Program-made: the position numbers and the translations under genes
In this document: one piece after another, positions 1 through 51,956 of the stretch
Numbering within the stretch: the stretch's first letter is position 1
Layout: every line of letters starts with the position of its first letter
Source of the DNA: an uncultured Alphaproteobacteria bacterium
GTDB taxonomy: Bacteria > Pseudomonadota > Alphaproteobacteria > CAAHEQ01 > UBA3637
Length of the DNA: 51,956 nucleotides
Direction: 5' to 3'
Assembly: GCA_949292205.1 (NCBI GenBank)
Contig: CASEYR010000012.1
Coordinates: forward strand, 1 to 51,956
The notes under the pieces: generated by a model
Seen by the model: only the letters and a program-made list of their open reading frames with translations
Database searches by the model: none
Told to the model about the DNA's origin: nothing

Positions 1-1
1 A

Positions 2-559
2 AGCGGAAAGTTAGTCGGCAATAGCTGTTGTGAACATCCGGGGCATGACGGAACGTGCTGTGATGAAAACAGTGAAAATTGCTGTCCGCCAGATAAACCG
101 ATTTACACTTATTTAGGCGGATGTCGCGCCTGTGAGGATATGGAAGATCCCGGATTCTATAATAATTTAGTAAGCGGAGGCAGTGCAACAAATCCTGTTG
201 CTTTATGTAAACGTTGTCCTAATCGAGTATTGATTGAAAATGTCTACTGTGTTATTCCCAGATGTAAAGAGGATCAATTTATGACAAGAACAGGTGCTTG
301 TTATGATTGTACGGATGTTAGTCGAGTTTACGTTGGCGGTGCTTGGGATTATGGCGCTTTAAAATGCCCACAACGAGTTTATTGTGGTAATAACTACAGT
401 ACCCATTGCGACTATGATTTGGAAAAAATATTTGTTTGGGGTTTTCATGAAACATGTCAAAAATGCCCTAATAGATACACTGATGGCACACACTGTATCA
501 GATGTCCAGCGGATATCAGTTCGCTAACACCGGCTCAACAAACTCAATGCACTGATTAG
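2..559 (+). CDS. Cysteine-rich protein, N-terminus beyond window
   Basis: The reading frame is open from the first bases of the window, so this is the C-terminal 185 residues of a longer protein. It is strikingly rich in cysteine, often as CxxC or CxxCP pairs (for example CKRCPNR, CQKCPNR and CIRCPAD), with CC doublets near the left edge. Regular CxxC pairs suggest either several small metal-binding knuckles or disulfide-linked extracellular modules. No signal peptide can be judged because the start is missing. A strong intrinsic terminator follows the stop codon. I do not recognise the family, and a secreted or surface role is only inference from the cysteine spacing. Confidence 0.75.
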   Translation, partial: SGKLVGNSCCEHPGHDGTCCDENSENCCPPDKPIYTYLGGCRACEDMEDPGFYNNLVSGGSATNPVALCKRCPNRVLIENVYCVIPRCKEDQFMTRTGACYDCTDVSRVYVGGAWDYGALKCPQRVYCGNNYSTHCDYDLEKIFVWGFHETCQKCPNRYTDGTHCIRCPADISSLTPAQQTQCTD

Positions 560-574
560 TTATCAGCTATTAAA

Positions 575-606
575 AAGAAGAGCCACTTTAAATCAGTGGC
601 TCTTTT
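575..606 (+). terminator. Intrinsic terminator after the cysteine-rich gene
   Basis: A perfect 9-bp stem (579-587 with 595-603, AGAGCCACT/AGTGGCTCT) closes a 7-base loop and runs into a short T tract. It lies 20 bases after the upstream stop codon. Confidence 0.85.
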
Positions 607-621
607 GTATTTTCTGATTCT

Positions 622-652
622 GAAAAAAGAACCTCCCTTAGATTGGGAGGTT
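622..652 (-). terminator. Intrinsic terminator of the DUF465 gene
   Basis: An 8-bp stem (AACCTCCC at 630-637 with GGGAGGTT at 645-652) is followed on the minus strand by CTTTTTT. It sits just downstream of the minus-strand small gene and faces the plus-strand terminator beside it. Confidence 0.85.
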
Positions 653-668
653 TCTTATTGTCTTTCAG

Positions 669-848
669 TTAAGCTAATTGCTTTTCAACTTCTTCAATTT
701 CTTGTTTCGTAACAAGTTTCTGCTTTTTATATTCTTGAATCTTCATGTCATCAGGCATCGGACGAGACATTTCTTCTTCAATCTTGGCATCCAACTCTGC
801 ATGACGTTGCTTTAAAGCGGCTAAATGTTTTTGTAATTTTTCAGTCAT
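669..848 (-). CDS. DUF465 (YdcH/SlyX-like) small helical protein
   Basis: This 59-residue protein begins MTEKLQKHLAALKQRH. It contains the family-typical run of an acidic helix, then EEEMSRPMPDD, then a lysine-rich second helix ending EVEKQLA. That pattern matches DUF465 (YdcH-like) proteins of Alphaproteobacteria, which are short helical-hairpin proteins of unknown function. The start is supported by an AAAGGAG ribosome-binding site 7 bases upstream. It is a single-gene unit with its own terminator and lies downstream of pfkA on the same strand. The family assignment is from sequence pattern. No molecular role can be given. Confidence 0.8.
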   Translation of the reverse strand: MTEKLQKHLAALKQRHAELDAKIEEEMSRPMPDDMKIQEYKKQKLVTKQEIEEVEKQLA

Positions 849-901
849 TCTTTTCTCCTTTACATAACATAATATAGTGTCAATTTTGATAAAAGCAAGC
901 T

Positions 902-1996
902 TTATTTTTCACCAACGTAAATTCCAAGGCTACGAGCCGTATTTACTAAATCACTGTTGGGATCAACCGGTGTATTCGCCAGTTTCAAAATATAGTCCAA
1001 GTCCTCATCTTGAACACGACCATCCTTATGAATGACAACCCGATTATTCAATCCTTTGTCCAGCAATTCAATGGCTCGAACCGCAAATTGAGAAGCCAAC
1101 AACCGATCTTCCGCTATCGGTGTACCGGCTCGTTGAATATGACCCAGAACATTGGCACGAACATTAAAACCATCTTGTCCCAAACGTTCCGCAAAATAAG
1201 AAGAAACACCTCCAAACGTTCTGCCATTGACGGAAAAAGCATGTTTTCCTTCCGGATTTTTAATTCCTTCGGCAACTACTATCAATGCATGTTTCCGACC
1301 GGCGGCAAACGATTTTTTCAGACGCTCCACAACCCCCTCATACGTATACGGAATCTCGGGAATCAAAGCAACGTCGGCAAATCCGGCTATAGCCGATTGA
1401 AGGGCTAAATGACCGGCTCCACGTCCCATAACCTCGGCAATCATAACGCGGTGATGGCTTGTTGCCGTTGTATCCAATTTATCCAAAGCATCCATAACAA
1501 CTTCGCGTGCCGTTGCAAATCCTATCGCCGTATCCGTTCCCGGAGCGTCATTATCTATCGTCTTAGGAATACCAATCATTGAAATGCCTGCCGCTTTACA
1601 ATACTTGCTGACGATTGCCATAGAACCGTCCCCACCAATCACGACCAAAGCAGACAACCCTAATTCACGAACGCCATCCGTAAACCGTTGAACCAGCTGT
1701 TCATCGGTCAATTCTTCAACCGAACCGTCCTCACGTGTTAAAATATGCGGATTGCCCGAGTTATTTGTTCCCAACATTGTTCCACCCAAGGCAGCATATG
1801 GAAACTCAAAATCTGCCATGGTCAATTTCTGATACCACATCGGACGAACAAATAAGCCATCTGTTGCATTGTGAATACCATATACTTCCCATCCTTTTGT
1901 CAAAGCACTGAAAGTTACCGCACGAATAGCCGTATTCAAGCCAGAGCAGTCTCCGCCACTGGTTAACACACCGATTTTCTTAATGTCCTGTGTCAT
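902..1996 (-). CDS. pfkA: 6-phosphofructokinase
   Basis: This enzyme phosphorylates fructose 6-phosphate to fructose 1,6-bisphosphate in the cytoplasm, the committed step of glycolysis. Its 364 residues show the family signatures in order: LTSGGDCSGLN near the N-terminus, GGDGS at 121-125, PKTIDND at 144-150 carrying the catalytic aspartates, MGRGAGH near 190, and QRAGTPIAEDR. The phosphoryl-donor positions read Gly in GGDG, typical of ATP use, but Lys in PKTIDND, typical of pyrophosphate enzymes. This Gly/Lys combination also occurs in some ATP-dependent group III enzymes, so ATP is the more likely donor but not certain. It appears to be transcribed alone, downstream of the lpt operon. Confidence 0.93.
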   Translation of the reverse strand: MTQDIKKIGVLTSGGDCSGLNTAIRAVTFSALTKGWEVYGIHNATDGLFVRPMWYQKLTMADFEFPYAALGGTMLGTNNSGNPHILTREDGSVEELTDEQLVQRFTDGVRELGLSALVVIGGDGSMAIVSKYCKAAGISMIGIPKTIDNDAPGTDTAIGFATAREVVMDALDKLDTTATSHHRVMIAEVMGRGAGHLALQSAIAGFADVALIPEIPYTYEGVVERLKKSFAAGRKHALIVVAEGIKNPEGKHAFSVNGRTFGGVSSYFAERLGQDGFNVRANVLGHIQRAGTPIAEDRLLASQFAVRAIELLDKGLNNRVVIHKDGRVQDEDLDYILKLANTPVDPNSDLVNTARSLGIYVGEK

Positions 1997-2070
1997 AAAT
2001 ATATCCTTTCTCTAAAAATAGTAATAGAAAGATTATATTCATTTTTCTTTATTTTACCAGAAAAAAATAA

Positions 2071-2808
2071 CTACAATGAGAAATTTTTTCCTAAGTAGGT
2101 CTTTCGAACACTCTCATCCGCAATAATTTCTTCCGGTATTCCTTGTTTTAAAACAACCCCATCATGCAGAATATATGCTCTATCAATAATACTTAATGTC
2201 TCGCGAACATTGTGATCCGTAATCAAAACACCAAGACCTCTGTTTTTTAACTGTGCTACAAGTTCTTTAATCTCACCGACCGCAATCGGATCAATGCCTG
2301 CCAACGGTTCATCCAATAAAATAAATGAAGGGCGTGATGCTAAGGCTCGTGCAATCTCTAAACGACGCCGTTCACCTCCTGATAATGCCCGAGACGGAGA
2401 AAAACGCAAGTGTTCTATGGAAAACTCTTTCAATAGCGAATCCAACTCTTGCTCACGCTTGTCCTGATTCTTTTCAACGACTTCCAGAACCGAACGGATA
2501 TTATCTTCAACATTTAATCCCCTAAAAATAGAGGCTTCCTGTGGCAAATAACCAATACCTAAACGAGCTCGGCGATAGACAGGAAAATGCGTGATATCAA
2601 TACCATTCAATAAAATCTGACCTGCGTTCGGAGAAATTAAACCGGTTACGCAATAAAAAGATGTCGTTTTACCGGCTCCGTTTGGCCCTAAAAGACCAAC
2701 TGCCTCACCCAATTGAACATGCATGGATACGTCCCGCAAAACTGTCCTATTTTTATAACTTTTACTAATATGTGAAATCACTAGCCCTTTTTGTGGTACA
2801 ATCGTCAT
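2071..2808 (-). CDS. lptB: LPS export ABC transporter ATPase LptB
   Basis: This cytoplasmic ATPase of the LptB2FGC complex extracts lipopolysaccharide from the inner membrane and drives it through the LptA bridge. At 245 residues it is of normal family length. It has Walker A GPNGAGKTT near residue 41, the Q-loop region LPQEAS, the ABC signature LSGGERRR, and Walker B ILLDEPLAGID followed by the switch histidine in TDHNVRET. It starts one base after the lptC/lptA stop codon, so the two are probably translationally coupled. It is the last gene of the rnd-kdsD-lptC/A-lptB operon. Confidence 0.95.
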   Translation of the reverse strand: MTIVPQKGLVISHISKSYKNRTVLRDVSMHVQLGEAVGLLGPNGAGKTTSFYCVTGLISPNAGQILLNGIDITHFPVYRRARLGIGYLPQEASIFRGLNVEDNIRSVLEVVEKNQDKREQELDSLLKEFSIEHLRFSPSRALSGGERRRLEIARALASRPSFILLDEPLAGIDPIAVGEIKELVAQLKNRGLGVLITDHNVRETLSIIDRAYILHDGVVLKQGIPEEIIADESVRKTYLGKNFSL

Positions 2809-2809
2809 T

Positions 2810-3862
2810 CTATTTCTCCTCGTTCAAATCGGCCGGCAACAACTGTCCCCGAATACGTCCTGAATTTTCCGTTTTATCTTGTGTTTTTGATGCTTTGGGA
2901 ACAAGCGTGCTTTCGCCGGTTGTCATATCTAATGTCGCTTTATCCCCCTCTAAATAATTTCGACCTTGATACAGAAAAACATTTCCGGTCATTTCAACCA
3001 TCGTTGATCTGGGATCATAAACACCTTTATCTCCGGTCATTTTTTGTGTCGGAGATTGAACCTCAACATGCCCAAAAGCTTCTATCTTTGCAATTCTGTT
3101 ATCCATATTTTGAGAAGCCGTATTATATGTTAAAACAACCTTGTCCGCTGTAATAACTTTATCATTTTGAGTGATAATAACATTTTGAAGAGCCGTAATC
3201 GTTTGGGGAATTTGGTCAATCAAGAGCCCATTCTGTGAACGAATACGGATATTCCCTTCGACAGAAAAGACCGTTGTATCCGTTTTTCCTCTAAAATCAA
3301 TATTATCTCCTTTATTATAAATTAAAAAGCCCTCAGCTTTTAACTTACCGCTTGGGCCGGTAATAACAACAGGACTTTCGCTATCCAGAGTCCCTTCCTG
3401 ATGATCACAAATAACACGGCTGGATAAAGCCTGATAACCTGTATCTGTCGTTGTAACGACTTCATCTTCGAAATAGAGATATTGTTCTTTTTGAAAAGCA
3501 AATCCATACGGTGTTTTTGAAGTTAAAACAACTCCGGATTCCATCTTATACGTAGCAACTGGCTCATATAACGTTACGATTTGCCTAGCCGGATCAGTTT
3601 CTAAAACTTTCGGAGCCGTTACCGTTAATGGTTGTCGCTTATTATCCTGTGAGAAAAAGCGAACTCTTTCCATATCCACATCGGATCCAACCATTTTTTC
3701 TTGAGATTTAACAGCTAAAGAAAATTGCTCTTTTGTCGCTATCAAAGTCGGCCACGCCAGCATTAAACTGGCAAGTAAAAAAGCAAAAACCGGCAAACTG
3801 CGTTTAAAAATCAAAACGCGCCGTGTATGCATTTTTATCTTAAATAGACGAGGTGTAAACAT
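2810..3862 (-). CDS. lptC/lptA: LPS transport protein, apparent LptC-LptA fusion
   Basis: The 350-residue product has a basic N-terminus and one transmembrane segment (about residues 22-42). A region resembling LptC (DUF1239 type) follows to about residue 190. Then comes an OstA/LptA-type beta-jellyroll region with repeated segments such as VIITQNDKVITADKV and MTGDKGVYDPRS, ending in the alphaproteobacterial LptA-like tail GRIRGQLLP. In most relatives lptC and lptA are separate genes between kdsD and lptB. Here one uninterrupted frame occupies both positions. The start at 3862 is chosen because AAAGGAG lies 5 bases upstream; the longer frame overlaps kdsD. A fused protein would anchor the periplasmic LPS bridge in the inner membrane. 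Domain borders are estimated by eye. Confidence 0.8.
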   Translation of the reverse strand: MFTPRLFKIKMHTRRVLIFKRSLPVFAFLLASLMLAWPTLIATKEQFSLAVKSQEKMVGSDVDMERVRFFSQDNKRQPLTVTAPKVLETDPARQIVTLYEPVATYKMESGVVLTSKTPYGFAFQKEQYLYFEDEVVTTTDTGYQALSSRVICDHQEGTLDSESPVVITGPSGKLKAEGFLIYNKGDNIDFRGKTDTTVFSVEGNIRIRSQNGLLIDQIPQTITALQNVIITQNDKVITADKVVLTYNTASQNMDNRIAKIEAFGHVEVQSPTQKMTGDKGVYDPRSTMVEMTGNVFLYQGRNYLEGDKATLDMTTGESTLVPKASKTQDKTENSGRIRGQLLPADLNEEK

Positions 3863-3873
3863 CAAACTCCTTT

Positions 3874-4845
3874 TTAAACAACTCCGGCCTGTAACAGGTG
3901 ATGCAGATGTAATAATCCAACCGGTCGACAATCCGCATCTACCACAAATATATTCGTAATTTTAGCATTATTCATCAATCCAACAGCTTCGGCCCCTAAC
4001 ATATTAGGCGGTATTGTCTTTGGATTTTTTGTCATTATCTCATCCACTTGCTTATCAATCATATCCGACGCCATATGACGACGCAAATCACCATCCGTAA
4101 TAACTCCGATTAAAATTCCCGCCTTATCCGTTATGCCCAAGCACCCCAAGCTTTTAGCCGTCATAACAACCAATGCATCTGACATCTTTGTATCCGAAGC
4201 CACCAAAGGCATAGCATCACCCTTAGCCATAACATCAGAAACTTTCAACAGCACATTACCCAGTTTTCCTCCCGGATGTCGATCATGAAACTCTTGCGCC
4301 GAAAAGCCTCTCATTTCAATCAGAGCAACTGCCAAGGCATCTCCCATTGCCAACGTTGTTGTCGTGGAAGTTGTCGGAGCAAGCCCCAGCGGGCAAGCCT
4401 CAGGGGCTTCTTTTTTACTTGGAATCAGCAATACAATATCCGCTGCTCGAGCCATAGAACTATCCGCCCCGCCGGTAATGGCAATCATGGGTATCCCAAA
4501 CCGACGTGAAAAAGAAATAATATCCCCCATTTCTCGGCTTTCTCCGGAATTAGAAATCGTTAACAGCACATCATTCTGTGTTAACATACCTAAATCACCA
4601 TGACTGGCTTCAGCCGGATGAACAAAAAAAGCCGGCGTTCCGGTAGAAGCCAAAGTCGCCGCTATTTTCCGTCCGATATGTCCGCTTTTTCCCATTCCTG
4701 AAACAATCACGCGCCCTTTTGTGTTAAACATAAGACTTACCGCTTGCACAAAAGCATCTCCAATTGTTTCTTTCATTAACTGCAACGCGTTACTTTCTGT
4801 ATCCAAAACACGTTTTGCACAACAAATTACTTCTTCGGGGGTCAT
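3874..4845 (-). CDS. kdsD: Arabinose-5-phosphate isomerase (KpsF/GutQ family)
   Basis: This enzyme converts ribulose 5-phosphate to arabinose 5-phosphate, the first step of Kdo synthesis for lipopolysaccharide. The 323 residues comprise an N-terminal SIS sugar-isomerase domain (GMGKSGHIGRKIAATLASTG, HPAEASHGDLGML, ISNSGESREM) and two C-terminal CBS domains (from about residue 205, VSDVMAKGD, and from about 270, VDEIMTKNP). That is the normal length and layout for the family. It lies 12 bases after the rnd stop and 11 bases before the LptC/LptA start, in an LPS biosynthesis and export operon. Confidence 0.95.
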   Translation of the reverse strand: MTPEEVICCAKRVLDTESNALQLMKETIGDAFVQAVSLMFNTKGRVIVSGMGKSGHIGRKIAATLASTGTPAFFVHPAEASHGDLGMLTQNDVLLTISNSGESREMGDIISFSRRFGIPMIAITGGADSSMARAADIVLLIPSKKEAPEACPLGLAPTTSTTTTLAMGDALAVALIEMRGFSAQEFHDRHPGGKLGNVLLKVSDVMAKGDAMPLVASDTKMSDALVVMTAKSLGCLGITDKAGILIGVITDGDLRRHMASDMIDKQVDEIMTKNPKTIPPNMLGAEAVGLMNNAKITNIFVVDADCRPVGLLHLHHLLQAGVV

Positions 4846-4857
4846 TCTATTTTCCTC

Positions 4858-5469
4858 TTAATGTTCAAAAATATCCGGTGAATTAAAATCCAGCAAATCT
4901 AAATCTGCACGGGTCGACAAAAAATCAAAACAATTCTGAGCTAATTCAGCACGCCCTTCTCTGCTCAACAAAACGTCTAACTTCTCCTTAAGTGCATGCA
5001 AATACAAAACATCATTCGCCGCATATTGTTGTTGCTCCACCGTTAACGCTTCAGCTCCCCAATCTGATGTTTGTTGCTCCTTGCACAACTGAACACCCAA
5101 TAAATCATAACAAATAGCCTTTAATCCGTGAGAGGGAGATGATGTGCGACATAACTTAGAGGCTATTTTAGTACAATAGACCGGAGAAACCGTTATTCCC
5201 AAATCATTTTTAATTTTTGCCACATCAAAACGTGCAAAATGAAAGATTTTCAAAACCTTTTTATCCGTTAATAATTTTTTCAAATTCGGGCAATCAATAC
5301 CTTTTAAAATTTGAACAAGGTAAGCGTTTCCTTTTCCGTCACCCAACTGAACCAAACATAAACGATCACGATGCAAATTTAAACCCATCGTTTCTGTATC
5401 AACGGCCACAGCGTGCTCAAAAATAACATTATCCGGCAAATCACCTTTAAACAACTGAATATTCGGCAT
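4858..5469 (-). CDS. rnd: Ribonuclease D-type 3'-5' exonuclease (short form)
   Basis: This is a 3'-5' exoribonuclease of the DEDDy class, probably trimming tRNA and other stable-RNA 3' ends. Its 203 residues carry Exo I with D24 and E26 (VAVDTETMGL), Exo II with D82 (FHFARFDVAKIK), and Exo III with Y149 and D153 (QQYAANDVLYL). It lacks the C-terminal HRDC domains of E. coli RNase D, as in the short alphaproteobacterial form. The start at 5469 has AAAGGGG 5 bases upstream. An in-frame upstream start would run back through the tRNA-Leu terminator and into the tRNA, so it was rejected. It is the first gene of the kdsD-lpt operon. Confidence 0.9.
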   Translation of the reverse strand: MPNIQLFKGDLPDNVIFEHAVAVDTETMGLNLHRDRLCLVQLGDGKGNAYLVQILKGIDCPNLKKLLTDKKVLKIFHFARFDVAKIKNDLGITVSPVYCTKIASKLCRTSSPSHGLKAICYDLLGVQLCKEQQTSDWGAEALTVEQQQYAANDVLYLHALKEKLDVLLSREGRAELAQNCFDFLSTRADLDLLDFNSPDIFEH

Positions 5470-5540
5470 CAATTTCCCCTTTGTTAATCGTATGGACATT
5501 CTTTTATATAACAGTCGCAAATAAAAAGCAAGAAAAAGAT

Positions 5541-5566
5541 AAAAAAAACACCCCCGAACCGGAGGT
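5541..5566 (-). terminator. Intrinsic terminator of tRNA-Leu
   Basis: On the minus strand the stem ACCTCC/GGGGGT (with one G-U pair) closes a 5-base loop and is followed by GTTTTTTTT. It begins 6 bases after the tRNA CCA end. Confidence 0.8.
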
Positions 5567-5572
5567 TTTATA

Positions 5573-5659
5573 TGGTGCCCAGAAGAAGACTCGAACTTCC
5601 ACCCCTTTGACAGGACTAGCACCTGAAACTAGCGCGTCTACCAATTTCGCCATCTGGGC
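5573..5659 (-). tRNA. tRNA-Leu (CAG anticodon)
   Basis: This 87-nt class II tRNA has the acceptor stem GCCCAGA/TCTGGGC, the D-arm sequence GGCGAAATTGGTAGACGC, the anticodon loop TTCAGGT (anticodon CAG, reading CUG), a long variable arm, the T-arm GTTCGAGTC, and an encoded CCA end. It has its own promoter and terminator. Confidence 0.97.
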
Positions 5660-5669
5660 AACATTTCGT

Positions 5670-5698
5670 TTTATATCCGAGTTTTTAGATGTTGTCAA
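5670..5698 (-). promoter_or_regulatory. Sigma-70 type promoter for tRNA-Leu
   Basis: The minus strand carries TTGACA (5693-5698), a 17-base spacer and TATAAA (5670-5675). The -10 box ends about 10 bases before the tRNA 5' end. Confidence 0.85.
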
Positions 5699-5796
5699 GA
5701 TATTTTTTTGAGTAAAACACGAAAAACTTCTTTAATTTTATAAAAAAATGTTTTAGACTGATTCGTAGTTGTTTAATACTAAAATTAGGAGCTATA

Positions 5797-6564
5797 ATGA
5801 CAAAAACGTATACTTTTCCAACGCAAGAAGATTTAGATCAAGTAAAATTAAACTGGCGTCGTTACTTGTTGCCTGCCATTCATCCCGAAGGTATTAAAAT
5901 TTTATTGGGAGAAGCTATTATCTTTCTTGTTCTTGACCTATTATTAATGCTGATTAATGCTCTGTTTGACATTAACATCCCTTCTTTTTGGTGGATCGGA
6001 ATACCTCTGCTTGTCTTTTCTTTCTATTTCTTTCGGAATCCAACTCGGGTTACACCGACAGATGAAAACCTGATTATTGCTCCTGCTGACGGCATTGTCA
6101 GCAACATCAAGCAAGTTGTTCCGCCGGCAGAGTTAGATTTAGGTGATAAACCCATGACTCGCATTAGTATCTTTATGAGTGTCTTCAGTGTTCATGTAAA
6201 TAGATCTCCTGTTACGGGAACGGTTCATCGGTTGAAATACCGTCCCGGTAAGTTTGTCAGTGTTGCCGATAAAGATAGCGAAGATAATGAACGTCAGGAA
6301 ATTTCAATGATTGCTTCAAATGGTCAAAAAATCGGTGTTATTCAAATTGCCGGATTAGTGGCCAGACGTATCTTTTGTCCGCTAAAAGAAGGTGAAAAAT
6401 TAACTGCCGGACAAATCTTCGGTATGATTCGTTTTGGCAGCCGGTTAGATGTGTTCTTACCTGAGGGTGTTTATCCCAAGGTCTTACTGGGACAAATTTC
6501 CGTCGCGGGAGAAACAGTTTTGGCCGATATGTCCGATCTGAAAGCAACCAAGAAAGGGGCTTAA
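5797..6564 (+). CDS. psd: Phosphatidylserine decarboxylase proenzyme
   Basis: This enzyme decarboxylates phosphatidylserine to phosphatidylethanolamine at the inner membrane. The 255 residues have hydrophobic segments at about 34-56 and 64-79, the conserved APADG at 96-100, and SVHVNRSP at 131-138. The self-cleavage site is Gly214-Ser215 in RFGSR; cleavage there would create the pyruvoyl prosthetic group on the small C-terminal chain. The length and the RFGSR site match the short bacterial Psd class. An AGGAG lies 5 bases before the ATG. pssA, which makes its substrate, starts 2 bases after its stop codon. Confidence 0.95.
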   Translation: MTKTYTFPTQEDLDQVKLNWRRYLLPAIHPEGIKILLGEAIIFLVLDLLLMLINALFDINIPSFWWIGIPLLVFSFYFFRNPTRVTPTDENLIIAPADGIVSNIKQVVPPAELDLGDKPMTRISIFMSVFSVHVNRSPVTGTVHRLKYRPGKFVSVADKDSEDNERQEISMIASNGQKIGVIQIAGLVARRIFCPLKEGEKLTAGQIFGMIRFGSRLDVFLPEGVYPKVLLGQISVAGETVLADMSDLKATKKGA

Positions 6565-6566
6565 CT

Positions 6567-7355
6567 ATGGTTCAAAAGGAAATCAGTCTACGTCCTTTAT
6601 TTCCAAATGCCGTTACAATGACGGCTTTGGCATTCGGGGTGTCTTCATTAAACATGGCTTTTTGGGGACATTGGCAACTGGCGGTTTTATTCATTATGTT
6701 AGCTGCTATTTTTGATTTATTGGATGGCAAAGTAGCCCGAGCTTTGGGCGTTTCTTCTCGATTCGGTGCCGAACTGGATTCCTTATCCGATTTTGTCAGC
6801 TTTGGTGTTGCCCCCGGTGTTTTGATGTATTTATGGACTATGAATGCCGATGTTCGTATAGAAGTTCTAAAAAATGAAGCTTCTCAAGCAAATGCTATCG
6901 GTATTTATTGGGCTGTTGTTTTATTCCTTGCAATGTGCTGTGCAACTCGTTTGGCGCGCTTTAACTCGATGTTAGATGAAAAACAGCCGTCTTATTGGAC
7001 TCATTTCTTCATGGGCGTTCCCGCTCCCTCTGGAGCTGGCTTGGCCATCTTTCCACTTGTCTTATGGTTGGCAACGGATCAACAAATTGATTTTTTCCGT
7101 TCCCCCGTCTTTGTCGGCTTCTTTCTGATTTTTAGTGGCGTTATGATGGCTAGTCGAATTCCGACTTTGAGCCTAAAACATCTGCATATCCCTAAAAAGT
7201 ATATGACGGTTTTGGGGCTTGTTGCTCTTTTAATCTTAGCCGGACTGTTTGCTAACCCTTGGTTGACTCTGAGCTTAATCAGCATCGGATATATTTGTTC
7301 AATCCCCGTTTGTATCTACTACTTTTTAAAATTCAAAAAGGAGGCATTAAAATGA
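6567..7355 (+). CDS. pssA: CDP-diacylglycerol-serine O-phosphatidyltransferase
   Basis: This enzyme makes phosphatidylserine from CDP-diacylglycerol and serine, feeding Psd encoded just upstream. The CDP-alcohol phosphotransferase motif is complete (D50, D53-G54, A57-R58, G67, D71, D75), reading DLLDGKVARAL then GAELDSLSD. Several membrane helices fill the remainder of the 262 residues. Its stop codon overlaps the start of the next gene as ATGA, so the downstream secreted protein is probably translationally coupled. Confidence 0.95.
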   Translation: MVQKEISLRPLFPNAVTMTALAFGVSSLNMAFWGHWQLAVLFIMLAAIFDLLDGKVARALGVSSRFGAELDSLSDFVSFGVAPGVLMYLWTMNADVRIEVLKNEASQANAIGIYWAVVLFLAMCCATRLARFNSMLDEKQPSYWTHFFMGVPAPSGAGLAIFPLVLWLATDQQIDFFRSPVFVGFFLIFSGVMMASRIPTLSLKHLHIPKKYMTVLGLVALLILAGLFANPWLTLSLISIGYICSIPVCIYYFLKFKKEALK

Positions 7356-7858
7356 TTGGATTTAAGCATATTATACCGATGATGCTGGCTATTGGATTGG
7401 CTTATTCAGCATCGGCTCAGCTGGCCGCAAATCCGTGGGCAAATAAATCTCCAGTAATGGATAAACAGGTTCCCACAAAAACAGTTATAACAGGTGCAAA
7501 AGCACCTAACACCTTAGAAACCGAATTGCCGGATTTCGTTGGAACAAACTCAACTTGGAATACCGCTATGGGTCAAAAGATGATTGCTCCTGATGTCAAC
7601 ATTACCAATATGCTGTTAATGACTCAACATTTGAGAAATATGGGATATCAGATTCCGGACGGTATTGACAACCTTATCAATACGGCTCCTGAAAAATTAA
7701 GACGTCAAATTATGGCTTCTATGATTTACCTGAAACAATCAAGCCATCCGGTTGCAACTGCAAGCAATGCTTATGCTGAAATCTTTGAAAGGTACACGGG
7801 GTTATCCATCGAAAATCTGATTGAAAACTCGTTACGCATTATTGATTCACGCAGATAA
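7352..7858 (+). CDS. Putative secreted protein, unknown function
   Basis: The 168-residue product begins with a clear signal peptide (basic start, hydrophobic stretch, likely cleavage after SASA near residue 22). The mature part is mixed polar with helical segments and no recognised motif. The start at 7352 is fixed by GGAGG 6 bases upstream and by the ATGA overlap with pssA; a longer in-frame version would begin inside pssA. It is followed after 15 bases by another small exported protein, and the two probably act in the envelope. The position in a phospholipid operon may only reflect shared transcription. Confidence 0.8.
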   Translation: MIGFKHIIPMMLAIGLAYSASAQLAANPWANKSPVMDKQVPTKTVITGAKAPNTLETELPDFVGTNSTWNTAMGQKMIAPDVNITNMLLMTQHLRNMGYQIPDGIDNLINTAPEKLRRQIMASMIYLKQSSHPVATASNAYAEIFERYTGLSIENLIENSLRIIDSRR

Positions 7859-7873
7859 AAAGGAGAATAGTTT

Positions 7874-8371
7874 ATGCGGTTTTTGTTGGGATTTTTTATT
7901 TTATTCTTTATAACAACGTCTGTTTCCGCTCAAGAAACCGCAGAAGACTACCCGACTCCCGTAACTGATATTGCCATTCTACAGAGTCCTCTAATCGCTA
8001 AAATAGCTTATCGGGATGCTTGGGAGGTGGATAATCAGCCGGATTTATCTTACCTTGTCCAAATTGAAAAGATGAAAGACGATGGAACGATTGATGAAAC
8101 ATCTGCCGAAATAATAAAAAAAGCTTTTCCCATTATGAAAAAAATGTCTTATGGAATGAAGGGAAAAGACGTTGCAGATGCCGCCCAAAACATTCAAGCC
8201 AATCCTGAAGAAGCTATCAATCAATTGGCAAACAACATCCGTTTTGATATTACGGAAGAAGATTTAAATGCTCTGAACAGTCTAAAGGATAAAGTAGCTC
8301 AAAAAGCTTTGGAAGAAGCTAAAACAGTTCCCGGAAAAACAACTTATTCCATTGATATAAACGCATTTTAA
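7874..8371 (+). CDS. Putative secreted protein, unknown function
   Basis: This 165-residue protein has an N-terminal signal peptide (MRFLLGFFILFFITTSVSA, likely cleaved before QETAED) and an acidic, mostly helical mature region of about 145 residues. No conserved catalytic motif is visible. It is preceded by AAAAGGAGAATAG and lies between another small exported protein and trmJ, all on the same strand and closely spaced. A periplasmic role is inferred from the signal peptide only. Confidence 0.8.
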   Translation: MRFLLGFFILFFITTSVSAQETAEDYPTPVTDIAILQSPLIAKIAYRDAWEVDNQPDLSYLVQIEKMKDDGTIDETSAEIIKKAFPIMKKMSYGMKGKDVADAAQNIQANPEEAINQLANNIRFDITEEDLNALNSLKDKVAQKALEEAKTVPGKTTYSIDINAF

Positions 8372-8373
8372 AT

Positions 8374-9126
8374 ATGAGTAAAAAAATTCCTTTTCAATCG
8401 CTCTGTTGTCCAACTATTATCTTGGTACGTCCTCAATTGGCGGAAAATGTGGGTATGGTCGCCAGAGCTATGATGAATTGTATGTTATCGGATTTAAGAT
8501 TAGTTTGCCCACGAGAAAATCACTTATCGGAAAAAGCTATCTCGGCCTCATCCGGTGCTCAATCTATTTTAGAGCATGCCGTTGTTTATTCGTCACTAAC
8601 AGAAGCTTTATCAGATATCCACTTCACATTAGCGACAACGGCTCGTCCCAGAGAAATGACTAAACCCGTCTATCATCCGACTAAAGCCGTTACTCTATTA
8701 AATGACAATATAAATCAACAATTAAAAACCGCTTTACTATTCGGTGCCGAACGAACCGGATTAGAAAATGAAGAAATTGTCATGGCGGATGGAATTGTTG
8801 AAATTCCTCTCAATCCACAGCATTGCTCTTTAAATCTATCTCAAGCCGTTTTGCTGATGGGATATGAATGGTTTAAACAAACTCATGATCATGATAATAC
8901 TCACCTTGAAATGGGCGGGGCAAAACCCGCCACAAAACAAGAGCTATCCGCTTTATTTAACCACTTGGAAACTGAATTAGAAAAACGAGGATATTTTCGC
9001 TTTCCGGATAAACGGGAGAGAATGCAACGTAACTTACGAAATATCTTCACACGTTCAGGATTAACTGAGGCCGAAATAAAAACTTTACACGGTGTTATCA
9101 CGGATTTAATTCGACCTCTTTCATAA
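8374..9126 (+). CDS. trmJ: TrmJ-like tRNA 2'-O-methyltransferase
   Basis: This is a SPOUT-superfamily RNA methyltransferase of 250 residues with the knotted-fold signatures in order: VRPQLAENVGMVARAMMN near residue 18, FGAERTGLENEE near 123-134, IPLNPQHCSLNLSQAV near 143-159, then a C-terminal helical extension. This pattern matches TrmJ, which methylates the ribose at position 32 of tRNA using S-adenosylmethionine. The gene begins 2 bases after the preceding stop codon without a convincing ribosome-binding site, so translation may be coupled. The substrate assignment rests on the family. Confidence 0.88.
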   Translation: MSKKIPFQSLCCPTIILVRPQLAENVGMVARAMMNCMLSDLRLVCPRENHLSEKAISASSGAQSILEHAVVYSSLTEALSDIHFTLATTARPREMTKPVYHPTKAVTLLNDNINQQLKTALLFGAERTGLENEEIVMADGIVEIPLNPQHCSLNLSQAVLLMGYEWFKQTHDHDNTHLEMGGAKPATKQELSALFNHLETELEKRGYFRFPDKRERMQRNLRNIFTRSGLTEAEIKTLHGVITDLIRPLS

Positions 9127-9164
9127 AACACTCATCTGTGATTTTTAACAGCTATTCAGCTATA

Positions 9165-9707
9165 TCATCCACATAGTAGCATCCCTGTCGTCAGACCGGC
9201 TCCGTATTCTGCCAACTCTGTCGGGCGCTTCGTTAAGCCAAAATCATATCCAATCCAACATAACGTATAAACAAAGACTAAACATACCCCTAACAACAAA
9301 CAGGATGGGGACATCAAAATAATAGCCAATACAATTGCCGGTAAACTATACCGAACAAACATTAAACAAAAGTCAGCAGCAAATCCGTACCACATATTTT
9401 GCGGTATAATTTGTCTGATATACTTCCAATACCAAAGCTGATTATACCGATCTTCATCCGGAGTGCCATGACCGAAATCAAAACAACAGCCATGAGAACG
9501 CGCCCAGAACAGTCCTTGAAGAACCAAAGCTGATAAAACAACCTGTATCCAATGATATTCCCCAAACCATAGAGCCAATCCGGTAGCAATAAATCCCATC
9601 ATATGTTGAAAAAAGCGATTATCACCTAATTTATCAAATCCACCCCCAAACCAACGGCGCCAAATGCTTTCAAAAAGTGCATATAAAATCATTATAATAC
9701 TGTCCAT
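9165..9707 (-). CDS. Multi-pass membrane protein, possible phage-derived lysis-cassette member
   Basis: The 180-residue product has about four hydrophobic segments separated by a polar middle region containing HGCCFDFGHGTPDEDRYNQLW. No signal peptidase site or catalytic motif is recognised. It lies 11 bases downstream of a lipoprotein that resembles a phage outer-membrane spanin, itself overlapping an inner-membrane spanin-like gene. In that setting a holin or other membrane role in lysis is conceivable, but the protein is longer than most holins and the idea is inference. It converges with trmJ. Confidence 0.65.
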   Translation of the reverse strand: MDSIIMILYALFESIWRRWFGGGFDKLGDNRFFQHMMGFIATGLALWFGEYHWIQVVLSALVLQGLFWARSHGCCFDFGHGTPDEDRYNQLWYWKYIRQIIPQNMWYGFAADFCLMFVRYSLPAIVLAIILMSPSCLLLGVCLVFVYTLCWIGYDFGLTKRPTELAEYGAGLTTGMLLCG

Positions 9708-9718
9708 TTTTTATCCTT

Positions 9719-9958
9719 TCAATGACACAACTCCAATTCCTGTCGCAACTTATCCAATCGTCCAATCCACTCCCACGTGGCTGGCAGATTTCCGGCGGAT
9801 TCTAATTCATCAGCGACATGAGAACCCGCAATAGGATAGCTGGGACAAACCATACTATAAGATGCCGGCGCGCATCCGCTTAAGAAGCTCATCCCGATTA
9901 GCATTAGGAACGGCATAAATGTCTGAACGTTTTTTTTCAACATACTTAACAACCTCAA
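9719..9958 (-). CDS. Small lipoprotein, Rz1-like outer-membrane spanin candidate
   Basis: This 79-residue protein has a hydrophobic leader ending in the lipobox LSGC (cysteine near residue 29), so it should be lipid-anchored. The mature part contains CPSYPIAGSHVADELE and ends WIGRLDKLRQELELC. That resembles phage Rz1-like proteins, which often end in a charged helix of type R-x-x-L-R-x-x-x-x-x-C. Its first 104 bases overlap the 3' end of the upstream spanin-like gene in another frame, the classic overlapped Rz/Rz1 arrangement. A later start at residue 6 (MLKKN) is possible. Confidence 0.65.
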   Translation of the reverse strand: MRLLSMLKKNVQTFMPFLMLIGMSFLSGCAPASYSMVCPSYPIAGSHVADELESAGNLPATWEWIGRLDKLRQELELCH

Positions 9959-10073
9959 CTTGTTTCGTTATTGTTTTTACCTCTGCGTTTGATTGTCCTA
10001 ACCGGTAGGATAAAAAACAGAGTCCCGTAACAAAAAAAAGACAAATAAGAAAAACCATTATTTTATGTATCAT
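9855..10073 (-). CDS. Small membrane-anchored protein, Rz-like inner-membrane spanin candidate
   Basis: The 72-residue product has one N-terminal transmembrane segment (about residues 5-24) and then a periplasmic charged helix, ending NANRDELLKRMRAGIL. One anchor followed by a short helix, with a lipoprotein gene overlapping its 3' end, fits two-component phage spanins that fuse inner and outer membranes during lysis. It is shorter than lambda Rz but similar to compact spanins of temperate phages. No other phage gene is adjacent, so it may be a domesticated remnant or an isolated lysis cassette. Confidence 0.6.
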   Translation of the reverse strand: MIHKIMVFLICLFFVTGLCFLSYRLGQSNAEVKTITKQVEVVKYVEKKRSDIYAVPNANRDELLKRMRAGIL

Positions 10074-10155
10074 GTATCATCCTTATGTAAAAATAACTTA
10101 TAAAAAATTCATTTTCATACAATCCTAAATCAATTCATAATCCTCCTTTCATACC

Positions 10156-10183
10156 AAAAAAGGCTTCAGTAACAACTGAAGCC
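10156..10183 (-). terminator. Intrinsic terminator (minus strand)
   Basis: A perfect 9-bp stem GGCTTCAGT/ACTGAAGCC (10162-10170 with 10175-10183) has a 4-base loop and is followed on the minus strand by TTTTTT. It is the second of two tandem terminators that separate tRNA-Val from the spanin-like cassette. Confidence 0.8.
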
Positions 10184-10185
10184 AT

Positions 10186-10211
10186 AAAAAAAAGCCGGAT
10201 ACACTTCCAGC
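10186..10211 (-). terminator. Tandem intrinsic terminator (minus strand)
   Basis: In minus-strand RNA the stem GCUGGA/UCCGGC (with one G-U pair) is followed by eight U residues. The same stem is mismatched if read from the plus strand, so it acts on the minus strand. Confidence 0.65.
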
Positions 10212-10331
10212 CTTTAAAACGTTTTCATTATATCACATTTTTTTATAAATGTCAAGAAATTAAGCAAAAAGCCCCTAAAACAGACACCGACTTTTTCTAA
10301 TTTACCTAAAAATCAATTTATTATGAAAGAT

Positions 10332-10357
10332 AAAAAAAAGAGGGCATCAAACCCTCT
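10332..10357 (-). terminator. Intrinsic terminator of tRNA-Val
   Basis: The 6-bp stem AGAGGG/CCCTCT (10339-10344 with 10352-10357) is followed on the minus strand by eight T residues. It lies about 10 bases after the tRNA CCA end. Confidence 0.8.
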
Positions 10358-10366
10358 GTTAAAAAT

Positions 10367-10443
10367 TGGTGGGTGTGGCAAGACTCGAACTTGCGACCTT
10401 TACGATGTCAACGTAACGCTCTAACCACCTGAGCTACACACCC
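10367..10443 (-). tRNA. tRNA-Val (GAC anticodon)
   Basis: This 77-nt tRNA has the acceptor stem GGGTGTG/CACACCC, the D-arm AGCTCAGGTGGTTAGAGC, the anticodon loop TTGACAT (GAC, reading GUC/GUU), the T-arm AGTTCGAGTC and an encoded CCA end. It has its own promoter and terminator. Confidence 0.97.
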
Positions 10444-10464
10444 TTTGAAATCGAAAGTAATGTT

Positions 10465-10493
10465 CTTTTACACGATTTCAAAACAAAATGCAA
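10465..10493 (-). promoter_or_regulatory. Probable promoter of tRNA-Val
   Basis: The minus strand shows TTGCAT (10488-10493), a 17-base spacer and TAAAAG (10465-10470), placing transcription start about 14 bases before the tRNA. Confidence 0.55.
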
Positions 10494-10572
10494 GTGTTTT
10501 TTACAAAAAAATAATTTTTTTTATACATCTCGAAAAAATTTAGAATTCGCTTTTTGTTATCAGGCATAAATG

Positions 10573-12357
10573 CTACGGATTCCGAGGTGTAACAAGGATG
10601 ATTTGGCCCTTGGCAAAACCATCTCCCTCTCGCCTTAAATCAAGAGAATGCATTTTTATCACAGAAAGACCGGCTTTTTCCAAGCATGATTCAATAAACG
10701 AGACACGATATACATAGCGACCACTTTCAGATAAAACTACATCATCTTGCTCGGTCGTTTCCACAGAAAAAGCAAAAATACCCTCTTTATCTAAATGTGT
10801 CGAAATCGCCGAACAAAAAGAAGCCATATCCGGCAAATACTCTAACAACTCAACCGCTACAATCAAATCATAGCTCTGAGGGGCTGTTTTTAAAAAAGAG
10901 ATGACATCACTATCGTGCAGCTGGTTATAGACACCACTTGATTCCGCAAAATGAAGCATATTCTTTGAAAAATCAACACCTGTTATATCCATCCCTTTTT
11001 TAAAAAAGGCTTTTCCAAACGCTCCGGTACCACAGCCCAAATCCAAAATGGTGTGATAGTTACGCAACGGTAGTAACTTTATTAACTCATCAACTGCTTT
11101 AGATTGCAACTGTCGCATACGATCATCATACGTATCGGCAAAGCTATCATATAATCGTTTTGCATAGTCAATAGGAATCCCTTTTTCCTTTTTTCCCCTT
11201 AAAGCAGCATAAGTGTGAATGGCTATTGGATTATCCGGAAAGTTTTTGACCCAACCTTTTGCGAAATCTAAAGCCTGACGCCGTTCTTTTTTACCTCGCC
11301 GAAATAAAGACGTTAATGTATCGGCTATTCTGAAATCTAAATCGGGAAATTGACCATTTTGGGACAACACATTAAAGTATAAACCCAATGCTTCAAGCTC
11401 ATCCCCTGTTTCCTCCTCAATTACCGCCAAGTTATAAATTGACGGTAAATAATTCGGGTGTTGTGCCAAAACCGAACGATAATGTTCTAGCGCTTCCGGC
11501 AAACGCTCTTGCTCATAAAGTAAAACCGCCAAATTATGGTGTGCCTCAACATAGTTCAAATCTTGTTGTAATGCTCGTTTATAGGCATCCTTGGCCGCTG
11601 AAATGTCATTCACCCGACGATAGGCATTTCCTAAATTAGTCCATCCATCCGCCCGATACGGATCAATATCAATCGATGTTCGATAAGCTTGAGTCGCTTC
11701 AGAAAAACGTCCCAACTGCTCTAGAATCAATCCTTTTTCTATCTCAAACGAAGCATTATCAATCAATTCAATCGCTTGATTTATTTTAGACAATGCTTTA
11801 TCTGGCTCTCCTTTTTGACGATAAAGCGAAGCTAAATACGCCAATAAATCAGGGTGCGGTGTCTGCTCTACCTGCTTTTCCAAACGAGAAATTGCTTCGT
11901 CCAAATGACCTGCTCGAACATCACTCTGAGCATAGCCCAATACCGCTTCAGGTAAATTCGGCTGAAGAGAAAGTGCTTTTTGAAAAGAGCTTTCGGCAAA
12001 TGAGTCTTGATTTTTAAATAAATAAATAAATCCCTTTTGAGATAGTGCCATCGGATTATTCGGAAACTTGTCATAGTAAGACAAAGCCTCGTCCAAACGC
12101 CCTTGCTTTTGCAGGATAGAAGCCAATAAAAGCTGATATGATTCAACTTGCGGATAGAGCTTAACCGCTTGATACAATAAATCAACTGCCGGCTCTAACG
12201 CATTAGCTTGATAGGCAATCAATCCCAACAGATATAGAGCATCGCCATGAGCCGGCTCGGCATTTAAAACATCTCGAGCTAATATTTCGGCTTGTTCATA
12301 ATCTCCGTTATTATAGGCTTCAAAAGCCGAATTAAGCATTACATCTAAACTACTCAT
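10573..12357 (-). CDS. TPR-repeat protein fused to SAM-dependent methyltransferase
   Basis: The N-terminal two-thirds of this 594-residue protein consists of tandem tetratricopeptide repeats (for example NGDYEQAEILARDVL and GRFSEATQAYRTSIDIDP), roughly ten copies. The C-terminal third is a class I methyltransferase with motif I LDLGCGTGAFGKAF near residue 440 and the acidic post-I segment ITGVDFS. Similar TPR-methyltransferases occur widely, but their substrate is unknown to me. Its start overlaps the rodA stop by 8 bases, so it is co-expressed with the cell-shape genes. A role in modifying a cell-wall or elongasome component is only suggested by that position. Confidence 0.85.
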   Translation of the reverse strand: MSSLDVMLNSAFEAYNNGDYEQAEILARDVLNAEPAHGDALYLLGLIAYQANALEPAVDLLYQAVKLYPQVESYQLLLASILQKQGRLDEALSYYDKFPNNPMALSQKGFIYLFKNQDSFAESSFQKALSLQPNLPEAVLGYAQSDVRAGHLDEAISRLEKQVEQTPHPDLLAYLASLYRQKGEPDKALSKINQAIELIDNASFEIEKGLILEQLGRFSEATQAYRTSIDIDPYRADGWTNLGNAYRRVNDISAAKDAYKRALQQDLNYVEAHHNLAVLLYEQERLPEALEHYRSVLAQHPNYLPSIYNLAVIEEETGDELEALGLYFNVLSQNGQFPDLDFRIADTLTSLFRRGKKERRQALDFAKGWVKNFPDNPIAIHTYAALRGKKEKGIPIDYAKRLYDSFADTYDDRMRQLQSKAVDELIKLLPLRNYHTILDLGCGTGAFGKAFFKKGMDITGVDFSKNMLHFAESSGVYNQLHDSDVISFLKTAPQSYDLIVAVELLEYLPDMASFCSAISTHLDKEGIFAFSVETTEQDDVVLSESGRYVYRVSFIESCLEKAGLSVIKMHSLDLRREGDGFAKGQIILVTPRNP

Positions 12358-13513
12358 CGTCTATGGATCCTCGCCTACCGATAACCATTTCTCGATTAAT
12401 GGACACACATTCAATCAACCCAAAACTGATAAATAAAGTCAACATAGCCGTTCCGCCGTAAGACATTAAAGGCAAAGGAACACCTACAACCGGCATTAAC
12501 CCCATAACCATAGACATATTAATAAAGACGTATAATGCAAAATTGATGGTTAATCCCATGGCTAAAATCTTACCAAAGAAATTGTTACAACGATGGGCTA
12601 TAATGAACCCGTAAGCGATAATAATCGTATATAATAAACACAAGACTAAGGCTCCAATTAACCCAAATTCCTCAGATAATACCGTTAAAATAAAATCTGT
12701 TTGCTTTTCCGGAATAAAATTTAACCGACTTTGTGTTCCCTGTAAAAAGCCTTTTCCGAAAACACCTCCGGATCCCAATGTGATTTTTGATTGTGCTATG
12801 TGATACCCCGAGCCCAGCGGATCACTTTCAGGATCTAAGAACGTCAACACTCGTTTTTTTTGATACTCATGTAAAAATGACCAAATCAACGGAGCCGACA
12901 AAGCCACTAAAGAAATTAAAGCCATAAACTTCCAAATTTGAACACCCATGAGATAAAAAATCCCTCCGGCGGCAAACACTAACATTAAAGCCGTTCCTAA
13001 ATCTGGTTGCTCTAAAATAAACGCAACGGGAACAATCGTCATTAACACCGGAGGTATCATAAACTTAAAGGAGCGTACCTCATCCAGACCTGCACCATGA
13101 AAATAACGAGCCAAAGCCAACACCAGCGCTATTTTCATAATTTCAGATGGTTGCAAATTAAAAAAGCCCAGATTCAGCCAACGTTGAGCCCCCATTCCAA
13201 CATGTCCAACAACCGACACTGCGACCAATAACACCAATCCGGCCGCATAAATAACATATGCATATTTCATCCAAAGGCGTAGGTTGGAAAGAGCAACGAC
13301 ATATAGAACCCCCAAGCTGATAACAAATCGGAATAATTGTTTACTGGCCCACGGATTAAAATGTCCCCCGGCAACGGAATACAAAATACCGATTCCCATC
13401 ATCACAACCAAACAGATAAATAACAAATATAAATAATTAAAACCGACTATTTTATCCATTAAAGATAAATTATAGTCTTTTAAATAACAGTTTCTATCCT
13501 TAAAAAAGCTCAT
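12350..13513 (-). CDS. rodA: Peptidoglycan glycosyltransferase RodA (SEDS family)
   Basis: RodA polymerises glycan strands from lipid II at the inner membrane as part of the MreB elongasome, working with PBP2 encoded immediately upstream. The 387 residues contain about ten transmembrane helices. The conserved loop IPEKQTDFILTVLSEE carries the family's functionally critical Asp, and PLMSYGGTAM lies near the C-terminus. Its start overlaps the mrdA 3' end by 14 bases and its end overlaps the TPR-methyltransferase start, so the cluster reads as one operon. An alternative start at residue 19 (MDKIVGF) is possible. Confidence 0.95.
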   Translation of the reverse strand: MSFFKDRNCYLKDYNLSLMDKIVGFNYLYLLFICLVVMMGIGILYSVAGGHFNPWASKQLFRFVISLGVLYVVALSNLRLWMKYAYVIYAAGLVLLVAVSVVGHVGMGAQRWLNLGFFNLQPSEIMKIALVLALARYFHGAGLDEVRSFKFMIPPVLMTIVPVAFILEQPDLGTALMLVFAAGGIFYLMGVQIWKFMALISLVALSAPLIWSFLHEYQKKRVLTFLDPESDPLGSGYHIAQSKITLGSGGVFGKGFLQGTQSRLNFIPEKQTDFILTVLSEEFGLIGALVLCLLYTIIIAYGFIIAHRCNNFFGKILAMGLTINFALYVFINMSMVMGLMPVVGVPLPLMSYGGTAMLTLFISFGLIECVSINREMVIGRRGSIDDE

Positions 13514-15341
13514 TTTTCAATTCCTTTTCATCGGATTTTTCCAACTCTAACACATATTCCATCAATTGCTTCATTAACGGAGCCGCCGTGCGAGAACCTC
13601 CTCCCCCATGCTCGACCAAAACAACCGCAGCATATTTCGGTTTATTCGTCGGAGCAAATGCCGCAAAAATAGCATGATCACGATATTTCTCGGGCAAGTC
13701 ATCTTGAGATTTAACTCCTTCTTCTCGCTCCTTCATGCTAATACGACGAACTTGTGTCGTTGCCGTTTTACCAGCCATTTTTTGACCGTCCACATTGATG
13801 CGAACCGCATAGGCCGTTCCACCACGCTTATTAACAACATCATACATGCCGGAACGAATTAACCTTAAATAATATGGCTTAAAATCAAGTGGTTCAGAAT
13901 TATTTTGAATATTTTCCTTTAATAAGGTCGGATGAATATTTTTTCCACCAGCAATGCGTGCAACGGCTGTCGCAATTTGAAGCGGAGTTGCATTCAAAAA
14001 ACCCTGTCCGATACTTAAATTCAAAGTATCCCCCATTCGCCAAGCATCATTAAAACGACGTAACTTCCACTCCTCCGTCGGCAATAGTCCACTGCTTTCG
14101 CTGTTTAATCCAACGCCAACAACCTCACCAAACCCTAGTTTTCGAGCTGTTTCAATAATCTTCTCGGCTCCGATTTTTTGTGCCATTTCATAAAAATAAA
14201 CATCGCAGGAATGCATTAAAGCCTCTTCCAATGTCAAAGGACCATGTCCATTCTTCTTCCAACAATGGAACAAGTGATTTCCCAGTTTCGTCTTTCCTTT
14301 ACAATCAACTGTTGATGATGCTGTAATAACTCCGGATTCCAATCCTGCCAAACCAACAACTAATTTGAAAATGGATCCGGGTGAATAGACGCCGCTTAAC
14401 ACTTTGTTCTGCAGCGGTCTGTATTTATGATGCAACAACTTGTTCCAATTTTTTACTGAAATAGGAACTGTGAACAAATTCGCATCAAAGGAAGGGGTAG
14501 AAACCAATGCTAAAATCTCACCTGTCTGCACATTGATCACAACAGCTGAGGCTGCATACTGACTCATCAACCGCGTTGCATAGTTCTGTAGACGACTGTC
14601 AATTGTCAGAAAAACATCTCCGCCCGAAATGGGTGGCGTTTCCTCTAATATACGCACCGTCCGACCCATCGCGTTAATTTCGGATTTGCGCATACCGGGC
14701 GTCCCCTTTAATACAGACTCCATAGAGGATTCTATCCCTGTTCGCCCGATACGATATCCGGGTAAATCCAAAAGCGGATCCGATGTGTTTCCCTCTACAT
14801 CTTTCTCGGTCAATAAAGACACATACCCGACAACATGCGTATTCCCTGTTCCTGCCGGATAAAAACGCATCATCCCTTCCTCTATTTGAATGCCGGATAA
14901 ATCCGGTGCATTTAATTGCAACAACGACATCTCGTCAAATGAAAGACTATCCTTTATACGAACCGGCATAAAAGCCCTCTTCCATCGCAATTCTTTTTTA
15001 ATACGCTCAACTTCATCTTCTTCCAGAGGAATCAACTTTAAAAAGTTATCCAGAGTCTTTTGATAATTTTTGGCTTCCTCTTTTATTAAGACAGCTTGAA
15101 ACGTTTTTGCATTTTCTGCTAATTTAACACCATTCCTATCATAAATCGTCCCGCGTGACGGCATAGTCAAGCGAACAGAAATTCTATTCTTTTCAGCTAA
15201 AAGAAGATATTTTTCACCTTGAAGAACCTGCAGATAGAATAAACGTCCGATAATGACAAATCCCATTAGAATAAAAAGGACTGCTAGTCCAATCATTCTT
15301 CGAGTCATGACTCGTGTTTTTTCATACTTCCAAACACTCAT
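13500..15341 (-). CDS. mrdA: Penicillin-binding protein 2 (elongasome transpeptidase)
   Basis: This class B PBP cross-links peptidoglycan during side-wall elongation. The 613 residues have one N-terminal membrane anchor (about 15-38), a pedestal domain with RGTIYDRNG near 63-71, and the transpeptidase motifs SIFK (Ser323 to Lys326) and SCD (378-380). The third motif reads KTATTQV from Lys525, where the usual form is KTGT. The Gly-to-Ala change is read directly from the DNA and is unusual in this active-site strand. The start overlaps the mreD stop as ATGA. Partners are RodA, MreC and MreD in the same operon. Confidence 0.93.
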   Translation of the reverse strand: MSVWKYEKTRVMTRRMIGLAVLFILMGFVIIGRLFYLQVLQGEKYLLLAEKNRISVRLTMPSRGTIYDRNGVKLAENAKTFQAVLIKEEAKNYQKTLDNFLKLIPLEEDEVERIKKELRWKRAFMPVRIKDSLSFDEMSLLQLNAPDLSGIQIEEGMMRFYPAGTGNTHVVGYVSLLTEKDVEGNTSDPLLDLPGYRIGRTGIESSMESVLKGTPGMRKSEINAMGRTVRILEETPPISGGDVFLTIDSRLQNYATRLMSQYAASAVVINVQTGEILALVSTPSFDANLFTVPISVKNWNKLLHHKYRPLQNKVLSGVYSPGSIFKLVVGLAGLESGVITASSTVDCKGKTKLGNHLFHCWKKNGHGPLTLEEALMHSCDVYFYEMAQKIGAEKIIETARKLGFGEVVGVGLNSESSGLLPTEEWKLRRFNDAWRMGDTLNLSIGQGFLNATPLQIATAVARIAGGKNIHPTLLKENIQNNSEPLDFKPYYLRLIRSGMYDVVNKRGGTAYAVRINVDGQKMAGKTATTQVRRISMKEREEGVKSQDDLPEKYRDHAIFAAFAPTNKPKYAAVVLVEHGGGGSRTAAPLMKQLMEYVLELEKSDEKELKNELF

Positions 15342-15832
15342 GAATCAACCTCTATCCAATTATCCAGACGACCACACAGAAAAATACCTAACGGGTATAA
15401 CAGATTTAAAATAATATACTGTATAACTAAAAAATCACCTGATACCAGTGTTCCGGTACCGATACAAAATAAAAATAGCCTCAGCATAAGTGCTATTGCA
15501 CTAATAAACGCAAAAGAAAGCCATAACTTGTCAAATGTTAATCCACTAAAAAATAATCGATTCAAGCGAATAACAAAGAACAATAAAACAAAAACAAAAC
15601 TCCATATTCCAATAGGTGTTCGTCCAATTAAATCCGCAAATAAACCTAATGCAAATACAGCATAATCATTCAATAATCCAGGGCGAAAAATTGCAAAATA
15701 AAAAATGGGGATAAATAAAAACGGAACTGACGTTACAAAAAAAGAAGGCGTTTGCGCCAATAAAATCAAAAAAAGGCAAATCAAAAACGGTATGCCCTTT
15801 TTTAAATGAAGAAATGTTCCGGAAAATGTCAT
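15338..15832 (-). CDS. mreD: Rod shape-determining protein MreD
   Basis: This small polytopic inner-membrane protein of 164 residues has about five or six hydrophobic helices, including a typical MreD segment LFADLIGRTPIGIWSF. It has no enzymatic motif, as expected for a structural elongasome subunit. The start at 15832 forms an ATGA overlap with the mreC stop codon and was preferred over an ATG seven codons earlier. Position between mreC and mrdA and the membrane topology together support the assignment, since MreD sequences are poorly conserved. Confidence 0.88.
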   Translation of the reverse strand: MTFSGTFLHLKKGIPFLICLFLILLAQTPSFFVTSVPFLFIPIFYFAIFRPGLLNDYAVFALGLFADLIGRTPIGIWSFVFVLLFFVIRLNRLFFSGLTFDKLWLSFAFISAIALMLRLFLFCIGTGTLVSGDFLVIQYIILNLLYPLGIFLCGRLDNWIEVDS

Positions 15833-16692
15833 GGGTTCTTTCCTTCCACACACTCTTCTTGTAATAAAACTTGATTCAATCCAAAATCAACCAATCGAAC
15901 AAATTCGGGTGTAAAATCAGACTCAAATAAAGATACGCTGATTTCACCGTTATTAACGGAAGAAACCACTCCGATTCCCAATCCTGATGGATAGACTCCG
16001 ACATGACCAGAAGTTAAAACAACATCTCCCTTCTGAACCACCGCTCCTTCGGGTAATGATACTAATTTCGGAGAAGAGCTGTTATCTCCACTTAACATAC
16101 ACAACACTCGGCTATTTCCAACCACAACGGGTACGCGAGATAAATAATCCGTTAACAGCATTAATCGACTAAAAGATGGTCCAACTTCAACTATACGCCC
16201 CAAAACACCTTTAGATGTCATGGCGACATCGCCTTTAGAAACGCCGTTTTCAGATCCGGCCGACACAACAAATGATTTTGAAAAATGACCACCGTCATCC
16301 GCTAAAACACGTGCCGTGACAGAAGATGATTTTTTTGGTGGCACATAATCAAGCAACCGCTGTAATTCTTGTTGTTCAGAGCCTAATTGAAAAGCTATAT
16401 TACGCCAATTTTGAAGAGATTCATTTTCTGCTCGCAACCGTTGATTTTCTTGATATGTCTTTAAAAAAAGTTTAACTTCACGAACGCCCTTATCGCCCCA
16501 ACGAAGAGGCGTCGACACAAAAGAAACAACGGGAGTTACAACCTGCGTCAAAGCGGTTTGAAATTGCTGCAAATAGGGATTTTCAAAAGAACTAATCCCC
16601 ATAAAAACCAGAGAAAAAATTAAAAATAAAAGGGGCAAGAAAAGCCGAATCTGCATTTTCAGTCTTTTAAGGCGAAACTGACGGCTTTCCAT
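15829..16692 (-). CDS. mreC: Rod shape-determining protein MreC
   Basis: MreC is a bitopic inner-membrane scaffold that activates PBP2/RodA. The 287 residues comprise a short basic cytoplasmic tail, one transmembrane helix (about 14-34), a coiled coil (about 75-110, ENQRLRAENESLQN), and the periplasmic two-domain beta region with the typical segments ARVLADDG, VSKGDVAMTSKGVLGRI and LTSGHVGVYPSGLGIGVV. It sits between mreB and mreD with a 22-base gap after mreB. The C-terminus ends soon after the beta domain, without the proline-rich tail of some relatives. Confidence 0.95.
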   Translation of the reverse strand: MESRQFRLKRLKMQIRLFLPLLFLIFSLVFMGISSFENPYLQQFQTALTQVVTPVVSFVSTPLRWGDKGVREVKLFLKTYQENQRLRAENESLQNWRNIAFQLGSEQQELQRLLDYVPPKKSSSVTARVLADDGGHFSKSFVVSAGSENGVSKGDVAMTSKGVLGRIVEVGPSFSRLMLLTDYLSRVPVVVGNSRVLCMLSGDNSSSPKLVSLPEGAVVQKGDVVLTSGHVGVYPSGLGIGVVSSVNNGEISVSLFESDFTPEFVRLVDFGLNQVLLQEECVEGKNP

Positions 16693-16714
16693 GACCCCCT
16701 ACTTTCAAATAACT

Positions 16715-17785
<1,071 letters not shown>

Positions 17786-17999
17786 CTATCAAAATAAAAC
17801 TGGTTTAAAATCTTTTTTATTCATACAACACTTCCCGCTTAAACACAATGATTTTTTCACTTAAAAGATAAAAAAAACGAATTTTTTTCCGATAAAACAA
17901 AAAGAAACACCGAAAGAACGTGAACAAAATAGGAACATTTAAAAAACATTCCTTCTTTTGAATCAACCACCAAAATAAATATACTTTTATTAAAGAAAA

Positions 18000-18191
18000 T
18001 TAGGCACGTTCTTTTTGACGTGTTTGAATAGTTGCTAACGCCACAGTCTGCTTTGAATGGTGAACCGTTATTCGAGATGGGTGCTCGGACTGAGTTTGCT
18101 CGGTATCATTAAAATTATTTCCGAACGGATTGCTTTGAAAATAATCTTCATTCCAATAAGCCGGTGTTTGAATTAACTCTTTATCTATCAT
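18000..18191 (-). CDS. Small hypothetical protein downstream of uvrB
   Basis: This 63-residue polar protein starts 2 bases after the uvrB stop codon, with AAGGAAA about 8 bases ahead of the ATG, so it would be co-translated with uvrB. It contains an Asn/Phe-rich stretch (YFQSNPFGNNFND) and a basic C-terminus (TRQKERA). No domain is recognised and no membrane segment is present. The spacing and ribosome-binding site support a real gene, but a chance frame cannot be excluded. Confidence 0.5.
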   Translation of the reverse strand: MIDKELIQTPAYWNEDYFQSNPFGNNFNDTEQTQSEHPSRITVHHSKQTVALATIQTRQKERA

Positions 18192-18193
18192 TG

Positions 18194-20245
18194 CTATTTT
18201 CCTTTCTTCTTTGATAGTATAGGAGCAGTATCCGAAGCAAGTTCCAACTGTTCTAGTTCTTTTATTCTATCACGCAAACGCCCTGCCTCCTCAAAATTCA
18301 AAGCTTCCGCCTCTTTCAACATTTGCTTGCGTAGTTTAGCAATAATATCTGCCACATTTTCAATAATTTCAACCGAACGTTTATCTGATGCCGCTTCCGA
18401 ATCATACTCGCCAAATTCTTTCAACAAATCAGGAACTTCCTTTTTAATTCCACGAGGCGTAATACCATGTTCGGCATTAAAAACCATCTGCTTTTCACGA
18501 CGGCGCTTTGTTTCACCAACTGCTGCCGTCAAGGATCCTGTCATCTTATCTGCATACAAAATAACACGCCCATTTACATTTCGAGCTGCTCGACCAATTG
18601 TTTGAATAAGCGATGTTGTTGAACGCAAAAAACCTTCCTTATCTGCATCCAAAATAGCCACAAGTTCCACCTCGGGAATATCCAATCCTTCTCGCAACAG
18701 GTTAATCCCAACCAAAACATCAAATGTTCCCAAACGTAAATCTCGAATAATTTGAATCCGCTCTAACGTATCAATATCCGAATGCATATAACGTGCTTTG
18801 ACACCGTTTTCATTTAAATACTCTGTCAAATCCTCGGCCATCTTTTTAGTCAGTGTTGTCACCAACACCTTGCCTTGTCTGGCTGCAACCTCTTGACATT
18901 CCGCCATCAAATCCTCAACTTGGTGAGCTATCGGCCGAACAATACACTCTGGATCCAATAAACCGGTCGGGCGAATGATTTGTTCGGTATACACACCTTT
19001 TGTCTGCTCCATTTCCCATGGTCCGGGGGTTGCTGATACAAAAATCGTCTTGGGACGCATAACATCCCACTCTTCAAACTTCAACGGACGATTATCTAAA
19101 CAACTTGGCAACCGAAATCCATACTCGGAAAGTGTCGTCTTTCGAGATCTATCCCCTCGATACATCGCCCCGATTTGAGGAATGGTCACATGACTTTCGT
19201 CTACGAACAACAAAGCATCTTTCGGTAAATACTCAAATAAAGTCGGAGGAGCTTCTCCGGCACGACGCCCCGTTAAATGACGAGAATAATTTTCAATCCC
19301 CTTACAAGACCCCGTCGCTTCCATCATTTCTAAATCATAGCGTGTTCGAGAAGCAAGACGTTGAGCCTCTAACAGCTGATTATGTTCTTCATAGTACGCC
19401 AAACGCTCCTTAAGCTCCTCTTTAATGGTGCGAATGGCTTGTGATAGTGCCGGACGAGGTGTAACATAATGGCTTGCCGGAAACACAGTAATGTCATTCA
19501 AACTGATTTTCTTTTTTCCGGTTAGTGGATCAAACTCTGAAATACTTTCTATCTCATCTCCGAAAAAGGATAGTCGCCATGCTAAATCCTCATAGTGGGA
19601 GGGAAAAATATCAACAATATCTCCGTTCACACGGAACATTCCTCGTTCAAAAGCGATATCATTTCGCTGATATTGCAACTCAACCAATTTCCGTCCCAAG
19701 TCCTGAATATCGACAGAGTCCCCCTTTCGTAATGTAAAGGCCATTGACGAATAACTTTCGGCATCTCCCAAACCATAAATACACGAAACGGAAGACACGA
19801 TAATAACATCTCGTCGTTCCAAGATATGACGTGTCGCAGAGTGACGTAGTCGATCTATCTGTTCATTAATAGCGGAATCTTTTTCTATATATGTATCTGT
19901 TCTGGGGATATAGGCTTCCGGCTGATAATAATCATAATAAGATACAAAATACTCAACGGCATTTTCCGGAAAAAAAGCCTTCATTTCAGCGTAAAGCTGA
20001 GCCGCCAACGTCTTATTATGTGCCAATATCAATGCCGGCCTTTTAAGCTCATTGATAATTTGAGCCATTGTAAATGTTTTACCGGAGCCGGTAATCCCTA
20101 AAAGGACTTGATCCTTAATATCATTTTTCAACCCGTTAACCAGTTCTGCTATTGCTTGCGGCTGATCTCCTGCCGGCTGATACTCTGAATGGAGCTTAAA
20201 ATCTGCATCACCCCATAGCTCTGGCTTTTGATACAAAGGAATCAT
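18194..20245 (-). CDS. uvrB: Excinuclease ABC subunit B
   Basis: UvrB is the damage-verifying helicase-like subunit of nucleotide excision repair. It accepts DNA from UvrA and recruits UvrC. The 683 residues show Walker [12 protein letters not shown] near 49, the beta-hairpin region around [14 protein letters not shown], Walker B LFVDESH near 335, helicase motifs V-VI ([14 protein letters not shown] and QTIGRAARN), and a C-terminal UVR domain ([16 protein letters not shown]). Length and order are canonical. Its start overlaps the end of the upstream membrane-protein gene as ATGA. Confidence 0.97.
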
Positions 20246-21345
20246 TTTTTCCGTTTCTTTCTATTCTTTTTTTCAGATAGAGACTTTTCTTCCTTATCCG
20301 ACTTTAACGGAATATGCTGCATCTCTTTAAATAAAACACCTACCCCTGTTTTTAAATCCGAAGCCACATCCTTAAAAGAAGGACTAGGCTCACCCCACTT
20401 CCGCAGACGAATCACCATATCCACCAAGATAACTGCGACAATCATCCATATACTGAAGCCCCCCTTAAAAGACTTACTGATACCGGCAAATACCAATAAA
20501 GACAACAGTGTTTGAATAAAGAACATATAATATAATAACTGCTTTGTCTTAATTCCTCTGTTTAAGGCTAGCTCAAATAAAATCGCCCCACGCAGCGGAG
20601 TCAAACACTTTAAAGAAAAGGTCGTGGCAACAAAAACCAAAATCACTTGAAAAATGTCTGCCGCAAAAGCTATCATCGGAATCAATCCAAAATTAAAAGA
20701 GGCAATATACGCCCATAAGGTTGCAAGCGAGAAAGAAATAACGGATACACCATATCGTCCCAAAATAGCCTGCTCACCCCAAAAACGCATAGAAAAAACG
20801 ACAGCAACGGAAACAGCCATAACAATCAAAAACAACAGACCAAGTTCAACAGGTAAAATCCCGACAAGCGTCATTAAAATAAACAAGACACCCTGACTTA
20901 GAATACCTAATACGGACATCCATTCTGTCTGATCCAAATAATTTATCAAGCGAATAAGTAAAAACATTGATATGCTCAATAGAGGATAAACGATATACAT
21001 TGGCATATCTTGAAACAACGGTTGATCGGCCGGCAACATTAGCGTTGCCCCCAGACACAGAATAAAAGAAAAAAACCGAGCCCCCCATCCAGAGGCGCGA
21101 ATTTGAATATAAACAAAGGCTAATACCAGAAGAAAAAAGAGCCAAACCCTCCAAATAATATCTTGGTAGATGGCATAATAAAAAGCCGGAATAAAAATGC
21201 CCAAAATCAAGACTGTAGCTGACACCTCTTTTATGGGACAAAAAGCCCCTCTATACTTGACATAAAAACGGGTCAAACCACCTATTGCTATCAATGAAAG
21301 CAAAAAAACAGAAACGAGAAACGGCAATACATAAACAAAATCCAC
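20242..21345 (-). CDS. Multi-pass membrane protein, unknown function
   Basis: The 367-residue product is dominated by about ten to eleven hydrophobic helices and ends in a very basic tail ([10 protein letters not shown]). The tail probably lies in the cytoplasm under the positive-inside rule. A short soluble segment ([16 protein letters not shown]) precedes it. I recognise no transporter or enzyme motif. It sits between infA and uvrB on the same strand, 25 bases after infA, and its stop codon overlaps the uvrB start, so all three may be one transcript. Its function cannot be named from sequence. Confidence 0.8.
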
Positions 21346-21370
21346 TTTCCCCCTCCCTAAAGCCGTTTAA

Positions 21371-21592
21371 CTAAGCTTTGTGTCTAAATGCAATTCGTCC
21401 CTTTGTCAGATCATAAGGGGTCATTTCTATTTCCACCTTATCACCGACCATAACACGAATACGAAACTTACGCATTTTCCCGGAAGTATGTGCCAAGATC
21501 TCGTGTCCATTTTCCAATTTTACACGAAAAGTAGCATTAGGCAAAGCCTCAACAACCGTTCCAGTAAACTGCAATACTTCTTCTTTTGCCAT
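21371..21592 (-). CDS. infA: Translation initiation factor IF-1
   Basis: IF-1 binds the 30S A site during initiation. The 73-residue protein is a single OB-fold with hallmark segments [38 protein letters not shown], and [18 protein letters not shown] ending in FRHKA. Length is canonical. GGAG lies 7 bases upstream of the start, and a plausible promoter lies just beyond it. Confidence 0.97.
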
Positions 21593-21626
21593 AAAAAAAC
21601 TCCTACTATTTTAACAAAGTTGACTT

Positions 21627-21655
21627 ATATTATGTTTTTTTTATTCTTTTTGCAA
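21627..21655 (-). promoter_or_regulatory. Probable infA promoter
   Basis: On the minus strand TTGCAA (21650-21655) and TAATAT (21627-21632) are separated by 17 bases, about 35 bases before the infA start codon. Confidence 0.55.
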
Positions 21656-21714
21656 GAAAAAAATGCAAAATACACCAAACTCCTGCAAATACTCTACTCT
21701 GATTAAAATTTCTA

Positions 21715-21743
21715 TTGATTTTTATTTTTTTTTGTTTGATAAT
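21715..21743 (+). promoter_or_regulatory. Probable promoter of the 21768 gene
   Basis: TTGATT (21715-21720) and GATAAT (21738-21743) are separated by 17 T-rich bases, with the downstream ATG 25 bases after the -10 box. Confidence 0.55.
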
Positions 21744-21767
21744 GACCAAAACAGAGGAGTAAGCATA

Positions 21768-22091
21768 ATGCAGACTACAGTTGAACAAGAAAAAAATTAC
21801 AATATCTTAAAAAACGCCGCAGGAGATCTGATGATTTTAATTCGAGCACGATTGGATGATGCTACTCATCCTCGCGTCATCTATAGTGGCGGAAAACATG
21901 CAGTTTTATACAGAAGCAGTGAAAAAGCTCTTGTTTTGGATTTTATTCATCCGTCTGTCAGAGAGGATTTGAATCGTACTTCTCGTGTTTTGATAGTGGA
22001 GGCACGTGATGGTGCTATTATTCGGGAATATACCTCAGAGGTTAAGCATTTAAAAGATGTACCACTGCCGAACGATTTAATCTTAAACTAG
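21768..22091 (+). CDS. Small conserved-looking hypothetical protein
   Basis: This 107-residue soluble protein has the sequence pattern of a compact alpha/beta domain (LMILIRARLDD, RVIYSGGKHAVLYRS, KALVLDFIHPSVRED, RVLIVEARDGAIIREY). No family is recognised, and it has no signal peptide or membrane segment. The start at 21768 is chosen for GAGGAG 8 bases upstream and a promoter-like pair before it; the longer frame has no ribosome-binding site. It stands alone between infA (divergent) and the META lipoprotein. Confidence 0.7.
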   Translation: MQTTVEQEKNYNILKNAAGDLMILIRARLDDATHPRVIYSGGKHAVLYRSSEKALVLDFIHPSVREDLNRTSRVLIVEARDGAIIREYTSEVKHLKDVPLPNDLILN

Positions 22092-22150
22092 TCATCCGCA
22101 CTCTTTGAGGACATTTTTTACTTTAAATACGTATAAATAGGGAGGTGTAA

Positions 22151-22537
22151 ATGAAAAAGCTACTATTAGGAATTATGATGTTAATCTCTGTTGGCGCCTG
22201 CAAACCGGATGCAACAATTCAAGGAAACGAATACCGACTAAATGACACGCCTGAAGATGTGGAAATCACTCTGGGATTTGCTCCTGTTGAAAATCGTTTT
22301 TTTGGAAAAGCAGTTAACCGTTATTTTGGCACTTATAAAATTGAAGGAAATCAGTTAAAGTTAGGACCTGTCGGTTCAACCATGATGATGGGTCCCGAAA
22401 CAGCGATGAATGCAGAACAACAGTATTTCCAAGATTTAAGCCATGTCAATACGTTTCAGGTAACTGAAGATACTCTAACATTGAAACTATCTGACAATAA
22501 AACTTTAACATTTCGTAAAATCGGAACGGTGAAATGA
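22151..22537 (+). CDS. META-domain (HslJ-like) lipoprotein
   Basis: The 128-residue protein has a short leader ending in the lipobox SVGAC (Cys17). The remainder fits the META/HslJ domain, with GTYKIEGNQLKLGPVGSTMMMG in the conserved centre and a closing strand LKLSDNKTLTFRK. META lipoproteins are periplasmic envelope proteins linked in some species to stress or motility; no reaction is known. Its stop codon overlaps the start of the arylsulfotransferase-like gene as ATGA, so the two are translationally coupled. Confidence 0.82.
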   Translation: MKKLLLGIMMLISVGACKPDATIQGNEYRLNDTPEDVEITLGFAPVENRFFGKAVNRYFGTYKIEGNQLKLGPVGSTMMMGPETAMNAEQQYFQDLSHVNTFQVTEDTLTLKLSDNKTLTFRKIGTVK

Positions 22538-24123
22538 TAAAAAAAATAGTCAATATAGGACTATTATTATCTTTATTTTTTTCTTCACCCGTTCTTGCGA
22601 ATGTTTGGTGTGATATCGAAAAGGAGTATGCCCAGTTTGAGTATACGCCTTCTTCACCATATATTAAGGTTAATCCCTTTGGGAATGCTCCCTTGACGGC
22701 CATTGTTAAATTTTCTTTGCCTCAAAAAGCAAGTGTTTCATTACAATTAAAAGGAAAAGACGGTGCACCCGATTTGACACGAACTTTTTCATCCATGAAA
22801 ACAGAGTGGGAAATCCCCGTTTATGGCCTTTATCCAAACACTGAAAACCAAATTATTTTAACAATTAATTATCCTGATACTTCTGAAACATATCCCATTA
22901 AAATAAAAACCGGAAAAATTGATATGAATAATATCTGGAGTATTCCGATTAAAAATCAAAAAGGAAAAGGCTTTCTCTATTTTGCCAGTGGCGGAAAAAA
23001 CGGTGGCAACGCTTTTGTATTTGATGAATATGGGCATATCCGATATGTTTTTAAAAATAAGCAAGATGCCATGTATAAGCAAACTCAACTCTTGCACAAT
23101 TATTTGGTAACAGATGATAAGAGTGGAAAAGTTATCGTCCATTCCCTGTTGGGTGAAAAAATAACCGAGTTTAAAATACCAGATAATTTTATCAGCTATC
23201 AACATGGTATTTATGAAGGTCCTCAAAAAACCATATTGCTAATCGGAACATTTCCGGAAACATATGCTTTGATTGAAAATCAAAAAGTAATAACCGGATA
23301 TGATCAGATTATCGCTATTGATTTAGAAACCGGAAAAATAAGTAAGCGGTGGAATCTTGCTACTATTTTAAATCCGGACAGAGCCCTTTATTTTAGACTT
23401 TCTCCCAAAACACAGCCAGTAGACTGGGCTCATGCAAACTCTATTCAATATATTCCCGAAGAAAACGCTTTGTTGATTTCTGCAAAACACATCGGCTTTT
23501 TTAAAATTGACTATGATTCGGGAAAATTGAAATGGATTGCAACGCCACACATCCTATTGCATAAATCGGGGGCTGATGGAAAAGGACCTTCGTTAAATCA
23601 CTTGGCATTGACTGCTGTTAACGAAAACAATACCCTGTATCCGGATGATGTTCAAAAAGGAAAGAAAATAATGGATTCATTTCACTGGCCCATGATGAAT
23701 CATGATGTCAAACAAATATCCCCAGGGGTTATCAGTATTTTCAGCAATAACGGTCCTTTATACCGACCAGACTTAGCAAGCCTATCAACCAGTGATGTTC
23801 TTTTGTTTTCTGTTGATGAAAAACAAAAGACAATTTCTCTTAAAAAGAAAATTCCGTTAAACGAATACACCGATATCGCTTCTGGAGTCACCTATCTACC
23901 TAAAGACAACAATCTGATGATTTTTTCCTCAAATCTACCGGATAAAAACACAAAATATGTCTACAATAAAATCTATAGATACGATTTAAATCAAGACGCC
24001 TTTTCGTTTGAAAGTATCATTCTTTTCAAAAACTATTTCTACAAGATAGAGCCAATCTTTTTTAAAAAACTAGAAGAGCCTCATCCAAGCAAGCGCCAAC
24101 CGTGCTTGGTTACGCAACAATAG
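22534..24123 (+). CDS. Arylsulfotransferase (ASST/AssT)-like periplasmic protein
   Basis: The 529-residue product has a signal peptide (cleavage near VLA-NV, residue 22) and an N-terminal beta domain. A beta-propeller region follows, with candidate active-site residues H224 (YQHGIY), H300-x-N302 (WAHANS) and H390 (WPMMNHDV). The family moves sulfate between phenols without PAPS, through a histidine intermediate. At the position of the conserved Arg (16 residues after the Asn) this protein has Lys318. It lacks the paired cysteines of E. coli AssT, and no dsbL/dsbI partner is nearby. Its last 54 bases overlap the convergent glycosyltransferase gene. Activity is plausible but unproven. Confidence 0.78.
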   Translation: MIKKIVNIGLLLSLFFSSPVLANVWCDIEKEYAQFEYTPSSPYIKVNPFGNAPLTAIVKFSLPQKASVSLQLKGKDGAPDLTRTFSSMKTEWEIPVYGLYPNTENQIILTINYPDTSETYPIKIKTGKIDMNNIWSIPIKNQKGKGFLYFASGGKNGGNAFVFDEYGHIRYVFKNKQDAMYKQTQLLHNYLVTDDKSGKVIVHSLLGEKITEFKIPDNFISYQHGIYEGPQKTILLIGTFPETYALIENQKVITGYDQIIAIDLETGKISKRWNLATILNPDRALYFRLSPKTQPVDWAHANSIQYIPEENALLISAKHIGFFKIDYDSGKLKWIATPHILLHKSGADGKGPSLNHLALTAVNENNTLYPDDVQKGKKIMDSFHWPMMNHDVKQISPGVISIFSNNGPLYRPDLASLSTSDVLLFSVDEKQKTISLKKKIPLNEYTDIASGVTYLPKDNNLMIFSSNLPDKNTKYVYNKIYRYDLNQDAFSFESIILFKNYFYKIEPIFFKKLEEPHPSKRQPCLVTQQ

Positions 24124-25053
24124 CCAAAGTGCTATACGGTGCTTTAATTTAAGTCCTGCGTAAGAAATAATTCCGGCATCGTAAAGTCGAGAAACTTGCT
24201 TTTGAATCTCATCAAACAAAGTCCGTTTAACCTGTGCATCTTTCTGTTTTCTTATCGCTTGATTTAACATCATTTTAACACGTTGGTTCAAAATACACCG
24301 ACGCACCATATTTAAGTCTTGAGAACGAGTCCGAGAAATATACTCGTACACCGTTTGAATAACCGTTATATAGCTTGTCACTTTTTTGATATTAAACGAA
24401 GTTCGCATAATAGAAGATGGATTTTGATAATAATAATACAGAGGCGCTTTAATAACCGCCATTTTTTGAATGTGCGACATGACCATGGTCGTAAACGGCA
24501 CATCTTCAAAATAAATACCCTCAACAAATCGAATAGAATCAAAAATTCGCTTGGAGTATAGTCTTGTCCAAACTCCCGTCATAATATCTCGCCGTTTTAA
24601 AAAAGCCATAAAAGGATCTTGATAAACTGTTACCTGAATATCTGACTCTTTAATCTCAGGAAAATTACCTTGATATGTTTCAGATGTTTTGATAAATCCA
24701 CCGCCGACAATATCCGAGGGACGCCTCTGCATAACGTCACATAAAATCTCTAAAGTCCGTGGATGAACATAATCATCCGAATCTACAAAATAAAGATACT
24801 CTCCCTTCGCTTCGGCTATCCCTGTATTTCTGGCACCCGACAACCCTTTGTTATCCTGATGAATGACTCGAAAACGATTATCCTTTACTGCAAATTCATC
24901 TGCCAATACACCGCTTTTATCCGTTGAACCGTCATCTATACACAACACTTCAAAATCCTTAAATGTTTGTTTTTGCAGTGAAGTTAAACACCCCTCTACA
25001 AGCGTTTCAACATTGTAAATCGGAACGATAATACTGACATATGGCTTTTTCAT
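24070..25053 (-). CDS. Family 2 glycosyltransferase
   Basis: This GT-A glycosyltransferase has the N-terminal nucleotide-sugar fold VSIIVPIYNVETLVEGCL, IDDGSTDKS, the GLSGARNTGI segment, and the metal-binding acidic motif FVDSDDYV near residue 94. The C-terminal third is basic and helical with no membrane span. At 327 residues it is typical of enzymes adding single sugars to surface polysaccharide or LPS. Its start codon directly follows the stop codon of the upstream glycosyltransferase (TAAATG), so they form an operon. The donor sugar cannot be told. Confidence 0.92.
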   Translation of the reverse strand: MKKPYVSIIVPIYNVETLVEGCLTSLQKQTFKDFEVLCIDDGSTDKSGVLADEFAVKDNRFRVIHQDNKGLSGARNTGIAEAKGEYLYFVDSDDYVHPRTLEILCDVMQRRPSDIVGGGFIKTSETYQGNFPEIKESDIQVTVYQDPFMAFLKRRDIMTGVWTRLYSKRIFDSIRFVEGIYFEDVPFTTMVMSHIQKMAVIKAPLYYYYQNPSSIMRTSFNIKKVTSYITVIQTVYEYISRTRSQDLNMVRRCILNQRVKMMLNQAIRKQKDAQVKRTLFDEIQKQVSRLYDAGIISYAGLKLKHRIALWLLLRNQARLALAWMRLF

Positions 25054-26019
25054 TTAACTCTCCTTTGGTATAATTTTTAATTCTTTTAAAATGGTAAATA
25101 ACTGCGTCAATCGTTTAGAGTAAGTATGTTCCCGCATTGTCCTTTGATATCCTGCCTCGGCTATTCTTTGATACTTTTTTGGATGTGTCATAATATCATG
25201 GACTAATCGATTTAAATCGGTTGGAGTTTTGTATGTAACAGCCTCGGTCCCCTCATGATAACAATACTTCAAATCCGGTGATTCATTGACCAAAATTAAA
25301 CCACCGCACGCAGAAACTTCAAATACTCGGAAATTAAGTCCATTCACGATATTCTTGGAAAATGTCATATTAATCGGAGCAATCGTCTTGTTAATAAAAC
25401 GTTGCATAATCCAATGGGGTAATTTGTAATTATGAACTTGATGCTGTTTTAAAAGCAAAGCCGACCAACGCCGTCCATAAATAACACATTTATCTTGAAT
25501 CGCTTTTAAGTAAGAAATGCGCTTTTTATTCCCAACTCCCGCAAAAAAAGGAGCGGCTTTTCTAGGCAATCGATGATTAACAAAAACCGTTTCATCCGCA
25601 CACAAAGGAAGGTATAAGTTGCGACTTTTAAATGTTTTTGTTTTTTCTAAATATCCCGTATCAGAACAGAATAAGACATTCAAAAAATCGGCCTTTGACT
25701 TTTCATTCTCACCAAAAGCATCCGAAACCCAACCAATCCTTGGAATGTTCGGAAAGTTTTTTAAAATGTCATAGCACTCCTGAGGAATAAAAAATGATGA
25801 TACATAAAAAATTAAATCCGGCTTAAATGATTCAATTTGTTTCTTTAACTTTTGCGCCGTATACCAATAACGACGAGATTTATGAAACAGTTTATGAAAT
25901 ATAGAAATCGGTGTCATCCTATTATACAGAAACAATTGTGTTTCATGTCCATTCATAAACTTTTGAATATTTTCAGGCCACTGCATAATATTCTTTTTCC
26001 CGACAATCAAAATCCGCAT
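25054..26019 (-). CDS. CgeB-like glycosyltransferase (GT4-type fold)
   Basis: The product is 321 residues from the start at 26019, which follows AAAGGGGGA; an upstream in-frame start at 26055 is less likely. The N-terminus MRILIVGKKN is a Rossmann-like first strand. The C-terminal half contains NIVNGLNFRVFEVSACGGLILV and, after a gap, the EAVTYKTPTDLNRLV region, matching CgeB/glycosyl_trans_1_2 proteins with a conserved R-x-FE-x-x-A-x-G pattern for nucleotide-sugar binding. It lies between two other glycosyltransferases and probably helps build a surface glycan. The substrate is unknown. Confidence 0.82.
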   Translation of the reverse strand: MRILIVGKKNIMQWPENIQKFMNGHETQLFLYNRMTPISIFHKLFHKSRRYWYTAQKLKKQIESFKPDLIFYVSSFFIPQECYDILKNFPNIPRIGWVSDAFGENEKSKADFLNVLFCSDTGYLEKTKTFKSRNLYLPLCADETVFVNHRLPRKAAPFFAGVGNKKRISYLKAIQDKCVIYGRRWSALLLKQHQVHNYKLPHWIMQRFINKTIAPINMTFSKNIVNGLNFRVFEVSACGGLILVNESPDLKYCYHEGTEAVTYKTPTDLNRLVHDIMTHPKKYQRIAEAGYQRTMREHTYSKRLTQLFTILKELKIIPKES

Positions 26020-26129
26020 AAGTCCCCCTTTTATGTTTCTTTTTGAAAAATTCAAGTGTTAGCGTTTGCTACAATTTGGTTATTATTGAATAAAACTTGA
26101 TGCAACTCCCCCGAATTGCATCATCCCGT

Positions 26130-26921
26130 TTATTTCCAATACTGTTTAATCCATGGTGTCGGTTCTACATGCTTATACAACTTTTTAACACCTCGTGGAT
26201 ATTTTGGATCATTCGGATCCATACACCAAATCCCTTTCAAAGCCTCTTCTATCCCCGGCAATCCGTGGAACGCTATCATCTTTAACCCCTCTATCTTGGG
26301 AATCTGAGGCGTTTTCCAAAACCGAAACGGCCATTTCGGAATACAATGAAAACGGAACGAGCAAAACCAATTATCCGGCCAAAAATTAAGCTTACCCCAT
26401 TTTTCAATAACTTTAGATGAGAGATACTCTTGAGAAGCCGTATAATACTTGTCCACCACTTCAACAGGATGCTCTTCAAAATATTTTTTAACAAATCCCA
26501 GTGTGCCGACAACCCATGAATAGCAACTGGCTTGACCGACATGATCACCTTTTGTATTCCAATCGTTGATAATATAAAACTTATCTCCTTCCGGATACTG
26601 AAAAAACTCGTCCAAATTCCCAACAATCAGCGAATCTAAATCAAAGTAAAAGACGCGTTGTCCATTTAATCCACCCAAGTTATCATCACACAAACCGGCC
26701 TCTTTCCGATACGCATATTTATTTTCTTCGGGCTTGACATTTAAATGCGTCATCGGTTTGATAATAATATCTTTTGACAATCCTTCCGGATTATCCGTAA
26801 AACAATAAAAGTCAATATCAAATGACGTATTGCGTTTTACCATAGAGCATAATTTATTCACATCGGACGGCGCATAAAAAGTGCCCCATTTGATACAGAT
26901 GACATTATATTTTTCGGTCAT
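26130..26921 (-). CDS. Probable glycosyltransferase with DxD motif
   Basis: This 263-residue protein begins with a nucleotide-sugar-type strand (YNVICIKWGTFYAP). It has a YRKEAG segment and the metal-binding DxD-like motif FYFDLDSLIVGNLDEFF near residue 90. The C-terminal part is aromatic-rich (WPDNWFCSFRFHC, FHGLPGIEEALKG). The arrangement resembles small GT-A enzymes such as family 8-like transferases. It lies upstream of two glycosyltransferases on the same strand, with about 110 bases between it and the next. No membrane segment is present. Confidence 0.75.
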   Translation of the reverse strand: MTEKYNVICIKWGTFYAPSDVNKLCSMVKRNTSFDIDFYCFTDNPEGLSKDIIIKPMTHLNVKPEENKYAYRKEAGLCDDNLGGLNGQRVFYFDLDSLIVGNLDEFFQYPEGDKFYIINDWNTKGDHVGQASCYSWVVGTLGFVKKYFEEHPVEVVDKYYTASQEYLSSKVIEKWGKLNFWPDNWFCSFRFHCIPKWPFRFWKTPQIPKIEGLKMIAFHGLPGIEEALKGIWCMDPNDPKYPRGVKKLYKHVEPTPWIKQYWK

Positions 26922-26946
26922 AATTTCTCCTTACCTTATTGATAGT

Positions 26947-26978
26947 AAAAAAAAGCCTAACACATCGCCAGGCTTTTT
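26947..26978 (-). terminator. Intrinsic terminator of rnj
   Basis: The stem AAAAAGCCT/AGGCTTTTT (26950-26958 with 26970-26978) closes an 11-base loop and has a T run on the minus strand. It lies about 14 bases after the rnj stop codon and could also act on the plus strand. Confidence 0.75.
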
Positions 26979-26991
26979 GCAAGAAAGAAAA

Positions 26992-28668
26992 TTAAATCCG
27001 AACCAAATGAACATCTATCAACGGTTTTTTACCGTAAAATTCATTCAAAAATTTACGGATAGTTGTTCGAACCGTCTGATCTATTTGGGTATTCATAAAT
27101 CGTTGTTCTTCGGGCAGTTCTGCAATACTTTCTTTGATACGCGTCAACAAAGTGGCTTTATCTTCTTCAGTTGCATCCAATAATCCAAATGTGGATAATT
27201 GAGGTTCTCCAACCACAAAGCCGTCTTTTCCGACCACAATGGTTACAACCAAAGACCCATCATCCATCATCTTACGCCGTTTCCGAATAACTTCGGCATC
27301 TAACCGAATAATACGCTTGCCGTCAACAGCCAAAATGCCGGCCGGAACTTCGCCCAAAATCTGAGGTTCATCATCTAATGCTATCACCTCACCGTCCTCT
27401 AAAGCAAATGCAAACGGAACACCCCATTTCTTGGCTAATTCAACATGTCCCATTAACTCCATTGCCTCTCCGTGAACAGGTAGTGCAATCTTCGGCTTTA
27501 AATAGCGATACATTAGCTCTAAATCCGGCCCCGCATAGTGACCGGAAACATGAACTAACTCCTCTTTATCAGTAATAATTTTGACACCCTTTGCTTTCAA
27601 TTTCCGTTGCAAAAGAGCTATTGATTTTTCATTACCCGGAATAACACGTGATGAGAAAATAACAACATCATCAGCTCCGAAATAAACTGAATTCTTCTGA
27701 GGTGTCATAGCTGATAATGTTCCAAGAGCAGAATGCGGTTCTCCCTGACTACCGGTACAGATATACAAAACGGATCCGATCGGTTTTTCCAGAGCTTCTT
27801 TTTCCGATAAAAACTCAGGAATGTTTTTAAAATAGCCCGTCGCACGTGCCGCCGCATCAATACGCCATAGACTTCTACCCATTAAGCAAACCTCTTTACC
27901 ATTGGCTTGAGCAGCTTCGAAAATACTTTCAACTCGAGATACGTTCGAGGCAAAACAAGTAACGGCTATCTGACGATTGGGATACTCACCAATCAATCGT
28001 GTTAACGTTTCTTTCACATCCGCTTCCGTCTTATCCGTTTGCGTTCCAAAAACGTTCGTCGAATCACAAACTAACGCTAAAACACCCTCTTTTCCAAGCG
28101 CTTTCAGTGTTTCAACATCCGTTCCCTGCCCCAAAATCGGATCTACGTTTAATTTCCAATCTCCCGTATGAACAACTAACCCCTCCTTTGTCCGAATAGC
28201 CAGTGCATTCGGCTCGGGAACGGAATGGTTCATTGAAACAAACTCTATCTCAAACGGAGATAAGTCAATTACAGAACCTTGTTGAACAACTTGAACATCG
28301 GCTCTACCCAATAGGCCGACTTGATCTAATTTATCCTCCAACAACTCGTTGGCAAAAGGCGTTACATAAATCGGACATTGCAAATCTTGCCACAAATACG
28401 GAATAGCTCCGATATGATCTTCATGGGCATGAGTCACAACAAGACCGACAATATCTTTCTTTTTATCAGCTAAAAACTTAGGGTTCGGCAATAAGACATC
28501 TACCCCCGGCAAACCGTCTCCGGGGAAACCGATACCACAATCAACAATTAACCACTTACCTTGATATCCGTATGCAAAAAAGTTCATACCGACACCGGTT
28601 GATCCGCCCAGCGGAATAAATACCAGATTATCTGGCGGAATAATAACACTTTCTTGATTTTCTTCCAT
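26992..28668 (-). CDS. rnj: Ribonuclease J
   Basis: RNase J is a metallo-beta-lactamase/beta-CASP ribonuclease with 5'-3' exonuclease and endonuclease activity in mRNA and rRNA processing. The 558 residues carry the metal-binding motif THAHEDHIG near 79-87, the HSVPEPNA segment, and HTGDWKLN near residue 168. The beta-CASP region includes CTGSQGEPHSAL, and HVSGHYAGPDLE and PVHGEAMEL follow. The C-terminal domain is present. Length is typical for the alphaproteobacterial enzyme. birA lies 18 bases upstream on the same strand and a terminator follows. Confidence 0.96.
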   Translation of the reverse strand: MEENQESVIIPPDNLVFIPLGGSTGVGMNFFAYGYQGKWLIVDCGIGFPGDGLPGVDVLLPNPKFLADKKKDIVGLVVTHAHEDHIGAIPYLWQDLQCPIYVTPFANELLEDKLDQVGLLGRADVQVVQQGSVIDLSPFEIEFVSMNHSVPEPNALAIRTKEGLVVHTGDWKLNVDPILGQGTDVETLKALGKEGVLALVCDSTNVFGTQTDKTEADVKETLTRLIGEYPNRQIAVTCFASNVSRVESIFEAAQANGKEVCLMGRSLWRIDAAARATGYFKNIPEFLSEKEALEKPIGSVLYICTGSQGEPHSALGTLSAMTPQKNSVYFGADDVVIFSSRVIPGNEKSIALLQRKLKAKGVKIITDKEELVHVSGHYAGPDLELMYRYLKPKIALPVHGEAMELMGHVELAKKWGVPFAFALEDGEVIALDDEPQILGEVPAGILAVDGKRIIRLDAEVIRKRRKMMDDGSLVVTIVVGKDGFVVGEPQLSTFGLLDATEEDKATLLTRIKESIAELPEEQRFMNTQIDQTVRTTIRKFLNEFYGKKPLIDVHLVRI

Positions 28669-28686
28669 TTCTAATTTCCTACTCTT

Positions 28687-29358
28687 TTAAATTAAAAAAA
28701 CATCCCCGGCTGTTATTTTTTGAATTGTTTTGTCCGAGAGTTCCAAAACAAGTGCCCCATCAGGGCTGAATTCTTTAAAAACACCTTGAAGTTGACGATC
28801 CGGCAGGCGAACCGTAACTGCCCCACCGATACCCAATGCATAGGAGAGCCACAAGCGATGAATTGAAGTAAAACCTTGTGTTTCAAATAATTGAAGCATA
28901 CTCTGCAACGATTCTAAAATCCGATTTGCCGTTTCCTCAACAGACAACTGTCCTTTCAAGCTTTCCGTTTCATACAGAACATTCTGTGTGGGGTGAAATG
29001 CAACATTAACACCAATCCCCGCAATAATACGTCCGTCATCTGTTCGCTCTAATAAAATACCAGCCAACTTTTTACCATCCAGAAGGACATCATTCGGCCA
29101 CTTCAAACGAACACCAAAATCAGACAAAGCATCTGCCAATGCAACACCGACCACAAAAGCCAATAGCGGTGTTTGATATCCATAATCCTGTAAAACAGCC
29201 GATAAATACAAATTACCCTTTGGGCTTTCCCATTTACGTCCATACCGACCACGTCCTCCACTTTGACTATCTGCGATAATAACCGAATTAACGGGAAAAT
29301 CTCTGGCTGTTTGACTGGTACTTTCTAACCGGTCAAAATGTGTTATTTGCCATCTCAT
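28687..29358 (-). CDS. birA: Biotin-[acetyl-CoA carboxylase] ligase
   Basis: This enzyme activates biotin with ATP and attaches it to the carboxyl carrier protein of acetyl-CoA carboxylase. The 223 residues form only the catalytic domain. GGRGRYGRKWESPKGN near 33-48 is the biotinyl-AMP binding loop, followed by LKWPNDVLLDGKKLAGIL near 84-101. The N-terminal DNA-binding domain of E. coli BirA is absent, so it is a class I ligase without repressor function. A short C-terminal SH3-like domain follows. It is paired with rnj, as in many Alphaproteobacteria. Confidence 0.93.
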   Translation of the reverse strand: MRWQITHFDRLESTSQTARDFPVNSVIIADSQSGGRGRYGRKWESPKGNLYLSAVLQDYGYQTPLLAFVVGVALADALSDFGVRLKWPNDVLLDGKKLAGILLERTDDGRIIAGIGVNVAFHPTQNVLYETESLKGQLSVEETANRILESLQSMLQLFETQGFTSIHRLWLSYALGIGGAVTVRLPDRQLQGVFKEFSPDGALVLELSDKTIQKITAGDVFLI

Positions 29359-29402
29359 AGAGGGAATTATAGCACGTTTTTAAAAAAAAACAAAGAAATT
29401 CC

Positions 29403-29432
29403 TTGATTATTTAAAAAAAATGGACGTATATT
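29403..29432 (+). promoter_or_regulatory. Probable promoter of the 29468 gene
   Basis: TTGATT (29403-29408) and TATATT (29427-29432) are separated by 18 bases and lie 35 bases before the start codon, in the gap to divergent birA. Confidence 0.5.
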
Positions 29433-29467
29433 GAAGAAAAAGACACATCAAATAAAAAGGAGAAAAC

Positions 29468-30946
29468 ATGAAAAAATCTATTTTATTCGGATACACCGCT
29501 TTATGTGCGTTAGGAGTCATCACATCGGCCCATGCAGAAACAGTACCCGTTGTTCCCACCGTGGAGACCGTCAAGAATGCGTTTCATGAATTTTTGAAAA
29601 ATCAAGGGTTAACGCTAAATAAAGAAGTCCTTGTCAAAGAAGACGGAGAAAATTTCACAATCACCGTTCCATCCTTTGAAACACAGGTCGTGGACCAAAC
29701 GACTTTAGAAACAACGGAAAACGGAAAAAGCATTCAAACCGAAACTTTGGAAAGTGTTACTCGCATAATTCCGGAAAGAACCGTTCAACTGGTTCGCAAC
29801 GGATCCTTCGCAAATCACGCTCAATACAAAATGGAACCGGCAACTTTAGAACAACTTCAAGCAATTCTGAAAGATTTCTTGCCAATGTTAACTCTGTCCG
29901 CCGACCAATTTAAAAGCGAGTTAATTTGGGTGCCTGCTTATAATTTAATCAGTCGTCAATCTTTGAATACTCAAAAACTAAAAGCTATTATTCCAGGACA
30001 AGTGGAATTAAATGCTGACTCTATGGTTTTTGATATGCTTGCCAGACCGACTCAAAACAATAAAATGGATACAGCCACTTCAAATGACATCAAAGGAATG
30101 TCTTTAAAATTGCTGGGTATGACAGCTCTTTTCCCAACAATCAGCCAGAGCATTCAATGGATAAATAGCGATATCTCCGGCGATGGTATTATGCGGAATT
30201 TAACCGCAGATGAAATCTCGGCCAACATCAAAATCCCTATGGTTTCTATTATTCCGGACGGCGATACACAACCAATCGTCACTTTCTCTGCGGAAGGAAA
30301 ATCTCAAATCGATAAAGATTTCCATTTCTTGGTTGATGTCAAGCAAATTCAATTAACGGATAATCTTCCTATTCCTTCTATTTTCAGCCCCACTGATATT
30401 CGGGTCAATATGACGGTATCCGGTCTTGACAGAAAACAACTGCTTAAAATTCAACAAGAAACTCAATTGGATAATTCAAATCAACAAAATAAATATGATG
30501 AAGATGTTTTGAATCTGATAAAGGATGCGACTATCGTCTTAAATCCGTTGGAAATTAAGAATGAAGATGCTGGTATATCCGTAACGGGGACGGCTCAAAA
30601 TTACGTAACCACAGAAGGTGAATTAGATCAGAAAATTAACGCAACCGTTACTATTACCAATTTAGATAAAATCTCTCCGGAACCAAAAGTAGATGAAGAA
30701 GAGTGCGCAACTATTAAAAAGCAATTGAGCGAAGCCAATACACCACCGGAAATGGCTGCACAATTCATTGAATCTGCTTGCCGTCCAAAAGGAGGTTTAC
30801 TGGATGAATGGAGAATCTATTTGGATCCACAAAAACGCGTTGTCAATCCTGACGGAACAACCACAGATGTTCTTGAAATTCAATATCAAGGGGATACTCT
30901 TATCATTAACGGCAAAAATGTTAATGATTCTTTAGAGGGAGAATAG
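29468..30946 (+). CDS. Large periplasmic protein, unknown function
   Basis: The 492-residue product has a textbook signal peptide (cleavage after AHA near residue 23). Its mature region is long and rich in alternating beta-type segments, such as FTITVPSFETQVVDQ and KQIQLTDNLPIPS. Two cysteines near the C-terminus (EECATIKK and SACRPKGG) could form a disulfide. The layout recalls alphaproteobacterial periplasmic proteins of the DUF2125/DUF945 kind, but I cannot assign it firmly. AAAAGGAG precedes the ATG. It is followed after a short gap by sufE. Confidence 0.78.
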   Translation: MKKSILFGYTALCALGVITSAHAETVPVVPTVETVKNAFHEFLKNQGLTLNKEVLVKEDGENFTITVPSFETQVVDQTTLETTENGKSIQTETLESVTRIIPERTVQLVRNGSFANHAQYKMEPATLEQLQAILKDFLPMLTLSADQFKSELIWVPAYNLISRQSLNTQKLKAIIPGQVELNADSMVFDMLARPTQNNKMDTATSNDIKGMSLKLLGMTALFPTISQSIQWINSDISGDGIMRNLTADEISANIKIPMVSIIPDGDTQPIVTFSAEGKSQIDKDFHFLVDVKQIQLTDNLPIPSIFSPTDIRVNMTVSGLDRKQLLKIQQETQLDNSNQQNKYDEDVLNLIKDATIVLNPLEIKNEDAGISVTGTAQNYVTTEGELDQKINATVTITNLDKISPEPKVDEEECATIKKQLSEANTPPEMAAQFIESACRPKGGLLDEWRIYLDPQKRVVNPDGTTTDVLEIQYQGDTLIINGKNVNDSLEGE

Positions 30947-30964
30947 TTTATCTGAGGTATGGCA

Positions 30965-31363
30965 ATGACTCAAAAAGAATTATTTGAAAATTTTTCTTAT
31001 CTATCTGATTGGGAAGACAAATACCGCTATCTGATTGAATTGGGGGATGCCCTTCCCCCGTTCAATGAGGCGGATAAAACAGAAGCCAATAAAGTGGATG
31101 GCTGTATGTCCCAGGTCTGGTTTACCTTTGATAAAAAAGATAATGCCTTCTACTTTAACGCAACCAGTGATGCACATATCGTCCGCGGACTAGAGGCTGT
31201 CTTATTAACACTGATTAACGGCAAATCCGGTAAGGAAATTTCCTCTTTTGATTTAGAAGCGGCCTTTAAAAAATTGGGACTTGAAAACCACTTGTCACCA
31301 ACACGTCGTAACGGCTTTTTTGCTATGATTGACCGTATCAAAAAAATCGTAGCCGAAAATTAA
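30965..31363 (+). CDS. sufE: Cysteine desulfuration protein SufE
   Basis: SufE accepts sulfur from the cysteine desulfurase SufS and passes it on for iron-sulfur cluster assembly. The 132-residue protein has the sulfur-accepting cysteine in NKVDGCMSQVWF (near residue 45), followed by the typical DAHIVRGLEAVLL and GLENHLSPTRRNGF segments. The start at 30965 is preferred because GAGGT lies 6 bases upstream; an ATG two codons earlier sits too close to that site. No sufS or sufBCD is in the window. Confidence 0.92.
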   Translation: MTQKELFENFSYLSDWEDKYRYLIELGDALPPFNEADKTEANKVDGCMSQVWFTFDKKDNAFYFNATSDAHIVRGLEAVLLTLINGKSGKEISSFDLEAAFKKLGLENHLSPTRRNGFFAMIDRIKKIVAEN

Positions 31364-31506
31364 TTTACTCTCCTTGTCCAAATTATAGAATACTCCTGTC
31401 TTTTTTATCTATTTATCTTTTAAAAAGAGAGAAAAGGACTTTTCTTTTTGTTTGCTTTATGATATAAATGAATCGTTTTTTTAGGACTTATTTGTAAGGA
31501 AACGCA

Positions 31507-32580
31507 ATGCAACAACAAATTAACGATATGAAACCCGATCTGTTAGCCGCTATTCAAGCTGCTTCAGATTTAGCGGCTTTAGATGAAATTCGTGTGTCTG
31601 CTTTGGGCAAAAACGGACGCATTACAGCTTTGATGAAAGGTTTAGGGGCTTTGTCTCCAGAGGAACGTAAACAAGCCGGACAAATTTTAAATACGTTTAA
31701 AAATGAAATTGCCGAAGCTTTGGAAACAAAAAAGCAAACTCTGGAAACAGAAGCGATGAATGCTAAATTAGCCTCTGAAAGTGTAGACGTAACTCTGCCA
31801 TGCAGACCAGACACGCATACCGGACGCATCCATCCGATTTCACAGGTTATGGAGGAAATGCTGACCATTTTTGCTCAAATGGGATTTGAATTGGCCGAAG
31901 GTCCGGATATTGAAGATGACTGGCATAACTTTGAGGCATTAAATATTCCACCGTCTCATCCATCTCGTCAAATGCAAGCAACTTTCTTTATGGAAAATGC
32001 TCCGGGAACAATTTTAAGAACTCAAACATCCGGCGTTCAAATCAGAACAATGGAAAAAGGAAAGTTACCAATTAAAATTGTTGCCCCCGGTAGAACATAT
32101 CGTTGTGATTATGACGCTACACACTCCCCCATGTTCCATCAAATTGAAGGACTGGTTATTGATAAAACAACCAATCTCAGTCACTTAAAAGGCGTTCTTG
32201 AAGAATTTATGAAGTTGTTTTTTGAAACAGATGACGTGGCTCTGCGTTTCCGCCCGGCTTACTTCCCCTTTACGGAACCCTCTTATGAAGCCGATGTCGG
32301 CGGTGTTTTAGCCAGAACAGTCGGCAAAGAATGGTTAGAGTTACTTGGTTGTGGCATGGTTCATCCTCAAGTCCTGCGTAACTGCGGAATCGATCCCAAC
32401 GAATATCAAGGTTTTGCCTTCGGTTGCGGTATCGATCGCTTTGCCATGTTGAAATATGGCATCCCAGATATCCGTAACTTTTTTGAAGCAGATATACGTT
32501 GGATTCGTCACTACGGCTTTTTACCGCTTGACATGCCGACAGTAACTAGCGGACTTAGCATGAACGGAGGAAAAAAATAA
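31507..32580 (+). CDS. pheS: Phenylalanine-tRNA ligase alpha subunit
   Basis: PheS is the catalytic subunit of the alpha2-beta2 enzyme that charges tRNA-Phe. The 357 residues contain an N-terminal coiled-coil tRNA-binding arm, then the class II synthetase core. Motif 2 appears as GRTYRCDYDATHSPMFHQIEG (near 198-218) and motif 3 as FGCGIDRFAMLKYGIPDIR near 304-322. The phenylalanine pocket segment RFRPAYFPFTEPS is present. pheT follows after one base, forming the usual pheST pair. No ATP- or Phe-attenuation leader was identified upstream. Confidence 0.97.
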   Translation: MQQQINDMKPDLLAAIQAASDLAALDEIRVSALGKNGRITALMKGLGALSPEERKQAGQILNTFKNEIAEALETKKQTLETEAMNAKLASESVDVTLPCRPDTHTGRIHPISQVMEEMLTIFAQMGFELAEGPDIEDDWHNFEALNIPPSHPSRQMQATFFMENAPGTILRTQTSGVQIRTMEKGKLPIKIVAPGRTYRCDYDATHSPMFHQIEGLVIDKTTNLSHLKGVLEEFMKLFFETDDVALRFRPAYFPFTEPSYEADVGGVLARTVGKEWLELLGCGMVHPQVLRNCGIDPNEYQGFAFGCGIDRFAMLKYGIPDIRNFFEADIRWIRHYGFLPLDMPTVTSGLSMNGGKK

Positions 32581-32581
32581 A

Positions 32582-34942
32582 ATGAAAGTTGCTTTATCTT
32601 GGTTAAAACAATACTTAAAAACAGATGCTACACCAACCGAACTTGCGGAAAAATTAACCGCTATCGGCTTGGAGGTTGAAGAAGTTATTGATAATAGTGT
32701 GGCTTTGGCTCCGTTCATCGTTGGTGAAATTAAGGCAAAAGAAAAGCATCCGAATGCTGACCGCTTAAATGTTCTGACTGTCTGGACAGGGAAAGAAACG
32801 CTTCAAATCGTATGTGGAGCTCCGAACTGTTACGTCGGCATGAAGTCCGTTCTGGCTCGCCCAGGAGACTTGATTCCGAAATTCAATGAAAAGTTGGAAA
32901 AAGGAGTTATTCGGGGTGTTGAAAGCCAAGGCATGATGTGTGCCGAAGATGAAATCGGATTGGGAACAGACCACGAAGGTATTATGGATTTAAAAACAGA
33001 TAAACCGGCCGGAACGCCCATTACTGAGGTTATTCCGTGTGAAGTTGTTTTTGATGTCAACGTCACACCCAATCGCGGTGATTGCTTTGGCATAAAAGGC
33101 ATTGCACGAGACCTTGCCGCCACCGGTATTGGTGAGTTTATCCCAAATGAGCCGGAAATAGTTAAGGGTACTTTTAAATCACCGATAACCGTTCAAATTA
33201 CAGATGATAACTGCAAACATTTTGTCGGTCGCTATATCCGTGGCGTTAAAAACGGACCAAGTCCGGCTTGGATGCAAGAACGCTTAATCGCTGTCGGATT
33301 ACGTCCTATTTCAGCCCTTGTCGATATTACAAACTATTTGAATATCGGAGAATGCCGTCCTCTTCATGTCTTTGATGCGGATAAACTGAACGGTGGATTG
33401 ACAGTTCGTTCTGCCCAGAATGGTGAGACACTAGCCGCTTTGGATGAAAAAGAATACGCTTTATCCGAAGGACAGGTTGTCATTGCTGACGATACCGCTG
33501 TGCAAAGTATCGGCGGTGTTATGGGGGGAACTCCGACGGGGTGTTCATCAGAAACGATCAATGTCTTTTTGGAATCTGCTTGGTTTGAACCTTTGTCCGT
33601 CGCAAAAACCGGGCGAGATTTAAATGCCGAGTCCGATTCTCGTCAACGTTTTGAACGGGGTGTTGATCCGGCTTCTTGCATTGCCGGAAACGAGATTGCT
33701 ACTCGTCTGATTTTAGACATCTGTGGCGGAGAAGCTTCTAAGTTGGTGATTGCCGGCTCAGAACCGGAATGGCACAAGGTCATCTCATTTGATTGGAATC
33801 AAGTAAAACGCCTGACAGGAATGGATATTGCGCAACCCAAGATGATTGAGATTTTGGAAAAACTAGGTTTTAACGTTAACGGAAACGAAATTTCAGTTCC
33901 ATCGTGGCGGTTTAACGATGTCCGAGAATCAGCTGATATTGTGGAGGAAATCGTTCGTATTTATGGTTTGGATGAATTACCGGTCAGCACCATGCGCGCC
34001 GAAAAACTTCCGATTACCATGCTCTTACCACATCAAAAACGGGAAGTCGCTGTCCGGCGGGCTTTGGCTGCGGCCGGTCTAAACCAAGCGATTACTTGGT
34101 CATTCATGGATTCGCGATTAGCCAAATACTTTAACTCTAAAAATATCCGCGTCGCCAATCCGATTGCTTCAGATTTAGATGAAATGAGACCCAGTCTTGT
34201 TCCGAATCTATTATCTGCTGTCAAAAGGAATCAAGATCGTGGCATTAAAGATGTTCAATTGTTCGAGGTTGGACCTGAGTTTTATTCCTTAGTTCCGGGT
34301 GAACAACGTCTGGTAGCTTGCGGTGTTCGTGCCGGAGCCCATACACCGAAACATTGGTTGGAATCCAGCAGATCGGTTGATACTTTCGATGCTAAATCCG
34401 ATGCGTTAGCGGCTTTATCCGCCATTGATGCTCCGGCAAATTTGCAGGTGTTCCGAAACGCTCCATCGTGGTATCATCCCGGACGTTCCGGCAGTATTCA
34501 GTTAGGTAAAAATATCGTTGCCGTATTCGGCGAAATTCACCCCGCCGTTTTAAAAGCTTTTGATATTAAGACACCGGTTTGTGCTTTTGAGGTTTATTTA
34601 GATGCTGTGCCTCAAGCCAAACAAAAAGGAAAAATGATGAAGGCGATTAAACTGTCTTCCCTCATGCCGTTAACGCGCGATTTTGCTTTTGTGATGGACA
34701 AAGAGGTAGATGCCTCAAAGGTTATTGCAACCATTCAAAATGTGAACAAAAATCTAATTACGGATGTATCTGTGTTTGATGTCTATGAGGGTGATCATTT
34801 AGAGGCCGGCAAGAAATCACTGGCAGTTCAAGTAACAATTCAACCTATCGATAAAACAATGACAGATACTGAAATTGAGACCTTGTCAACTCAGATTATT
34901 AATATGGTTACACGTAATACAGGAGCAGTATTAAGATCTTAA
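32582..34942 (+). CDS. pheT: Phenylalanine-tRNA ligase beta subunit
   Basis: This is the 786-residue beta subunit, with domains in the expected order: an N-terminal region, a tRNA-binding EMAP/B2 domain (about 40-150, with HPNADRLNVLTVWTG and VCGAPN), B3/B4 editing domain (about 210-370), B5 domain (about 400-470), and the inactive synthetase-like core. A C-terminal FDX-ACB domain (about 690-786, SSLMPLTRDFAFVMDKEVD) binds the tRNA-Phe anticodon region. It forms the tetramer with PheS encoded one base upstream. A strong terminator follows. Confidence 0.97.
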   Translation: MKVALSWLKQYLKTDATPTELAEKLTAIGLEVEEVIDNSVALAPFIVGEIKAKEKHPNADRLNVLTVWTGKETLQIVCGAPNCYVGMKSVLARPGDLIPKFNEKLEKGVIRGVESQGMMCAEDEIGLGTDHEGIMDLKTDKPAGTPITEVIPCEVVFDVNVTPNRGDCFGIKGIARDLAATGIGEFIPNEPEIVKGTFKSPITVQITDDNCKHFVGRYIRGVKNGPSPAWMQERLIAVGLRPISALVDITNYLNIGECRPLHVFDADKLNGGLTVRSAQNGETLAALDEKEYALSEGQVVIADDTAVQSIGGVMGGTPTGCSSETINVFLESAWFEPLSVAKTGRDLNAESDSRQRFERGVDPASCIAGNEIATRLILDICGGEASKLVIAGSEPEWHKVISFDWNQVKRLTGMDIAQPKMIEILEKLGFNVNGNEISVPSWRFNDVRESADIVEEIVRIYGLDELPVSTMRAEKLPITMLLPHQKREVAVRRALAAAGLNQAITWSFMDSRLAKYFNSKNIRVANPIASDLDEMRPSLVPNLLSAVKRNQDRGIKDVQLFEVGPEFYSLVPGEQRLVACGVRAGAHTPKHWLESSRSVDTFDAKSDALAALSAIDAPANLQVFRNAPSWYHPGRSGSIQLGKNIVAVFGEIHPAVLKAFDIKTPVCAFEVYLDAVPQAKQKGKMMKAIKLSSLMPLTRDFAFVMDKEVDASKVIATIQNVNKNLITDVSVFDVYEGDHLEAGKKSLAVQVTIQPIDKTMTDTEIETLSTQIINMVTRNTGAVLRS

Positions 34943-34960
34943 TTTCAAATTCTAAAAAAC

Positions 34961-34994
34961 AAAACGTAGGAATAAATATTCCTACGTTTTTATT
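34961..34994 (+). terminator. Intrinsic terminator of pheST
   Basis: A 14-base arm (34961-34974) is complementary to 34977-34990, giving a long AAAACGTAGG/CCTACGTTTT hairpin followed by T residues. It starts 18 bases after the pheT stop codon and may also serve the convergent gene. Confidence 0.85.
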
Positions 34995-35043
34995 GTATTA
35001 TGCCAAGGCTCCAACATGTAAATCAGGATACAAATCGCTAATA

Positions 35044-35892
35044 CTACCGTTGATGTTGTGTGTCTAATACCTGAGACTTCGGCATATTATTTTGATGAGC
35101 CACCTTTAAATTAACCTGTTTATCAAAATCAGATACACGTTTTGAACTGATATTCCCCTCAGAATCATATTCTGTCTCCGAACTAATACTTCCATCTGAA
35201 TTATACTCTGTATCAATCATTTTAGCCCCGACCGAATCTCTTTCTATTCTTCTCTTGATTTTGCCAGCCAGATAATAGTCTACTCTAATATGCCCATTAG
35301 TATCACACTCATACTTTTCTATAATATTACCATGTGAATCATATTTTATATCTAGTTCTATTGTCGCTCCGTCAGAATCATATCTCACCCTATTTTTTGC
35401 AATGCCATTAGAATCATATTTTGTTTTAATAATTCTGTCCGCTTCATAATCGGCCTCTCGCTTACTGGTTATAACTCCGGCGACATTATACTCCGTCTCG
35501 ATCATTTTAGTTCCAGCCGAATCTTTTTCCATCACACTTTTTATCTTTCCACCAGGATGATACTGTGTTTGAGTTATTCCGTTAGAAGTGGACTCATATT
35601 TACTTACGATATTGCCTTCTGAATCATATTGTATATCTAGTTCAGTTCTCACACCTTTAGAGTCATACCTGGTCCTATACTTTATCTGCCCCTCATCAGT
35701 ATAACTTGTTTCCAAAATAGCGCCTGAAGAAAACTCTAATTTATAGATTATAACACCATCAGAATTATAGGTGCTATTTGATAGCAATCTTCCATCAGAA
35801 TTATATTCTCTTTTGGAGCTTCTTCCGTTTTGGTGATACTCTGTTTCTGATTTTATATTTCCATTAGGATAATACTCTACATTTACAGTCAT
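35044..35892 (-). CDS. MORN/YwqK-like repeat protein with a 95-residue internal duplication
   Basis: The 282-residue protein consists almost wholly of short beta repeats of the pattern YxxxGxIxxxxxYDSxG (YYPNGNIKSE, YNSDGRLLSN, YDSEGNIVSKYE), as in MORN-2/YwqK-family proteins. Within it a block of about 95 residues is duplicated: ELDIQYDSEGNIVSKYE at 84-100 corresponds to ELDIKYDSHGNIIEKYE at 179-195. There is no signal peptide. The start at 35892 follows a strong AAGGAGG; the longer frame lacks one. Some YwqK-like proteins are annotated as antitoxins or immunity proteins, but no partner is obvious here. Confidence 0.75.
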   Translation of the reverse strand: MTVNVEYYPNGNIKSETEYHQNGRSSKREYNSDGRLLSNSTYNSDGVIIYKLEFSSGAILETSYTDEGQIKYRTRYDSKGVRTELDIQYDSEGNIVSKYESTSNGITQTQYHPGGKIKSVMEKDSAGTKMIETEYNVAGVITSKREADYEADRIIKTKYDSNGIAKNRVRYDSDGATIELDIKYDSHGNIIEKYECDTNGHIRVDYYLAGKIKRRIERDSVGAKMIDTEYNSDGSISSETEYDSEGNISSKRVSDFDKQVNLKVAHQNNMPKSQVLDTQHQR

Positions 35893-35990
35893 TGCTACCT
35901 CCTTGTTACCATAGCTAATAATTATTTTTTCGATTATATCAAAAAAAAACAAGTTTATCAATATCTATCAAAAAAATATCAATAAACTTC

Positions 35991-36120
35991 CACTCGCTAA
36001 CGCAAGTGGTGTTATCTGTTCCGAACGACGTTCGCCCAGCCCAAAAGCTTCGCAAGCCTAACGGCTGGGCTGGTATGTCGCTGGTATGTCTACATCTACC
36101 TGCTTACGCAGGTAGTGTTA
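35991..36120. repeat. Hairpin-rich intergenic repeat element
   Basis: About 130 bases between the YwqK-like gene and rpsI contain four consecutive hairpins (35991-36008, 36022-36034, 36034-36070 and 36096-36115). An exact 11-base tandem duplication GCTGGTATGTC lies at 36069-36079 and 36080-36090. The first and last hairpins resemble each other: both have a TNAC loop, then GCARGTRGTGTTA. This looks like a dispersed palindromic repeat family rather than a gene. Confidence 0.55.
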
Positions 36121-36132
36121 CGTTCGAATCAT

Positions 36133-36163
36133 AAAAAAAGACTCCTGATAAAGGAGTCTTTTT
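36133..36163 (-). terminator. Intrinsic terminator of rplM-rpsI
   Basis: The stem AAAAAGACTCCT/AGGAGTCTTTTT (36135-36146 with 36152-36163) closes a 5-base loop. It lies 16 bases after the rpsI stop codon and is U-rich in both directions. Confidence 0.85.
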
Positions 36164-36178
36164 CTTGTTCCAAAAAAC

Positions 36179-36688
36179 TTAACGTTTTGAGAACTGGAAG
36201 CGTTTACGAGCTTTGGACAAACCAGGTTTCTTACGTTCAACAACACGAGAATCGCGTGTCAAGAAACCAGCTTTCTTTAATGTCGTGTGCAGTTCCGGTT
36301 CAAACATGTCCAAACAACGGCTGATACCATGACGCAAAGCATAAGCCTGACCGGACAAACCACCGCCACAAATCGTACAATCAACATCAAATTGACCTTC
36401 ACGGTTTGTAATAGCAAACGGTTGATTAATAACCATCTGCAAAACAGGACGCGGGAAATAAGTATTCATATCACGTCCGTTAACCGTAATCTTGCCCTTA
36501 CCCAGTTTGATAATAACACGAGCAACTGCATTTTTCTTTTTACCAACAGACTGAGAACGCCCCAGTTTATCTTTTTTAGGAGCACGTGGAGCTGTTTCCA
36601 CCGGTGTTTCGGCAGCAGCAACTTCCGCAGCAGCAACTTCTTGTTTTAAATCAGCCAAAGTAGCTGTTTTCTTTGTTGTCTTAACCAT
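36179..36688 (-). CDS. rpsI: 30S ribosomal protein S9 (uS9)
   Basis: S9 reaches the ribosomal P site with its C-terminal tail. The 169-residue protein has the conserved core ([41 protein letters not shown]) and the canonical tail [14 protein letters not shown]. It carries an Ala/Glu-rich N-terminal extension of about 45 residues, common in Alphaproteobacteria. The start overlaps the rplM stop by one base (TAATG), so the pair is coupled. Confidence 0.97.
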
Positions 36689-37158
36689 TATACGCTCCTT
36701 TTATTCTTACGGTTCTTACCGGCAATATCCAAAGCAATCGGATTTTGAGCCTGATGAGTGTGTTCGGCACCGGCAAAAATACGTAACTTTGTCATTTGTT
36801 GACGGCCTAAATTACCACGAGAAACCATCCGTTGAACAGCCTTATACAAAACCTGTTCCGGCTTTTCCTGCATCAATTTACCGGCCGCAACACCCTTGAT
36901 ACCACCAATGTAGCCCGTGTGATGGAAATATTCTTTTTGTTCCAGTTTGCGACCTGTTAACTGAATCTTATCAGCGTTAACAACGACGACGTAGTCACCG
37001 CAATCCTGTGTCGGAGAATAACTTGGCTTATTCTTACCGCGAATAATTGTCGCGATTTGACTGGCCAAGCGCCCCAAAACCAAGTCCGTTGCATCAATCA
37101 AGTACCACTTGATATCACAATCGGCCGGTTTTAATGTTTTTGTTGTTTTCATTGTCAT
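36688..37158 (-). CDS. rplM: 50S ribosomal protein L13 (uL13)
   Basis: L13 is an early-assembling 50S protein. The 156 residues contain [20 protein letters not shown], the [16 protein letters not shown] strand and [18 protein letters not shown], all canonical. It is the first gene of the rplM-rpsI operon, driven by a near-consensus promoter about 30 bases upstream. An AAGGAT site supports the first ATG; a second in-frame ATG lies two codons later. Confidence 0.97.
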
Positions 37159-37190
37159 TATGCTATCCTTATATTTTTGAAAGACAGTTC

Positions 37191-37218
37191 ATTATACATT
37201 TTTTTTCGAACTTGTCAA
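37191..37218 (-). promoter_or_regulatory. Promoter of rplM-rpsI
   Basis: On the minus strand TTGACA (37213-37218), 16 bases and TATAAT (37191-37196) match the sigma-70 consensus exactly. Confidence 0.85.
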
Positions 37219-37280
37219 TACATTTTTATCTGATTTTAAATTATTTTTTTATATGGTATTATAATACCGCCCACTGCAAA

Positions 37281-38150
37281 TTAACAATACTCTTTGCTTT
37301 GGAATAATTGTTTATTCAAAGAATCTCGTATTTTATTTCCATGTTGCACAATCAATCCCGGTTTCCCACTTTTAGGAAAAGACCGAACTTCATTAATGAC
37401 ATCACGATGACTCTGCTCTATCTCCTGAAACATTGTCTGATAAAAAGCTTCCGGTTTACGCGTGTTAAAATAGTTTTCAATACCAGATATATATTTTTCT
37501 CTATTCACAATACTCAATGGTGCAAATCCACTTCCAAGTAATACAAAATTTGACAATAGACAAGCTAAACGTTTGTTTCCATCACTAAAAGGATGTATTG
37601 ATACAATATCATAATTTATTTGAATAGCTTTCATCACAGGATGCCCCGCCATCGCCTGATACTCGGCATTGGGCATTTCTTCCCAATAAAATGCCGGAAC
37701 GACATTATTATTAAATCCATCAAACAATTCATTCATTAAATATTTTATTTTCCGGTAATTAGAAACAATCATTGTGGAATTCATCCAACGCGCCGGAGCC
37801 TCTCGCCATATCCCGGCACACTCAGGTGATACAAAACCAAGCAAACAGCCATGTAGTCCTTGTATAAAATCAATACTTAACTTATGCTTTCCGAATTGAA
37901 CCTTACTTGTCATATAATCATAGGCATCAACCACTCCATAGCGAGCCTTTTGAACATATCTAAGAAAAACACCTTGATCAGCTATTAACTTTTTATCAAT
38001 ACCAAAGTCCATTTGAGCAGAAAACAAAGCACCTCGCCCCTTAAGATACGCGGAAAAAGCCTCCTCATCTTGAGATAAAAAGTCATCTTTTTCTTTCTTA
38101 TATATCTTCTTTAGATCTTCAATGCGTTTAATTTGCTCTTTCAAGTTCAT
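37281..38150 (-). CDS. Fic-domain protein (probable AMP transferase)
   Basis: The 289-residue product has a central Fic domain with the catalytic loop HPFSDGNKRLACLL near residue 187, matching HPFx[D/E]GN[G/K]R. Fic proteins usually transfer AMP from ATP to a hydroxyl of a target protein. The N-terminal helical region includes ECAGIWREAPARW, as in Fic_N-type proteins. A clear [S/T]xxxE[G/N] self-inhibition motif was not seen in either terminal region, and no antitoxin gene is adjacent. It has its own consensus promoter, divergent from rnpB. The target is unknown. Confidence 0.88.
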   Translation of the reverse strand: MNLKEQIKRIEDLKKIYKKEKDDFLSQDEEAFSAYLKGRGALFSAQMDFGIDKKLIADQGVFLRYVQKARYGVVDAYDYMTSKVQFGKHKLSIDFIQGLHGCLLGFVSPECAGIWREAPARWMNSTMIVSNYRKIKYLMNELFDGFNNNVVPAFYWEEMPNAEYQAMAGHPVMKAIQINYDIVSIHPFSDGNKRLACLLSNFVLLGSGFAPLSIVNREKYISGIENYFNTRKPEAFYQTMFQEIEQSHRDVINEVRSFPKSGKPGLIVQHGNKIRDSLNKQLFQSKEYC

Positions 38151-38171
38151 TTTCCATCCTCTTTAATGAGA

Positions 38172-38199
38172 ATTATAACACCCCATGTATTTTTGTCAA
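38172..38199 (-). promoter_or_regulatory. Promoter of the fic gene
   Basis: On the minus strand TTGACA (38194-38199), a 16-base spacer and TATAAT (38172-38177) form an exact consensus promoter, 22 bases before the start codon. Confidence 0.85.
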
Positions 38200-38226
38200 T
38201 ATATTTTTTTTGAAAAACTTTTTTTG

Positions 38227-38255
38227 TTGACACCTTAAATAAAATACGATATTCT
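38227..38255 (+). promoter_or_regulatory. Promoter of RNase P RNA
   Basis: TTGACA (38227-38232), a 17-base spacer and TATTCT (38250-38255) place the start of transcription about at the first paired base of P1 (38264). Confidence 0.8.
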
Positions 38256-38263
38256 GAAAAACA

Positions 38264-38632
38264 GGTCAGATGGTCGGATAATCGCTGGTATGTTATATAT
38301 CGGAGGAAAGTCCGGGCTTCACAGGAACACGATACCGGATAACGTCCGGGCGGGGTAACCCGACGGAAAGTGTCACAGAAAACAAACCACCCAAGTATAC
38401 TTGGGAACGGGTGAAAAGGCGGGGTAAAGGCCCACCGCATCTCTGGCAACAGAGATGGCTTGATAAACCCTATCGGAAGCAAGACTAAGAAACGATGCCC
38501 GAAAGCTTTCGCTTTTGTCAAATGAGAGTTCTTGCTCAGGCATGATGAGGTAAGTCGCTAGAGGCGAACCGTAAGGTGCGTCCCAGACGAATGATTATCG
38601 ACAACAAAACTCGGCTTATAGACTGTCTGACC
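38264..38632 (+). ncRNA. rnpB: RNase P RNA (class A)
   Basis: The catalytic RNA of RNase P matures tRNA 5' ends. The ends pair as helix P1 (GGTCAGA at 38264-38270 with TCTGACC at 38626-38632). The conserved 5' region GGAGGAAAGTCCGGGCT begins near 38300. ACAGAAAACAAACC and the GGTAAGTCGCTAGAGGCGA-type region lie inside, and the conserved 3' segment ends in CGGCTTATAGAC before P1. The length of about 370 nt is normal for type A RNAs. The gene has its own promoter. Open frames within it on the minus strand are not real. Confidence 0.93.
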
Positions 38633-38710
38633 CTTTATTCTTTTATAATTCAAATAACGATAATCCGTTATAATTATTAGCAAAAGCACACTAAAAATCT
38701 ATTTCAAATA

Positions 38711-38740
38711 AAAAAATCCGTCCTATTTGACGGATTTTTT
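38711..38740 (-). terminator. Intrinsic terminator, probably bidirectional
   Basis: The stem AAAAAATCCGTC/GACGGATTTTTT (38711-38722 with 38729-38740) has a 6-base loop and T runs both ways. It closes the minus-strand LRR-like gene that ends 11 bases away and may also stop transcripts from rnpB. Confidence 0.8.
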
Positions 38741-38751
38741 TATCAAACAAA

Positions 38752-39606
38752 CTAAAAATTTTGCTTTTCCAATCTATTTGGCTGTATTCGCGTCCCCATA
38801 TGATGCGATACAACTGATTTTGAGGGCGGATCAATCACACCCAAAAAGATCAATAGCTTTCGCAACATAGAATGTTTCTTTTCAGGAGAAACCGGTCTCA
38901 GCTCATCCTTTTTATTCCAATTAAGCGTCCCATTTTTAGCCTGAATTCCATCCCAATCTAAATCGGGGATACGTCCCGTTTTTCGCAACAATACCTTATT
39001 ATTCAAAACGCGATCTAATTCTTCGTTTGTCAAACCCGTAATACATCCCGCTGAAATCGGAGGTGTTATCTCTTGCAAAGAGGGGCAATCATTAAAGGTA
39101 AAAGCTTTTCTGGTATCCCCCGTTACAGACTGCAACATAGGAGAGCCGTACACACAAACCTCATCCCCACCCTCACAAAGATTAACCTTTTCCAATAACG
39201 GATTATCTTTTAGAACCAAAATTGTTCCAAAACTCCAACTTTCCGGAATAGTAACAACACCACTATTTTCTAAAATAATTTTATCTCTTGCCGTTACCTT
39301 GTCACAGCTTTTTAACTCTGGACAATTATCAAAAACAACACTTCCGACACATGTAGAAAGTTCAGAGATTGTTCTTAGTTTTGGACAGTTGGAAATAATA
39401 ATATCTGCGTAATTAGAAAGTCTTCCGGTTAATTCTTCAACCTCATCACCGCAGATTTCAAGTTTTATCCTTTTATCAAATTTCAAAGTTGTTAGGTCAA
39501 AACTGCGACCTGTTACATTAAATCGAATCCTTCTAGGGAGAGGATCTTCAGATCGTGATCCACCCTGTTTTTGCTTTTCACTATGAGGCATTCCTTTTCC
39601 TTTCAT
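38752..39606 (-). CDS. Leucine-rich-repeat-like protein, unknown function
   Basis: The 284-residue product carries six or so irregular repeats of about 20 residues built on a pattern like IIISNCPKLRTIS, VVFDNCPELKSC, LVLKDNPLLEKV and FTFNDCPSLQEI. These give a short LRR-type solenoid from about residue 50 to 190. A C-terminal segment (KKHSMLRKLLIFLGVIDPP) is basic and amphipathic. There is no signal peptide. It is close to two MORN/YwqK-like genes, and proteins of this kind often mediate binding. The ATG at residue 6 is an alternative start. I cannot name a function. Confidence 0.7.
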   Translation of the reverse strand: MKGKGMPHSEKQKQGGSRSEDPLPRRIRFNVTGRSFDLTTLKFDKRIKLEICGDEVEELTGRLSNYADIIISNCPKLRTISELSTCVGSVVFDNCPELKSCDKVTARDKIILENSGVVTIPESWSFGTILVLKDNPLLEKVNLCEGGDEVCVYGSPMLQSVTGDTRKAFTFNDCPSLQEITPPISAGCITGLTNEELDRVLNNKVLLRKTGRIPDLDWDGIQAKNGTLNWNKKDELRPVSPEKKHSMLRKLLIFLGVIDPPSKSVVSHHMGTRIQPNRLEKQNF

Positions 39607-39736
39607 TTAAAATGCTTGTATAGTATAGACCTATTTTTATATTTTGTCCAGTCCTTATTCCAATATATTTAAAATTTTATTTTCAAATAAACGGAAAAAC
39701 AAGATGTATATCCACGACTCCGTAAGAAAATATATA

Positions 39737-41119
39737 TTATCTAGACTTCCCTTTTTTATAGGACAAACGAATAATCTTGCCCTGCAAAACAGATGTGTCG
39801 GTTTGGATATTTGTTTCTTGTTTATCAACATGTTGATCAAAAAGTTCTATAGGAAACCGTTGTGTTTGTTTCATCTTTATCCCTTTTGATTCACTTTCCA
39901 ACCGTTTAAATATCTGTAATAATTTTGAGGACTTAATCCTTTGTGAAACAGGGAAATCCGTTACATTTCCTGCTTTGTCTATTTTTTGAGCAGATACAAC
40001 TTTTCCATCCTTATACACAACCCGTTGTTTCAATAAACTATCTTTATATAGTTCTTCAATTAGCTCGTTATTTTCATTCACATGTGTATAAAAACCATCC
40101 AATGCCGAACTTTTATAACTATTTGACTTTTTATCTTTATCTTCATGATGAGCCTGACGAGAACCATCCTTTTGAATTTCTACAACACCAAATGTGCCAT
40201 AACCATCTTCAAAAGAAACATAAATACCCTCATCTTTTAAATAATTTGCCTCAATATCTTTACCGGAACGCCGAGCAAAACACACCTCCCCCATCTCATC
40301 AAATTCAGTATAATCAACAACTCCATCCTTAGTGAACTGAAAGCTCTTCATTTTTCCATTCGGATAATATTGTTTATGTTCTCCCACAGGTCGTTTTACC
40401 ATCAGCTCGTGCACATAAATCATACGTCCAGATTCATCAACTAATGTTTTAACTCTTTCCGGATGCCTTGCTCGGATATTATCAGCGTCTTTTTCCGTTA
40501 ACATAAAACTATTTTTTTCCGTACAAAAGATTCCCTCATAAGCCAACCGTCCATTTGGATGATAACGACAAACCATACCATTAAGAACACCATTATGATA
40601 TTCGTTTGTTTCAGATAAATAAAAGCTCCCTTTGATTTTTGAACTATCAGAAACAGAGGCGTCTAGACCACTCATACGCGTATAAACTTCTTGAATTCCC
40701 TCTTTTTGATCATTTTCAATAGGTGTAACCGTATAAGTCCCGCGAAAAAGACGTTCTTCTTTAATCAGCTTGCCATCTTTGTAAACTCGATCTAAATAAT
40801 CCGGCGAACGACGATTAATTTTTTCTAATATCCCTGCGTTATTTTGAAAAGCATTCAAAGAAATATCATCCCAAAAACGCTCTCGACGCTCGGTTATTTT
40901 TCCATTAACATATTGTGCCTCTTCACATATCCGACCGTCTTTCAAATAATGAACCGCTTTACCGTTTTCCATCCAAAATGAATATGGTATTTCAAACCAC
41001 CCACCCTGCTTATCTGGCCTTAGAACAACTTTTCGTCCCAAGAAAAAATTAAGCAGTTTACGAGGCAATGTAGCTCGTTCCTTTGAAGTCTGATTCATTT
41101 TTTCCATACTATCTGACAT
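39737..41119 (-). CDS. Large MORN/YwqK-like repeat protein
   Basis: The 460-residue protein contains many irregular beta repeats of the type YHNGVLNGMVCRYHPNGRLAYEG and YYPNGKMKSFQF, the MORN-2/YwqK signature, spread from about residue 45 to 400. The C-terminus is polar and basic. A signal peptide is absent. The start at 41119 has GAGGT 7 bases upstream; an ATG 26 codons earlier lacks a site. It may be related to the repeat protein at 35044-35892, both flanking the LRR-like gene and fic. Function is unknown, and a binding or scaffold role is inference. Confidence 0.72.
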   Translation of the reverse strand: MSDSMEKMNQTSKERATLPRKLLNFFLGRKVVLRPDKQGGWFEIPYSFWMENGKAVHYLKDGRICEEAQYVNGKITERRERFWDDISLNAFQNNAGILEKINRRSPDYLDRVYKDGKLIKEERLFRGTYTVTPIENDQKEGIQEVYTRMSGLDASVSDSSKIKGSFYLSETNEYHNGVLNGMVCRYHPNGRLAYEGIFCTEKNSFMLTEKDADNIRARHPERVKTLVDESGRMIYVHELMVKRPVGEHKQYYPNGKMKSFQFTKDGVVDYTEFDEMGEVCFARRSGKDIEANYLKDEGIYVSFEDGYGTFGVVEIQKDGSRQAHHEDKDKKSNSYKSSALDGFYTHVNENNELIEELYKDSLLKQRVVYKDGKVVSAQKIDKAGNVTDFPVSQRIKSSKLLQIFKRLESESKGIKMKQTQRFPIELFDQHVDKQETNIQTDTSVLQGKIIRLSYKKGKSR

Positions 41120-41271
41120 ATCAACTACCTCAAACTCATAAGGAAGATTATATCGCTCAAACAGTATAATGTCAAGTTTTCTGATTTTAAGAATCAATCA
41201 GTATATTTACTGATGACAATTTAAAAAATAGTTAATAAGTACATACACCACCTTATCAAAAAAAGCATATT

Positions 41272-41394
41272 CTAATTTTGAACAGCTAACACGAAAGCAT
41301 CATCTGATAGCGCATCTTGATGCCTTTGGCAAGAGTGTATCCCAAACATCAGAGCTATAAAAAAAAGTAAAACAAAAAAAATCCAGCCTCGCAT
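41272..41394 (-). CDS. Possible 40-residue membrane or secreted peptide
   Basis: A short frame begins MRGWIFFVLLFFIALMFG, a strongly hydrophobic N-terminal segment, and continues HSCQRHQDALSDDAFVLAVQN. A GGGGGAAG stretch lies about 7 bases upstream of the ATG. It is the only gene-like object in the roughly 390 bases between the MORN-like gene and the tRNA-Pro promoter. The remainder of that stretch is AT-rich with nothing recognised. Confidence 0.35.
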   Translation of the reverse strand: MRGWIFFVLLFFIALMFGIHSCQRHQDALSDDAFVLAVQN

Positions 41395-41551
41395 TTAAAT
41401 ACTTCCCCCATCTTTTTCTGTCACTGTATACTGTACCAATACATTATAATTGAAGGTTTTATACTGTTTAAATAGAGATCTTCAGATAAATTTGTCAACT
41501 TCAAATATTATTTTTAATGTAAGATAATTTATAGCACATACAAAAAACTTC

Positions 41552-41580
41552 TTGATTTTTTCGTAAAAACACGTTATAGT
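41552..41580 (+). promoter_or_regulatory. Promoter of tRNA-Pro
   Basis: TTGATT (41552-41557), a 17-base spacer and TATAGT (41575-41580) lie 10 bases before the tRNA 5' end. Confidence 0.75.
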
Positions 41581-41590
41581 TTTAACCAAT

Positions 41591-41667
41591 CGGGGCGTAG
41601 CTCAGCCTGGTAGAGTACTTGGTTTGGGACCAAGGTGTCGCATGTTCGAATCATGTCGCCCCGACCA
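41591..41667 (+). tRNA. tRNA-Pro (TGG anticodon)
   Basis: This 77-nt tRNA has the acceptor stem CGGGGCG/CGCCCCG, the D-arm AGCTCAGCCTGGTAGAGT, the anticodon loop TTTGGGA (TGG), the T-arm TGTTCGAATCA and an encoded CCA end. A terminator follows. The adjacent mobile element begins soon after, so this tRNA could mark its left junction, though no duplicated tRNA end is visible in the window. Confidence 0.97.
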
Positions 41668-41683
41668 TTAAGAAAAAATAAAT

Positions 41684-41712
41684 GCGGATACTATTAAGTG
41701 TCCGCTTTTTTT
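41684..41712 (+). terminator. Intrinsic terminator of tRNA-Pro
   Basis: The stem GCGGATAC/GTGTCCGC (41684-41691 with 41698-41705, one G-U pair) is followed by seven T residues, 17 bases after the tRNA. Confidence 0.85.
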
Positions 41713-42020
41713 ATACCCTGCGAAAGCCCAATAACAGCCAACATCCTCTCCTCTCACATTTTCATAAATCAAGCTGTCTTCTGCGATCAAATCAACTTAT
41801 ACATATACCTTTGCCGTAAAAGTATACCTTGAGCAAGTGGTCATTTTCTTTTGGCAACTTGGTCAAAAACACATTGATTTTTATAAATTTCCATAAAATT
41901 ATATGATGTCCAATTTTCCCATCCACTCAAGAGAGGTTTATTTTTATTCACTGACAACTAGCCTTATAAATATTTTTTTGTTGTTTTTCAATACGATATA
42001 CCGACAACGAGATTTTTTTA
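41713..42020. other. Gene-free left edge of the mobile region
   Basis: About 300 bases with no credible gene. Two weak direct repeats are visible: TATACCTT near 41801 and 41824, and an imperfect pair CAAGTGGTCA / CAACTTGGTCA near 41836 and 41860. These could be operator-like sites. A left attachment site may lie here but cannot be defined without the right end or an empty site. Confidence 0.4.
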
Positions 42021-42059
42021 ATTTTTTTCGGCACATTTTGACTTCTCTGGGAATTTACC
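42021..42059 (+). repeat. 39-base repeated upstream element, copy 1
   Basis: This stretch matches 45029-45067 at 34 of 39 positions, beginning with seven T residues then CGGCACATTT and ending GGGAATTTACC. Both copies lie just upstream of an early-type gene, 20 and 31 bases before the start codon. It does not fit a sigma-70 promoter and may be a regulator-binding site or phage-specific promoter. Confidence 0.75.
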
Positions 42060-42079
42060 ATTTCGAAAGGAGGTCAAAA

Positions 42080-42241
42080 ATGACCCAAGTAGAAAAATTA
42101 ATTAAAATAATTATGCCCGATATCCTAAGATATTTGGAAATGCAAGAAAGTGGTGAAATTATTCAGAAAAGACTGGATAAAATAAAAAATCCAAGCATTC
42201 ATTGTGATCACGAAAACGAAAATAATGGAGGTACACAATGA
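42080..42241 (+). CDS. Small hypothetical protein, first gene of recombinase operon
   Basis: The 53-residue product (MTQVEKLIKIIMPDILRYLEMQESG...) is a mostly helical, charged protein with no recognised domain. The start at 42080 follows AAAGGAGG at ideal spacing; the longer upstream frame would cross the repeated element and has no ribosome-binding site. Its stop codon overlaps the DUF2924 start as ATGA, so it is the first of three coupled genes ending in the recombinase. It might be an accessory to recombination, but that is inference from position. Confidence 0.65.
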   Translation: MTQVEKLIKIIMPDILRYLEMQESGEIIQKRLDKIKNPSIHCDHENENNGGTQ

Positions 42242-42648
42242 AATCGGTCGTAGTTGAAATAGCTTTATTAAAGAATAAATCTTTACCAGAGCTACAAGAA
42301 ATGTGGAAAGAATATTTTACAGAACCAACGATCTCTCAAAATAAAGAGTTTTTTGTTTCCCGAATAGCTTATCGAATACAAGAGCTTGCTTACGGAGGTT
42401 TACCAAAGGCACAACAAAAACTTATTGCACAGATGTATGTCCCTCCGGATGGAAGAAAGAACCTTCCGCCAACCGGTACACGAATTATTCGTGAATACCA
42501 ACAGGTTGAACATTCGGTCATTATTCTAAATGATGGCTTTGAATACAATGGGATGAAGTACCCAAGCCTATCAGCAATTGCAAAAAAAATAACCGGTAGA
42601 AAAATATCTGGCAGATATTTTTTTGGTATTGATAAACAAGGAGAATAA
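42238..42648 (+). CDS. DUF2924 family protein
   Basis: The 136 residues match the DUF2924 pattern closely: LPELQEMWKEYF near 15-26, FFVSRIAYRIQELAYGGL near 41-58, PPTGTRIIREYQQVEHSVIIL, and the end motif YPSLSAIAKKITGRKISGRYFFG. The family is common in alphaproteobacterial mobile regions, where it is often encoded directly before a large serine recombinase, as here. Its biochemical role is not known; the basic, possibly DNA-binding C-terminal half and fixed gene order suggest it assists the recombinase. It overlaps the preceding gene as ATGA, and the recombinase start follows its stop by 1 base. Confidence 0.9.
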   Translation: MKSVVVEIALLKNKSLPELQEMWKEYFTEPTISQNKEFFVSRIAYRIQELAYGGLPKAQQKLIAQMYVPPDGRKNLPPTGTRIIREYQQVEHSVIILNDGFEYNGMKYPSLSAIAKKITGRKISGRYFFGIDKQGE

Positions 42649-42649
42649 A

Positions 42650-44356
42650 ATGGAAACACAAAAACAGATACGATGTGCAATTTACACAAGAAAGTCAACA
42701 GATGAAGGACTTGAAAAAGAATTTAATACCTTAGAAGCTCAACGAGAAGCCGGTGAGAACTATGTTAAAAGTCTGAAACACCAAGGTTGGATAACAATCC
42801 CAGAACATTATGACGATGGTGGTTTTAGTGGTGGCAGTTTAAAACGCCCTGCTTTAAAACGACTTATTGAAGATGTTGAGGCTGGAAAAGTAGATATGAT
42901 TGTTGTTTATAAAATAGACCGACTTACCCGTTCACTTCTTGATTTTGCACAACTTGTTAAAACTTTTGAAAAGCATAACTGTTCATTTGTATCTGTCACA
43001 CAACATTTTAATACTTGCGATTCCATGGGTAAGTTGACTCTAAATATTTTATTATCCTTTGCTCAATTTGAAAGAGAACTGGGTGCGGAACGTGTACGTG
43101 ATAAAATCGCCGCAAGTCGAAAAAAAGGAATGTGGACTGGAGGTTCTGTCCCTTTGGGATATACCCTTAAAAACAAGAAACTGATTATCGAGCCTTCTGA
43201 AGCTGAAATAATTCGATTTATATTTGAAGATTATATCCGTACAAGGTCGGAAGCGGCTACAACGCATAATGTAAACAATCGAGGTTATAAACCTAAAGAA
43301 CGACGAAATAAGGATGGAACATTAAAGAATAATGATGAGTTTAATCACTCGATGATAAATAACATTTTAAACAATCCTATTTATCTTGGAAAAATGCCTT
43401 ATAAAGGTGAATTGTATGAAGGACAGCACGAAGCTATTATTACTCAAGAATTATGGGATCGAACAATAAATTTAAAGCACGATAATTTGAAGAATGCCTT
43501 TAGACCGTCTCGTTCTATAAAGCATAGCCTATTAAAAGGTCTGCTTGAATGTGAGTGTTGTGGTACGATGATTCCCACACGCAGTAAACATGGCAATAAA
43601 TATTACGAATACTATTCTGCTCTAAAAGGTGTAAAAGAAGGCGTTAAATATAAACCGTGTAAAATAGGAAGTGTTCCAGCTGGAGAGCTAGATACATTTG
43701 TTATCGGTAAAATACAGCAGATATTTAAGTCACCAGAAATAATAAAAGAACTGGCTCGTCAATTAGAAGAAGTCAATCCGAACTACACTGCCAGTACAGC
43801 TTTTGATTTAGTCAATGATATTGGAGAAGTTTTTCAGTATTTTGAACCGGCAACCGTTCATGATTTTATCGCAGAAATTTTAGAAAAAGTTATTTTGCAT
43901 AAAGATTATATAGAAATAAAGTTAAAACCTTATGGGGCTCAGATTTATGAAAATCAACTAATAGGAGAAAATCCTAATTACTGTAAAAAAAGCCTAATTC
44001 TAAAATATGAAGTAACTTTTGGACGTAAACGGGGAAGTGTTAAAATTGTAGAGCCAACAAATCCGACAAAAGAACACCCTGCTCGAGATGAAAAACTATT
44101 TAATGCAGTAACGCAAGCATTTTATTTAAAAGAGAAAATGGAAACAAGGAAATGGTCGTTGGCAGAGTTATCTAAACATGAACGATGCAATCATAGTTAT
44201 CTTGGTCAAATCATTCGTCTTACTACCCTTGCACCCGATATTATTATGGCTATTTTAGAAGGTCGTCAACCAAAACTACTCACTTTAAGAAGATTATTAA
44301 GAGAGCGTTTCCCGTATTCTTGGGCAGAACAACGTCGTGAACTTGGATTTGAATGA
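42650..44356 (+). CDS. Large serine recombinase
   Basis: This 568-residue site-specific recombinase probably integrates and excises the element. The resolvase catalytic domain occupies about residues 5-155, with the nucleophile Ser16 in YTRKSTDEG, then KIDRLTRSLLDF and LLSFAQFERELGAERVRDKI. A Recombinase domain (NNPIYLGKMPYKG) and a zinc-ribbon segment with CECCGT follow. The C-terminal domain with a helix-turn-helix-like end (NHSYLGQIIRLTTLAPDI) is typical of alphaproteobacterial members. The start at 42650 follows AAGGAG; an earlier in-frame ATG lies inside DUF2924. A terminator follows the gene. Confidence 0.95.
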   Translation: METQKQIRCAIYTRKSTDEGLEKEFNTLEAQREAGENYVKSLKHQGWITIPEHYDDGGFSGGSLKRPALKRLIEDVEAGKVDMIVVYKIDRLTRSLLDFAQLVKTFEKHNCSFVSVTQHFNTCDSMGKLTLNILLSFAQFERELGAERVRDKIAASRKKGMWTGGSVPLGYTLKNKKLIIEPSEAEIIRFIFEDYIRTRSEAATTHNVNNRGYKPKERRNKDGTLKNNDEFNHSMINNILNNPIYLGKMPYKGELYEGQHEAIITQELWDRTINLKHDNLKNAFRPSRSIKHSLLKGLLECECCGTMIPTRSKHGNKYYEYYSALKGVKEGVKYKPCKIGSVPAGELDTFVIGKIQQIFKSPEIIKELARQLEEVNPNYTASTAFDLVNDIGEVFQYFEPATVHDFIAEILEKVILHKDYIEIKLKPYGAQIYENQLIGENPNYCKKSLILKYEVTFGRKRGSVKIVEPTNPTKEHPARDEKLFNAVTQAFYLKEKMETRKWSLAELSKHERCNHSYLGQIIRLTTLAPDIIMAILEGRQPKLLTLRRLLRERFPYSWAEQRRELGFE

Positions 44357-44384
44357 GTCTAAAAATCCAAAACTAAAGTCTAAT

Positions 44385-44428
44385 TATACCTATGTATGTC
44401 CTTCATATATACATAGGTATATTTTTTT
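44385..44428 (+). terminator. Strong intrinsic terminator of the recombinase operon
   Basis: A perfect 12-bp stem ATACCTATGTAT/ATACATAGGTAT (44386-44397 with 44409-44420) has an 11-base loop and is followed by seven T residues (44422-44428). Confidence 0.88.
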
Positions 44429-44477
44429 CGTTTTTTTCAACGATTTATTGAACAAACCACGACTTATGAATATATGG

Positions 44478-44504
44478 CCTTTTGTATTAATCATTAACAA
44501 AAGG
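44478..44504 (+). promoter_or_regulatory. Inverted repeat over the ribosome-binding region of the sigma-like gene
   Basis: CCTTTTGT (44478-44485) and ACAAAAGG (44497-44504) are complementary across an 11-base loop. The 3' arm contains the AAAAGG ribosome-binding site 7 bases before the ATG at 44512. An almost identical arrangement precedes the gene at 45099. Folding of this hairpin would hide the ribosome-binding site. Confidence 0.65.
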
Positions 44505-44511
44505 TTTCAAA

Positions 44512-45021
44512 ATGGCTCAATATTTATTCAAAGGTTTGCCACAAAATGTGGTGACCTATATTAAAATACATCTGCATTATATTTACTCAACAGGACTTTT
44601 TGATTATCAAGAACGTGAAGACATCGTTCAGGATCTAGTTTTATTTTATTTGGAGTTTATTAGAAAGCGAGGTCCTGAAATTCCAAATGATACACTTTTT
44701 ATGGCGATTAAATCTAAAGCCATGCACCTAGGACGAACCCGATTGCGAGAAAAGCAGTCGGGTTTTTTTAATAAAGAGTCATTAAATAGTATGTTTGAAA
44801 AGGAAGGTTTTGAACTTGAAGATACGTTTTCGCTGGCAGACATTGAAAATAAAATCGAATTTGAAGAAAAAAGAAAATTTTTATCAGACAAACAAAATCA
44901 ATTTGTAGACCTTATTTTAAATGGAGAAACCGTTAGAAATGCTAGGAATAAGCTAAGAATTTCACATACTGTTTTGAAAGATATTGATGAACGAATAAAA
45001 CGAGGAAAGATAAAAAAATAA
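44512..45021 (+). CDS. Sigma-70-like / ECF-like regulator, phage type
   Basis: The 169-residue protein resembles a compact sigma factor. Residues 25-45 (GLFDYQEREDIVQDLVLFYLE) match the region 2 helix that ends in a conserved D-x-x-Q-D. The last 40 residues (LSDKQNQFVDLILNGETVRNARNKLRIS) look like a region 4 helix-turn-helix. This layout fits phage-encoded sigma-like late regulators or a sigma-fold DNA-binding protein. An inverted repeat covers its ribosome-binding site, suggesting translational control. The assignment is from pattern and moderately secure. Confidence 0.65.
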   Translation: MAQYLFKGLPQNVVTYIKIHLHYIYSTGLFDYQEREDIVQDLVLFYLEFIRKRGPEIPNDTLFMAIKSKAMHLGRTRLREKQSGFFNKESLNSMFEKEGFELEDTFSLADIENKIEFEEKRKFLSDKQNQFVDLILNGETVRNARNKLRISHTVLKDIDERIKRGKIKK

Positions 45022-45028
45022 AAAAATT

Positions 45029-45067
45029 ATTTTTTTCGGCACATTTCGACTTTATCGGGAATTTACC
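45029..45067 (+). repeat. 39-base repeated upstream element, copy 2
   Basis: 34 of 39 positions match 42021-42059. The five differences are concentrated in the middle (GACTTTATCGGG versus GACTTCTCTGGG). It lies in the gap between the sigma-like gene and the next operon. Confidence 0.75.
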
Positions 45068-45091
45068 TTTTGTATCAACATTAACAAAAGG
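45066..45091 (+). promoter_or_regulatory. Inverted repeat over the ribosome-binding region of the 45099 gene
   Basis: CCTTTTGT (45066-45073) pairs with ACAAAAGG (45084-45091), and the AAAAGGAG ribosome-binding site sits in the 3' arm. It overlaps the end of the 39-base element and is the same motif as at 44478-44504. Confidence 0.65.
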
Positions 45092-45098
45092 AGAAAAA

Positions 45099-45344
45099 AT
45101 GATCAAACCAAAAGATACAGTTTTTGAAGTTATTAAAGAAATTCCTGCAGATGCGATGGTATCTCTGTCTTTCAAACAGTTGAGAGAGTTTGAAAGCCGC
45201 TTAAAGGACGAAGTTATTTACTATTCCTTGAAGCATAAAGAAAAGACAAAAGACTACCAACGAGCTGTTCTTGCCCTACGTTGGGTGCAAGGGATTATTC
45301 GTATCAAAACAATGGATACGATGAAAGGACCTAAAAATGGATAG
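45099..45344 (+). CDS. Small hypothetical phage-type protein
   Basis: This 81-residue soluble protein has an acidic N-terminal half and a basic C-terminal half, predicted helical (FKQLREFESRLKDEVIYY). No family is recognised. It has AAAAGGAG 7 bases before the ATG, preceded by both the repeated 39-base element and an inverted repeat. Its last 8 bases overlap the start of the DUF6291 gene, so it is the first gene of a three-gene coupled set probably concerned with element replication. Confidence 0.65.
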   Translation: MIKPKDTVFEVIKEIPADAMVSLSFKQLREFESRLKDEVIYYSLKHKEKTKDYQRAVLALRWVQGIIRIKTMDTMKGPKNG

Positions 45345-46014
45345 AAAAACGTCATTCGTGTTTTATCCGGCGGAGTTCCTTGCTTCTGTGTATAATTTTA
45401 CAAATTGTGAATGTGCGACATTAATTAAGGCACTTTGTGAATACGCTCTGTACGGAAAAATCACAAAAAATTTATCGGAAAAACTTCAAGACCGTTTTAA
45501 TTTTTTGCAAGCAGGCATTGATGAAAACAATCGCAAATATTTTGAAACCTGCGAAAAACGTAAGGCTGGCGGCTCTAAAGGTGGTCGGCCAAAACGTGAA
45601 AAGGAAAACCTTAAGGTTTCTGAACCACCGCCAAATTTCGCCAACGAAAAACCTGATAAGGAGAAGGATAAGGATAAAGGAGATGAAGAGTCCGGATATG
45701 TTTTTATTAAAAATAATAAAAATAAAGGGGCTGAAAATGTGGATAAGTCAGGATATGTTGGTGCTCCGAGTATTGAAGAAGTAGCTGAATACTGTAAACG
45801 AAGTGGCTATACAATTGACCCTGTCGCCTTCGTTCGGTGGAACGAAGAACGTGGTTGGATGAACGGCAAGAAATACATTGCCGTTGACTGGCGTAAAGCC
45901 GTTAGGAAATGGTTTTGCAAGGAGAACGGTCTCGCATACTCGGAAATGGAGACTATGACGGACATCTGTCATGATGTGCTTAGCAAAGTAAAGGTGGTGC
46001 CGGATGAAACCTAA
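45337..46014 (+). CDS. DUF6291-containing replication-type protein
   Basis: The 225 residues begin with a DUF6291-like domain (about 1-70: KTSFVFYPAEFLASVYNF, ALCEYALYGKITKNLSEK, FNFLQAGIDENNRKY). A basic, low-complexity linker rich in Lys/Gly/Glu spans about 80-140. A C-terminal domain follows (about 145-215) with PSIEEVAEYCKRSGYTIDP and WMNGKKYIAVDWRKAVRKW. Such an N-terminal domain, linker and C-terminal winged-type segment is common in phage replication-initiation or helicase-loader proteins. AAAGGA lies 8 bases before the start, which overlaps the preceding gene. Confidence 0.75.
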   Translation: MDRKTSFVFYPAEFLASVYNFTNCECATLIKALCEYALYGKITKNLSEKLQDRFNFLQAGIDENNRKYFETCEKRKAGGSKGGRPKREKENLKVSEPPPNFANEKPDKEKDKDKGDEESGYVFIKNNKNKGAENVDKSGYVGAPSIEEVAEYCKRSGYTIDPVAFVRWNEERGWMNGKKYIAVDWRKAVRKWFCKENGLAYSEMETMTDICHDVLSKVKVVPDET

Positions 46015-46432
46015 AACCATCGCAGAAATCAAAGCAAACTTGGAAACGGCCGCCTATGTTGACCGGTTGTTACCGCCAGTCCGTTCTCCCAAATATCGGT
46101 GTTTGATGCCCGAGATTATATACACGCCGCAAGAAATTGCCCTGATGGACCGCCGACTAGTTCGGCCCCGTCCAACTCAGGCACAGGTTAGTTTATGGGA
46201 GACTGTCACTTTAGAATGGATACCACTTTTAGAGATTGATGAACGTCGCCTTGTTTGGAAGCGAGCCAACCGAATTCCTTGGAAAATTTTATGCCGAGAA
46301 TTTGGCCTGTGTAGATCAAGGCTTATCATCAAGTACGACAAAGCCATTGTAAAGATTGAGTTTTACCTAAAAGGAAAGGAAAAATGTCGAGTACAGAAAA
46401 TGAGTGGACACTTTCAAAAGAAATCGCTATAA
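46004..46432 (+). CDS. DUF6362-like helix-turn-helix protein
   Basis: The 142-residue protein matches DUF6362 in its order of features: LETAAYVDRLLPPVRSPKY near the N-terminus, a MPEI segment, a Pro-rich linker (RPRPTQAQVS), then WIPLLEIDERRLVWKRANRIPWKILCREFG and an Arg-rich end typical of a helix-turn-helix. The family is found in alphaproteobacterial phages and is probably DNA-binding. The start overlaps the DUF6291 gene by 11 bases with AAGGTGGT ahead of it. A hairpin and a terminator follow before the SAM synthetase gene. Confidence 0.75.
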   Translation: MKPKTIAEIKANLETAAYVDRLLPPVRSPKYRCLMPEIIYTPQEIALMDRRLVRPRPTQAQVSLWETVTLEWIPLLEIDERRLVWKRANRIPWKILCREFGLCRSRLIIKYDKAIVKIEFYLKGKEKCRVQKMSGHFQKKSL

Positions 46433-46445
46433 ATAAGGGTATAAT

Positions 46446-46473
46446 CGGGATGGTTCTATGCAATCGTCCCGTT
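46446..46473 (+). promoter_or_regulatory. Hairpin in the leader upstream of the SAM synthetase gene
   Basis: CGGGATG (46446-46452) pairs with CGTCCCG (46465-46471), one G-U pair, just after a TATAAT-like box at 46440-46445. It is followed after about 35 bases by a full terminator. This may be part of an attenuator-like leader. Confidence 0.45.
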
Positions 46474-46505
46474 TATACATTTTTACATATAGCATATAGC
46501 ATCCG

Positions 46506-46536
46506 GCTCGGCAGTTCATCTGTCGGGCTTTTTTTT
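46506..46536 (+). terminator. Intrinsic terminator immediately upstream of the SAM synthetase gene
   Basis: GCTCGGCAG (46506-46514) pairs with CTGTCGGGC (46520-46528) over a 5-base loop, followed by eight T residues. It lies 20 bases before the metK-like start codon, so it either ends the upstream operon or regulates metK by attenuation. Confidence 0.85.
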
Positions 46537-46556
46537 ATAAGCAAAAAGGAGAAATT

Positions 46557-47558
46557 ATGAAAAAAACCGCAGAGTTCGTTTCGCTCGGACACCCGGACAA
46601 AACGGCTGACTATATTTCCAGTTATATCCTTAACCGCATGATCGCCCAAGACCCGGACGTCAAATATGCCGTCGAGGTGATGATCAAAGACAACACCATC
46701 GTTTTAGGAGGTGAAATCAAAGGAAAGGTTGTCCTGTCAGATGTCAAAGAGTTCGTTAAAAATGCCCTGAGAGATATCGGTTATGATGAAACATATGCCG
46801 AAAACTGGGGATCATATGCCATAGATGTTCGCAAAATCGAAATCATAAACCTCATAGGCCAGCAATCAGCAGACATAAACCAAGGTGTTGTTTCCAATGG
46901 TTGGGGAGATCAAGGTGTGTTTGTCGGGTATGCCTGTAAAGGCGAAGGTTTGATAAACCGAGAACTTTATCTTGCTCGTATTCTAAATAATGCCCTTTAT
47001 ATACGGGCACGTCAAAGTAAAAACCTTGGCATTGATATAAAAACACAGATTACCTTGAACGACTACGGCCGCATTGAGACGGCTGTTGTTGCAATTCCGA
47101 TGAAAGAACCGGAAGATCTAACAGATTTTATCATTGATGTACTCGGAGAAAAGCCTGACAATATCATCGTAAATGGCACCGGAAGTTTCAAATTACATTC
47201 CTCCATCGCAGACTGCGGCATTACCGGTCGCAAATTAGCCTGCGATTTTTACTCTACCGCCTGTCCGATTGGTGGTGGTTCCCCTTGGACGAAAGACGGC
47301 AGCAAGGCCGATGTGACATTAAACATCTACGCTCGCAGGTTAGCTCTCCGCTATTTGGAAGATAACGACGAGTGTTTTGTTTATCTCTCCTCCTGCATCG
47401 GCCGTTCCGAACTTCCCAGTGCCGTAGTCAAAACTATCAAGTCAGGTGTCGAAACCAACACAGCAATTTCTGTGAACAAAACCCCGGTTGAACTGGTTGA
47501 AGAGTTAGACCTAACTAAACCGGTTTATGCCCGACTATGTCGAAATGGTTTGGTATAA
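46557..47558 (+). CDS. metK: Short, divergent S-adenosylmethionine synthetase
   Basis: MetK makes SAM from methionine and ATP. This 333-residue protein is shorter than the usual 380-400. Conserved segments are GHPDK at 11-15, QQSADINQG at 102-110, GDQGVFVGYA at 117-126, TGRK at 223-226, and the phosphate loop GGGSPWTKDGSKAD at 239-252, where cellular enzymes have a GAFSGKDxTKVD form. The N-terminus is trimmed and the C-terminus ends early. It lies in the mobile region with AAAAGGAG before its start, one gene away from a SAM-using DNA methyltransferase. A phage-type auxiliary enzyme is the likely reading; activity depends on the altered loop. Confidence 0.88.
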   Translation: MKKTAEFVSLGHPDKTADYISSYILNRMIAQDPDVKYAVEVMIKDNTIVLGGEIKGKVVLSDVKEFVKNALRDIGYDETYAENWGSYAIDVRKIEIINLIGQQSADINQGVVSNGWGDQGVFVGYACKGEGLINRELYLARILNNALYIRARQSKNLGIDIKTQITLNDYGRIETAVVAIPMKEPEDLTDFIIDVLGEKPDNIIVNGTGSFKLHSSIADCGITGRKLACDFYSTACPIGGGSPWTKDGSKADVTLNIYARRLALRYLEDNDECFVYLSSCIGRSELPSAVVKTIKSGVETNTAISVNKTPVELVEELDLTKPVYARLCRNGLV

Positions 47559-47576
47559 TCCCCCGATTTTGCCGGA

Positions 47577-47929
47577 ACGTATCATACTAACGACATATAA
47601 TCCCGACTTTTGGGCATAATTGCCGGATAGTATCATACTATGCGAACATATAACATTATATGTCGGTGTTGCCTCACATATGAGACATATATGTGGGCTA
47701 TTCTGACGGAATATTGCCCTATATTGCACATATATTTGACATATGTTCGCATATATTTGCATATATGTTCGCTATGATAAACCATAGCCCGACCGTCCCG
47801 TCACAATAGGCATATAGTATCATACTATCAAGACGGTATCGAGGTTTTGGGCCGGATTTGACGGATAGTATCATACTATCAACATACTCTCTCGGGTTTT
47901 GGCCCGTTTGGGTGGTTAGTATCATACTA
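47577..47929. repeat. Palindromic 51-base-register repeat array
   Basis: The odd palindrome TAGTATCATACTA occurs at 47628-47640, 47815-47827, 47866-47878 and 47917-47929, with a diverged copy at 47577-47589. Copies 1-2, 3-4 and 4-5 are each exactly 51 bases apart; copies 2-3 are 187 apart. The spacers share a weak consensus around TTTTGGGC and TTGNCGGA, so the full 51-base unit, not only the core, is repeated. This is an iteron-like arrangement. Confidence 0.85.
47641..47780. other. AT-rich core with nested ACATAT repeats
   Basis: This stretch separates palindrome copies 2 and 3. It is much more AT-rich than its flanks and repeats ACATAT/ATATGT many times, with GCGAACATAT (47642-47651) inverted as ATATGTTCGC twice near 47744 and 47763. 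An AT-rich block inside an iteron array is a common layout for a DNA-unwinding element; that reading is inference. Confidence 0.5.
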
Positions 47930-48096
47930 ACGAGATACTATCTCGGACAGCTCCGGGGCAACGGGTCCTTCCTGGGCTCTGTTCGTATGCGGGGACGCAA
48001 GCCGCCCGATTTTTCTAGCGAAACACCTTTTTCTTTACTGGTCGCCCATACTCGGAAACCCTTGTATTTACTGGGGTTTGAGGGTGTCTTATTTTT

Positions 48097-48130
48097 TCTG
48101 GCTGGTCATTTCAAAATCTGGCTGGTCACT
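48097..48130 (+). repeat. Direct repeat at the methyltransferase promoter region
   Basis: TCTGGCTGGTCA occurs at 48097-48108 and again at 48117-48128, exactly 20 bases apart, ending 26 bases before the methyltransferase start codon. Two identical sites with two-turn spacing suggest an operator, possibly for autoregulation. Confidence 0.55.
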
Positions 48131-48153
48131 TTGCATTTTTTATGGAGAATTAC

Positions 48154-49410
48154 ATGGAATTTAATGAAAAATATCCTACCGAAAAGCTCATCCCATATGC
48201 CCGAAACTCTCGGACACATAACGATGAACAAATCGCCCAAATTGTGGCAAGCATTAAGGAGTTCGGTTTCACAAACCCAATCCTGATTGGAGATGATGAT
48301 GTCATAATCGCCGGTCATGGTCGATTGATGGCGGCCCAACGTTTAGGTATGACAGAGGTTCCGGTCATCAGGTTACCTCACTTAACCGAAACACAACGCC
48401 GGGCCTTGGTCATTGCCGACAATAAGATTGCTCTAAATGCCGGATGGGATGAAGAGATGCTCCACCTTGAAATGGAAGAACTCTCGGAATTAGACTTTGA
48501 TTTGAACCTGCTTGGGTTTAATCCGAACGAACTAAACGAAATCCAACTGTTCGGAGAGGAAAAGTCGTCCGGTAACACCGATGATGACGAAGTTCCGGAA
48601 GCACCCGAGGAAGCTGTCACAAAGCATGGCGATATTTGGCAACTGGGCAGACACCGTCTGCTTTGTGGCGATACCACCATGATAGATGACGTTAAAAAGC
48701 TGATGCAGGACGAAGTCGCCGATATGATTTTCACAGACCCACCTTATAATGTGAACTATGGCTCCACCATGAAAGACAGCATTCGCTATCATGCCGGTTC
48801 ACTCGGTGGCCGAAAGATTATGAACGATAACCTTGGCGAAGGTTTCGCTCAATTCTTAACGGACAGCCTGTCCAACATGATGATGTATTGCAAAGGTGCG
48901 GCCTATGTATGCATGAGTTCATCTGAACTGCACACCCTTTATAACTCGTTCATTAATGCCGGTGGCAAATGGTCGACCTTTATTATTTGGAAAAAGAACA
49001 CATTTACTCTTGGCCGAGCCGATTATCAGCGACAATATGAGCCTATTCTTTACGGTTGGAACGCCGAACAAAAGCACCATTGGTGTGGTGATCGAGATCA
49101 GGCAGACGTTTGGGAATACAATAAACCGGTCAAAAACGACTTACACCCGACAATGAAGCCGGTTGAACTGGTGGAAAGAGCTATAAATAACAGCTCTAAA
49201 ATCGGGAATATCGTTTTAGACGGTTTTGGAGGCTCCGGCTCGACACTGATTGCGTGCGAAAAAACGGGTCGTTCTGCCCGATTAATTGAGCTAGATCCGA
49301 AGTTTTGTGACGTCATCATCAGGCGTTGGGAGGAATATACCGGCAATAAAGCCCAACTTATTGAAAATAAAGCAGAAATAACCGAAAATGATGCAGAATT
49401 AACTGGATAA
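48154..49410 (+). CDS. ParB-like domain fused to DNA methyltransferase
   Basis: The 418-residue protein starts with a ParB/sulfiredoxin-type domain (about 1-75: NPILIGDDDVIIAGHGRLMAAQRLGMTEVPVI). A beta-class DNA methyltransferase follows, with catalytic motif IV DPPYNVNYG at 195 and SAM-binding motif I LDGFGGSGSTLIACE near 355-369; DPPY before FxGxG is the beta order. It probably methylates adenine N6 or cytosine N4. Such fusions are common in phages and mobile elements of Proteobacteria and have no restriction partner here. The start at 48154 has GGAGA 6 bases upstream; the ATG four codons earlier has none. Its last codons lie in a repeated leader. Confidence 0.93.
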   Translation: MEFNEKYPTEKLIPYARNSRTHNDEQIAQIVASIKEFGFTNPILIGDDDVIIAGHGRLMAAQRLGMTEVPVIRLPHLTETQRRALVIADNKIALNAGWDEEMLHLEMEELSELDFDLNLLGFNPNELNEIQLFGEEKSSGNTDDDEVPEAPEEAVTKHGDIWQLGRHRLLCGDTTMIDDVKKLMQDEVADMIFTDPPYNVNYGSTMKDSIRYHAGSLGGRKIMNDNLGEGFAQFLTDSLSNMMMYCKGAAYVCMSSSELHTLYNSFINAGGKWSTFIIWKKNTFTLGRADYQRQYEPILYGWNAEQKHHWCGDRDQADVWEYNKPVKNDLHPTMKPVELVERAINNSSKIGNIVLDGFGGSGSTLIACEKTGRSARLIELDPKFCDVIIRRWEEYTGNKAQLIENKAEITENDAELTG

Positions 49411-49469
49411 ATTTCGAATAACAAGCAACAATGTAATTGTAAGGAAAGGCAGATAAAGCCTTGAAAAAC
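49391..49469 (+). repeat. Repeated leader element, copy A
   Basis: About 80 bases beginning ATGCAGAATTAACTGGATAA share long blocks with 50142-50220. Copy A begins inside the last codons of the methyltransferase gene and ends 20 bases before the next start codon. A small stem AAGGC/GCCTT (near 49445-49460) sits in it, and the equivalent stem in copy B differs in bases but still pairs. Confidence 0.75.
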
Positions 49470-49489
49470 AAGAACAAAAGGAGCTTAAA

Positions 49490-49795
49490 ATGAAAACAGT
49501 TAAAACCTACTTAGTACGCAAACCGAGTGACTTAGAAGAAGTCATGGACTTAACCAAAAGATACGGCAAGGAAGCAACCGAAGTTAAGGTCGCCGAAACC
49601 ATCCGCTTAGACGAAGAAACCTACAAAGCGGTTTGTGAAAACCCGATGGCCGATTACGGGTTTTTAACCGGCAAAGGCGGCTACGATGACGACGGGATGC
49701 GACAGGTCATCGCCTTAACCTGCAAGGGCCACAAAACGCTTTACGCCGATCCTTCAGGCTCAGCTTACTGCCGTTACTTAGGGATTAAACAATAA
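49490..49795 (+). CDS. Hypothetical phage-type protein
   Basis: The 101-residue soluble protein (KTYLVRKPSDLEEVMDL..., ending DPSGSAYCRYLGIKQ) has no recognised family. Residues 30-75 include an acidic helix and FLTGKGGYDDDGMRQVIALTCKG, typical of a small alpha/beta fold. The ribosome-binding site is AAAAGGAG. It follows repeated leader copy A and precedes a DUF6891-like gene by 10 bases, so the two form an operon. Confidence 0.65.
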   Translation: MKTVKTYLVRKPSDLEEVMDLTKRYGKEATEVKVAETIRLDEETYKAVCENPMADYGFLTGKGGYDDDGMRQVIALTCKGHKTLYADPSGSAYCRYLGIKQ

Positions 49796-49805
49796 GGAGG
49801 TTACC

Positions 49806-50102
49806 ATGTTTTACAATAAAGAAAACTTAAACAACGCCTTTAAAGAGTTACGCAAACTGGGGTATTTCGCACGACAGAACTTCAAATGCTGCCAAAGTTG
49901 TGCTTGGGCGGCCGTTCCAATGGATAAAGCCAAGGTGGTTTTTTACCACGCACAGGATAATGATGATCTAATGAGATACGGCGAATGTTATTTAGCATGG
50001 ACCGGTGACGTGGATGAAATCGCCGCAGTCCTTGAAAAACATGGCGTTTTGCTTAAAAAGCCCGAAAGTGAAGCCAGTCGTTTTGAAATTACGATAAAAT
50101 GA
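49806..50102 (+). CDS. DUF6891-like small protein
   Basis: The 98-residue protein reads like DUF6891 members: LNNAFKELRKLGYFARQNFKCCQSCAW, then KVVFYHAQDNDDLMRYGECYLAWTGD, and a short C-terminal strand (RFEITIK). The family is small, phage- and plasmid-associated, and has no known role. Three cysteines cluster at about 25-29. AAGGAGG at ideal spacing precedes the ATG. Assignment is by pattern only. Confidence 0.65.
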   Translation: MFYNKENLNNAFKELRKLGYFARQNFKCCQSCAWAAVPMDKAKVVFYHAQDNDDLMRYGECYLAWTGDVDEIAAVLEKHGVLLKKPESEASRFEITIK

Positions 50103-50141
50103 TAAAAATTATTGAAAAACAAGCACTTATTTTCAAAATAA

Positions 50142-50220
50142 ATGCAGAATTAACTGGATATAATTCGAATTCCAAGCAATACTATAAGTGTAAGCAAAGG
50201 CAAGGATAGCCTAGCAAAAC
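50142..50220 (+). repeat. Repeated leader element, copy B
   Basis: This copy closely matches 49391-49469 and contains GGATATAATTCGAA with a TATAAT box (50159-50164). The stem AGGC/GCCT (near 50198-50212) corresponds to the differently sequenced stem of copy A. It ends about 22 bases before the gene at 50243. Its upstream flank also resembles the end of the methyltransferase gene. Confidence 0.75.
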
Positions 50221-50242
50221 TTAAGATGGAAAGGAATGAACG

Positions 50243-50737
50243 ATGACAACATTACCAACGCAAAATGAAGACTGGGGATTTTGGGGAGTAGCCAGTAACT
50301 ATACCGGTAAAGACAATATGGCAGAGATATGGGATGCCGCCTTTAAGATTATCCAAACAAAAGCCGGATTTACACCTCAAGAGACCTTGGGCTTAATGGA
50401 CAGCCGATGGGGTCGCCATACCGCAGACGAATTCGCCGAAGAACTCAGTTGCGACTTAGAAACATTTATCAAGGCCTTTAAGAGAAAAATGACGAAAGAC
50501 CGCCTGCACAGAGATTTTAACTATTATGTTGATGCAAATGCTTACAAGCCAACTAAAACAACACGCCGTTATGAGAATTTTGCAAAAGACCTTGCCAAGC
50601 TAAGTAAGACCTACGGCATCGTTATCAAGTCTATCGGTGGGGTTAGCCTTAGCTCACAAGAAGATTTGAAAAACTTCAAAGGATACACTGCCGATTTAAA
50701 AAGTGGCGATTTAGAACCGATTTGGAAGGAGAACTAA
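50243..50737 (+). CDS. Hypothetical phage-type protein
   Basis: The 164-residue protein contains an aromatic-rich start (DWGFWGVASNYTG), an Asp-Ser-Arg-Trp-Gly segment (MDSRWGRHTADEFAEEL) and a basic C-terminal half (RRYENFAKDLAKLSK). Similar aromatic/DSR-type openings occur in small phage proteins, but I cannot name a family. GGAAAGGAATG lies ahead of the start. It is the first gene after leader copy B and is followed one base later by another small gene. Confidence 0.6.
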   Translation: MTTLPTQNEDWGFWGVASNYTGKDNMAEIWDAAFKIIQTKAGFTPQETLGLMDSRWGRHTADEFAEELSCDLETFIKAFKRKMTKDRLHRDFNYYVDANAYKPTKTTRRYENFAKDLAKLSKTYGIVIKSIGGVSLSSQEDLKNFKGYTADLKSGDLEPIWKEN

Positions 50738-50738
50738 A

Positions 50739-51113
50739 ATGAAAAAGAAAGCATTACCGAAACAACAGTTGGCTAAAATAAAAACGATAGCTTCTATGTT
50801 TGATAAAGAAAGAGCCTTTATTGATACAGCCGTTTTTAGGATCAACGGAGAGTTTTATGGATACCAACCATACGAGCAAAAATACAAAAAGAAGTACGAA
50901 AGCATTTCAGAGCAAAGGCTTGATAAGATACGAGGCCTTTTAGTTGATTTTGAAAAGAAACTAAATGCAGAAAAAATTGATTTATTACTCTGTTATGTCT
51001 CTGTTGAGGAAGGTGGTGCCATTATCAATTTTGGTGCAGAAGCAGTTAAAATGAAAGATTTTGTAATGAATGAACTTCAAGAACTGGAGAAACGTCATGC
51101 CCAAATATCCTGA
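50739..51113 (+). CDS. Hypothetical phage-type protein
   Basis: A 124-residue, charged, largely helical soluble protein (LAKIKTIASMFDKERAFID..., IRGLLVDFEKKLNAEKIDLLL). No domain is recognised. The ATG follows AAGGAGA and begins one base after the preceding stop codon; its end overlaps the next gene by 17 bases. It probably belongs to the same operon as its neighbours. Confidence 0.6.
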   Translation: MKKKALPKQQLAKIKTIASMFDKERAFIDTAVFRINGEFYGYQPYEQKYKKKYESISEQRLDKIRGLLVDFEKKLNAEKIDLLLCYVSVEEGGAIINFGAEAVKMKDFVMNELQELEKRHAQIS

Positions 51114-51294
51114 TATCACAGTTGAACTTATCGGTCAAAACGGAAACGCATTCAGCATTTTAGGGATATGCCTTAGAGCAATGGAGCGAGCTGGTTTATC
51201 TAAACAGGAACGAGACGAGTTTTATAAAGAGGCTACTTCCGGTAACTATGACCACCTGCTGATGACCTGCATGGAATGGTTTGAAGTCGAATAA
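51097..51294 (+). CDS. Small hypothetical phage/plasmid-type protein
   Basis: The 65-residue protein begins MPKYPDITVELIGQNGNAFSIL. Its VELIGQxGNAFxIL stretch is typical of small proteins in phages and plasmids of Proteobacteria. The start at 51097 has GGAGA 7 bases upstream and overlaps the preceding gene; a longer version starting at 51070 lacks a site. The function is unknown. A terminator follows. Confidence 0.6.
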   Translation: MPKYPDITVELIGQNGNAFSILGICLRAMERAGLSKQERDEFYKEATSGNYDHLLMTCMEWFEVE

Positions 51295-51319
51295 TTCTTA
51301 AAAAAAAGAGAAAGAAAAA

Positions 51320-51345
51320 GTGCGGCAGTTAACCGCACCTTTTTT
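51320..51345 (+). terminator. Bidirectional intrinsic terminator
   Basis: GTGCGG (51320-51325) pairs with CCGCAC (51333-51338), with six T residues on the plus strand and an A run before the stem that serves the minus strand. It separates the convergent gene sets ending at 51294 and 51347. Confidence 0.8.
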
Positions 51346-51346
51346 G

Positions 51347-51706
51347 TTACTGGATGGTTTCGGGTGTTTCATCAACTTCCGGTCCAATCGCTATCAGTCG
51401 GTATCTGCGAACCCCGTCTTTCTTTTCGGACGTAAGTGTGGCTCCGACTTGCTTACTTGCCAAGACTGACATGGCACCTCGGACAGAGTTTTCTTTCCAC
51501 CCGAGTTTATCGGCTAGTTCCTTTATGGTAACGCCTTCTTCCTTTGTCAGCATGACGGCCATCATTGCCGTTTTGAATTGCTTGGAAGTGTTTTTAATGT
51601 CTGTATCCGGTGATGTTATGTCGTTGAGGGTTTGGGTTAGCGTATTGCCCAAGTCTTCAAAGGTTATAACTTCTGTTGATTTGGTTTTGTTTTTTTGTGT
51701 TGTCAT
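51347..51706 (-). CDS. DUF3489 family protein (helix-turn-helix type)
   Basis: The 119-residue protein has a C-terminal DUF3489 domain (about 50-105): KTAMMAVMLTKEEGVTIKE, LADKLGWKENSVRGAMS, ATLTSEKKDGVRRYRL. The middle part reads like a winged helix that binds DNA. In other alphaproteobacterial mobile regions DUF3489 and DUF2924-recombinase genes are neighbours; here they are 8.7 kb apart on opposite strands. The start at 51706 follows AAAGGA. An ATG 11 codons earlier is less likely. It is divergent from the gene at 51804, with repeated leader copy C between. Confidence 0.85.
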   Translation of the reverse strand: MTTQKNKTKSTEVITFEDLGNTLTQTLNDITSPDTDIKNTSKQFKTAMMAVMLTKEEGVTIKELADKLGWKENSVRGAMSVLASKQVGATLTSEKKDGVRRYRLIAIGPEVDETPETIQ

Positions 51707-51751
51707 CTTATAAGTCCTTTCATTGATTAGGTTTAACACAACTTGAATGAA

Positions 51752-51784
51752 TGCTTGGATTTACAATTATATCCAGTTAATTGT
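51752..51784 (-). repeat. Repeated leader core, copy C (opposite strand)
   Basis: On the minus strand AATTAACTGGATATAATT (51765-51782) followed by CCAAGCA (51752-51758) matches copies A and B, with TATAAT pointing toward the DUF3489 gene. It lies between divergent genes, as expected for a shared regulator-binding or promoter element. Confidence 0.7.
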
Positions 51785-51803
51785 TGCAAAAAAGGGAAAA
51801 TAA

Positions 51804-51956
51804 ATGGGACAAAAGGTTTCACTTCGGGAATATGCCCGTATGCGAGGTGTCCGGCTTAATGCCGTGCAGACAGCCTTAAAAACCGGACGGATCCACGCTG
51901 CCCCCGATGGGCGAATAGATGTGGAGGAAGCGAACCGGGAATGGTTTATGAACACC
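51804..51956 (+). CDS. Helix-turn-helix protein, possible packaging-region start (C-terminus outside window)
   Basis: The first 51 residues run to the window edge (MGQKVSLREYARMRG... ending REWFMNT). VSLREYARMRGVRLNAVQTAL followed by TGRI and DGRIDVEEANREW is a common opening of small DNA-binding proteins at the start of phage packaging regions (Nu1/terminase-small-subunit-like). AAAAGGGAAA lies ahead of the start. The truncated product prevents firm naming, but it suggests the structural gene block lies to the right. Confidence 0.6.
   Translation, partial: MGQKVSLREYARMRGVRLNAVQTALKTGRIHAAPDGRIDVEEANREWFMNT

Follow-up and report, generated by a model that had tools for sequence, protein, structure and literature searches.

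A 51-bp palindrome array beside a predicted lambda-type cos site in temperate phages and satellite-like elements of uncultured Alphaproteobacteria

Introduction

The sopC site of the F plasmid consists of tandem units, each of which holds a palindrome, and the replication origins of SaPIs or of lambda contain iterons. In characterised lambda-type cos sites, cosQ, cosN and cosB suffice, and termination of lambda packaging requires cosQ (PMC4669245). EcCICFT073 and the PICIs related to it possess helper-type cos sites, sometimes two of them (PMC6739421).

The present analysis deals with a palindrome array in a prophage of an uncultured Alphaproteobacteria bacterium. The window, that is the whole stretch of DNA analysed, is 51,956 nucleotides long and represents the whole contig C12 (CASEYR010000012.1) of a 1.32-Mb draft genome (GCA_949292205.1). 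The phage is truncated by the contig end, and all the data are sequences from draft and metagenome assemblies. An earlier note, made from the window sequence alone, had described the array between a SAM synthetase and a ParB-domain methyltransferase, and both neighbours were recovered here (Table 1). Its account of the surroundings was incomplete, as the description stopped 34 bp before the start of a predicted cos site, which it overlooked. The note knew no described element of this exact form, and likewise no description of such an array beside cos was found in the open-licence literature.

Results

Organization of the palindrome array

The array is composed of five copies of a 13-bp palindrome, four exact and one degenerate, with start-to-start distances of 51, 187, 51 and 51 bp. 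Copy number, positions and the single diverged copy agree with the earlier note. At the position of the degenerate copy 1, three sister phages have ACATATCATACTA and the phage of genome G028 has a perfect palindrome. Under a dinucleotide-Markov null model of the 404-bp stretch, four exact copies of any 13-mer were obtained in 0 of 5000 simulations (maximum 2). The self-match of the right-hand part of the array peaks at lag 51 (66%) and lag 102 (57%), in line with the previous description of the whole 51-base unit as a degenerate repeat. The AT-rich core flanked by the array is also present as described; it is found only in the phage version and is missing from the satellite arrays. The suggestion that the copies face the same side of the DNA holds only approximately, since with 10.5 bp to the helical turn a distance of 51 bp corresponds to 4.86 turns.

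Table 1. Features of the window around the array and the predicted cos site
Feature	Position	Strand	Remarks
DUF2924-family protein	42238..42648	+	gene cluster F01, same as the Pfam-tested satellite copy
Large serine integrase of the prophage	42623..44356	+	
DUF6291 protein	45337..46014	+	putative phage replication protein
S-adenosylmethionine synthetase, metK	46557..47558	+	left neighbour; phrog_1569; PF00438, PF02773
Palindrome copy 1	47577..47589	none	degenerate, ACGTATCATACTA
Palindrome copy 2	47628..47640	none	exact, TAGTATCATACTA; 51 bp from copy 1
AT-rich core	47641..47814	none	with ACATATATGT-like inverted repeats
Block homologous to satellite arrays	47814..47931	none	about 118 bp; ends at the outer palindromes
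Palindrome copy 3	47815..47827	none	exact; opens the three-unit block common with satellites
Palindrome copy 4	47866..47878	none	exact
Palindrome copy 5	47917..47929	none	exact; starts 46 bp left of cosQ
cosQ-like site	47963..47972	+	GGGTCCTTCC (lambda: GGGTCCTTTCC)
cosN-like core	~47987..48005	+	ATGCGGGGACGCAAGCCGC; constant distance from cosQ
R3-like site	48034..48043	+	ACTGGTC; constant offset from cosQ
R2-like site	48097..48108	+	TCTGGCTGGTCA; constant offset from cosQ
R1-like site	48117..48129	+	TCTGGCTGGTCAC; constant offset from cosQ
ParB_N-domain DNA methyltransferase	48142..49410	+	right neighbour; phrog_498; PF02195, PF01555

In the whole 1.32-Mb genome, the palindrome occurs with at most one mismatch at the window locus and on contig C11 only. 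The start of C11 carries three copies at spacings of 51 and 51 bp. Scatter of the repeats across the host genome, for which the earlier note had proposed to look, is not seen, and the operator of a host regulator was rejected on the same ground, there being no further copies at this threshold. A coding repeat (51 bp being 17 codons) was also rejected because the reading frame is not kept across the 187-bp gap and the symmetric changes of the palindromes suit DNA better. As for an RNA element, the folding z-scores of -4.8 and -4.4 are as expected for any self-complementary repeat set, the most that the 13-mer can form is a weak AU stem of 5 bp around a 3-nt loop, and Rfam gave no match at the array. 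No toxin gene follows the array, and a type III toxin-antitoxin repeat RNA was discarded for this reason.

Predicted cos site adjoining the array

Directly right of the array the sequence reads ACGGGTCCTTCC...ATGCGGGGACGCAAGCCGC, and the feature which begins 34 bp from the array end is taken to be a lambda-type cos packaging site, as predicted from its sequence. In an alignment with lambda, cosQ and the cosN core match in order and with near-equal spacing, and the arrangement GGGTCCTTCC-N14-ATGCGGGG keeps a constant spacing in all the loci. Three CTGGTC-type repeats, resembling those of cosB, follow at +71, +135/136 and +155 to +158 from cosQ; these offsets hold in nearly all cos sites examined, and the repeats are putative TerS-binding sites. 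In the related phage L023, a phrog_57 TerS, a GpA-type TerL, a lambda-family portal, a head protease and a decoration protein are encoded downstream of cos, a region which in the window lies beyond the contig end. The same cosQ/cosN core is situated directly before a gene reading as terminase in an unrelated IMG/VR phage (L026). The motif GGGTCCTTCCT-N13-ATGCGGGG is present in 15 of 43 host-family genomes and in three of 385 genomes sampled across the class, all three belonging to the host family.

Two tandem cos sites about 190 bp apart were observed in the satellite-type L099 (oriented 8045 and 8236), L097 (oriented 4308 and 4501), L103 (731 and 924) and L095, where the first site is degenerate. 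Within such a pair the R sites differ in type (TTTGGGTGGTCA and TCSGGCTGGTCA), which would suit the use of two helper phages; EcCICFT073 offers a precedent for the double cos. A third cos site in the genome of the window lies on another prophage (L098, G000:C21).

Array-bearing phages and satellite-like elements

The 51-bp array was found in five phages (the window, L037, L023, L052 and L064) and in five satellite-like elements (L007, L021, L022, L024 and L062), of which L007 resides in the same genome as the window phage. Relative to cosQ, all the 51-bp arrays found lie either 46-48 or 76-77 bp to the left. As far as the contigs extend, the phage order is DUF2924, serine integrase, sigma-like gene, DUF6291, DUF6362, metK, array, cos and ParB-domain methyltransferase, followed by terminase and head genes. 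The satellite order, where the contig reaches, is DUF2924, serine integrase, DnaD-like initiator, array, cos and defence genes, the latter representing type I restriction, Gabija, and Mza with Vsr and a cytosine methylase. The satellite initiator is DnaD-like/O-like (phrog_2514, phrog_345), and the array comes directly after its gene. Besides the integrase gene, the array and cos form the main DNA that an array-bearing phage has in common with satellites. Among the array-bearing satellites read on both sides, flanking genes converge on the array-cos block in three of four.

The elements of genomes G004 and G030 are bounded by DUF2924 and by carD of the host and measure about 20-22 kb; inspection of their gene lists by eye revealed no capsid, portal or terminase gene. 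They share with PICIs the integrase, the replication gene, the helper cos and the apparent lack of capsid and terminase genes, and the satellites possess a large serine recombinase instead of the tyrosine integrase of PICIs. The shared cos type, along with the missing structural genes, suggests that the small elements may be satellites mobilised by phages of the array-bearing type.

A promoter-like element, approximately TTAACTGGATATAATTNNAAATCCAAGCATTCATTG, is dispersed before genes of both phage and satellites. It was seen in the window at 42164-42205, 50133-50178 and 51715-51782 (minus), in L099 at oriented 8453-8518 and in L021 at 6869-6910, and it is a candidate regulon signal common to phage and satellites. 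On C11, the region right of the satellite of the window genome (L117, 1167-10108 of G000:C11) contains genes which, judged by eye, resemble those of a podovirus-type prophage, and then ATP synthase genes.

Conservation and distribution

The arrays of phage and satellites are homologous over about 118 bp, corresponding to the right-hand triple from first to last palindrome, with 76-79% identity. In the comparison with L021, the palindromes are identical at 36 of 39 positions (92%) and the rest of the block at 50 of 80 (62%; Fisher p=0.0004), and L007 and L022 show a similar pattern. The middle satellite palindrome, equivalent to copy 4, is in most satellites TACTATCATAGTA or TACTATAATAGTA; it is mostly altered on both arms together and so is still a palindrome. 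The palindromes and the 51-bp register are thus kept between phage and satellite arrays while the spacers diverge. With palindromes conserved above the spacers and arms that change symmetrically, the pattern speaks for a dimeric DNA-binding protein, with DNA and not RNA as the likely active form.

A scan of 84,980 bacterial and archaeal genomes covered pairs of the palindrome with all spacings within 36-66 bp. The 51-bp form was found only in Alphaproteobacteria MAGs, and these loci adjoin cos. INPHARED phages gave no DNA match, IMG/VR contained one array-bearing contig, and a scan of viral contigs with an initiator fragment gave a remote match only. In the human faecal record MT837927, no cos was found within 285 bp after metK. 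A single palindrome in genome G042, with no second copy and no cos, was taken as chance and rejected as an array member. The same 13-mer, TAGTATSATACTA, is carried by Prevotella and other Bacteroidaceae (L047-L050, L054-L061, L063, L065 and L067-L071), mostly in 22-bp tandem arrays over several contigs which are apparently unrelated to cos.

Relatives without the array

At least eight phages (L038, L042, L044, L093, L094, L100, L102 and L104, with L042 and L102 near-identical) have an array-free gap of 7-85 bp between metK and cos. In L044, this slot holds a single palindrome. It is filled by other genes in L098 and, judged by length and sequence, in L123, and its cargo in relatives includes a radical SAM, nitroreductase or kinase-like gene. 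A radical SAM/SPASM gene and an unknown gene lie in the slot of L098. In the L023 slot, some 600 bp of additional noncoding repeats (10070-10670) precede the array on the metK side, with 212-bp copies 377 bp apart and 70% alike, and these repeats were not found elsewhere in the family.

Several phages keep the flanking genes without the palindromes, an arrangement which the earlier note had counted against its own reading. The TerL and TerS of the array-less phage L038 are 96-97% and 89% identical to those of array-bearing phages, and the ParB-domain methyltransferase in array-less phages shows 73-82% identity. The integrase and the initiator of satellite L099 are 99% and 96% identical, respectively, to those of the array-bearing L021, and a 209-aa gene sits in the place of the array. 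Because L038, with near-identical TerL and TerS, and L099, with a near-identical initiator, are without the array, these comparisons indicate that it is accessory, being required neither by that cos type nor by that initiator.

In every array-bearing cos site examined the R sites belong to a single, TCTGGCTGGTCA-like type. Other types are found in most of the array-less cos sites, but the satellites L035 and L095 share the TCTGGCTGGTCA-like type. The link of the array to one R-site type may reflect shared ancestry, as the five phages and five satellites come from one host family and are not independent. Near cos, no gene family was restricted to array-bearing phages except array-overlapping ORFs and F35, one small ORF present in only two of them.

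Discussion

Taken together, the array probably represents a hitherto undescribed control site that serves in the copying or packing of viral DNA. A tentative preference is given to an accessory cis-acting protein-binding element on the cosQ side which favours packaging and is carried alike by temperate phages of gut alphaproteobacteria and by defence-carrying satellites whose cos sites match. An effect on packaging is suggested by the constant position beside cosQ and by the occurrence of array and cos together in otherwise largely different elements, and the convergence of flanking genes in satellites argues for a function at the DNA level. A putative dimeric protein, which we infer to be encoded by the helper phage, would bind the palindromes. 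At three sites with 51-bp spacing, the dimers may act cooperatively and give order to the DNA that immediately precedes cosQ, and the resulting nucleoprotein complex would favour packaging of the DNA which carries it. Speculatively, the packaging motor could be slowed or docked so that cosQ is recognised at genome completion; alternatively, the complex could draw terminase or procapsid to cos. Satellites retaining the same element would then compete for the phage packaging machinery. A narrower form, in which the array is an undescribed extra cos subsite, an upstream enhancer that serves a phage dimeric protein, raises packaging and was copied by satellites, is doubtful.

The adjacency of the satellite initiator and the AT-rich core of the phage support a role in replication. 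The palindromes would be iterons for a phage or satellite initiator, the core an unwinding region, and the position beside cos would simply result from the satellite initiator gene ending there. The DnaD-like/O-like initiator gene is immediately followed by the array, the phage palindromes flank the core, and the initiator genes of L021 and L099 and their surroundings revealed no other iteron set, internal iterons included. Iterons of an origin are expected to go with their cognate initiator, but the 96% identical initiators of L021 and L099 occur with and without the array. The DUF6291 protein is retained by array-less phages, the satellite array is devoid of the core, and phage and satellite initiators differ in their N-terminal parts although their arrays are homologous. 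An accessory origin is therefore rather unlikely, and the obligate origin among the options of the earlier note is unlikely on the evidence of L099. That note had also offered a partition site bound by the ParB-domain methyltransferase. Tandem palindrome-bearing units recall sopC of the F plasmid and a ParB_N domain is encoded next door, but this protein has only ParB_N and methyltransferase domains with no HTH match, occurs in array-less phages and is not found near cos in array-bearing satellites. No ParA was seen among the tested neighbours, and the element has a serine integrase; a centromere is hence very improbable.

Palindromic sites would equally suit a dimeric phage regulator which controls the promoter of the methyltransferase/packaging operon from between two co-directional genes, with the satellite copy as a decoy. 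This is hard to reconcile with the convergence of flanking genes on the array in three satellites, with the absence of any promoter-like site above chance at the array, and with the array-less phages, in which cos follows metK within 7-85 bp with no comparable array. The palindrome is found nowhere else in the window genome (at most one mismatch) besides the cos-linked C11 copy, and a different, dispersed promoter-like element is common to phage and satellites. Such an operator is improbable, and the master operator of the earlier note fared no better, with no scattered copies in the genome and convergent genes in three of four satellites. Of similarly low probability are inert repeats that build up in the cargo slot, variable in content, which separates the last gene of the left arm from cos. 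The slot is indeed variable, being nearly empty or occupied by a single palindrome (L044), cargo genes or the further repeats of L023, but inert DNA would hardly maintain palindromes and a 51-bp register while spacers diverge, or change symmetrically so as to preserve the palindrome.

If the packaging-related element preferred here does act on packaging, the lambda-type cos of cosQ, cosN and cosB gains an extra module in some phages, through which satellites would compete with their helpers. The array and the cos motif also reveal apparently undescribed serine-integrase, cos-bearing satellites in uncultured gut alphaproteobacteria, equipped with Gabija, Mza and type I restriction systems, and GGGTCCTTCCT-N13-ATGCGGGG provides a DNA signature for finding more such elements.

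Among the known systems, sopC of the F plasmid resembles the array in its tandem units, each with a palindrome. It differs in that the array is linked to cos, has no ParA/ParB pair with HTH, and is common with satellites where the ParB-domain protein is not seen. The iteron origins of SaPIs and lambda are similar in having repeated palindromic sites by AT-rich DNA, here with an adjacent satellite initiator gene, while the 51-bp spacing, the position beside cos and the absence from L099, a satellite with a nearly identical initiator, set the array apart. The cos site itself agrees with the lambda type in cosQ (GGGTCCTTCC), in the CGGGG cosN core at near-equal distance, in three regularly spaced R-like repeats as lambda R3, R2 and R1, and in the lambda-type terminase genes downstream. 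Its R-site sequences are unlike those of lambda, and lambda has no palindrome array left of cosQ (PMC4669245). The satellites are most like the Gram-negative cos PICIs such as EcCICFT073, with an integrase, a replication gene, a helper-type cos and no capsid genes found. They are distinguished from these by different hosts, by the lack of a recognised Rpp gene, by a serine instead of a tyrosine integrase, by the DnaD-like initiator and by the array which adjoins their cos.
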